A stretch of DNA of 35,709 bases from an uncultured Granulosicoccaceae bacterium (GTDB lineage: Bacteria; Pseudomonadota; Gammaproteobacteria; Granulosicoccales; Granulosicoccaceae). The translations under genes and the position numbers were made by a program. The notes beneath the pieces were generated by a model. The model was given only the letters and a program-made list of their open reading frames with translations, made no database searches and was not told the DNA's origin. Where the stretch lies: positions 1 to 35,709 of the forward strand of contig CAKZUP010000190.1 in the NCBI GenBank assembly GCA_937922945.1. The letters run 5' to 3'. Positions within the stretch are counted from its first letter, which is position 1, and every line of letters starts with the position of its first letter. Shown in pieces: positions 1 to 35,709 of this stretch.

Positions 1-2259
1 GGCCACAGGAGCCTAAGTACAGAGGTAGATCCAGACGCCCTCCAATCACTCATTGAAAAGCTACTGTTACACATCAGCTCACAATGCCAAAAACACGATC
101 CAGATATCGAGCTTCGTCTGCTCTCGGCGCTAGCCGCTGGCGCTGATCAAATCGCCGCAGCTGCCGCAGTGGATACTGCCGCAATGGATACTGCCGCGGT
201 GGATACTGCCTCAGTGGATACTGCCGCAGGCTCTACAGGTGAAGAACAACTTGTGAATCAGCTATGGAAACTGCATGTCATTCTGCCCTTTGACAGAGCG
301 TCCTATAGAAATACGCTACACGATGGCATGACTCACTACACACAGCCCTCCATGAGTTATGACGAACTGCTACCCCATGCCGAACGAGTATTTGAACTGG
401 CTGACCGCTCAGCGCACGTCATTATCGATAAAGACGAATACGCTGCATACTGGAAAACCGTGAGATTTCAAACACTCGGCGAAATCCTGGTGCGTCAAGC
501 CGATCTGTTAATCGCGGTATGGGATGGAAAAGTTGCCAACGGAAAAGGCGGAACCGCCGATGTAGTCAGTACAGCGTTAACTCAAGAGAAAACCGTTATA
601 CGCATTAATCCAGACACTCTGGAAGTCTCATGCTTGCAGGCAACTGAAAACAGTAAAAGCCTGATTACTCTGGTCCAATCACCGGCATGGGGGCCATCAT
701 GCAACCCAGATGGCCTATTTGTTGACGATGGTGAGATTGACAAACTCATTGAAAAATTGCTGGTATTCCCAGCATTCAAAGCCGTAAAAAAACCTGATGC
801 CAGTACTCAACATAATCACGACGAGGATGACGGCAAGGAATTGGTGTTCGAATCAGCAAGAGCCTACTTTGGCCAATATCCAAAAGAAGCAGCTGAATTA
901 TCTGAAGATGCAACGAACACGAACGCACTACTTCATGAAGATATTCCATTACGGTGGCTTTGGAATTTCTCATGGCCCAGAAAGCTCTTAGCTGGCCAGA
1001 CATATCCAGAAAAAACAAACAGACAAACCTACGCCATAGTTTACCAATGGTTCGCTAATCGACTCATCGGCAAGAAATCGAAACCAACAGACTCATCGGA
1101 AATATCAGATCAAACTCAAAACGCACCAAAGCAAGGAGTGGCTCTGAAGGTTGACTATGCATCTGAAGATTGGCTAAAACCAGTAACGCAAAGTGCATGG
1201 GATACCGTCTACGAACCTATGCCAGGTCAAGATGCAGAAACGCCGCCAACAACGCTCTCAGAACCGGTTTATCCACGGCCGGACTTTCTGGCAGACGCTG
1301 AGAAAAATGTGCGTCCGCACATGGTCACAGCAGATGCAATAGCAACCTCGCGTGGCCATGCATATCGTTCCAGTTACGTGCTTAATTTTCTTGGTGGCGC
1401 TTTCGCCGTCTGCTTAGGTCTTGTCGGTTTGTTTTTTGAGAAAAAACACTATTTTGTGGCTGCTGAAGTTATCGCACTGGGCCTGTTAATCGTTATTTAT
1501 ATATACGCGTACCAGAAGTGCTGGCATAAACGCTGGCTTAATGCGCGACAAATAGCTGAAACATTGCGGGCCGGTCGTTTTCTGGCCTGGTTAGGCTACG
1601 CAGGAAGACGATCGTTAAAGGCAGACGCGCCATGGACTGCGTGGCATACGAATATGGTTATGGCAGAAGCATCCGTACCTGATGCAACCATAAGCACCCC
1701 AGATATTCGTTATATGGCGCTTGAACTTCGAGCATACGTCGCTGACCAAATCGGCTATCATAAGCCCAACAGCGAGAGACTGAGGAATATGCACCACCGG
1801 CTAGATACGTGGGGAAAGCTATGCGTGTTCGCAGCCATATTCGTTGCCATTTTCTATTTGGCGTTCTTCTATTATTTTGACTGTTTCAATGCTCAATTTT
1901 GTGACTACCCAAAAGGCTCTCCAACCTGGCAAGTTGTGTTCGCTAAGTATTTTGTTACTACGTTTTGTGCAGGAGCGCCAGTATTAGCTGGCGCATTCAT
2001 GGGCATTCGCTTTCAGGGAGACTACGAACGATTCGCTGATCGATCAAACGAGACGCAACTCGAATTATCCCGCATAGATCGCAGACTGGAAAATCTCCTC
2101 ATCGACATCGACACTGCAAAAATAGATACCAACTCGACTGCTATGCCAGCTTTCGAACGGTTTTCAATCATCGTTTTCGACTTGCTGGAAATTTATGAGC
2201 TAGACGTTGAAGATTGGCGATTCGTGTACGCGGCCAGACCAATTCCGGAGGTGGGGTGA
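1..2259 (+). CDS. SLOG-domain membrane protein with SLATT-like 2TM regions (5' end outside window)
   Basis: The frame is open from base 1, so the true start lies upstream. The first residues, GHRSL, and the following LRLLSALAAGADQIAA match the opening of SLOG-fold proteins, where a GHR motif and an 'LA-GAD' helix help bind nucleotide ligands. QADLLIAVWDGK and the next GKGGTADVV fit the later conserved SLOG strand and glycine-rich turn. The C-terminal half has two hydrophobic hairpins (about nt 1375-1520 and 1815-2010). The first is followed by an R/W-rich amphipathic stretch (RWLNARQIAETLRAGRFLAW) as in SLATT domains, which are predicted pore-forming or membrane effectors. Expected role, from family knowledge: a nucleotide-derived signal is sensed by SLOG and transmitted to the membrane. 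Its stop overlaps the next gene by 4 bp (GTGA), so the two should be co-translated. A 15-bp tandem repeat is embedded in the SLOG region. The SLOG call is fairly firm and the SLATT call is likely. Confidence 0.75.
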   Translation, partial: GHRSLSTEVDPDALQSLIEKLLLHISSQCQKHDPDIELRLLSALAAGADQIAAAAAVDTAAMDTAAVDTASVDTAAGSTGEEQLVNQLWKLHVILPFDRASYRNTLHDGMTHYTQPSMSYDELLPHAERVFELADRSAHVIIDKDEYAAYWKTVRFQTLGEILVRQADLLIAVWDGKVANGKGGTADVVSTALTQEKTVIRINPDTLEVSCLQATENSKSLITLVQSPAWGPSCNPDGLFVDDGEIDKLIEKLLVFPAFKAVKKPDASTQHNHDEDDGKELVFESARAYFGQYPKEAAELSEDATNTNALLHEDIPLRWLWNFSWPRKLLAGQTYPEKTNRQTYAIVYQWFANRLIGKKSKPTDSSEISDQTQNAPKQGVALKVDYASEDWLKPVTQSAWDTVYEPMPGQDAETPPTTLSEPVYPRPDFLADAEKNVRPHMVTADAIATSRGHAYRSSYVLNFLGGAFAVCLGLVGLFFEKKHYFVAAEVIALGLLIVIYIYAYQKCWHKRWLNARQIAETLRAGRFLAWLGYAGRRSLKADAPWTAWHTNMVMAEASVPDATISTPDIRYMALELRAYVADQIGYHKPNSERLRNMHHRLDTWGKLCVFAAIFVAIFYLAFFYYFDCFNAQFCDYPKGSPTWQVVFAKYFVTTFCAGAPVLAGAFMGIRFQGDYERFADRSNETQLELSRIDRRLENLLIDIDTAKIDTNSTAMPAFERFSIIVFDLLEIYELDVEDWRFVYAARPIPEVG
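169..228 (+). repeat. In-frame 15-bp tandem repeat, four units (VDTAA)
   Basis: Four adjacent 15-bp units (169, 184, 199, 214) read GTGGATACTGCCGCA with one or two changes each and encode VDTAA, MDTAA, VDTAS, VDTAA. The array follows the alanine-rich end of the SLOG GADQIAA helix and comes before the strand LHVILPF, where family members usually have a short link. Near-identity at DNA level indicates recent replication slippage. Confidence 0.9.
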
Positions 2260-3980
2260 AACAGCGACAAAACCTTTATGTGAAGCTGTGGCGAGAATCA
2301 ACTTATTCAACCAAGATTCTCACCGTTGCCGCTGTTATCAGCCTGACGTTCGGGTTTGCCGGTTGGTATGGTTTAAGAAACGAACTCGGCCTCAACCTGG
2401 GCGACATAATATATCGTTCATTGGCAGCATTAACCCTTGCAGTGCCATACCACTCTGCTGAAAACTGGAACTACGACTGGCGAATCGAGATTGCACGCTG
2501 GGCCGGAATGACAGCACTGGTTATAGGCGCAGCGAAGGCATTGCTTGCGTTGTTTCAACATCATCGGCGCGAGCGTAAGCTACGTCGTCGTCACAATCAC
2601 TGGCTAGTGATTGGTTCGAATGCTTTTGCGGAGCAACTGTGTCAGTCAGCGAAAAGCGATGGTCATATCGTTCACTGGCTATGCGCACCAAGCGGACAAA
2701 TAGACAGCAAACACCTTTATACCGATCATCAGTCATGGTCACTGGCGAACGCGCAAGCGCATGGCATCGAAAACGCGGCTGGCATTGTAGTCGCTACCGA
2801 TGATGATGCGATAAATGCTGCTATAGCGCGTGAAATCAGAAGCGAATATCACGATGTCAACCAACTTACCATAATGGCCAGAATACAATCTCCGTGGCTT
2901 GCCTTACGCTTGGACGAGCAGGAGGGAGTTGCCGGAGTAACAGTATTTTCTGAAGCTCAAATGGCCGTTCGCCGCCAACAACGCCAGCAACCTGCGTTTC
3001 TGGTAGCAAACAAATTAGGTCAAAGACGACTTCACATTGTTATTGTGGATTTTAACGATTACGGTGAGGCTGTGCTGGTGGAAACCCTTCTGTCTTCATT
3101 AACAACCGACTTAGGGAAGCCATTGTTCACTATCGTCGATCCTCGCGCCAATGCGATAAAGCAAGATCTTGAAAACCGATATCCTGAGTTGCACGAATCA
3201 GCCGATATGGCGTTTATCGAAGGCACCATATCATCCTCGGAATTGGTGCTGAACCGTACACAAATTCTGGCTATTTCCGATCCGGCTCCAGTCTCTGTTT
3301 ATTATTGTTGCCATAACAACGATGAGCTTTCATTAGAAACCTCTATCGCGCTGCAATCCATCACGCAATTTGCCGCTGGAAACGGCGCACCCATTGCCAC
3401 TAGACTGTCTATAGAGTTCGGTTCAGCAAACGTTGCACCAGGAGTAAGAGACCTTAAACCCGGCAATCTTATAAGCTTTGGATCACTGTCGGGGCTAGCC
3501 ACCGATTCAGGATTATTCTCCAGCAATACGGACGTGTTGGCGCGCGTATTTCACGAGGCGTATGTTGAGTCTGCAGACGATAATAAAACAGCAAAGACCG
3601 ACTGGGTAAATCTAAGCGAAGATATGAAACAAGCCAATCGCTCCCTTGTTGTTCACATCCCGGCAAAGCTACACAGCATGGGAATTGACATAGAACCATG
3701 GCTGCGCAAGATAAACAGGATTCACAGTAAAAACAAAATCCATTTTCCCAATGTTACCGGGTTGTCGGATAATACTGAACGAGTTGAACCACTGGCGATA
3801 CTGGAACATGAGCGTTGGATGGCGGAACGACGGCTGAATGGATGGATCTTCGGGCAATCAAGAGATAATCAGCGCCGTGTTCATCCAGATCTGGTTCCGT
3901 ATGCACAGCTTAGCGAAGACTCTAAAAAATACGATAGAACAATGGTTATGACACTGGCCAGAATGCTGGAACGCAAATAA
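2256..3980 (+). CDS. Membrane-anchored TrkA-N/RCK-like protein with C-terminal RyR domain
   Basis: I chose the GTG at 2256 (574 residues) because it overlaps the upstream stop as GTGA and has GGAGG four bases ahead; a TTG at 2214 is the alternative. There is a TM segment at about residues 21-40, a short hydrophobic stretch at about 47-67 and a second TM at about 83-101, then a basic linker (RRERKLRRRH). A first Rossmann-like region begins WLVIGSNAFAEQL and includes AGIVVATDDDAINAAIA; a second begins LHIVIVDFNDYGEAVL. Both resemble TrkA-N/RCK nucleotide-binding modules. Residues 514-572 are a RyR domain: EHERW, then GWIFG, then HPDLVPYAQL. RyR domains are small ligand-binding modules of ryanodine receptors that also occur in bacterial conflict systems. 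The layout resembles an RCK-gated channel, but no TVGYG-type selectivity filter is visible. It probably works with the SLOG protein at the inner membrane. The ligand is unknown. Confidence 0.72.
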   Translation: MKQRQNLYVKLWRESTYSTKILTVAAVISLTFGFAGWYGLRNELGLNLGDIIYRSLAALTLAVPYHSAENWNYDWRIEIARWAGMTALVIGAAKALLALFQHHRRERKLRRRHNHWLVIGSNAFAEQLCQSAKSDGHIVHWLCAPSGQIDSKHLYTDHQSWSLANAQAHGIENAAGIVVATDDDAINAAIAREIRSEYHDVNQLTIMARIQSPWLALRLDEQEGVAGVTVFSEAQMAVRRQQRQQPAFLVANKLGQRRLHIVIVDFNDYGEAVLVETLLSSLTTDLGKPLFTIVDPRANAIKQDLENRYPELHESADMAFIEGTISSSELVLNRTQILAISDPAPVSVYYCCHNNDELSLETSIALQSITQFAAGNGAPIATRLSIEFGSANVAPGVRDLKPGNLISFGSLSGLATDSGLFSSNTDVLARVFHEAYVESADDNKTAKTDWVNLSEDMKQANRSLVVHIPAKLHSMGIDIEPWLRKINRIHSKNKIHFPNVTGLSDNTERVEPLAILEHERWMAERRLNGWIFGQSRDNQRRVHPDLVPYAQLSEDSKKYDRTMVMTLARMLERK

Positions 3981-4053
3981 AGCGTGCCGTCCAGATATAA
4001 TGACGCAAACGATAAGGGCGTATGAACAATGCTGTTATCCTTAACGACAACCA

Positions 4054-7000
4054 TTACATAGCGAACGCTCGTCTAATTTCATCGATAAGCTCGTGCGAGA
4101 GTCCGTGCTTATCAAATTCATCGAAATCTCCAAGCACACCATCCTCCCAGCTCATCTGATTTCCTACTTGGACACCGCGATACTTCAGGTATAGCTCTCG
4201 AGCCTCCTCCACTCTTCCCTGAAACATAAGAGCGCTGGCAAGATTGGTGTTCGGTATTAATGAATCAGGATTCGCTTCAATCGCAAGCCTACTTGCCTGT
4301 TCCGAGAATTCGAATTTTCTGGCAAACAGTGCACTGTAGGATGCAAACAAATAGTACTCATACTTTACGTCATTGTCCGCATTGGTCAGTATGTTCGAAT
4401 CAGACAATTGACGATATTGTTGTTCGAGTAGCGTTTCAACTTCCTGACTTTTACCGTCATCTATCGCTTTTCTGATTTCATCTGTTAGTGCAAATAAGGC
4501 ACTGACAAATTGTCGATTATCGTCAAAGAAGCGATAAACCAATAACTGGTCGTCCGTGCCATAAAAAAGGTTGAACCCGGCATAGCCGTTGGCAACTTTA
4601 AACAGATTGCCATCGTTGTCCAAAAACTCTCGGTTTACTAGTTTTCCTTTACTGTTAGCACGTTCTTTTAATCCGTAGTAACCATCCTTATACTGAAGCG
4701 GCTGCTCTTTTGCATCATAGATACGAATTTCCTTACTGCCCCGTTCGTCCAAAGCAATAGTTCTGATCGCATAGCCTGAGTCTGATACAACACGTTCACC
4801 GGTCTCATCAAATGTCGCTTCAGAGGTTCCACCGTTTTCAAGGTAGCTTGTGGTTATGGTTGCGTAGCCTTTTGGCCCTATAGCAGGCTGATTGTCTTCT
4901 GTTAACCAGGTTGATTCAATCACTCGCCCTTCACTATCGGTTTTTTGTTTCAAACCAAGAGTCGAATTCGTATACCAGGACACAGTGTATTCAAGCTCTC
5001 CGGTATCGGAGTAAATAAATTGAGCCTTTGTGGTATTGCCAGTCGGTGCAACTGGGTTGTTATCGGCATCAAACCAAGCTTTCTCTAACACGCGATCTTG
5101 ACTATTAACTTTTATTGAATATCTGGCGTATCCCTGACTAGATATTGTAGGGCGCCCGGATGCGTCGAAATAAGCAATACTTATGATGTTTCCCCGAACA
5201 TCGTATTCATACAGCGTTGAACTCGCACCAATTGATCCAACAGTGAGATTACCATCACTATCAAAAACAGATTCTTTAACAAGCTTTCCTAAAGCGTTGT
5301 ATTCCTTGGTTACCGACGCAACCCCACTCTCCTTGCGTAAAAGCTCTCCGTTGTTATTATAGTAGTCGTTACGTATAACTCGATTGGCGTGATCGTACTG
5401 ACTTCTAATCAGGTAGATTCTACCGTGCGCAGTTACGGGCAATGGGTTGCCGCTGGCATCGTATTTTCTTTTTTCGGTTGTATTTCCACGCGCATCATAG
5501 CTATACGAGTTGCGAAATAGCGCTTTATAACTATCGGCAGATTCCGTGTCTACCCCCAAGTACTGCTGAAACAAGATATTTCCACGTTGGTCGAAGCCAT
5601 AATCTATACGTGAATAAGTCAAATTATCTTTAACAATATCGATTGGCTCTCGGTTGATGCCAAAATATGATACCGAGGTATTATTTCCCTTAAAATCGTA
5701 TTCATACTTGTTAACCGCATACAAACCATCCTTCAAGGTCAGCTCGTTGTTATCATCATAAAAAGCAGCTTCTGTTTGCCTATCCAGTTCATCGTATTTG
5801 CGCTGAACGTAATGCACTCGATCTGTCCAGAATGCAGGATTATTATTCTCATCGTAGTAAGTTAACTTAACGACATTCCCTCTGGAATCGTACTCGTTGG
5901 TATTTCGAGCATAGTTTCTTGTACCACGCGTTAGCTCTCCAGACTCATCAGCCGACATTTCTTCAACGCGCTGACCATTTGCGTTATAAGAAACCATAAC
6001 CCGTTCCTCGAATACGTGCTTCTCCGCGACTTCGTTGTACACGTAGCGATGAATATCAATCAGGTTACCAACTTCATCATAAGCTCTTGTAACACGGCTG
6101 GTACCAAGTCTATTGTTATGTTTGGATTTATTATTTCCTGTAGGTTTACCGTCCACGCCAAAATAGTCTTCCTGAGTAATCCTACCAAGCGCATCTCTTA
6201 TGTACACAATTTTATGAACGCCCTCATCGTTTACATTTGGCTCACCGTCTATACCGAAAGTTTCACGAGAGAGGATATTTCCCAAATGATCTTTAGTTAG
6301 GCGCGACGAGGTATAGCCGTCTGTATTAAACGTGGGCTCACCGTCAACGCCAAAAACTGTGTTGGAAATTTCGTGGTTTCGTTCATCGTATTCGATAGTT
6401 GCACGCGCGTATCCATCGGGGCCTAGCGTGAGCTTACCGTCGGTATCAAAATAGCTAAATTCAACACGGTTACCTCGAGAATCATAGACTGAGGTAGTGC
6501 GGGCGCTTTGATCAGATGAAATAACCGGTTCATTGTTAGTATCAAAATAGGCACTTTCAGCGACGTTACCACGCGCGTCATACTTGTATATGATCGATGC
6601 ATAGCCGCTTGCATTTATGACACGTTCATTTTTATCGTCGAAGTATTCATGCTTAATAACCCGTCCGAGGGCATCGTAAGATGTTAATCTCTTTGCATAA
6701 CCATTAACACTTAGCGCTAATTCTCCGTTTGCATCATGTGTTGTCGACACTATTTTATTACCAACTTGGTCGTAGACCGATCGATAGTCCAGCACGCCGT
6801 TTTGGTCTGGTACAGGGCTACCTGAACTGTCCAGGTTTACTGTTCTGATAACACGTCCGAGTGCATCGTAATACCAATTTGTTTGTGCTACACCATCGTT
6901 ATTATTTACAGGGTTTCCATTGGAGTCCAATCGCTTCACCGACGACACATTCCCGACATCATCAAACGTGTGCTGAACGGTGGTGTGATTCTCCCCTTTT

Positions 7001-9246
7001 TTGTAGGGCTCGCCATTGATACCGAAAAAACTGTAAGAGGATCGGTTACCTCGGCTATCAAATTCAGATCTTTCTATCGCGTGTCCTTTATATAAGGTTA
7101 AATTTCCATCGGGGTCTAAATATCGGTCTTCAACAATGTTGCCTCGTTCATCGAAGCGGCGCTCCAACTTCGCAATCCCGTCTGCATTTCTCGTAAGCTC
7201 GGCATTGGTATCAAAGAATGACCAACTTTGTCGATTGCCGCGTGCATCATAGGTGTAATCAGCTCGAGCGTAACCCGCCTCATTTGAGATTGGCTCACCA
7301 TCAGTATTAAAAAATTCCAGTCGTATTTGCTGACCAACTGCGTTGTAGGTGGCTTTTGAACGCGCGTAGCCTTCACTGGATAATATAGGTTTTTCATTAG
7401 TGCCAAAAAAACGATACTCCGATACAGCACCCGACGGATCAAACGTGAGCTTGACAATGGCCGTGCCCTTTTTATCCAGCACGAGGCCGCCTTTTGCATC
7501 ATGATAGCTCCACTGCACTTTGCGTCCCTTGTCATCGTATTGAAGCTTTGTACGGAAGTATCCCTGCTTATTCAGAACCGGCTCACCATCTACACCAAGA
7601 TTGTAGGCTTCAACAAACTGTCCAAATTCATCGAATTCGTAAATAGATTGATGGCTACCTTCAGTAGCGTGCACAGCTGGATTTCCGTCGATATCGTAGT
7701 AACGCTTGGACGTCATATTTCCAAGGCCGTCGTACTCAAAAACAGATTTGGCGAATCCATCGGTACTATTTATTGGGTTACCGTCAGCGTCTAAATACGA
7801 TCTGCTTATACCGTTACCCCAACCATCGTGCTCATCAATTTTTTGAGAGACACCTTCATTATTAGGGATTAACTCGCCCGACTCATTGTAGTAACGCGTT
7901 GCCAGTTTTATATTCATCGCAGAGTAATCCATCACTATTGCCGCTATTCCGCTGCGTTCTCGCGAGGGCTCTCCAGTAGCGCCAAGCGACATAACCTTTA
8001 CCGGCATTCCATTTTCATTGTACTGAGTGAATGTGCCGAAAACGCCATTGGCATCTGATCGAGGCGTACCGTAGTAGTCTTCGTACTGACGCTTTATCAC
8101 GTACCCGTTTGAATCAAATGTGAGCCGATGTTGAGTGATTGATGTCCGAATAGCATCTTTGTTAACCGAACTATCCTGCCGCGAACCAAACTGTTCCAAT
8201 GAGCTGGTTCCTTGCGTGGCTGCACGCCCAGGCCCTGCTCTAAAAACGCTTACAGCCTCTGTTCCAGTTGGTGAAAATTCGTAGTTCTCTGTTCGAATAA
8301 GTTTTCCATTTAATCCAAATACACGAATACTTTGAACGGTATCGTTCTGATAGGCATATACCATTCGTGCATAGTCATTGCCAATGACATGATCGGTAGA
8401 CTCGCCTCTACCATCAACAATTTGCAGCGCACGCACCTTGCCACCACGTTTTTCTATTCGATAGTTCGAGTAGCGCTTTGATCGTTGCTCGTCGCTTAGA
8501 GGCCGCCCTACCCCCACAGGTACAGCGAACTGATGATTTACGTTTGCGAAGTGAGCGACTTTTAAGCGGGTTGTATCCCATCGATAGAAACCGACAGAGG
8601 CACCTATCGCCAAAAGAAGCATTAAGCCTGTAGCAACTAATCTTCGGCTTTTTCGCTGGCGTTGTGCATCGCGTTGAACAAGATCGTCGAACCGAACCCT
8701 TAATAGAGCCGCAGCAATTCGCAGCAACGCTGTTCTTTTAAGTTGTTTATCGCTGGTTCCGGCTCTTGATCTGACATCGGCAGCAATCGGTTCACGCAAG
8801 GTCTGCGACCATGTGATTTGGCCTTCATCACTGATTTTTTCTGGTACCTTGCATAGAAGCGGCGGGAATGCGTCTTCAGGTTCACCTTCTACCAGCAGTG
8901 CAAGAATTTTATCGCTCTTACCCATGGCGTGAAATAGACGGATTTCTTCACTGACCCATGCAGACGCAGGTGTATCAGAGGAGCAAATAACAATTAGATA
9001 CTCAGAGTTTTCGAGCGCTTGTCTAATCTGATCGGAGAGATCAGTTGAGGCCGGGATTTCGTCTTCATCCCTGAAGACTTTTTTCAGTCGTGCCGGGTAA
9101 CCCTCTTTTCGAAGCGTGCGCGGCACACGGTAGGTCTCAAGTTCATTTAATAGCCATTCCGCCCATTTCCGATCGCGCGGAACATGCCGGTAACTGACAA
9201 ACGCGGAGTATTGCTCCGGCTCTCGTATCTTCGAATGACTATTCAT
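4054..9246 (-). CDS. TIR-domain membrane protein with about 38 YD-type 32-residue repeats and TPR-like tail
   Basis: I start at ATG 9246 (1730 residues); a TTG two codons earlier is also open. Residues about 10-150 form a TIR domain: YSAFVSYRH, a BB-loop-like FRDEDEIPAS, YLIVICSSDTP and SAWVSEEIRLF. E101 in W97-x3-E101 sits where the catalytic glutamate of TIR NADases (such as SARM1) lies. A helical linker (LLRVRFDDLVQRDAQRQRK) and a TM helix (about 203-221) follow, as in proteobacterial TIR-TPR proteins. From about residue 375 to 1575 there are about 38 repeats of about 32 residues with YDxxGN at positions 1-6, YFD at 12-14, GxP at 17-19 and GYA at 25-27. The tail (about 1629-1690) looks TPR-like (ASALMFQGRVEEARELY). 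The TM likely leaves TIR in the cytoplasm and the repeats outside it, but topology is inferred. It lies 39 bp after arcC on the same strand and converges on the SLOG/RyR pair. By eye the gene is more A+T-rich than arcC and uvrD. Confidence 0.8.
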   Translation of the reverse strand: MNSHSKIREPEQYSAFVSYRHVPRDRKWAEWLLNELETYRVPRTLRKEGYPARLKKVFRDEDEIPASTDLSDQIRQALENSEYLIVICSSDTPASAWVSEEIRLFHAMGKSDKILALLVEGEPEDAFPPLLCKVPEKISDEGQITWSQTLREPIAADVRSRAGTSDKQLKRTALLRIAAALLRVRFDDLVQRDAQRQRKSRRLVATGLMLLLAIGASVGFYRWDTTRLKVAHFANVNHQFAVPVGVGRPLSDEQRSKRYSNYRIEKRGGKVRALQIVDGRGESTDHVIGNDYARMVYAYQNDTVQSIRVFGLNGKLIRTENYEFSPTGTEAVSVFRAGPGRAATQGTSSLEQFGSRQDSSVNKDAIRTSITQHRLTFDSNGYVIKRQYEDYYGTPRSDANGVFGTFTQYNENGMPVKVMSLGATGEPSRERSGIAAIVMDYSAMNIKLATRYYNESGELIPNNEGVSQKIDEHDGWGNGISRSYLDADGNPINSTDGFAKSVFEYDGLGNMTSKRYYDIDGNPAVHATEGSHQSIYEFDEFGQFVEAYNLGVDGEPVLNKQGYFRTKLQYDDKGRKVQWSYHDAKGGLVLDKKGTAIVKLTFDPSGAVSEYRFFGTNEKPILSSEGYARSKATYNAVGQQIRLEFFNTDGEPISNEAGYARADYTYDARGNRQSWSFFDTNAELTRNADGIAKLERRFDERGNIVEDRYLDPDGNLTLYKGHAIERSEFDSRGNRSSYSFFGINGEPYKKGENHTTVQHTFDDVGNVSSVKRLDSNGNPVNNNDGVAQTNWYYDALGRVIRTVNLDSSGSPVPDQNGVLDYRSVYDQVGNKIVSTTHDANGELALSVNGYAKRLTSYDALGRVIKHEYFDDKNERVINASGYASIIYKYDARGNVAESAYFDTNNEPVISSDQSARTTSVYDSRGNRVEFSYFDTDGKLTLGPDGYARATIEYDERNHEISNTVFGVDGEPTFNTDGYTSSRLTKDHLGNILSRETFGIDGEPNVNDEGVHKIVYIRDALGRITQEDYFGVDGKPTGNNKSKHNNRLGTSRVTRAYDEVGNLIDIHRYVYNEVAEKHVFEERVMVSYNANGQRVEEMSADESGELTRGTRNYARNTNEYDSRGNVVKLTYYDENNNPAFWTDRVHYVQRKYDELDRQTEAAFYDDNNELTLKDGLYAVNKYEYDFKGNNTSVSYFGINREPIDIVKDNLTYSRIDYGFDQRGNILFQQYLGVDTESADSYKALFRNSYSYDARGNTTEKRKYDASGNPLPVTAHGRIYLIRSQYDHANRVIRNDYYNNNGELLRKESGVASVTKEYNALGKLVKESVFDSDGNLTVGSIGASSTLYEYDVRGNIISIAYFDASGRPTISSQGYARYSIKVNSQDRVLEKAWFDADNNPVAPTGNTTKAQFIYSDTGELEYTVSWYTNSTLGLKQKTDSEGRVIESTWLTEDNQPAIGPKGYATITTSYLENGGTSEATFDETGERVVSDSGYAIRTIALDERGSKEIRIYDAKEQPLQYKDGYYGLKERANSKGKLVNREFLDNDGNLFKVANGYAGFNLFYGTDDQLLVYRFFDDNRQFVSALFALTDEIRKAIDDGKSQEVETLLEQQYRQLSDSNILTNADNDVKYEYYLFASYSALFARKFEFSEQASRLAIEANPDSLIPNTNLASALMFQGRVEEARELYLKYRGVQVGNQMSWEDGVLGDFDEFDKHGLSHELIDEIRRAFAM
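4500..8122 (-). repeat. Coding region for about 38 tandem 32-residue YD-type repeats
   Basis: This is the repeat section of the TIR protein. Unit length is mostly exactly 32 residues (96 bp), with a few units longer or shorter by 1-7 residues. Examples of unit starts are YDARGNVAES, YDSRGNRVEF, YDALGRVIKH and FDERGNIVED. Units have diverged so that only the aromatic, Gly/Asn and Asp positions persist, which points to an old array rather than recent slippage. The spacing differs from Rhs/YD polymorphic toxin repeats, and no Rhs core or toxin tip follows. A beta-rich solenoid or spiral is a reasonable guess. Confidence 0.8.
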
Positions 9247-9285
9247 AAACAACCGAGGTTCTCAATAGTGAGTGCGAGTTACAAG

Positions 9286-10278
9286 TTAAAGATCCGCTAT
9301 CGAATTCTCAGTCACAATCTGTGTTCCTGTTTCACCGCGTAATGCAGGCATTACCTCTTCCAGTTGACAAATAATAACGCGCTGACCACCACCCTCAATA
9401 AATCGAATAGCCGCATCAATTTTTGGCCCCATGCTTCCCGGTGGGAACTGGCCTTCTTTGCGATAACGTTTAAGCTCATTAAGTGACACAACATCGAGCT
9501 CTTTCTGTTCTGGAGAGCCGAAGTTAATGGCCACTTTGGATACTGCAGTAAGGATCATCATAACCGGTATGCCGGTGACGTTCGCCATGTGTGCAGAGGT
9601 AAGATCTTTATCGATAACCGCCGCCACGCCTTTGCGTAAACCATTTGGCAGTGGAATAACCGGAATGCCACCACCGCCACCAGCAATAACAATGGTGCCG
9701 CGTCGCGCCAACACCTGCACCAGGGATACGTCGCAGATATGTCGTGGCTTGGGCGATGCAACAACATGCCGCCATCCACGACCGGAATCCTCTTTCATCA
9801 ACCAGCCTAATTCTTTGCTGATAGTAGCTGCTTCTTCTTCAGAGTAAAACGCGCCGATCGGTTTACTCGGATTTTCAAATGCAGGATCGTTCTCGTTAAC
9901 TTCAACCTGAGTCAGCAACACAGCCACGTGACGATCATTATTTATTTCTCGAAGCGAATTTTCAATGGCCTGTAGCAGCAGGTACGCAATCCCACCCTGA
10001 CTATGTGCAACGCAAATATCCAAAGGCATTGGCGCTATTTTGTCTCGCGTTAGCACTTGACGCATTAGAATCTTCCCGACAACCGGGCCGTTTCCATGCG
10101 TAATGATAAGTTCGTTATCTAATGAAGTCAGTGGCAGCAAGGCTTTGGCAGTTAGCCGAGCCATTTCAATTTGTTCTTCAGAGGTCCCGGTTATATCTTC
10201 GGGGTGAGTCGCGTTACCACCAACGGCCACGAGCAAACGTTCGGGCAATTCAGTAAAAATATTTTTGACAGGTTTCAT
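9286..10278 (-). CDS. arcC: Carbamate kinase
   Basis: The 330-residue product has the amino-acid-kinase signatures of carbamate kinase: LLVAVGGNA near the N-terminus, THGNGPVVG, VIAGGGGGIPV, DKDLTSA and GSMGPKIDAA. The enzyme interconverts ADP plus carbamoyl phosphate with ATP plus carbamate and normally finishes the arginine deiminase or an allantoin/agmatine catabolic route. No arcA, arcB or arcD gene is nearby, so this is an orphan copy. The ATG at 10278 overlaps the uvrD stop as ATGA, so I prefer it over a start 12 codons upstream inside uvrD. The TIR gene starts 39 bp downstream on the same strand, so the three may share a transcript. Identification is firm; why it is coupled to uvrD is unknown. 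Confidence 0.93.
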   Translation of the reverse strand: MKPVKNIFTELPERLLVAVGGNATHPEDITGTSEEQIEMARLTAKALLPLTSLDNELIITHGNGPVVGKILMRQVLTRDKIAPMPLDICVAHSQGGIAYLLLQAIENSLREINNDRHVAVLLTQVEVNENDPAFENPSKPIGAFYSEEEAATISKELGWLMKEDSGRGWRHVVASPKPRHICDVSLVQVLARRGTIVIAGGGGGIPVIPLPNGLRKGVAAVIDKDLTSAHMANVTGIPVMMILTAVSKVAINFGSPEQKELDVVSLNELKRYRKEGQFPPGSMGPKIDAAIRFIEGGGQRVIICQLEEVMPALRGETGTQIVTENSIADL

Positions 10279-12446
10279 GCTGGCTGTAAATTCGCATAAG
10301 CAACGACAAGCCACTTGCTGCCAGCATCTTCAAAATTAACTTGCACCCTTGCCTGTTGTCCACGGCCTTCATGATCAAGTACGACACCGACACCAAATTT
10401 TCCATGCTGAACCATCTGCCCGATCTGAATACCAGAATCGCTCTCTTCCTGAAAACGGGGCGACTCGGTTGTGTTGTACACCGGCAAGCTTACGTTCATA
10501 CGCGGACGAATTTCCTCCAGTAAATTAGAGGGAAGTTCGCCAACAAATTTCGACGGCGGGTTGTATTGGTCTCGACCATATAATCGGCGTTGCTCGGCCA
10601 TGGTCAGGTAGAGTTTTTTCTCTGCGCGGGTAATGCCCACATAGCAAAGGCGTCGTTCCTCTTCGAGCTTGTTGGGGTCTTCAATAGAGCGTTGGTGTGG
10701 AAACAACCCCTGTTCCATTCCAGCCAGATACACTACCTGAAACTCCAGACCTTTAGCGGAGTGCAGCGTCATGAGTTGAACAGCATCTTCTTCTGCATCG
10801 GCTTGGCCATCACCGGCCTCAAGTGCTGCATGGGCCAGAAACTCATCCAATATAATAGCTTCCGGGTCATCGGTATAACCCACCGCAAAAGTACGCGCCG
10901 CGTTACTCAGCTCTTCAACGTTCTCAACCCTGCTTTGCCCGCGTTCAGATTGATCTTTCTTGAAGTGCTCGATTAACCCGGACATATCGCTTACGGTCTC
11001 AACTTGCTGCGGCAAATTTTGGTCAGCGATGGCTTCTGCCATGGATTCGATCATGTTGATAAATTTTGCGACCGCAGTTGCAGCACGAGCAGTAAGCCCT
11101 TTGTTTTCAACCAGAGCTTGTGCAGCTTCCCACATGGAACAATCTGCATCGCGGGCAAAGCTGCGAATTTGTGTAACCGTTTTATCGCCGATGCCACGCG
11201 TGGGTTGATTAATAACACGTTCAAACGATACATCGTCGAGATGATGTGATACCAAGCGCATGTACGCCAACGTGTCTTTAATTTCAGCGCGTTCGAAATA
11301 GCGCAGGCCTCCGTATACACGGTATTTCACACCAGCCGCAACCAGGTATTCTTCTATAACACGCGATTGCGCATTCGAACGATACAACACAGCGCAATCT
11401 TTGCGACGCCCACCTTTGTCACTGATGTAATCCAGTATTGACTCAACTATGAATCGAGCTTCATCGGTTTCGTTATACGCGTTATAAAGCGTGATTAGTT
11501 CACCTTCTCCGTCGGCCGTCCATAAGTTCTTACCGAGTCGCCCACCGTTGCAATCGATAAGTGCATTTGCAGCAGCAAGGATGTTGCCACTGGAACGGTA
11601 GTTCTGTTCCAGCCGTACAACGGCTGCATCGGGGAAATCTTTGTTGAAATTGAGAATATTCTCAACCCGCGCGCCACGCCACGCATAAATGGATTGATCA
11701 TCATCGCCAACGGCAAACACGCTGCCGGTGTCCCCCGCCATTAATCGTATCCACGCATACTGAATGGCATTGGTATCCTGAAACTCATCGATGAGCAGGT
11801 GCCGGTAACGCTTCCGGAAATGTGCAAGCAGCTCTTCATTATCACGAAGAGTTTCAAGCGCACGCAGTAACAATTCGGCAAAGTCCACTGCACCGGCTCG
11901 ATCGCAGGCAGCTTCATAAGCCGAATAAATTCGCACATATTGAGCGGTGGTTGCGTCCTGCTGATCGTCGACATGTTGCGGCCGGCGTCCCTCGTCTTTA
12001 TGACCGTTGATAAACCACTGAACCTGCTTTGGCGGGTAATGCGCTTCGTCGAGCTCCAGCGATCGCAATGTACGCTTCACCAACCGCAGTTGATCATCGG
12101 AATCGAGAATTTGAAACGCCTGCGGCAAGCCCGCCTCTTTCCAATGACTGCGCAGAAAACGGTGTGAGATACCGTGAAACGTACCTAACCACATAGACGC
12201 GACATTCATACCCAGCAGGTGCTCAACCCGGTGCCGCATTTCTCGGGCCGCTTTGTTGGTAAATGTGACAGCCATAATGCCGAAGGGCGATACACCTTCA
12301 ACCCGATTCAGCCATGCAATGCGATTGGTCAGAACACGGGTTTTGCCACTGCCAGCACCAGCGAGCACCAGCAAATGGCCCATTGGCGCAGTAACGGCTT
12401 CACGCTGCGCGGAATTCAGAGAGTCGATAAGATCAGATACGTCCAT
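10275..12446 (-). CDS. uvrD: DNA helicase II (UvrD), superfamily 1 3'-5' helicase
   Basis: The 723-residue protein matches the usual length of gammaproteobacterial UvrD (about 720). Motifs occur in order: Q-motif region LNSAQREAV, Walker A AGAGSGKT (about residues 29-36), VTFTNKAAREM (motif Ia), LLIDEFQDTN (Walker B), VGDDDQSIYAWRGA (motif III), LEQNYRSS (motif IV), MTLHSAKGLEF (motif V) and CYVGITRAEKKLYL (motif VI). The C-terminus ends with the Tudor-like module (GQMVQHGKFGVGVVL). UvrD unwinds DNA in nucleotide-excision and mismatch repair and removes RecA filaments. The start follows a 211-bp region shared with a divergent DeoR-family gene. I saw no convincing LexA box there. The stop overlaps arcC by 4 bp. 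Confidence 0.96.
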   Translation of the reverse strand: MDVSDLIDSLNSAQREAVTAPMGHLLVLAGAGSGKTRVLTNRIAWLNRVEGVSPFGIMAVTFTNKAAREMRHRVEHLLGMNVASMWLGTFHGISHRFLRSHWKEAGLPQAFQILDSDDQLRLVKRTLRSLELDEAHYPPKQVQWFINGHKDEGRRPQHVDDQQDATTAQYVRIYSAYEAACDRAGAVDFAELLLRALETLRDNEELLAHFRKRYRHLLIDEFQDTNAIQYAWIRLMAGDTGSVFAVGDDDQSIYAWRGARVENILNFNKDFPDAAVVRLEQNYRSSGNILAAANALIDCNGGRLGKNLWTADGEGELITLYNAYNETDEARFIVESILDYISDKGGRRKDCAVLYRSNAQSRVIEEYLVAAGVKYRVYGGLRYFERAEIKDTLAYMRLVSHHLDDVSFERVINQPTRGIGDKTVTQIRSFARDADCSMWEAAQALVENKGLTARAATAVAKFINMIESMAEAIADQNLPQQVETVSDMSGLIEHFKKDQSERGQSRVENVEELSNAARTFAVGYTDDPEAIILDEFLAHAALEAGDGQADAEEDAVQLMTLHSAKGLEFQVVYLAGMEQGLFPHQRSIEDPNKLEEERRLCYVGITRAEKKLYLTMAEQRRLYGRDQYNPPSKFVGELPSNLLEEIRPRMNVSLPVYNTTESPRFQEESDSGIQIGQMVQHGKFGVGVVLDHEGRGQQARVQVNFEDAGSKWLVVAYANLQPA

Positions 12447-12582
12447 ACGATCATGGTAACAACGCTGTCGGCATAACGCATCTGTTGGATAGCGATAATT
12501 TCAGGCTGGGGCCCGCTAAATGGACATTATTCAATATTGACGACGTTTGGCCCATCTGCTTGTACAAAATCACTCAGTTCCC

Positions 12583-12595
12583 GACAGCATCTGTC
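12583..12595. promoter_or_regulatory. Small inverted repeat in the uvrD / deoR-type divergent intergenic region
   Basis: GACAG-CAT-CTGTC forms a perfect 5-bp inverted repeat about 63 bp before the DeoR-family start. DeoR-type regulators often bind near their own promoters, so it could be an operator half-site arrangement, but it is short and may be chance. Confidence 0.2.
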
Positions 12596-12657
12596 AGCAC
12601 AGGCAATTCATACGTTAAACTACCATCAGTACTGCGCAACAGGCCCGTCTCCTTTTT

Positions 12658-13440
12658 ATGAGTGCTCAACGCTTGCTCGCCATTCTGGAATTAGCCCGGA
12701 CTGAGGGAGTCGTTTCAGTGGATCATCTGGTCGATCGTTTTGAGGTAACCCCGCAAACAATTCGAAAAGACCTTAACCAGCTATGTGAAGAAGGTGAGCT
12801 CTTGCGCACCCATGGCGGCGCACGCATTGCCACCAACGTAGAAAATATGGCGTACGAAGCCAGAAGAGTGCTGGCAGGCGACGAGAAAGGCGCCATAGGC
12901 CGGGCTGTGGCCAACAAAATCCCGAACGGCTCTTCTCTGTTCGTGAATATTGGCACCACGACCGAAGCATGTGCCAAGGCGCTAGTGACTCACCGGGATT
13001 TAATGGTCATCACCAACAATATCAACGTGGCAACCATACTCCGGCCCAGTGAAGCGAACAAAGTCATTATCGCCTCTGGTGAAGTACGCAGCAGTGATGG
13101 TGGCATTATCGGCGAATCAGCGGTCGATTTTATTGGCCAATTCAAGGTGGACTATGCAGTAATTGGCGCATCAGCGTTAGACACAGACGGCGCTTTACTC
13201 GATTTCGACTATCGGGAAGTGAAGGTTGCCCAAGCGATTATCTCCAACGCACGGCATATCATCCTGGTAGCCGACTCAACCAAACACGAACGCACCGCGC
13301 CGGTCCGCATCGGTCATTTATCTCAAATAGATTCGTTTGTTACCGATGAGTGTCCGAGCGAAACCTATCGATCGTTGCTGAAAGAGTTTGAAGTGATGTT
13401 AACGGAAACCAATCACACTGGCTTGACACACAGCCTTTAA
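12658..13440 (+). CDS. DeoR-family transcriptional regulator (GlpR-like)
   Basis: The 260-residue protein has an N-terminal winged HTH (QRLLAILELARTEGVVSVDHL, then VTPQTIRKDLNQLCEEGELLRTHGGA), the classic DeoR signature, followed by a DeoRC sensor domain (about residues 75-235) with NIGTTTEACAKAL, ITNNINVA and DFDYREVKVAQAI. The sensor fold resembles sugar-phosphate isomerases, and family members usually respond to phosphorylated sugars or glycerol-3-phosphate. The sequence is closest in feel to GlpR, but no glp genes are adjacent, so the target regulon is uncertain. No Shine-Dalgarno stands out before the ATG. It is divergent from uvrD. Confidence 0.88.
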   Translation: MSAQRLLAILELARTEGVVSVDHLVDRFEVTPQTIRKDLNQLCEEGELLRTHGGARIATNVENMAYEARRVLAGDEKGAIGRAVANKIPNGSSLFVNIGTTTEACAKALVTHRDLMVITNNINVATILRPSEANKVIIASGEVRSSDGGIIGESAVDFIGQFKVDYAVIGASALDTDGALLDFDYREVKVAQAIISNARHIILVADSTKHERTAPVRIGHLSQIDSFVTDECPSETYRSLLKEFEVMLTETNHTGLTHSL

Positions 13441-13451
13441 ACGAGGCTGTG
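13429..13451. terminator. Hairpin between convergent genes, possible bidirectional terminator
   Basis: CACAGCCT and AGGCTGTG form a perfect 8-bp stem with a 7-nt loop that contains the stop codon of the DeoR-family gene (13438-13440). No long T-run follows on either strand, so a rho-independent function is uncertain. The position between two convergent genes suits a shared terminator. Confidence 0.45.
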
Positions 13452-13468
13452 CATCCAATGCGCTGGAG

Positions 13469-13780
13469 TTACTCGGCAGGTTGCCACAAACCGGGGAATG
13501 CATTCAGGTCTTCATCGCTTAATCGACCCTTGGCATAAAGCGCATTTAGTGCATCTTCATCTAACTTCTGTTCTACACCCTTTTCATCGATGTATTGCCA
13601 TGAGCCGTATATGCCCATAAGGAAAAGGGTCTCAAGAATATCGCCGATTCGAACCGCATGCTCATTCGCGTAACCGCGAAGATCGTCCATGGACAACGGC
13701 TTTTGCAAACGCTCATACTCGCCGTACAGCAAGCTGGAAATTCCTTCATCCCAAAGGGGTTCTAATTGATAATCTTGCAT
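13469..13780 (-). CDS. Small conserved-looking hypothetical protein (103 aa)
   Basis: I do not recognise this family. The product is acidic and soluble, with no signal peptide or membrane helix. It looks mostly helical, with a central stretch (DLRGYANEHAVRIGDILETLFLMGIYGSW) that reads like a small helical bundle or winged-helix core, and a C-terminal DEDALNALYAKGRLSDEDLN. I chose the ATG at 13780; a TTG three codons upstream is possible. Even codon use and clean length support a real gene. It is convergent with the DeoR-family gene. Confidence 0.7.
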   Translation of the reverse strand: MQDYQLEPLWDEGISSLLYGEYERLQKPLSMDDLRGYANEHAVRIGDILETLFLMGIYGSWQYIDEKGVEQKLDEDALNALYAKGRLSDEDLNAFPGLWQPAE

Positions 13781-14106
13781 TAGGTTCAACCGATTTCAGA
13801 ATCACCTATCTGAATGCAAAGTCACTGCCAGAGTGCGCGAAAATACCAATTAGAAACAAGAATTCGATCAATTCCCATGATTTCAGCGCCATTTGCCACC
13901 GCAAATGATGGTCTTGAGTAGCCCTTCAGAGAGCATCTCACCTTTAAAGCCGCCCGCTCGGCAATTTTCAGTCAATGGCTGAACGCGTGATTGGTTGTCT
14001 AAATTGCCTACTGCGTAACAACGCCAGCCCAATGCCGTCGCACATTGCCACTGCCACCGGGTAATTTGACCCCGCGTTTCTTAAACACGGGTGCTAACAT
14101 TTTTTA
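13781..14106. other. Intergenic region with an ATG-less open frame
   Basis: This 326-bp gap should hold the promoters of the small hypothetical gene (minus) and the dehydrogenase-like lipoprotein (plus). On the minus strand a 65-codon frame is open from 14080 to 13883 without an ATG near its beginning. It contains the motifs WRCYAVGNLDN and CRAGGFKGEML and four cysteines. I do not recognise it; it could be a decayed gene or chance. No clear promoter stands out. Confidence 0.3.
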
Positions 14107-15903
14107 ATGACACAGCTTATCGAAAACAAGCAACGACGCGAACCAAACACGCATTGGCTTCTTAGGCCTAAGGCTATAGGTTTACTGGTTTTAATCGTCA
14201 TTCTTAATATGATTGCGGGATGCAGTAATTCCGGTACCGCCGAATTAACAAGCGATAACACCGATTCAGGAAAAACTAACAACACTAGTTTAGAAGCAGG
14301 CGTTGATACAAGCAGCACTGAGAACAATATCAACAGCGAATCGAATAGCAGCAGCATACTGGTGAGCAATACAGATACTGGTAACAGCGAGCAGACAACC
14401 GTTGAAGTTAATGCCGTTGAAGTTAATGTGCCATTGCAAAACGAACCATCGCCCACGCCCAACGCACCTCCTGCACAACTTGTTCTCTCGGCGAAACCAC
14501 CTAACACCGATACAGATAACAACGTGATGTGGAACTTCGACCCCATTCCATCTGATCTGGAAGTGATTATTCAACCTTATGTGGAATTGCCCTTAGCCAC
14601 AAACGGCTTACCAGCGCGATGGAATACGATGGGCAGTTTTGATAATCGATTATTCGTTGCCGATGAACACGATGGCCGAGTGTATGAAATTACCAATGGC
14701 GAGGCCAGTCTTTGGTTTGATATCGCCGACGCCATCCAATCACACACGGGACGCTCACTCAATATCAGCAACTCCTTCCACGGTGGCCTAAGAGGAATTG
14801 CGTTCCACCCCGACTTTACAACAAACGGCAAGTTTTACGCATCTTTAATGGAACAACGCCCAAACGATACGACTAATCACTTTTACATATCAGACAATTC
14901 TGGAATAGATGCCGATAGTGTGCTGGTTGAATGGACTGCGGATATAACAACTCTCAATATCAATCCTGCCAGCTACCGTGAAATATTTCGAGTCGGGGTA
15001 CCGGAATACGATCACCCGATTAAACAAATAGCATTTAATCCGTATGTAGAGCCGGGGAGCAAAGACTACGGTAATCTCTACATTGCGCATGGCGATGGCA
15101 GCGTGGAATCTACGCTTGCAGGTACCGGTATGGCAAATGATGCGTTGGGTAAAATTCTGCGAATAAATCCGCTACAGGCAGGCGATAACAACTACAGCGT
15201 TCCAACCGACAACCCGTTTACGCAAGACAATTCCTTACCAAATGAGGTGTATAGCTACGGGCATCGCAACCCGCATCACCTTGCGTTCTCAATTGATGGA
15301 CACCTATTAGCTACCGAGGCAGGCCGCGATAATGTGGACGAGATTAATTTGATCAAACCGGGCAGTGATTATGGTTGGCCCGAGCGTGAAGGCGCTTTTG
15401 TACACCTCGATGCCGGCACACTGTTCGATGGTGTTGACGAATTACCTGAAAATGATGCACTCAACGGACACGAATACCCCGTTGTGCAGTTTGGCCATCA
15501 CGGTTCAATTGGCGCAACGTTTACCGGAGAGGCACTGGGTGGCGGATTTGTGGTTGAGAATGGGTCTGCTTTAAACGGTGAGTTTTTCTACATTGATTTC
15601 CCTAAAACCGGCCTGCTAATGCACTCAAGCTTAACAGACATGTTGCAAGCAAAAACCAACGGCGCACCCTCAGAACTCACCAACGCCCAGACTTTCTCGG
15701 CGATTATAAAGTTCGATCACGACGCCAACCCAGATACACCACCACTCGATAACGATCTGAAACAAATCGTACAATCAGCAGCCGGATACGTTAATGTTTT
15801 TGATCGACTGGACATCAGAATTCACCAGGGCACGCAAGGCGAGCTATATTTGACCAGCAAGCGTAACAATATGGTTTATGTTGTTAGCAACTCCGTTCTA
15901 TAA
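14107..15903 (+). CDS. Secreted PQQ-type glucose/sorbosone dehydrogenase-like lipoprotein
   Basis: The 598-residue protein starts with a basic N-region, a hydrophobic core and a lipobox IAGC (residues 36-39), so it should be a lipoprotein modified at C39. A low-complexity Ser/Asn/Thr linker (about 40-125) follows. From about 140 it matches the six-bladed propeller of the glucose/sorbosone dehydrogenase family: MGSFDNRLFVADEHDGRVYE, RGIAFHPDF, GKILRINPL, YSYGHRNPHHLAF and PGSDYGWPEREG. Family members oxidise sugars in the periplasm, often with pyrroloquinoline quinone; related domains bind other ligands, so substrate and cofactor are inferred. The C-terminal YLTSKRNNMVYVV closes the propeller. 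The next gene is convergent. The stop codon lies inside the first unit of a 15-bp tandem array. Confidence 0.82.
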   Translation: MTQLIENKQRREPNTHWLLRPKAIGLLVLIVILNMIAGCSNSGTAELTSDNTDSGKTNNTSLEAGVDTSSTENNINSESNSSSILVSNTDTGNSEQTTVEVNAVEVNVPLQNEPSPTPNAPPAQLVLSAKPPNTDTDNNVMWNFDPIPSDLEVIIQPYVELPLATNGLPARWNTMGSFDNRLFVADEHDGRVYEITNGEASLWFDIADAIQSHTGRSLNISNSFHGGLRGIAFHPDFTTNGKFYASLMEQRPNDTTNHFYISDNSGIDADSVLVEWTADITTLNINPASYREIFRVGVPEYDHPIKQIAFNPYVEPGSKDYGNLYIAHGDGSVESTLAGTGMANDALGKILRINPLQAGDNNYSVPTDNPFTQDNSLPNEVYSYGHRNPHHLAFSIDGHLLATEAGRDNVDEINLIKPGSDYGWPEREGAFVHLDAGTLFDGVDELPENDALNGHEYPVVQFGHHGSIGATFTGEALGGGFVVENGSALNGEFFYIDFPKTGLLMHSSLTDMLQAKTNGAPSELTNAQTFSAIIKFDHDANPDTPPLDNDLKQIVQSAAGYVNVFDRLDIRIHQGTQGELYLTSKRNNMVYVVSNSVL

Positions 15904-16005
15904 TCCGTCACATGCTAATCCGTCACATGCCAACCGTTCATGTGCTAACTCTTCAAACGCTAAGTCTTCACGCGTGAAGCACTCACTCGCTGAGTCGTCA
16001 CATGC
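15901..16005. repeat. Degenerate 15-bp tandem array, seven units
   Basis: Seven contiguous 15-bp units begin at 15901, 15916, 15931, 15946, 15961, 15976 and 15991. The first two are identical (TAATCCGTCACATGC), later ones diverge, and unit 7 is again close to unit 1. TCA at unit positions 8-10 is invariant in all seven. The first three bases are the stop codon of the preceding gene. The array fills most of the 138-bp gap between convergent genes. It reads as pentapeptides in two open frames (NPSHA-type on plus, ACDGL-type on minus), neither with a start codon of its own. Confidence 0.85.
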
Positions 16006-16041
16006 CAGGCGTTTTTACGGCAAGTTCTTGCACAGCGAAAG

Positions 16042-17007
16042 TTAATCAGATGCTACCAGCGTATGCACTGTAATCTCGGGTGGACAGAAGAACCGCGCTT
16101 CTACCATTGAAGTACCAGCACCCCGAGACGTGTAGCCTGCAACCTCTTGGTACTGCCAACCACCTGAGAAATTCCATGCAGGACATCGTGCCGGTTTGAA
16201 AATCGGGTAACCGCCGGGCAAGCATATCTGCCCCCCGTGCGTATGACCACACAGATAGGCATCTATTCCATGAGCGTGGGCCTGCTCTACAATTTGCGGG
16301 GAGTGAGCTAGCAGCAAGGAGCACATGTTTTGTGACTGATTCCCGGGTGATTCGAGCGCCAAAGATAACGCATGTAACTTGTAGTAGCTTGGATCATCAA
16401 CACCAACCAACAGCAAAGACTCGCCATTTTTTTGTATAACACGATTCTCATTGAGCAGCACGTCTATTCCCATCTGCTCCATAGTCGGCACCATTAATAA
16501 AGAATCATGGTTACCTAATATAGCAAACGCGTCTGTATGAATTACATCGGTCAGCATGCGTAAACCAAGCATGGTATTTTCCATAGAGCCAAAGCTACGG
16601 AAGCGATAATCACCCGTAAGTACACATATATCGTATTCTGCGCCGGTGATGATCGTCACTAAATTGTCAGCAAATTCCTGGCTGCCGTTAAAATGCAAAT
16701 CGCTTATATGCAAAACTTTAAAGCCATTAAACGCATTCGGAAGTTTAGGCATAACGAGCTTGTGTTGTGTCAAACGTACTTTATTCGCATTCCTTCGGCC
16801 TAAGTATGCCATTCCGGTGAAGCGCAATACCGTCTTAACCATTGACCTTGGCGTAAGCATTTTTTTGAAAGGCTGGCTTTCACGCTTCAACAGGCCGCTC
16901 CGTTTTCTTTGTTCTCTAACCAATCGGGCATCAATGTAACCAGCTCTAAACCGATGTTCTGAATTGGTTAGCCATTCATCGAACGCACGTGTTGTTTCCG
17001 TAGTCAT
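16042..17007 (-). CDS. Calcineurin-like metallophosphoesterase
   Basis: Downstream of an approximately 100-residue N-terminal part, the protein carries all metallophosphoesterase motifs: HISDLHFNG, VLTGDYRF, ILGNHDSL, LLLAHSP and YLCGHTHGGQICLPG. These ligate a binuclear metal centre. The layout resembles the YaeI/YkuE group, which hydrolyses phosphodiester or phospholipid-like substrates (YaeI) at the membrane, but the substrate cannot be told from sequence. The N-terminal region is basic (VREQRKRSGLLKRE) and might lie on the membrane surface; no clear signal peptide is seen. I chose the ATG at 17007 (321 residues); a GTG at 17037 gives 331. It lies just downstream of the sortase gene on the same strand. 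Confidence 0.88.
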   Translation of the reverse strand: MTTETTRAFDEWLTNSEHRFRAGYIDARLVREQRKRSGLLKRESQPFKKMLTPRSMVKTVLRFTGMAYLGRRNANKVRLTQHKLVMPKLPNAFNGFKVLHISDLHFNGSQEFADNLVTIITGAEYDICVLTGDYRFRSFGSMENTMLGLRMLTDVIHTDAFAILGNHDSLLMVPTMEQMGIDVLLNENRVIQKNGESLLLVGVDDPSYYKLHALSLALESPGNQSQNMCSLLLAHSPQIVEQAHAHGIDAYLCGHTHGGQICLPGGYPIFKPARCPAWNFSGGWQYQEVAGYTSRGAGTSMVEARFFCPPEITVHTLVASD

Positions 17008-17057
17008 AAGCTGGATAGTAAACCAATATGCTGCCACACCACACTAAGATTGCGAAT

Positions 17058-17624
17058 TTATGCATCCTCCTCAGGCAGTGCGACAACCACGTATCTTAAC
17101 GGACCACCAGTTTGTAGCGCATTGAACGGATAACAAGTTACCAGCACTAGCGCGTGCAAGTCGGCAGGAAGGTTCAATGGCCCATCATCTGCATTGGCTA
17201 TAAACTGCTCCGCCACCCTAAAGCGGGTTTTCTCACCATCGGCGGTTTGTAAATCCATTACTTGCCCAGTACTGACATCCTGTAGGAACTTCAAATGACT
17301 GTCTCGATGACCGCCCACAATAAAAGTACCCGATGATGCTGTAGAAGAAGACGTTGTTACCCTTCCCGGCCCAAACGCCATTGCCTCACCCGACACCCCG
17401 TCCAGAACAACCAGGGATTGATTCGACGCTGGTACGCTAAGGTGTGCCACTGGCCATGTATCTGCCCATGGCCAAGCGCGCCGAATTTGCTGCGTCTCAA
17501 CAGCACTTTCCCACGCGCTCGCTAAAAGAACTTGCCCTAAGGCACTTTTCATGTGCAACCAGAAAGAAGCTATACCGGTAGCCAATGCCAGCACCATGCA
17601 CACACTCGCCATAATTGATTTCAT
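17058..17624 (-). CDS. Class GN sortase (marine proteobacterial type)
   Basis: The 188-residue product begins with one TM helix (about residues 5-25), then a sortase fold with active-site H106 in VGGHRDSH, C164 in LVTCYPF and R177 in LRYVVVA, the His/Cys/Arg triad. Sortases cleave a C-terminal sorting signal and transfer the protein to an acceptor. Class GN enzymes occur in Gram-negative bacteria beside a single dedicated target, which is exactly the upstream gene here. The start at 17624 overlaps the target stop as ATGA, so I prefer it over an ATG four codons earlier. Recognition is firm; the acceptor in Gram-negative cells remains unclear. Confidence 0.92.
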   Translation of the reverse strand: MKSIMASVCMVLALATGIASFWLHMKSALGQVLLASAWESAVETQQIRRAWPWADTWPVAHLSVPASNQSLVVLDGVSGEAMAFGPGRVTTSSSTASSGTFIVGGHRDSHLKFLQDVSTGQVMDLQTADGEKTRFRVAEQFIANADDGPLNLPADLHALVLVTCYPFNALQTGGPLRYVVVALPEEDA

Positions 17625-19723
17625 AGCGAACGGCATCTAATTAACAGTGCTTTGGGATAGCTGGAAAAAAGCAGCCCACACAGCATCATAAAGAAGCTGA
17701 ATAAAAGCAATGTATCAATTCCCAGTGACCCTTGCGGTAAAGCAAAAGATTGGTTTTGTGTACCCGCTGGATGTAAGTTTGGTACAACTTTCTTCGCCAG
17801 CAACTCATTGGCTGGCCTTACAGGTGTATCTTCAACCGCCAGAAAAGCAGTGTAAGGGGAAAGTATTTGATGATCCAGTGACAAACGAAGTATAAGCGAT
17901 CGGTAAAAGTCAGGATCGCTATTGAACCGCTGTTTATCCTGAAGCGATTCTATTTTCTTACGAGCCCACACAGTCGATAAGCCAGTATTGGTTATGGGAG
18001 CATTGTCCACCGACACACTTGTTTGCCAGAGTTCGTCACCCCATGTTCCTGCAACCGTCATTGTATGATTCCCTTCGACTAATCTGGCTGCGATAACCAA
18101 AGGCTCAGAGGCATACAAATCTGGTATTGGTTCTGGAGTAATATCAGCACGATCGCCATCGAAGGATATAACTACACTGGTAAGCGCAGGAGACTCAAGC
18201 TTTCTGAGTAAAGTTGACATACCATCGTGTACATCACCAACATTCTGGATAAGTTGATAAGTTCCACGGCCAGCTTCAGCCACTTTTCGCATAAACCACT
18301 CATTCGGCGCTGAACCAATGCCAACGGTGAACAACCTGATATCGCCAATGGAACGGCTGACTGACTCAAACACTTGATCTTCATAACCAACAGCACCATC
18401 GGTTATAAATACAACCTGCCGGAGTAGCTTGCTGGATTGATAACCCAACGCATTTTGCAGCGCTCCGAGCATTTCCGTGCCTCCATCAGCATTTAGGCCA
18501 CGGGTAAAATGTTCTGCCATCTGTATGTTCTGCGCAGAGGCTAACATCGGCTGATTAAACAGCGTTGAATACTGAGAATCGAACTCAATGATATTGAAGT
18601 AATCGTTCGGCGTTAATCCGTTTAATGCATCAAGTAGCGCGGTTTTAGCGGCGCGCATAGGTTCGCCAGCCATTGAGCCCGATGTGTCAATAACCAAAAT
18701 AAGTTCACGCGCCTGCTCCGGTATGTCTTCGTCGCTCGTTGGCGGGGTAACGGTTGCAAGCAAATATTCTTCACCCGCCACACGCTCTCTCCACGCCCGA
18801 ACTGTTGGAACTACCGCGGCAGCTTCACGCCAATGTAATATAAAATCTCGATCTAGAACAGCTGTCTCGTTCAGTATCACCTCAGTTCCGTTTTCGATGG
18901 GAGATACGATAAGGTCATGGCTTGGGCTGTTTACATCGGACACATCGTATAGACCGTGCAGCAGTGCTTTAATTTCTACACCATGCTTTAACCCCATCGA
19001 TACATTAGCCGCAGACGCACTAAGCTGCGGAGGTGAAATGTCTGTTTTATCCGGCACATAATCGCCACTGTAGCGTTCGGTAAGCGTTAGCGGTATACGC
19101 AAACTGTATTGATCATCGACATACGCAACCGTCTGCACATAGCCTAATTCAATTGACACTGTCTCCCCTGGCGGGATATTGGCAAACCTTGATGAGAATA
19201 GATTGGGTCGATGTTGTTTAACAATACTTGCAAGCTTTCCCGCCTGCTTCGCTTGCTCGTAGTGTTGCTCAGCTTGTTTTTTCTCCCGGATCGAACCAAC
19301 AATTCGTCGATCACCTATCGTTACAATCAACGAATTTACAGCGGCCTGATCTGGTAGTGGGAAGGTGTACAGCCCTTCAACCCAATCTGTGCTCGTATTC
19401 TCAAAAGTCTGCGTGAGCATCACTTTAGCAATCATGCCAGTAATGGCAACGTCGATTTTGGTGTCTAATAAAGGCGCATTGTGATAGCTCGTCTTGGCCT
19501 TTAAAAAAAGTGAGGGCGACGAGATGGAGTTTAAATCAGGCTGTTCGATAGACAGCGGCTCTTCGGCCTGCAGGCTCATTGAACTCAATGAAAATAGAAG
19601 AAAAAGCGAGCTCAGTATCAGTTTTCTTAATGGCAACCGGTGCAGTACTGCTATGAAATGTACTAAATCTAAATCGCTTGGCAGCAATTGCCTCACGGTT
19701 ACAAATTGCGTTGTTTTGAACAT
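17621..19723 (-). CDS. Marine proteobacterial sortase target protein (VIT and VWA domains)
   Basis: The protein of about 700 residues has a signal-like segment (about 30-55, LRKLILSSLFLLFSLSSMSL), a VIT domain (SYHNAPLLDTKIDVAITGMI onward, with GLYTFPLPDQAAV), then a VWA domain starting LILVIDTSGSMAGEPM, whose D-x-S-x-S is the MIDAS metal site, with a later DGGTEM. The C-terminus is a sorting signal: LPQGS (about 662-666), a hydrophobic stretch, then KALLIRCRSL. This matches the known class GN sortase substrate. It should be exported and processed by the neighbouring sortase and may mediate adhesion or surface display. I chose the ATG at 19723 because GGGTGAG precedes it; a GTG three codons upstream is possible. 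Confidence 0.92.
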   Translation of the reverse strand: MFKTTQFVTVRQLLPSDLDLVHFIAVLHRLPLRKLILSSLFLLFSLSSMSLQAEEPLSIEQPDLNSISSPSLFLKAKTSYHNAPLLDTKIDVAITGMIAKVMLTQTFENTSTDWVEGLYTFPLPDQAAVNSLIVTIGDRRIVGSIREKKQAEQHYEQAKQAGKLASIVKQHRPNLFSSRFANIPPGETVSIELGYVQTVAYVDDQYSLRIPLTLTERYSGDYVPDKTDISPPQLSASAANVSMGLKHGVEIKALLHGLYDVSDVNSPSHDLIVSPIENGTEVILNETAVLDRDFILHWREAAAVVPTVRAWRERVAGEEYLLATVTPPTSDEDIPEQARELILVIDTSGSMAGEPMRAAKTALLDALNGLTPNDYFNIIEFDSQYSTLFNQPMLASAQNIQMAEHFTRGLNADGGTEMLGALQNALGYQSSKLLRQVVFITDGAVGYEDQVFESVSRSIGDIRLFTVGIGSAPNEWFMRKVAEAGRGTYQLIQNVGDVHDGMSTLLRKLESPALTSVVISFDGDRADITPEPIPDLYASEPLVIAARLVEGNHTMTVAGTWGDELWQTSVSVDNAPITNTGLSTVWARKKIESLQDKQRFNSDPDFYRSLILRLSLDHQILSPYTAFLAVEDTPVRPANELLAKKVVPNLHPAGTQNQSFALPQGSLGIDTLLLFSFFMMLCGLLFSSYPKALLIRCRSL

Positions 19724-19870
19724 TTGTCTCACCCATTGAAGTAGTCAATAGCATTAGACAAACTTATTCATTTACAATCGCGGTTTAAAACAAAGCTGTT
19801 TATTATCAATTCTGATCAAACATGACAACCAGACAGCAATTCACAACTGGCTCACAGAAATCATATAAAA

Positions 19871-20221
19871 TCAGCTGAGTTCAGGACGGCCTTTAGGGCC
19901 AGAATAAGCCCGCTCTACCATTGCAACCCGTAATTCATAATGCTCATACCAACGTTCCATACCAGAGCGTTGAGCCGCAAGATGTTGAACATTTGCCTTC
20001 CACTGCGAGATAGACTGCTCATCCTTCCAATAGGAGACAGTGATCCCTACTCCTTCAGTATCTCGGGTGCTCTCCGCACCAAAGCAACCTGGCTGCTTGA
20101 GCGCAAGCTCGAACATTTTTTCGCCCATTTGGGCGTATCCGCTATTGTTTTCACTTAGCTGGTTCGTGAATATAACTGCGTAATAGGGAGGTTCCGGAGT
20201 TTTCGTAAATCGACTGTTCAT
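19871..20221 (-). CDS. Antibiotic biosynthesis monooxygenase (ABM)-fold protein
   Basis: The 116-residue protein fits the ABM superfamily: YYAVIFTNQLSE (strand 1), MGEKMFELALKQPGCFGAES, ITVSYWKDEQSISQWKAN and HLAAQR, then ELRVAMVERAYS. The pattern 'PGCFGAES...ITVSYWKDEQSI..WK' is typical of the YqjZ-like group of dimeric ferredoxin-fold proteins. Members include quinol monooxygenases and haem-degrading enzymes, but many have no known substrate. No partner pathway gene adjoins it, so the role is open. It stands between the sortase operon and region 4 and no Shine-Dalgarno is obvious. Confidence 0.85.
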   Translation of the reverse strand: MNSRFTKTPEPPYYAVIFTNQLSENNSGYAQMGEKMFELALKQPGCFGAESTRDTEGVGITVSYWKDEQSISQWKANVQHLAAQRSGMERWYEHYELRVAMVERAYSGPKGRPELS

Positions 20222-20479
20222 ATGCAGTACTGGTTTATCGTAAAAATTACAATTGACCGCATCCTACACGAAGCTTCTGTCAGAATCAGGTTGAACAAAT
20301 CTGTTTGAAACACCGTATGACGCATGTATGGCGTTAGCGATTGTCGATGAGTAGTCTTGGCTTCTACGTATCGGCTGGTTGAGAAACAGTTTTAGTCGCT
20401 TTGGAATAGTGAAAAGTCAACGTGAACTGCGATCGCAGTCAATAAAACAGACGCTCTACACAACTGGAAATCTAATGTT

Positions 20480-20659
20480 ATGAAAGTAAAAATTATCAAA
20501 GGTGAGTTCAAAGGCAAAAATGGTGAAATCGTTAAATCGACAGAAGCAATAGGTGAAAAGTTAGCCGGCGGCCAGACACCCCAAAAGGCTGTGACGGTTT
20601 TAGTTGAAGGCATGCTTCATCCAATTGAAATGGATGAATCAGACGTCGAAAGTGTTTGA
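20480..20659 (+). CDS. 59-aa KOW-like miniprotein
   Basis: A short frame reads MKVKIIKGEFKGKNGEIVKS at the start and ends in MDESDVESV. The segment KGEFKGKNGEIV looks like a KOW motif (Lys, Gly, Gly, hydrophobic spacing), as found in SH3-like modules of NusG and ribosomal proteins L24/L26, and LVEGMLHPIEM could complete a small barrel. The length is unusually short for a stand-alone KOW protein. The biased codon pattern and a hairpin after the stop support expression, but no strong Shine-Dalgarno is visible. Function is not known; RNA or protein binding is a guess. Confidence 0.6.
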   Translation: MKVKIIKGEFKGKNGEIVKSTEAIGEKLAGGQTPQKAVTVLVEGMLHPIEMDESDVESV

Positions 20660-20735
20660 AGTTAAGCAGCCTTGCGTGGCGAGAGCTTGAGCTAATCCAC
20701 ACCACTGGAATAAAGTACTCGCCTCGCATTAACAA

Positions 20736-20756
20736 TCGGGTCGCTACGCGACCCGA
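20736..20756. terminator. Strong hairpin between convergent KOW-like and csbD-type genes
   Basis: TCGGGTCGC and GCGACCCGA form a perfect 9-bp, G+C-rich stem with a 3-nt loop (TAC). On the minus strand the stem is followed by TTGTT, on the plus strand by CTTATC. A bidirectional terminator for two convergent short genes is the simplest reading. Confidence 0.6.
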
Positions 20757-20807
20757 CTTATCAAGACATGATCACTAATTACCTACATCATGACCACTAG
20801 GCGGTCA

Positions 20808-21005
20808 CTACCATTTTTCGATTAAATCGTCGACTTCCTGCTTGGCTTCTTCCTTGGACTTACCATATTTCTCTTGAATTTTTCCTTCAAGCTGCTCTCT
20901 ATTCCCTGCAACTTGATCAAGCTCGTCATCGGTAAGATCACCCCATGCTTCTTTCATTTTCCCTTTGAACTGTTTCCAATTTCCTTCTACCTGTTCCCAA
21001 TTCAT
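20808..21005 (-). CDS. CsbD-family stress protein
   Basis: The 65-residue protein begins MNWEQVEGNWKQFKGKMKEA and continues WGDLTDDELDQVAGNREQLEGK, the hallmark of the CsbD family (E. coli YjbJ and B. subtilis CsbD). The family is small, charged and helical and is induced by general stress (sigma-B or RpoS regulons); its biochemical role is unknown. The ATG at 21005 has ATGGGAATT ahead with GGGA in Shine-Dalgarno position; longer in-frame starts would add non-family sequence. Its 331-bp upstream gap would hold the promoter. Confidence 0.95.
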   Translation of the reverse strand: MNWEQVEGNWKQFKGKMKEAWGDLTDDELDQVAGNREQLEGKIQEKYGKSKEEAKQEVDDLIEKW

Positions 21006-21336
21006 AACAATTCCCATAGTGAGTATCTGCAAAAACGCAGTGCAAAAAAAGCTTAGCACCACATTAACAGCGGAGTCATGCTTGTGGAAATATTTACAAA
21101 CACCCACGAGGGCTTCTTACCAACAGGCCTTTAATAATCCGATTTTAGCTATTGAATACAAGCAGAATGTAAACGCACGTAGAGCAACTCTTAACAGGCG
21201 CAACCCTTAACAGGCGTAACTCAATGGCAGTTAAGCCTTATAGGGCTAAACTGATCACGTAAAACAACGAGGCATACCAAACAACAACGAAAAAGAATTT
21301 GATCTTTGATCGGAAGAAAAGCGCGTTGCTACGGCA
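21006..21336. other. Intergenic region upstream of the CsbD gene
   Basis: This 331-bp gap lies between two minus-strand genes, so it should hold the CsbD promoter and the 3' end of the BON lipoprotein transcript. Apart from the 16-bp tandem repeat described separately, I see no gene. Short frames exist but none has start context or family likeness. Confidence 0.4.
21184..21222. repeat. 16-bp tandem repeat, about 2.4 copies
   Basis: GCAACTCTTAACAGGC (21184-21199) is followed by GCAACCCTTAACAGGC (21200-21215) and a partial third copy GTAACTC. Two full units differ at one base. It lies about 180 bp upstream of the CsbD start. It could be a duplicated binding site or slippage product. Confidence 0.75.
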
Positions 21337-21717
21337 TTATTGTGTCTTCATCTCGTCAACGATCGTTGCTGTTGCACGCGATGAACGTGCAGCTTTCAAT
21401 ACTGCCTCTCTGACTTCTTCACTCTCTACGAAACCACCCAGGGTTACGACACCATCTTCAGCCAACACACTGATAGCCGCAGCATCTGTTCCGACTGCAT
21501 CGATTAAAGCTGCTTTAATTGATGTTTGGGCGTCTGCTTCACTTGTTGGAGTCTGTTCAATTTCGGGCATTATCGCAGTGCATCCTAATGACAATGACAG
21601 CAGCAGCGTGAGTATCAATCCCGGCAACGACATGCAGCGCATCTTTTTGGTGAAACCACCTGCACAATGACCGTTAAAACCATAGGTTGGCGTTTTATTT
21701 TTATTTGGTTGCATCAT
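21337..21717 (-). CDS. BON-domain lipoprotein
   Basis: The 126-residue product has a long basic N-region, a hydrophobic core (LPGLILTLLLSLSLGC) and a lipobox ending at Cys46, then one BON domain (TSIKAALIDAVG, AISVLAEDGVVTLGGFVESE, EVREAVLKAARS). BON domains bind phospholipid and occur in OsmY and DolP, which guard the outer membrane. The start at 21717 is favoured by AAGGGG six bases ahead. It overlaps the end of the upstream AsmA gene by 17 bp, so the two are probably co-translated. A second BON lipoprotein lies on the other side of AsmA. Confidence 0.88.
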   Translation of the reverse strand: MMQPNKNKTPTYGFNGHCAGGFTKKMRCMSLPGLILTLLLSLSLGCTAIMPEIEQTPTSEADAQTSIKAALIDAVGTDAAAISVLAEDGVVTLGGFVESEEVREAVLKAARSSRATATIVDEMKTQ

Positions 21718-23698
21718 CGAGCACCCCTTCAAGACCAGAACAGAACGGAGAATCGTTTCCAGAACGAGGTTCTAGCAGTGGTAATAAGGCCAACGCCGGC
21801 GCAGCCACCTGAGAAAGTATCGCAACTGCTGCGGCGCGAGCTAGCAGTGAGCCATCTACACTAACATCAGGAGAGGCGAAGCTTCCATCGATTCTCACAG
21901 CCGTACTTGCTGATATTAAGCTTGCATCTTTGGGGTGAGGCTCGACTATTAGATCCAATACTTCGTTTTTCAGATTAACGCCGCCCCTTGCCAGCATGAC
22001 GGTATCAGTGGTATCGATCACAAACTCCTTTAAATTCATGGCACCGTCTTCGCTGTGCATATCAATGTACGCGCAAAGAATCTCCACATTTTCTTTACCG
22101 GGGACAATTGCATCGCCCAGACTTTGAAACACATCGATGCCTGCAAGCTCCAACAAAAGCGAATCTATCGTGCCGCCGGTCATCAATAAAAAGGCACCAC
22201 CATCGAGAGAACCTGCCAGCGATGCAACGCTAGCCCCTTCAGCCCAGTATTTGATTCTGCCACCGAGCAGACCACCTGCATCATCAGGTAGGTCAGCCTT
22301 ACGTAAAAATCGCCCGAGTTGCAGACGCGCCAACTCCAGCTCGATATTCATGGATACCGGGACAACCTGTTGGGAATCAGTCGATTCACTGTTTAAAGAA
22401 TCGGGCTGTTCAGCCACGCTGAGCTGTTTCAGCTCAATGTTTCCGCTCATTGAGCCGCCACCAATATCAATTTGGGCAATACTCAGCGTGGCAGTATCGT
22501 CGCTGAATTCTGCTCTTGCGTTGATAGCGTTGAGCGGTATTCTATCGGTTACAACATTGGTTACATCCAGATCGATAGCACCTTGAATTTGCCCTGTCAG
22601 TAGCACTAGCGGCAAAGGCTCGTCCGGAAAAATAGTTGTACCAACATTGGCACTCTCGTCTTCTGGTTGGATAGTTGGCGCGTTTTCGTCAGTAGTAACA
22701 GGACCTAGCAAGACCTCAATCAGGGTATCGACATCCAGCTGCGGCGAAATCAGATTCGCGAATACAGTAACCGGTGTGGTTGAAGGGTCAAACCTGACAT
22801 CTCCCTCAATAGTCGAATTTACCGCGTCAAGGTCGAAGCGCCGTAATACCCAATCGTTCTCTTCACGCAGCATGCTTGAATTGAAACGCATAGGTGCAAC
22901 AGTAGGGAGCTTAAGCTGAAGTAGCTTCTCGATAGCAACCAGATCTTCTGCAACCATTGATACGTCCAGTTCGATGTCGCGCATCGACATCAGATTTCCG
23001 ATCGTGCCCTCGACGACGGCGTTAGTCATCCCTAGCGCACTATCGAGCTTGATTGACGCACCACTTTCTATCGATGGTGATTCGCCTATAGGTGATGCAC
23101 TGAGTTGCACCTGTACGGGCTCTCCCTGGAGATCGCCACCGACGTTAACGCTTACGGACAAAGAACCGGGTAATGTCGTGCCTTCTCCTTCAACGTTTAG
23201 TGCTCCTTCGTAACCGGTTACAGCGTCAGACAGGCGTATCGTTACGTCTTCGATTAATACGCTACGTACGTTTGGTAATACGAAGGGATCGTTGTTTGAT
23301 GCGTCATCATCTTTGGATTCTGCAGCAACCGGCGCCGGTATCCAGGTGTTGATGTCACTTTGCTCACGCAACGCGAGTACGTTTGCCTGACTAAGCTCGA
23401 GCCTGTCGATAAGCAATTCACCGCTCAACAGCGAACGCAAATCTATCGATCCAAAAAAGCTTGCGCCTTTTACAAGCCCGGGCAATTCTGTACCATCGAT
23501 ATCAACACCAGTCATGGTTACTGATGGTTGCCATCGCAGCAGGTCGAGTTTCAACTCGCCAATGGAAAGTTCGTACCCCGTGTTTTCCAGTGCGTACACT
23601 TCAATGCGGTTGGCAAGCCATCGCTCCGGAAAGAATACGATGAGCATCGCCAGAAGCACCAAAACGATTATCGGTACAGCGATTATGGCTTTACGCAT
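21701..23698 (-). CDS. AsmA-family envelope protein
   Basis: The 665-residue protein starts with a single TM anchor (MRKAIIAVPIIVLVLLAMLI) followed by an AsmA-type periplasmic region: LANRIEVYALENTGYELSIGELKLDLLRWQP, VTMTGVDIDG, and a C-terminal block with LDGGAFLLMTGGTIDSLLLEL, MNLKEFVIDTT and GGVNLKNEVLDLIVEPHPKD, which is the conserved AsmA end. AsmA-like proteins form long hydrophobic grooves thought to move phospholipids between membranes. Two acidic low-complexity segments are present. The ATG at 23698 follows AGGA at a fair distance; an upstream frame extension to 23767 lacks this. BON lipoproteins on both sides suggest a joint envelope role. Confidence 0.9.
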   Translation of the reverse strand: MRKAIIAVPIIVLVLLAMLIVFFPERWLANRIEVYALENTGYELSIGELKLDLLRWQPSVTMTGVDIDGTELPGLVKGASFFGSIDLRSLLSGELLIDRLELSQANVLALREQSDINTWIPAPVAAESKDDDASNNDPFVLPNVRSVLIEDVTIRLSDAVTGYEGALNVEGEGTTLPGSLSVSVNVGGDLQGEPVQVQLSASPIGESPSIESGASIKLDSALGMTNAVVEGTIGNLMSMRDIELDVSMVAEDLVAIEKLLQLKLPTVAPMRFNSSMLREENDWVLRRFDLDAVNSTIEGDVRFDPSTTPVTVFANLISPQLDVDTLIEVLLGPVTTDENAPTIQPEDESANVGTTIFPDEPLPLVLLTGQIQGAIDLDVTNVVTDRIPLNAINARAEFSDDTATLSIAQIDIGGGSMSGNIELKQLSVAEQPDSLNSESTDSQQVVPVSMNIELELARLQLGRFLRKADLPDDAGGLLGGRIKYWAEGASVASLAGSLDGGAFLLMTGGTIDSLLLELAGIDVFQSLGDAIVPGKENVEILCAYIDMHSEDGAMNLKEFVIDTTDTVMLARGGVNLKNEVLDLIVEPHPKDASLISASTAVRIDGSFASPDVSVDGSLLARAAAVAILSQVAAPALALLPLLEPRSGNDSPFCSGLEGVLDDATK

Positions 23699-23760
23699 TG
23701 CGTGTCCTGGAAGGGTTAGACGCCAGGGACGACTCTGAAACGCACCTGAGAGACTGTGGC

Positions 23761-23781
23761 GTGCCACTGTAAATGTGGCAC
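23761..23781. repeat. Inverted repeat in the AsmA 5' region
   Basis: GTGCCAC and GTGGCAC form a perfect 7-bp stem with a 7-nt spacer. It lies about 62 bp before the AsmA start and after the BON gene at 23866 on the same strand. It could be a weak terminator for the BON gene or an operator; nothing decides between them. Confidence 0.35.
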
Positions 23782-23865
23782 AACCTCATTTTATAACATG
23801 TGTATTAGAAAGAAAATAGCTAACCCCTTGTTAAGATTTCGAAACCCGAAATTCTGATTTCTAAT

Positions 23866-24177
23866 CTAGGATTTAATGACCAAGGCATTTTTCACCTCTA
23901 TAACGCCATCCACACCCTCGGCTATCTGTTGAGCCGCCGCTTTTACTTCCTCACTGTCCACGAATCCACTTAGTATTACCACATCTTTATACGTTTCAAC
24001 TTCGATATTCAATGCACTGGTTTCGTCAGCGAGCGCAAGTTCAGCTTTTACTTTTGCAGTAATCGCAGCACTGTCTATATACTCCCCGGTGCTTTCGCTG
24101 TTTGGTGACGTAGCACACCCCGACACAGCAACCACGAACGCAAGCAAAATCGCTAATTTGGATATTTGGTTAAACAT
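23866..24177 (-). CDS. BON-domain lipoprotein (second copy)
   Basis: The 103-residue product carries a short signal (KLAILLAFVVAVSGC, lipid Cys21) and one BON domain: AAITAKVKAELALADE, NIEVETYKDVVILSGFVDSE, EVKAAAQQIAEGVDGVIEVKN. This is closer to the classic OsmY-type single BON unit than the copy at 21337. The start at 24177 is chosen because AGGGG lies 8 bases ahead; a 12-codon longer frame exists. It is the first gene of a likely BON-AsmA-BON string on the minus strand and is divergent from the EEP gene. Role by family: periplasmic, osmotic or envelope stress. Confidence 0.9.
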   Translation of the reverse strand: MFNQISKLAILLAFVVAVSGCATSPNSESTGEYIDSAAITAKVKAELALADETSALNIEVETYKDVVILSGFVDSEEVKAAAQQIAEGVDGVIEVKNALVIKS

Positions 24178-24449
24178 AATTAGAGCCCCTGTTGTTTGGG
24201 TATTGCGTATCATTACCCAGTTTTTTGAGTATATCCATCAGCTGTGGGGCAAAGCACACGAGTGCAATTATTACACTGGGGCCGTATCGACGGCGTTCGT
24301 TTACTGGCTCACACCAATAAATAGCTTGGAAAACGGGCTCGGAGTGGAATAATGGAATTGCAAAATATACAATATTGCCAAGATCGGTAACAATCTCCCA
24401 TAGAAGATATGGAAATCCCGTACAAATCACCATATAGCGCTAACAGTCA

Positions 24450-25532
24450 ATGACTACACTTTTGCAAAGCATAGGAGTCTTGATACTCGTCTGCACGGCG
24501 CTACCTATCTCCACATCAAAACAATGGTGGGTTCGAGTGTGGGACTTTCCCAGATTGCAGATTGCATCCATTGCGCTAATTTGGCTGCTTATTACAATGG
24601 TACTGGGTGCGGCGCAGCAAAGCCCCACATCCATTTTGTGGGTGATTGTGCTCGCTTGCTTTGCTTATCAGCTGTGGTGGGTATGGCCCTATTTGCGCCG
24701 TCACAAAGTCGAAGTGCTACCCTGCGAAGAGAATAATCAGGCACCATCTGTATCCATATTAACCAGCAATGTGTTAATGGATAATCGCAATTCAGACTCC
24801 CTATTGGATTTAATATCTGAGCGTAATCCGGATATAGTTGCGACACTCGAAACCGATCAGTGGTGGCAGGAAGCATTGGACACTCAAGACGCGTATCCCT
24901 ACAGACTGGCTAGTGCACTTGACAATAAATATGGGATGCACCTGTATTCAAAGATACCGTTTGAACATGCAGAGGTTGAATTTCTTGTCGAAAAAAACAT
25001 CCCGTCAATGAATGTCATGTTTCTTCTTCAGGGCGCCCCTGTTCGCCTGCACGTAGTGCATCCTACTCCGCCCGTGCCCAATGAGAACACGCAATCCACC
25101 GAGCGTGATGTTGAGTTACTTATTCTTGCAAAGCACCTGGAAAACGTGGAAGAACCTATAATTGTAACGGGAGACCTCAATGATGTAGCCTGGTCTAAAA
25201 CGACGAGACTATTTCGAAGAATCAGTGGCCTACTCGACCCTCGGGTCGGTCGGGGCATGTTTAATTCTTTTCATGTGGATTTTTTCTTTATTCGCTGGCC
25301 GCTTGATCATTTTTTCCTTTCCAGTCATTGGAGAATAAAAACCATTGAACGGCTAAGAAGCATTGGCTCCGACCATTTCCCTGTCTTTGTTGAAATATCA
25401 CTACAAAACCCCACAACCCTGGATAGCCACTTAAATAAAGATCAAGCTGATACTGAACTGGAAAAAGAAACCCTGCAATCAGATACCGCGAATAATTCAA
25501 TTGATCCTTCAAACCCACAGCCTCTAGACTAA
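24450..25532 (+). CDS. Membrane-anchored endonuclease/exonuclease/phosphatase (EEP) family protein
   Basis: Three TM helices fill the first 80 residues (for example IGVLILVCTALPI, IALIWLLITMVLGAA, LWVIVLACFAYQLWW). An EEP domain follows with its metal and catalytic signatures: LTSNVLMDN, VATLETDQWW, YGMHLYSK, RLHVVHPTPP, VTGDLNDVAW, PLDHFFLS and GSDHFPV. The SDHFPV and GDLND motifs carry the catalytic His/Asp set. Such proteins cleave phosphodiesters, often of lipids or nucleic acids; this membrane-anchored kind occurs in many proteobacteria with unknown substrate. The C-terminal tail (after 330) is charged and likely disordered. A good terminator follows the gene. Confidence 0.87.
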   Translation: MTTLLQSIGVLILVCTALPISTSKQWWVRVWDFPRLQIASIALIWLLITMVLGAAQQSPTSILWVIVLACFAYQLWWVWPYLRRHKVEVLPCEENNQAPSVSILTSNVLMDNRNSDSLLDLISERNPDIVATLETDQWWQEALDTQDAYPYRLASALDNKYGMHLYSKIPFEHAEVEFLVEKNIPSMNVMFLLQGAPVRLHVVHPTPPVPNENTQSTERDVELLILAKHLENVEEPIIVTGDLNDVAWSKTTRLFRRISGLLDPRVGRGMFNSFHVDFFFIRWPLDHFFLSSHWRIKTIERLRSIGSDHFPVFVEISLQNPTTLDSHLNKDQADTELEKETLQSDTANNSIDPSNPQPLD

Positions 25533-25582
25533 ACCTGGCAGACTCGCACCAACATTAAACTGCGTACCAACCTAATAAATCG

Positions 25583-25612
25583 ATAGTCCGTGCTACAACG
25601 GGCTATAATTTT
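25583..25612 (+). terminator. Rho-independent-type terminator after the EEP gene
   Basis: ATAGTCCGT and ACGGGCTAT pair over 9 bp (one G-U) around a 6-nt loop (GCTACA), followed by AATTTT. It lies 50 bp after the EEP stop and 20 bp before a candidate promoter for the MgtC gene. Confidence 0.55.
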
Positions 25613-25631
25613 CAACGACAGTAAACGAGTA

Positions 25632-25660
25632 TTGGTAAGCTGTCTTACTAGACTTACACT
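25632..25660 (+). promoter_or_regulatory. Candidate sigma-70 promoter for the MgtC/YihY pair
   Basis: TTGGTA, 17 bases, TACACT fits a sigma-70 promoter (4 of 6 at each hexamer). It would start a leader of about 70 nt that holds two small hairpins (25665-25680 and 25703-25719) and AGAGGAG before the MgtC start. Confidence 0.4.
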
Positions 25661-25737
25661 CTACAAAAACCTCTGTTTTTATAGCAGACCTTCATGATGC
25701 GCCCGTGGTGTACACACGGCTTTAGAGGAGCCATGCC

Positions 25738-26163
25738 ATGTTCGAAGACAATATACTGCCTTTGCTCAAACTCTTATTGGCCGCCGCACTGGCCATGCCA
25801 GTGGCATGGCATAGAGAAGCGAACAGTCGTATTGTCGGTCTGCGAACGTTTCCTCTGGTAGCCGTCGGCGCGTGCGCGTATTTGTTAGTCGGTCTAGAAG
25901 TGTTTGGTTACGATAGTGAAGCTAACGCTCGTCTGCTACAAGGACTCATGACGGGTATAGGCTTTGTCGGTGGCGGGGCAATACTGAAACACGATCATCA
26001 TGTATCCGGCACTGCTTCAGCGGCGAGCATTTGGGTAACGGGCGCAATAGGCGCATCGGTTGCGTATGAACTGTATTTTTATGCCGCGATGCTGGCCGCA
26101 GTGAACTTTTTCGCTGTGTTGATACTCTCGAAGTTTAAATCTGAAGTGGACAAAGACAGTTAA
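25738..26163 (+). CDS. MgtC/SapB-family membrane protein
   Basis: The 141-residue protein keeps the MgtC N-terminal membrane module: LLAAALAMPVAWHREANSR (basic loop after TM1), VGLRTFPLVAVGACAYLLV, LLQGLMTGIGFVGGGAIL and VSGTASAASIWVTGAIGA. About four TM helices are expected. It lacks the C-terminal soluble domain of Salmonella MgtC, as in many SapB-type relatives. Family members influence magnesium or acid stress and the F-type ATP synthase. The start has AGAGGAG nine bases ahead. YihY/BrkB follows after 21 bp and is likely co-transcribed. Confidence 0.93.
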   Translation: MFEDNILPLLKLLLAAALAMPVAWHREANSRIVGLRTFPLVAVGACAYLLVGLEVFGYDSEANARLLQGLMTGIGFVGGGAILKHDHHVSGTASAASIWVTGAIGASVAYELYFYAAMLAAVNFFAVLILSKFKSEVDKDS

Positions 26164-26184
26164 TATGTCGAGGCCCTACACATT

Positions 26185-27150
26185 ATGACAAAATTTCCCC
26201 GAAAGCAGCCAATCAACGATGATCTGGTTGCAGAACAACCTTCGGAATTTTCTTCGAATGATTGGTGGTCAATAATCAAAAGATTATGGGACAAAATCGA
26301 CGAATATAATGTTTCCATGTTATCTGCGGCAGTCGCCTTTTATGCAATGTTAGCGATATTCCCTGCGCTTGCATCCATAGTGACACTTTACGCCTTGGTA
26401 GCAGACCCAACAGATGTGATCCGGCATCTCAATCTTATAAAAGGCGTGGTTCCGGCAGAGGTTACGACCATTTTCAACGATCAATTGAGCGCTATAACTG
26501 CAGAACAAACCGAAGCCTTGGGGTTTCGGCTCCTTATTGGGCTGGCATTCGCGCTTTGGAGCGCGCACAGAGGCGTTCATGCATTGATCAACGCCATTAC
26601 CATTGCCTATCAGGAGCGCGAGACACGGCATTTTCTCTACTTGAACGCTTTCTCACTAGCCATGACCATTGGCGCTGTCTGCATGGTAGTCGTGTCGTTG
26701 GTTGTGATGTTAGCGTTGCCTGCGGTGCTACTCTACTTTCCCCTATTCGGGTGGCAGTCGTTGCTGACAACGGCTTTGTCATGGGTCGCGTTTTTTATCA
26801 CTGTGATTACCGCGTTGGGCTTGTTATACCGCTTTGCTCCACCTCGTCGATCAGCAAAATGGCGCTGGTTATCTCCCGGAGCTGTGCTGGCTACCACCTT
26901 GTGGCTGGTTAGTTCATTTGCGTTCTCACAATACGTTAGCCAGTTCGGTAATTACAATGAAACCTATGGTGCACTAGGAGCAATCATTGTGTTGCTATTG
27001 TGGTTTTTTCTAAGTAGTTTTTCTATCGTGCTAGGTGCGCTGGTTAACTCCCAAATGGAATTACAAACCTATGCGGATACAACGATTGGAAAAGATCGCC
27101 CGATGGGCTCGCGAGGTGCGTATGTTGCCGACACTCCACCACCAGAATGA
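26185..27150 (+). CDS. YihY/virulence factor BrkB-family inner membrane protein
   Basis: The 321-residue protein has about six TM helices and the family motifs: DEYNVSMLSAAVAFYAMLAI followed by FPALASIVTLYAL, an approximately 75-residue polar section, LLIGLAFALWSAHRGVHALI, and late LWLVSSFAFSQYVSQFGNYN and YGALGAIIVLLLWFF. The family is conserved and was once thought to be RNase BN; its function is unknown, with proposed transport roles. The charged N-terminal 25 residues and the C-terminal tail are cytoplasmic by expected topology. It follows MgtC closely and converges on the response regulator gene. Confidence 0.93.
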   Translation: MTKFPRKQPINDDLVAEQPSEFSSNDWWSIIKRLWDKIDEYNVSMLSAAVAFYAMLAIFPALASIVTLYALVADPTDVIRHLNLIKGVVPAEVTTIFNDQLSAITAEQTEALGFRLLIGLAFALWSAHRGVHALINAITIAYQERETRHFLYLNAFSLAMTIGAVCMVVVSLVVMLALPAVLLYFPLFGWQSLLTTALSWVAFFITVITALGLLYRFAPPRRSAKWRWLSPGAVLATTLWLVSSFAFSQYVSQFGNYNETYGALGAIIVLLLWFFLSSFSIVLGALVNSQMELQTYADTTIGKDRPMGSRGAYVADTPPPE

Positions 27151-27198
27151 CCGACAAGTTAAAGCTGAAGTTCTTGAAATCTGTAGTCTGCGACTTGT

Positions 27199-28545
27199 TC
27201 AGCTGTAAGCCTTTAGCCTGTTATAAAGTGTTTTTAAACTAATACCCAACATCTCAGCAGCTCTCGTTTTATCCCCAGCAACTGAATCGAGAGTGGCAAA
27301 CAGCAAAGCCTTCTCAGTTTCCCAGAACGTTTTACCTATCAGGCTATCGACACAAGAACTTTCCGTTTGCAACTGGCTCCTTGAAAAGGCTAAGTCTCGG
27401 GTAATTGAAATCGTTGTAGAGCGACCCGCAAAACCCTGTCGGATCACATTATTCAACTCTCGAATGTTTCCCGGCCAATGGTAGTTTTCCAGATGCGATA
27501 GAGAGCCTTCGGCAAAACACTTAACCGTTTTTTGTGAGCGATTCAAATCCTCAAGTATCGCTTCCGCCATATCAGGAATGTCTCTTGCTCGATCTTTCAA
27601 ACCCGGCACATTTATGACAAATTCAGCTAGCCGGTGATAGAGTTCCTGGTTAAGCCTACCCTCGGTGACAGCCTTCTGCCAGTCTTCGTGAATCGTTGCT
27701 ATTATTTTCGCTCGCCCGGATGACTTGCTTCCTGACGCATTCGAGCTGTTGCGCCGCAGATAAGAACATAGAGTCGCTTGACCAGTCGCTGGCAAGCTGC
27801 AAATGTCACTGATGACGAAGACACCTCCACGAGCTGCCTGCAGTTGTGATAGCAAGTTATCATCGGAGTTGCGCTTAGTGGGTTCGACTGATTGATGCGC
27901 ATCTGGAGCTGCCAGAGGTGGCGTGATATCTGAACCGAACACGCAAACAAATTGACCTGGAGTATGTGACTGCCTATGCACTGCATAAGCCACACTGGAT
28001 TTTTCAACGCCTACTGCACCCGATATTACGGCGTTCATTCCGCTGTTGGCACAGCAGCTGACAGCCTCTCGGAGTTCATGAGCAACCATGGAACTACCCT
28101 TAAAGACAACTGTTTGCTCAAGTTCATGCAACGGTATTGCATGGTTTCGATCAAGCACAGCTTCGTTTGCAGACTCGCTGCTTGCTTGCAACTGACTGAT
28201 GCACCCTCTGAGTTTCTTCAGGCTGACAGGTTTACTCAGAAAATCATCTGCCCGGGCACGCAGGCAATTTACCGCAAGATCTTGCGACGAATCTCCAGTG
28301 ACAACCACGAACTTGGGCTTTAACTCCGACTTGTCAGCATATCGTTTCAACAGTTCAAGACCATTTCCGTCGGGCAACCCAATATCAAGTAAAACCACAG
28401 ATGGGTTTAACTTTTCGACATGCATTTTTGCTTGATTCAGCGAATGAGCCAATTGGACAGAAAAGCCCATGGTTTCAAGCATTTTGGAGTAGGCAAAAGA
28501 TGTGTTTTTGTCATCTTCCACTACCAAAGCAGTAGCATTATTCAT
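27199..28545 (-). CDS. NtrC-type response regulator with degenerate AAA+ domain
   Basis: The 448-residue protein has a receiver domain (LVVEDDKN, LLDIGLPDGNG with D54, VVVTGDSS, FLSKPVSL), an AAA+ region and a Fis-type HTH (KTRAAEMLGISLKTLYNRLK). The AAA+ part is unusual. Walker A reads SGAVGVEKS instead of GESGTGKE, the Walker B stretch GGVFVISDI lacks the usual DE pair, and no GAFTGA loop is visible. HWPGNIRELNN (sensor II) and LYHRLAEFVINVP remain. It probably binds DNA in a phosphorylation-dependent way without activating sigma-54 as an ATPase. I chose the ATG at 28545; a longer frame reaches 28587. It lies downstream of the AI-2E permease and histidine kinase genes. Confidence 0.85.
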   Translation of the reverse strand: MNNATALVVEDDKNTSFAYSKMLETMGFSVQLAHSLNQAKMHVEKLNPSVVLLDIGLPDGNGLELLKRYADKSELKPKFVVVTGDSSQDLAVNCLRARADDFLSKPVSLKKLRGCISQLQASSESANEAVLDRNHAIPLHELEQTVVFKGSSMVAHELREAVSCCANSGMNAVISGAVGVEKSSVAYAVHRQSHTPGQFVCVFGSDITPPLAAPDAHQSVEPTKRNSDDNLLSQLQAARGGVFVISDICSLPATGQATLCSYLRRNSSNASGSKSSGRAKIIATIHEDWQKAVTEGRLNQELYHRLAEFVINVPGLKDRARDIPDMAEAILEDLNRSQKTVKCFAEGSLSHLENYHWPGNIRELNNVIRQGFAGRSTTISITRDLAFSRSQLQTESSCVDSLIGKTFWETEKALLFATLDSVAGDKTRAAEMLGISLKTLYNRLKAYS

Positions 28546-28688
28546 TTCGATATACCGTCCTAGTTTTTCCGTCGGCGCATACTGCACCCATTGGAGTGTT
28601 TACGTATGTGAACTCATATCTGGATTGTAAACATCGGTGACGTGTACCACCTGGGAAATGACAATAAAACGACTTTTTCGTTATTAAA

Positions 28689-29816
28689 CTAATCACCCAA
28701 TAACTCCCCTATGGCATTTAAACTCTCGATGTAATCTGAAACGGACTTTATGATCATGAGAATAGGCGTGGCCACGATAAGGCCAATGGGTCCCCATAAC
28801 CAGCCCCAAAACAGCAAACTAATAAAAACACCAACGGCATTCATATTACTGGCCCTGCTGGTCATTAAAGGGGTCAGTAAATTTCCCTGAACGCTGGTTA
28901 TAACCAATGATACAACTGCCACACTAAGCCCCATGGCCAAAGTGCCAAACTGCACGAATGCGACCAGACCGCTGGCAACAAAAACAATCGCCGGACCAAG
29001 ATAAGGAACCACACTGAGTACGCCCGCGATTGCACCCCATAGTGTCGCGTTTTCAACCCCCATCCACCAAAATGCTACTGCAGTCACGACGCCAACAAAT
29101 ACAGCTCCAATGAGCATAACAAAGAAAAATCGACGTAACTGAGTATTGATGTCATCCAGAATATTGACCGTAATTTTCTTTTTGCTCAGCGTATCGCCGC
29201 TTATTTTAACGATTTTGATTTTATATAAATTGCCAGAAGACAATATAAACAGCACCAACAACAACACAGTGATGTATTGGCTCAGTAAAACCAAGCCGCT
29301 CATCGAGCCACCCAGAATAAACCCGCGAAGATCAAATCGCTTTTCCTGGATAACGATTCTGGGTATCGAACCTTCCTGCGCGTCTTCGGCTACATCTCTG
29401 TTTCCGGTTGCCCTATCGATTTCGAGCGACGTTCTTTGTACTCTTTCCAGAACGGACTCTTCAGATTCGATAGAGTTAGTGTGTCCATTGATTTTCTCCA
29501 ATGCACGTGGAATGGCATCGAGCAGATCTAATGCCTGGTTTTGTAACGTCATACCAGTAAGTGCCGTGAGCGCAATGAATAACGAAACGATCAAGGTTGC
29601 ACCAATTGGACGAGGTACATACAACCGACGCAGAGCGGAAACCACCGGATAGAGCGCATAACTGAGCAATACAGCGAGTATGAGTGGCGCGAACACTGCT
29701 TGCGCCCATTCCAGAAAGTAAATCGCAACAATAACGGCGATTACCAATAACGGAATTGAACGTCCCGTGGAGTTATCCTTGTTAGACACCTCCGGAGAAG
29801 CTAGATCTTCACTCAT
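28689..29816 (-). CDS. AI-2E family transporter (PerM-type)
   Basis: The 375-residue membrane protein matches the AI-2E/PerM family: LLVIAVIVAIYFLEWAQAVF, PLILAVLLSYALYPVVSALRR, PRPIGATLIVSLFIAL and a conserved end GVENATLWGAIAGVLSVVPYLGPAIV, VQGNLLTPLM, LLFWGWLWGPIGLIVATPIL. About eight TM helices are expected. A charged insert (about residues 100-160: SIESEESVLERV, EGSIPRIVIQEKRFD) is longer than in many relatives. Members are described as autoinducer-2 exporters, Na+/H+ antiporters or general permeases, so the substrate is open. It sits 36 bp after the histidine kinase gene and 143 bp before the response regulator gene. Confidence 0.93.
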   Translation of the reverse strand: MSEDLASPEVSNKDNSTGRSIPLLVIAVIVAIYFLEWAQAVFAPLILAVLLSYALYPVVSALRRLYVPRPIGATLIVSLFIALTALTGMTLQNQALDLLDAIPRALEKINGHTNSIESEESVLERVQRTSLEIDRATGNRDVAEDAQEGSIPRIVIQEKRFDLRGFILGGSMSGLVLLSQYITVLLLVLFILSSGNLYKIKIVKISGDTLSKKKITVNILDDINTQLRRFFFVMLIGAVFVGVVTAVAFWWMGVENATLWGAIAGVLSVVPYLGPAIVFVASGLVAFVQFGTLAMGLSVAVVSLVITSVQGNLLTPLMTSRASNMNAVGVFISLLFWGWLWGPIGLIVATPILMIIKSVSDYIESLNAIGELLGD

Positions 29817-29852
29817 ACTGAACTAATGCACGTGTTAACTGATTCAAAAACA

Positions 29853-31073
29853 CTATTTCCCCAGTCGAGTTGCCGGAGGTTCTTTAGGAAGAATAATCGA
29901 TACCGTTGTCCCTTCTCCCACGCTTGATTGAATGTCGATTGAGCCACCGATGTCTCGCAAAGCTTCAGCGACAAGGTACAGCCCCATACCATAGCCAGTT
30001 ATTTCAAGCTGTTCATCCATTTCCTCGTGGGCACGAAACCTCAATTTGAACACCTCTGCTTGCGCATGTTCATCAATACCTAAACCGTTGTCTCTTACTG
30101 TAATCACGGTTTCTTGCGCTTCAGACTCAGCATTGACTTGTACTCTGACAGTTTTAGAATCTTTTTCCGGGTCACTGTACTTGATAGCATTGGTGAGTAT
30201 GTTAGTAAATATCAATTTCAATTTCGCTGTTTCGGCAACGACCGATCCAAGCTCGTCATCGATTATTAAATCAACCCCTCGAGCAACAAGAGATTCTTCG
30301 AGCTGCTTTCCAATATCTCTTATAAATGCGCTGAGATTAACTTCCTGTTGTATCGGAGAATCGGTTACGGGTGTGTCCGAATTACTGATTAGGTTCTCAA
30401 TATTCTGTAGAAGTGACGAGGCCTGCTGTATTGAGGTTTGAATCAATAGTAAATCGCGAACGTCGGTGGCGCCCAAATCTTTGGTTTCCATTAATAGTTC
30501 AACGTTTAATTGTGCGGCCTGAAGTGGTGTTTTCAACTCGTGCGACACGAATTCATTAAAAGACAGTATTTTCTCCGTTTGCTCTTGTATGGTCGACATG
30601 TAACCTACAACGAACGAGTCCACAGTAGACTGCAGGATTGAACGTACAATTCGGGCAACAGAGGCCATGAGCTCAATGCTATCTTCTGGCTTAATGTCCT
30701 TACCGAAGCTGTTAGTAGTGTCTATGATAAATTGCTCAAGCACACTTGATAATAAATCGTACTCCCGCAGCAGCTGGTTAATGGTTGCGCGTTGCTGGTG
30801 TCGCAGGGTGCCAAGCTGATCAGCCTTTCGTTCAATCAACGAATTGGCGAGCGACATATCAGACTCCGGAAAAGCCAATATATTGCCTATCTCGTCGATC
30901 ATAGACGGGATGTGATCTAGATACTGCTCTGTGGGGAAAATATCTCTGGTAGACTCATCCACAACGTCAACAAGACGCTCCAGCCACAGGTCTGCAATTT
31001 TTGCACTATCTGCCTTTATGGCTTCAGCGATGTAGCTGCGATACTCGCTACCTTTCGCTTCACCGCTCAACAC
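29853..31073 (-). CDS. Cytoplasmic sensor histidine kinase with RsbRD-like N-terminus
   Basis: The 406-residue protein has no TM segment. Residues about 10-160 resemble the RsbRD/sensor N-terminal four-helix region (IADLWLERLVDVVDES, QQRATINQLLREYDLL). Then come a HisKA dimer (FNEFVSHELKTPLQAA, phospho-acceptor H178) and a HATPase_c domain (NILTNAIKYSDPEK for the N box, TVRDNGLGIDE for the G1 box, GYGMGLYLV for the G2 box). It likely autophosphorylates H178 and passes phosphate to the response regulator at 27199 or 35419. The start is GTG at 31073 (or TTG at 31070). The AI-2E permease follows 36 bp downstream. Confidence 0.92.
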   Translation of the reverse strand: MLSGEAKGSEYRSYIAEAIKADSAKIADLWLERLVDVVDESTRDIFPTEQYLDHIPSMIDEIGNILAFPESDMSLANSLIERKADQLGTLRHQQRATINQLLREYDLLSSVLEQFIIDTTNSFGKDIKPEDSIELMASVARIVRSILQSTVDSFVVGYMSTIQEQTEKILSFNEFVSHELKTPLQAAQLNVELLMETKDLGATDVRDLLLIQTSIQQASSLLQNIENLISNSDTPVTDSPIQQEVNLSAFIRDIGKQLEESLVARGVDLIIDDELGSVVAETAKLKLIFTNILTNAIKYSDPEKDSKTVRVQVNAESEAQETVITVRDNGLGIDEHAQAEVFKLRFRAHEEMDEQLEITGYGMGLYLVAEALRDIGGSIDIQSSVGEGTTVSIILPKEPPATRLGK

Positions 31074-31583
31074 GATATTCCGCTCAACTCGTCGATTCTC
31101 CGCTCATGGCAACAGGAAGTCCCTCGTTTATATCTACATAGAAACGATACAACTATACTCGCTCAGATACGCTAAATACCAGCACAGCAGTGGTTTCACC
31201 GTTATCTTAGCCAGGGGAATCACACTTTTCCGTCAAGATCCTGCCCAAAGGTGCTTGTTGAGCGCAATTTAAAGCTCATGGGTTACAAACGTTGTTCTAC
31301 CCTTATGGTCAGACAAACGACTCAGATCGATTATTCTGAGGCTTTGTAAAACTTACATTGCTATTTGAGCAGTACACGTCCACCATGAATCTGAAGCGTT
31401 ACCCGCATCGCAGTGCGCACTTGGTCAGCGCTTTTCAAAGCAAGGCAAGATAGTCACAGCGCCAGATTAAAACAAACCACCCTGACAATACGGACGTTTT
31501 TAAATACACTGTGGTTGCCAGCATTGCGGCAAGTTCTGCTATGAGCGTTTCTAATTCTAACGGATGTATAAAGGAGGCCAACT
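31074..31583. other. Divergent intergenic region without a recognised gene
   Basis: This 510-bp region should hold promoters for the histidine kinase (minus) and the PLDc_N/DUF2254/MscS genes (plus). Only frames of under 30 codons are present and none has a good start context. A weak inverted repeat TTGCC/GGCAA (near 31515) is the only structure I noticed. Confidence 0.4.
31571..31577 (+). promoter_or_regulatory. Strong Shine-Dalgarno for the PLDc_N miniprotein
   Basis: AAGGAGG lies six bases before the ATG at 31584. It is the closest match to the consensus that I noticed in the window and fixes the start of a gene too short for routine gene finding. Confidence 0.8.
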
Positions 31584-31763
31584 ATGGGTTATGAAGTCAG
31601 TGGTGTCATTGGTTTTCTGGTTTTACTATTAAATATCTGGGCCATTATAAAAATAGCCGGGAGCTCAGCTAGTACGGTCTCCAAGGTTATCTGGATAGCT
31701 ATCGTTCTCATTTTACCTGTGCTCGGCGTCATCATCTGGTATTTCATGGGACCTAAAAGCTAA
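31584..31763 (+). CDS. PLDc_N-type small membrane protein (59 aa)
   Basis: The product starts MGYEVSGVIGFLVLLLNIWA and ends VIIWYFMGPKS. It has two TM helices separated by a short polar turn (KIAGSSASTVSKV), the LPVLGVIIWYFMGP signature typical of the PLDc_N (phospholipase D nuclease N-terminal) family, and no nuclease domain. Stand-alone forms are common small membrane proteins induced by envelope or cell-wall stress. An excellent AAGGAGG decides the start. DUF2254 follows 25 bp downstream. Confidence 0.88.
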   Translation: MGYEVSGVIGFLVLLLNIWAIIKIAGSSASTVSKVIWIAIVLILPVLGVIIWYFMGPKS

Positions 31764-31788
31764 ATCGGGTTTTCGTAAAAGCTGGTTT

Positions 31789-33162
31789 TTGAATGTGAAA
31801 CTTTTTGGGCTCCTTCCCAATTCGCTGATTAACTTTGTTGATCGTGTACGCGATTCATTCTGGGCAATTCCTATCGGTTTACTGTTCTCGGCAGGATTGC
31901 TTGCGCTTGCGACATTCTGGTTAGATACCCAACCCTCTTTGACCTCGAAGTTTGGTCATGTAGTAGGAATGAACATTGAGGGAATTAGCAGTATTCGAAC
32001 GTTGTTGTCGACGACAGCGGCAGCCATTCTTGGTGTAGCGGGCGTGTCTTTTTCGATAACCATAGCATCGCTTACGCTCGCATCGCAGCAGTTTGGTCCA
32101 CGACTAATAAGAAACTTTATCAGAAACCGTTTTATTCAAACGGTACTAGGTGTGTTCATCGCCACGTTCTTCTATTGCATGCTCACATTGCAGCTAAGCT
32201 CAATATTTGCTGAGCAAACCTACCATCCCTTAGTTTCCCTCAGTACAGTGTTATTGTTAACGTTGACCAACTTAGTGCTTCTGGTTCTTTTCATTCATCA
32301 CATATGCGTCTCTATTCAAGTCGATTCGGTGATTAATGATGTAGCTGAGGAAATGCACTTTCGAGCCGAACTCATTTTTTCAGACGAGCTGGAACAGTCA
32401 GAACAGGATTCAGAGCAATCTACTCACGCGTTGGAGAATACATTCAACGCAAACCCGAGCAGATTAAACGCAGCCAATGACGGGTACATTACGTACATTC
32501 ATTACAATCGCCTGGTGCAGTGGGCCGAAGAAAACGACGCGCACGTAAAGGTACTGCACCGGGCTGGTGACTATGTACTCAAAGGTAGTGAGCTACTACT
32601 GGTTTCCACCGATACTGAAGAAGATATTGATACAGACCGGATACACGATTTCGTTAAAATAAACCAGAAACGGACCCCAGAGCAAGATTTAGAGTACACC
32701 ATTCGACAACTCGTCGAAATAGCTCTTCGAGCTCTGTCGCCGGGCATCAACGACCCGTTCACAGCCATGACCTGCATTGATCGATTAGGGTCGCTGATCA
32801 ACTTGGTCGGCCACCGACATATGCCTCCCGGAATTCTTGCCGATTCAAACGGTGTAAGCCGTCTTCTTATCGATCAAACAACCTATAAATCACTGGTTGA
32901 GGCCAGTTTCAACCAGTTGCGGCAAAATTCGCAAGGGCATGTGGATGTTCCCATACGATTACTTGAGACATTAACGAAACTGGTTGTACTTTGCGAGACA
33001 CAGCCCCATGCGAAAGAATTAAGCAAGCAAGCCGAACTTATAATGGAAAGATCCAAAACCGAAGGCTTGCTTAAACATGATTCAGATGCATTGCAGGAGC
33101 GGTATACGGCCTTTTGCGATGCCCGCTCAGCACGTACGGAGCTGGAAGGTGTTTTAAAGTAG
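31789..33162 (+). CDS. DUF2254 membrane protein
   Basis: The 457-residue protein has four TM helices in the first 185 residues (FWAIPIGLLFSAGLLALATF; TAAAILGVAGVSFSITIASL; TVLGVFIATFFYCMLTL; LLLTLTNLVLLVLFIHHICV) and motifs of DUF2254: SLTLASQQFGPRLIRNF and IALRALSPGINDPFTAMTCID. A soluble domain with YVLKGSELLLVSTDT follows. Function is unknown; it appears in stress and membrane neighbourhoods. The start is a TTG at 31789 or a GTG at 31795, since no ATG fits. Conserved motifs make the family call firm. Confidence 0.9.
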   Translation: MNVKLFGLLPNSLINFVDRVRDSFWAIPIGLLFSAGLLALATFWLDTQPSLTSKFGHVVGMNIEGISSIRTLLSTTAAAILGVAGVSFSITIASLTLASQQFGPRLIRNFIRNRFIQTVLGVFIATFFYCMLTLQLSSIFAEQTYHPLVSLSTVLLLTLTNLVLLVLFIHHICVSIQVDSVINDVAEEMHFRAELIFSDELEQSEQDSEQSTHALENTFNANPSRLNAANDGYITYIHYNRLVQWAEENDAHVKVLHRAGDYVLKGSELLLVSTDTEEDIDTDRIHDFVKINQKRTPEQDLEYTIRQLVEIALRALSPGINDPFTAMTCIDRLGSLINLVGHRHMPPGILADSNGVSRLLIDQTTYKSLVEASFNQLRQNSQGHVDVPIRLLETLTKLVVLCETQPHAKELSKQAELIMERSKTEGLLKHDSDALQERYTAFCDARSARTELEGVLK

Positions 33163-33208
33163 CGGGTTTTTATCCGCAGTCGTTATTAATTTAAAAATAG
33201 AGCGCACT

Positions 33209-34117
33209 ATGGCAGATGAAGTTGCAACGGTGGATATCGTTGATTCTGTAGACGAAATGACATTGACTCTGTGGCAAACCGTTGCAGAGATGTGGAACAG
33301 TTTTTTAGCTCATGTCCCGTATATTTTAGCCGGTGCATTGATTTTGTGCCTGACCTGGTTTGTCACGTACCTACTTTCGATAGTAGGCAACAAGATACTC
33401 GGGTATTGGCACAAACGGGAATCACTCAAGGAGTTAATCCTTAGACTGCTTTCAATTCTGGTCTGGGTGTTAGGGCTTTTGCTGACTGCCATCGTTATAT
33501 TTCCAGGTTTAACCCCTACCAAAGCGTTGAGTGGACTTGGTCTTGTCTCAATAGCGGTCGGTCTGGCATTTAAAGACATCTTCGAAAACTTTTTCGCCGG
33601 CATATTGATATTGTGGCGATTTCCTGTTGAACGCGGCGATTTTATTGAATGCGAGGGAGTATCCGGAAAAATTGAGCAAGTACTGGTACGAATGAGTTAC
33701 ATAAGAAAAACGTCTGGCGAACTGGTCGTTGTTCCAAATTCCTTTTTATTCAAAAATCCGGTAAAAATCTTAACCAGTCTGGATAAGGTAAGAGTCACTA
33801 TCACCGTAGGCGTTGCTTATGGTGAGAACCTGGCAGAAGCAGTGTCGTTAATCGAGCAAACAGTTAAAAACTGCGAAACAGTTTTGTCTGATGAGCCGGT
33901 ACAGATATTTCCTAACGAATTCGGCTCCAGTAGCATGGATATGGAAGTTACCTGGTGGACCGAATCCCAACCTGTCGATGTGCGCCGATCGCGTGCAGAC
34001 GTTGTTATTGCTGTAAAAGCAGCTTTGGACGAAGCCGGTATCGAAATTCCTTTTCCATATCGAACTTTGACTTTTGCGGACCCAATCGAATTGAAATCTT
34101 TACAGAACGCTACCTAA
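33209..34117 (+). CDS. Small-conductance mechanosensitive channel (MscS family)
   Basis: The 302-residue protein has three TM helices: PYILAGALILCLTWFVTYLL, ILRLLSILVWVLGLLLTAIV and the pore helix LSGLGLVSIAVGLAFKDIFE with its following NFFAGILIL. Pore glycines and alanines follow the MscS TM3 pattern. The beta domain (VERGDFIECEGVSGKIEQV) and PNSFLFKNPVKILTS follow, with a C-terminal alpha/beta domain ending IEIPFPYRTLTFADP. MscS proteins open on membrane tension and release solutes during hypo-osmotic shock. It lies between DUF2254 and a DUF883 gene. Confidence 0.95.
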   Translation: MADEVATVDIVDSVDEMTLTLWQTVAEMWNSFLAHVPYILAGALILCLTWFVTYLLSIVGNKILGYWHKRESLKELILRLLSILVWVLGLLLTAIVIFPGLTPTKALSGLGLVSIAVGLAFKDIFENFFAGILILWRFPVERGDFIECEGVSGKIEQVLVRMSYIRKTSGELVVVPNSFLFKNPVKILTSLDKVRVTITVGVAYGENLAEAVSLIEQTVKNCETVLSDEPVQIFPNEFGSSSMDMEVTWWTESQPVDVRRSRADVVIAVKAALDEAGIEIPFPYRTLTFADPIELKSLQNAT

Positions 34118-34123
34118 GCCAAC

Positions 34124-34163
34124 CCTAGTGGTGCATACTTATAATTCACACATCACTAGGAGA
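34124..34163 (+). promoter_or_regulatory. Hairpin partly covering the DUF883 Shine-Dalgarno
   Basis: CCTAGTGGTG (34124-34133) pairs with CATCACTAGG (34151-34160), ten pairs with one G-U, around a 17-nt loop. The 3' arm includes AGG of the Shine-Dalgarno AGGAGA (34158-34163) of the next gene. It could hold back translation of the DUF883 gene, or serve as an attenuator after mscS. Confidence 0.4.
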
Positions 34164-34169
34164 ATCATC

Positions 34170-34442
34170 ATGGCAACCGAACCCTTGACTACCCAAGGCA
34201 GCGAACGTGCTCACGATATTGTCGATAAGTTGGAGTCCACTTTGTCGGATGTTGAAGGCACCGTCCGAGGTGTTTCAGCACAGGCAACAGAGCATGCAGA
34301 AGCACTCAGCAGAGAAGCGCAAACAAAAGCGGCCGAAACACTGAGTAATATTGAACAGTACGTAAGAGAAAAACCGGTTCAGGCTATTGGCATTGCTTTC
34401 GCAGCAGGCATTCTTACGTCAGTGTTGCTGCGTAAGAGTTAA
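34170..34442 (+). CDS. DUF883 (ElaB/YqjD-like) inner membrane protein
   Basis: The 90-residue protein has an amphipathic helical body (DIVDKLESTLSDVEGTVRG, AEALSREAQTKAAETLSNIE) and a C-terminal TM anchor (PVQAIGIAFAAGILTSVLL, then RKS). VREKPVQAIGIAFAAGIL is the DUF883 signature. E. coli YqjD and ElaB bind ribosomes through the soluble part and sit in the inner membrane in stationary phase. ATG 34170 is supported by AGGAGA. It heads a YqjD-YqjE-like pair. Confidence 0.93.
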   Translation: MATEPLTTQGSERAHDIVDKLESTLSDVEGTVRGVSAQATEHAEALSREAQTKAAETLSNIEQYVREKPVQAIGIAFAAGILTSVLLRKS

Positions 34443-34458
34443 CGCTATAACTGCAATA

Positions 34459-34935
34459 GTGTCTACTTCAGACAATAGTGAAAAAACTGCGACGCATGGG
34501 TTGGATAGTGATAGTCAGACTATTTACAACGATCAGCCAGCCGGGTTAGATGCCAGTAAGCTACTTATTGATTGGCTGAAGACCCATGCTCAATTTTTAC
34601 AAAAAACCTCTCAGCTGGTACTAGCGGATGCCCGGTTAGCTGCAACAAGCGGTGTGCAACTTGCGGTTTTAGCTATTGCATTCTCGCTTGTGTTCGTATG
34701 TACCTGGATAGTGTTGAATGTTGGTGTGGCTTTGTTTCTAATATGGATGGGACTGTCACCGGTCGTGTCTGTGGGTGTCATTTTCCTGTTACACCTTGCA
34801 ATGTTAGCCGCAATTGCCATCGCAATTCGATCAACCTACCAGGGGCTTCGTTTCAGCGCGTCCAAAGACACATTGTTTAGTAAGGAAGACCAGCTACAAG
34901 GAAATATACATGCTAAAGACTCCGATAACGGGTAA
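34459..34935 (+). CDS. YqjE-like (phage holin 3-6 family) membrane protein
   Basis: The 158-residue protein has a polar N-terminal region, then LLIDWLKTHAQFLQKTSQLVLADARLAA and two TM helices (VLAIAFSLVFVCTWIVLNVG; SVGVIFLLHLAMLAAIAIA). This is the pattern of YqjE, which in E. coli follows yqjD. I start at GTG 34459, which comes 16 bases after the DUF883 stop; no Shine-Dalgarno is seen and an earlier start inside the previous gene is unlikely. It overlaps the next gene by 26 bp. Function is unknown; the family name 'holin' does not imply a phage. Confidence 0.78.
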   Translation: MSTSDNSEKTATHGLDSDSQTIYNDQPAGLDASKLLIDWLKTHAQFLQKTSQLVLADARLAATSGVQLAVLAIAFSLVFVCTWIVLNVGVALFLIWMGLSPVVSVGVIFLLHLAMLAAIAIAIRSTYQGLRFSASKDTLFSKEDQLQGNIHAKDSDNG

Positions 34936-35275
34936 AGCAGCGACTCTAGTCGACCAACACCAACGTGAAGTCAGTGAGCTTCGCCAGCAATGCCAATTGG
35001 CTACGAAAGACGTTTCAAGACACCGGTTTTTCTTACTGTCACAGCCGTCGCTACCAATTTGGTCTTTTGCAGCGGGAGCTTACGTAGGTGCCAGACGTAA
35101 AAAGGTAAAAGTGGTCACCCCCAAAGCTACAACTGCTAATGCAAGTTTTCCGCTTGTTTCGTTGCTTAACACAGGGCTGTCGTTACTAGCGCTGAAATAC
35201 AAAGCATCGAGTTTATTCGCAAAAGACACCTCTGTACAGCCTGCACCCGTCGATACTCGCAACCCTGAATTATGA
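34910..35275 (+). CDS. Third gene of the yqjD/yqjE-like set (YqjK-position hypothetical)
   Basis: The 121-residue product has a helical N-terminus (LVDQHQREVSELRQQCQLAT), a short hydrophobic stretch (LPIWSFAAGAYVGA) followed by basic RRKKVKV, and a second weak hydrophobic stretch (PLVSLLNTGLSLLAL). I do not recognise the family by sequence, but the position and layout resemble E. coli YqjK, which follows yqjE. The ATG at 34910 has AAGGAAA ahead and overlaps the upstream gene by 26 bp. A hairpin begins at its stop codon. Confidence 0.65.
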   Translation: MLKTPITGKAATLVDQHQREVSELRQQCQLATKDVSRHRFFLLSQPSLPIWSFAAGAYVGARRKKVKVVTPKATTANASFPLVSLLNTGLSLLALKYKASSLFAKDTSVQPAPVDTRNPEL

Positions 35276-35312
35276 TTGATGACGAGCGCCCAGCGCATGC
35301 ACTTCAATCATA
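35271..35312. repeat. Inverted repeat at the end of the yqjDEK-like operon
   Basis: TATGATTGA (35271-35279) and TCAATCATA (35304-35312) are perfect 9-bp complements. The 24-nt spacer holds a further short GCGC/GCGC pairing. It overlaps the stop codon of the previous gene and may be a terminator or mRNA-end structure; no T-run follows. Confidence 0.4.
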
Positions 35313-35418
35313 GTCCAGAGCCATTGCCATCAAAGATGCGCGCTTCAGGCAATACGACACCCTTTTGGTTTCGTCGCGTTCAGCTCATGCATAATTCGTC
35401 TCTTAGTACGGGTGTGCA

Positions 35419-35709
35419 ATGAGCTTGCTGATCGTTGAAGATGATGATGAAGTTAGAAGAGTTCTTGCACGCGTTGCTCAGAGTTACTTCAACAATGTTA
35501 TTGAAGCCGAAGATGCATTTTCTGCACTTGTTCACGTGAGCAACGAGACGCCACAGGCGGTTATAACAGATTGGGATCTAGGTGGAAATCTGTCAGGTAT
35601 CGACATTGCAAACTATGTAGCCGGAAGCAACCCAAAATGTAAATTGGTTTTTATTACCGGAAAATCGATGACGCAACTTAAAGAGCGCACCCATCATTTA
35701 CCAGTGCAT
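35419..35709 (+). CDS. Response regulator receiver domain (3' end outside window)
   Basis: The first 97 codons form a receiver domain: LLIVEDDDEVRRVL (acidic pocket), AVITDWDLGG with likely phospho-acceptor D51, and LVFITGKS (the Thr switch position). The normal lysine-proline loop would lie past the edge. The output domain is not visible, so the class cannot be told. The histidine kinase at 29853 is a possible partner, but intervening genes make this uncertain. Confidence 0.85.
   Translation, partial: MSLLIVEDDDEVRRVLARVAQSYFNNVIEAEDAFSALVHVSNETPQAVITDWDLGGNLSGIDIANYVAGSNPKCKLVFITGKSMTQLKERTHHLPVH

Follow-up and report, generated by a model that had tools for sequence, protein, structure and literature searches.

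Do three adjacent genes of an uncultured Granulosicoccaceae bacterium work together as one nucleotide-signalling module? The open reading frames occupy positions 1-9252 of the window, by which we mean the whole analysed stretch of 35,709 nucleotides (contig C190), and encode a SLOG-SLATT membrane protein (P1), a 2TM-TrkA_N-RyR protein (P2) and a TIR-TM-YD-repeat protein (P3). A sequence-only reading had proposed such a module. We give about even chances to the view that the trio is a Thoeris-like module signalling through an NAD+-derived nucleotide, with the TIR protein as sensor-synthase and the SLOG-SLATT and RyR proteins as membrane readers.

Domain composition of P1, P2 and P3

P1 (1..2259, + strand) has 752 amino acids in the window and is cut by the left contig end, which leaves about 22 N-terminal residues off the contig. 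The motifs GHR, GxD, WDG and GGT of its SLOG domain (aa 1-209; 1..627, +) were fully or almost fully conserved across 60 sequences. The alignment for folding P1 consisted of the window sequence and 59 of the 72 P1 candidates listed. P1 shows the SLOG/YpsA fold with the GG-T motif and belongs to the SLOG superfamily, as had been claimed for the first gene. A profile for the SIR2 domain did not match P1. SLATT-like membrane hairpins had been claimed for the same gene too. In the SLATT-like region (1327..2235, +) hydropathy marked four hydrophobic segments (aa 457-481, 482-505, 601-631 and 651-669), and the predicted structure model has long helices across it. The matches to SLATT_3 and DUF4231 stayed sub-threshold: the SLATT profile scored 17.7 on P1 against a curated cut-off of 26.3, and DUF4231 scored 20.3 against 24.7 on the P1 of the same-genus genome G668. 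A split relative of P1 in locus L147 was above the cut-off in both SLATT models.

P2 (2256..3980, +; 574 aa from GTG) begins with the GTG at 2256, which overlaps the stop codon of P1 in the sequence GTGA. The first TrkA_N/NAD-binding Rossmann stretch (2589..2897, +) matched NAD_binding_7 with an E of 2.8e-4 and TrkA_N with an E of 3e-4, both slightly below the cut-off (21.5 vs 23.8 for TrkA_N on P2 alone). A P2 family profile matched solved TrkA in two stretches with an E of 6.7e-13, showing homology to TrkA_N/RCK domains, and the P2 relatives in L024, L146, L149 and L150 passed the TrkA_N cut-off. The RyR domain (PF02026; 3774..3968, +) was found with an E of 4.6e-14 and 52.9 bits against a curated cut-off of 27.4; solved RyR relatives matched with an E of 4.1e-21. 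The overlap, the Rossmann regions and the RyR domain that had been read from the second gene are thus all present, and the proposed check by domain profiles confirmed RyR as well as SLOG. P2 was also compared with a K+-channel-like 2TM-RCK pore (TM1, pore helix and filter, TM2). Ahead of the first strand the P2 model has helices at 19-44, 48-62 and 75-112 with a pLDDT of only 41; hydropathy showed one clear hydrophobic segment.

P3 (4054..9246, - strand) converges on P2. Its TIR domain (8875..9201, -) matched TIR_2 with an E of 2.3e-12 (47.9 bits vs a cut-off of 28) and ThsB_TIR with an E of 2.7e-7. The Glu at the catalytic position (8944..8946, -; E101 when counted from ATG, E103 from TTG) sits at W+4, and 64 of 70 aligned sequences have Glu there, in agreement with the plausible catalytic Glu noticed earlier. 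Hydropathy predicts a single TM segment (aa 204-223; 8584..8643, -) preceded by RQRKSRR. The YD/RHS-type repeat array (5077..7791, -) was matched by RHS_repeat (E 4.1e-15) and by YD_repeat_2x (34.1 bits vs 15.8), and the spacing of its repeats indicates a period of mostly 32 residues. In the membrane topology that we infer for P3 the YD array would be periplasmic. A literature search for a TIR domain combined with a YD repeat in bacteria found no paper.

The locus lies in an accessory site

The assembly is fragmented into 225 contigs. Contig C38 ends within a P1 variant that starts about 22 residues ahead of the window and is 94% identical over residues 1-165; at the nucleotide level the first bases of P1 (window 1-497) align with L003:3-533 on C38. 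Because this variant is 91% identical, the sequences suggest a strain mixture in the assembly. On C38 an FMN-reductase gene lies upstream of P1, and a uvrD-type helicase gene lies downstream of P3. In the same-genus genomes G671 and G258 these two genes are direct neighbours with an empty interval, while the interval holds one ORF in G668 and five in G658; the comparison covers four genomes of the genus, out of six that carry the FMN-reductase gene. It supports the contiguity of C38 and C190. P3 and the helicase gene are separated by an AA-kinase (carbamate-kinase-like) gene (9286-10314, -), which is read in the same direction and falls within the interval without genes in G671 and G258. Since that interval is empty there, P1, P2, P3 and the AA-kinase gene occupy what gene order identifies as an accessory site.

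The four genes scanned in the window outside the trio are ordinary (AA kinase, DeoR regulator, GSDH and calcineurin-like phosphoesterase). No patatin profile match was obtained in the window. With PADLOC there was no match for P1 and P2 and a weak match only for P3. P2 matches were present in 3 of 57 genomes, the source genome included.

TIR genes often accompany relatives of P1

The best 80 of 262 P1 relatives from the genome collection were analysed. Of these best 80 of 262, 60 had a TIR match no more than 3.1 kb from P1, a limit chosen after the distances were seen, and 34 had one no more than 600 bases away; Sphingomonadales make up many of the 80, and these are not independent. TIR density was 64 in 446 kb near P1 vs 5 in 829 kb farther out, i.e. 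24-fold higher, with a TIR profile that had been rebuilt on matches from these loci, both close to P1 and farther out. In 17 of the best 80 of 262 TIR was absent from the examined DNA, which in some cases was a short contig. Given the proximity in 60 loci and the 24-fold density, the partnership of TIR and SLOG-SLATT is not due to chance.

RyR is usually absent from such loci, because a P2 profile match was obtained in 2 of the best 80 of 262, adjacent to P1 in L024 and about 6 kb away in L079. L024, from Phreatobacter, is the sole member of this set with an adjacent RyR gene and contains the complete trio: P2 (657 aa), a TIR-nSTAND1-WD40 protein (1390 aa) and P1 (727 aa) follow one another in one direction. 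Plasmid matches were taken in for P1 (2 of 7), P2 (2 of 7) and P3 (2 of 20). A Caballeronia plasmid carries P1, TIR and nSTAND1-WD40, and a Novosphingobium plasmid has a TIR-TPR gene divergent from P1, followed by CHAT.

Most P2 relatives have TIR, SLOG or both in the same locus

The set of RyR-anchored loci comprised 18 including the window, each with 7 to 36 kb of DNA; L022 and L023, whose RyR proteins are without the TrkA_N part, belong to it. TIR was detected in seven of the 18 (window, G668 at about 8 kb from P1, L020, L024, L135, L148 and L149), SLOG in ten (window, G668, L015, L017, L018, L019, L024, L146, L147 and L149) and at least one of the two in 13. The sequence-only reading would have been refuted if homologues of the TIR gene never neighboured the SLOG/RyR pair. 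This was not the outcome: TIR genes stand near SLOG-SLATT genes far above background and near RyR genes in several loci. TIR adjoins the P2-like protein in L135, L148 and L149, where the latter is the only partner of the TIR gene recognised with the profiles used.

Other third genes occur beside the P1-P2 pair. In G668 both P1 (35%) and P2 (48%) are retained, again overlapping by 4 bases, next to a divergent nSTAND1-ankyrin gene. RyR, patatin and SLOG-SLATT genes are consecutive in L018 and L019, whereas in L017 patatin and RyR are divergent from SLOG-SLATT. The one patatin compared, that of L018, matched the PADLOC phospholipase effectors with an E of 5.9e-45. We take these patatins to be CapV-like (PADLOC names its model phospholipase effector); they stand beside P1-P2 relatives in L017, L018 and L019, in contrast to the window.

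The architecture of P3 is not unique to the window. A second TIR-TM-YD-repeat protein in G408 (L120:7925-10345, -; 807 aa frame) is 31% identical over P3 residues 12-679, and SLOG, SLATT and RyR profiles gave no match in the 18 kb covered around it. The search with P3 yielded 16 TIR loci, i.e. 14 stretches of 13 other genomes and 2 plasmids. A SLOG or P2 match was present in eight, with a SLOG-SLATT protein only in L124 and a P2-like protein only in L135; of the other SLOG matches, five were internal SLOG-like stretches in TPR-S/cyclase-type-like proteins and one, in L134, was a short SLOG-like protein. The idea of a YD-repeat TIR protein as the specific partner was not supported, either by the G408 locus or by the P1-P2 pairs found elsewhere, whose third gene is patatin, STAND-ankyrin or none that was recognised. 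Because the TIR loci of the P3 search, that of G408 included, rarely hold a SLOG-SLATT or P2-like protein, the YD form of P3 is one of several exchangeable third genes (TIR, STAND-ankyrin, patatin, caspase). The proposal that the trio forms a module is supported in part, by the whole trio of Phreatobacter, by TIR genes near relatives of P1 and P2, and by the P2-like protein with a C-terminal SLOG next to TIR-STAND-TPR in L149.

P1 and P2 might instead be a self-contained two-gene unit and P3 an independent neighbour in the same accessory site; in this explanation the SLOG domain may itself be the nucleotide-processing enzyme with RyR as the reader. The convergent orientation of P3, outside the P1-P2 operon, fits this explanation and counts against the module, and so does the absence of a TIR match from the examined DNA of L017, L018, L019 and L147, all with P1 and P2. 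The two-gene unit is also in line with the G408 locus and with G668, where an nSTAND1-ankyrin gene adjoins the pair and TIR first appears about 8 kb away, in a SIR2-TIR fusion. Against the module count further the P2 match in just 2 of the best 80 of 262 P1 relatives and the PADLOC result for the trio. On the other hand, an independent P3 does not agree with the enrichment of TIR near the best 80 of 262 P1 relatives compared with the far flanks or with the complete trio in L024, and we regard a self-contained unit as rather unlikely.

The RyR pocket of P2 resembles that of RyDEP

According to the accessible part of a 2026 preprint (PMC13232231), the phage protein RyDEP contacts its ligand with H75, W78, H100 and D117, with H75 and D117 forming the catalytic dyad. 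The positions of P2 that are equivalent by spacing hold H532, W535, H557 and D574 (3807..3935, +), the gaps of 3, 22 and 17 residues being identical. P2 may be likened to RyDEP as a PF02026 domain with putative cADPR-contacting residues H, W, H and D, the set of ligand residues known from RyDEP and from animal R12; it differs in being a cellular gene product fused to 2TM and TrkA_N and paired with SLOG-SLATT. All 18 RyR proteins conserve both His residues, 17 the Trp and 16 the Asp; since the proteins were found via similarity including this domain, these counts depend in part on the search itself. The exceptions are Phe for Trp in L150, and Val (L017) or Ala (L015) for Asp; the Asp of L135 falls into a gap in one alignment and was taken from another. 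L146 and L150 had RyR matches under the Pfam cut-off, none was reported for L149, and the assignment in L135 is based on alignment and a weak P2-profile match (E 7e-5).

The presence of the RyDEP dyad in P2 with RyDEP spacing, and the Asp kept in 16 of 18 P2-like proteins, could mean that P2 is the off-switch of such a module: tethered to the membrane, it would act as a glycosidase or sponge and clear the TIR signal, as RyDEP does for phages. We consider this unlikely. A hydrolase needs neither two TM helices nor two Rossmann domains. We prefer P2 as a reader to P2 as an eraser, since the profiles used recognised no partner of the TIR gene other than the P2-like protein in L135, L148 and L149. 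The reader is also preferred because, as far as the accessible part of the preprint goes, six of eight phage RyR homologues tested bound 2'/3'cADPR and RyDEP alone cleaved it (PMC13232231).

A proposed Thoeris-like module with two membrane readers

In the Thoeris-like reading, P3 would be a membrane-anchored receptor with the repeat array sensing the insult. Its cytosolic TIR domain would then convert NAD+ to the putative signal, either ADP-ribose or one of its cyclic isomers. P1 would bind the nucleotide via its YpsA/TRPM2-like SLOG domain, whereupon the SLATT hairpins might form a pore and permeabilise the membrane. The RyR pocket of P2 would bind the same or a related cADPR, making P2 a second nucleotide-controlled membrane component by means of two putative TM helices and the RCK-like TrkA_N domains. 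The presumed outcome is abortive and antiphage. What speaks for this reading is the domain content of the trio, the conserved TIR Glu, the RyDEP ligand residues in P2, TIR genes near relatives of P1 and P2, the SLOG fusions of L146 and L149, the conserved P1-P2 pair of G668 and the accessory site.

A role of the module in signalling for envelope stress or developmental cell death, rather than in phage defence, would suit the predicted periplasmic YD array and the ordinary genes scanned around the trio, but is distinctly improbable in view of the patchy distribution of P2, the accessory site and neighbours elsewhere that include the patatin matching phospholipase effectors and caspase, STAND and SIR2-TIR genes.

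A more specific and rather doubtful version of the Thoeris-like reading is that P2 is a bacterial ryanodine receptor in miniature, in which TIR-made cyclic ADP-ribose gates a 2TM-RCK membrane protein through the RyR pocket, beside a TRPM2-like SLOG membrane effector. If true, one cassette would unite a ligand-making enzyme with the sensor modules of two separate animal NAD-linked calcium channels. The accessible part of the preprint leaves cADPR-signal binding at this domain of animal RyRs open (PMC13232231), and literature searches for the ligand of cellular bacterial RyR proteins found no paper. A RyR protein with the full cADPR-contacting set beside a TIR enzyme makes this binding question directly testable and gives a bacterial counterpart to the control of TRPM2 and RyR. 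The natural combinations of TIR with RyR, with SLOG-SLATT or with both bear on how Thoeris-like immunity swaps effectors.

Relation to known systems

In type I Thoeris (ThsB TIR and ThsA SIR2-SLOG) the SLOG domain of ThsA is the cADPR receptor, according to the abstracts of Thoeris papers. The window shares the adjacency of a TIR gene and a SLOG-protein gene, but in P1 SLATT-like membrane hairpins take the place that SIR2 has next to the SLOG domain of ThsA, a RyR-TrkA_N membrane protein is added, and the TIR protein carries TM and YD repeats. For TIR-SLATT neighbourhoods Burroughs, Iyer and Aravind predicted the 2TM SLATT protein to be an ADPr-regulated membrane effector, as given in the accessible parts of PMC9503650 and PMC7159879, in which the word RyR is absent. 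TIR stands beside a SLATT or SLATT-like membrane protein in both cases, whereas the window fuses the SLATT-like part to SLOG and adds RyR-TrkA_N. TIR-SLATT links are therefore already predicted; what is new is that TIR and SLOG-SLATT genes are linked to a RyR protein in which all four cADPR-contacting residues are present. No title among the Thoeris and SLATT papers names such a trio; Burroughs 2015 (NAR) and Yirmiya 2025 (bioRxiv, TIR-based systems) may describe loci of TIR with SLOG-SLATT or RyR.

DUF4062 (Swarozyc) is described in the accessible part of PMC13174449 as an NAD+-cleaving, TIR-like NADase family of antiphage defence. DUF4062-type genes adjoin P2-like RyR genes in Arcobacter (L016, by record annotation) and S. 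meliloti (L015, 23.6 bits, just below the Pfam cut-off of 24.7), while the window has a canonical TIR domain.

Further observations on related loci

Some P2-like chains extend the architecture of P2: those of L146 (709-3354, -) and L149 (9114-11843, +) have TM, TrkA_N and RyR-like parts with H, W, H and D followed by a C-terminal SLOG-like domain (E 6.5e-5 and 5e-5, respectively), and the latter adjoins a TIR-nSTAND1-TPR gene. The SIR2-TIR fusion of G668 (L144:64-3021, +) is followed by an nSTAND1 gene, possibly forming a second NAD-targeting cassette. In L122, L125, L126, L128 and L129 TIR genes stand beside TPR-S-type proteins with an internal SLOG-like stretch; where Pfam was applied, it reported TPR-S in both L122 and L126, plus a nucleotide-cyclase domain in the former. 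The P2-like gene of L021 (2-7271) neighbours reverse transcriptase and FGE-sulfatase domains and an nSTAND1-FGE protein, possibly a diversity-generating retroelement next to conflict genes. Finally, protease genes adjoin SLOG-SLATT/TIR loci, namely CHAT (L013:11749-13269), caspase-like (L025:5015-7720) and trypsin-like (L038:11654-13594 and L048:7123-9429) ones.
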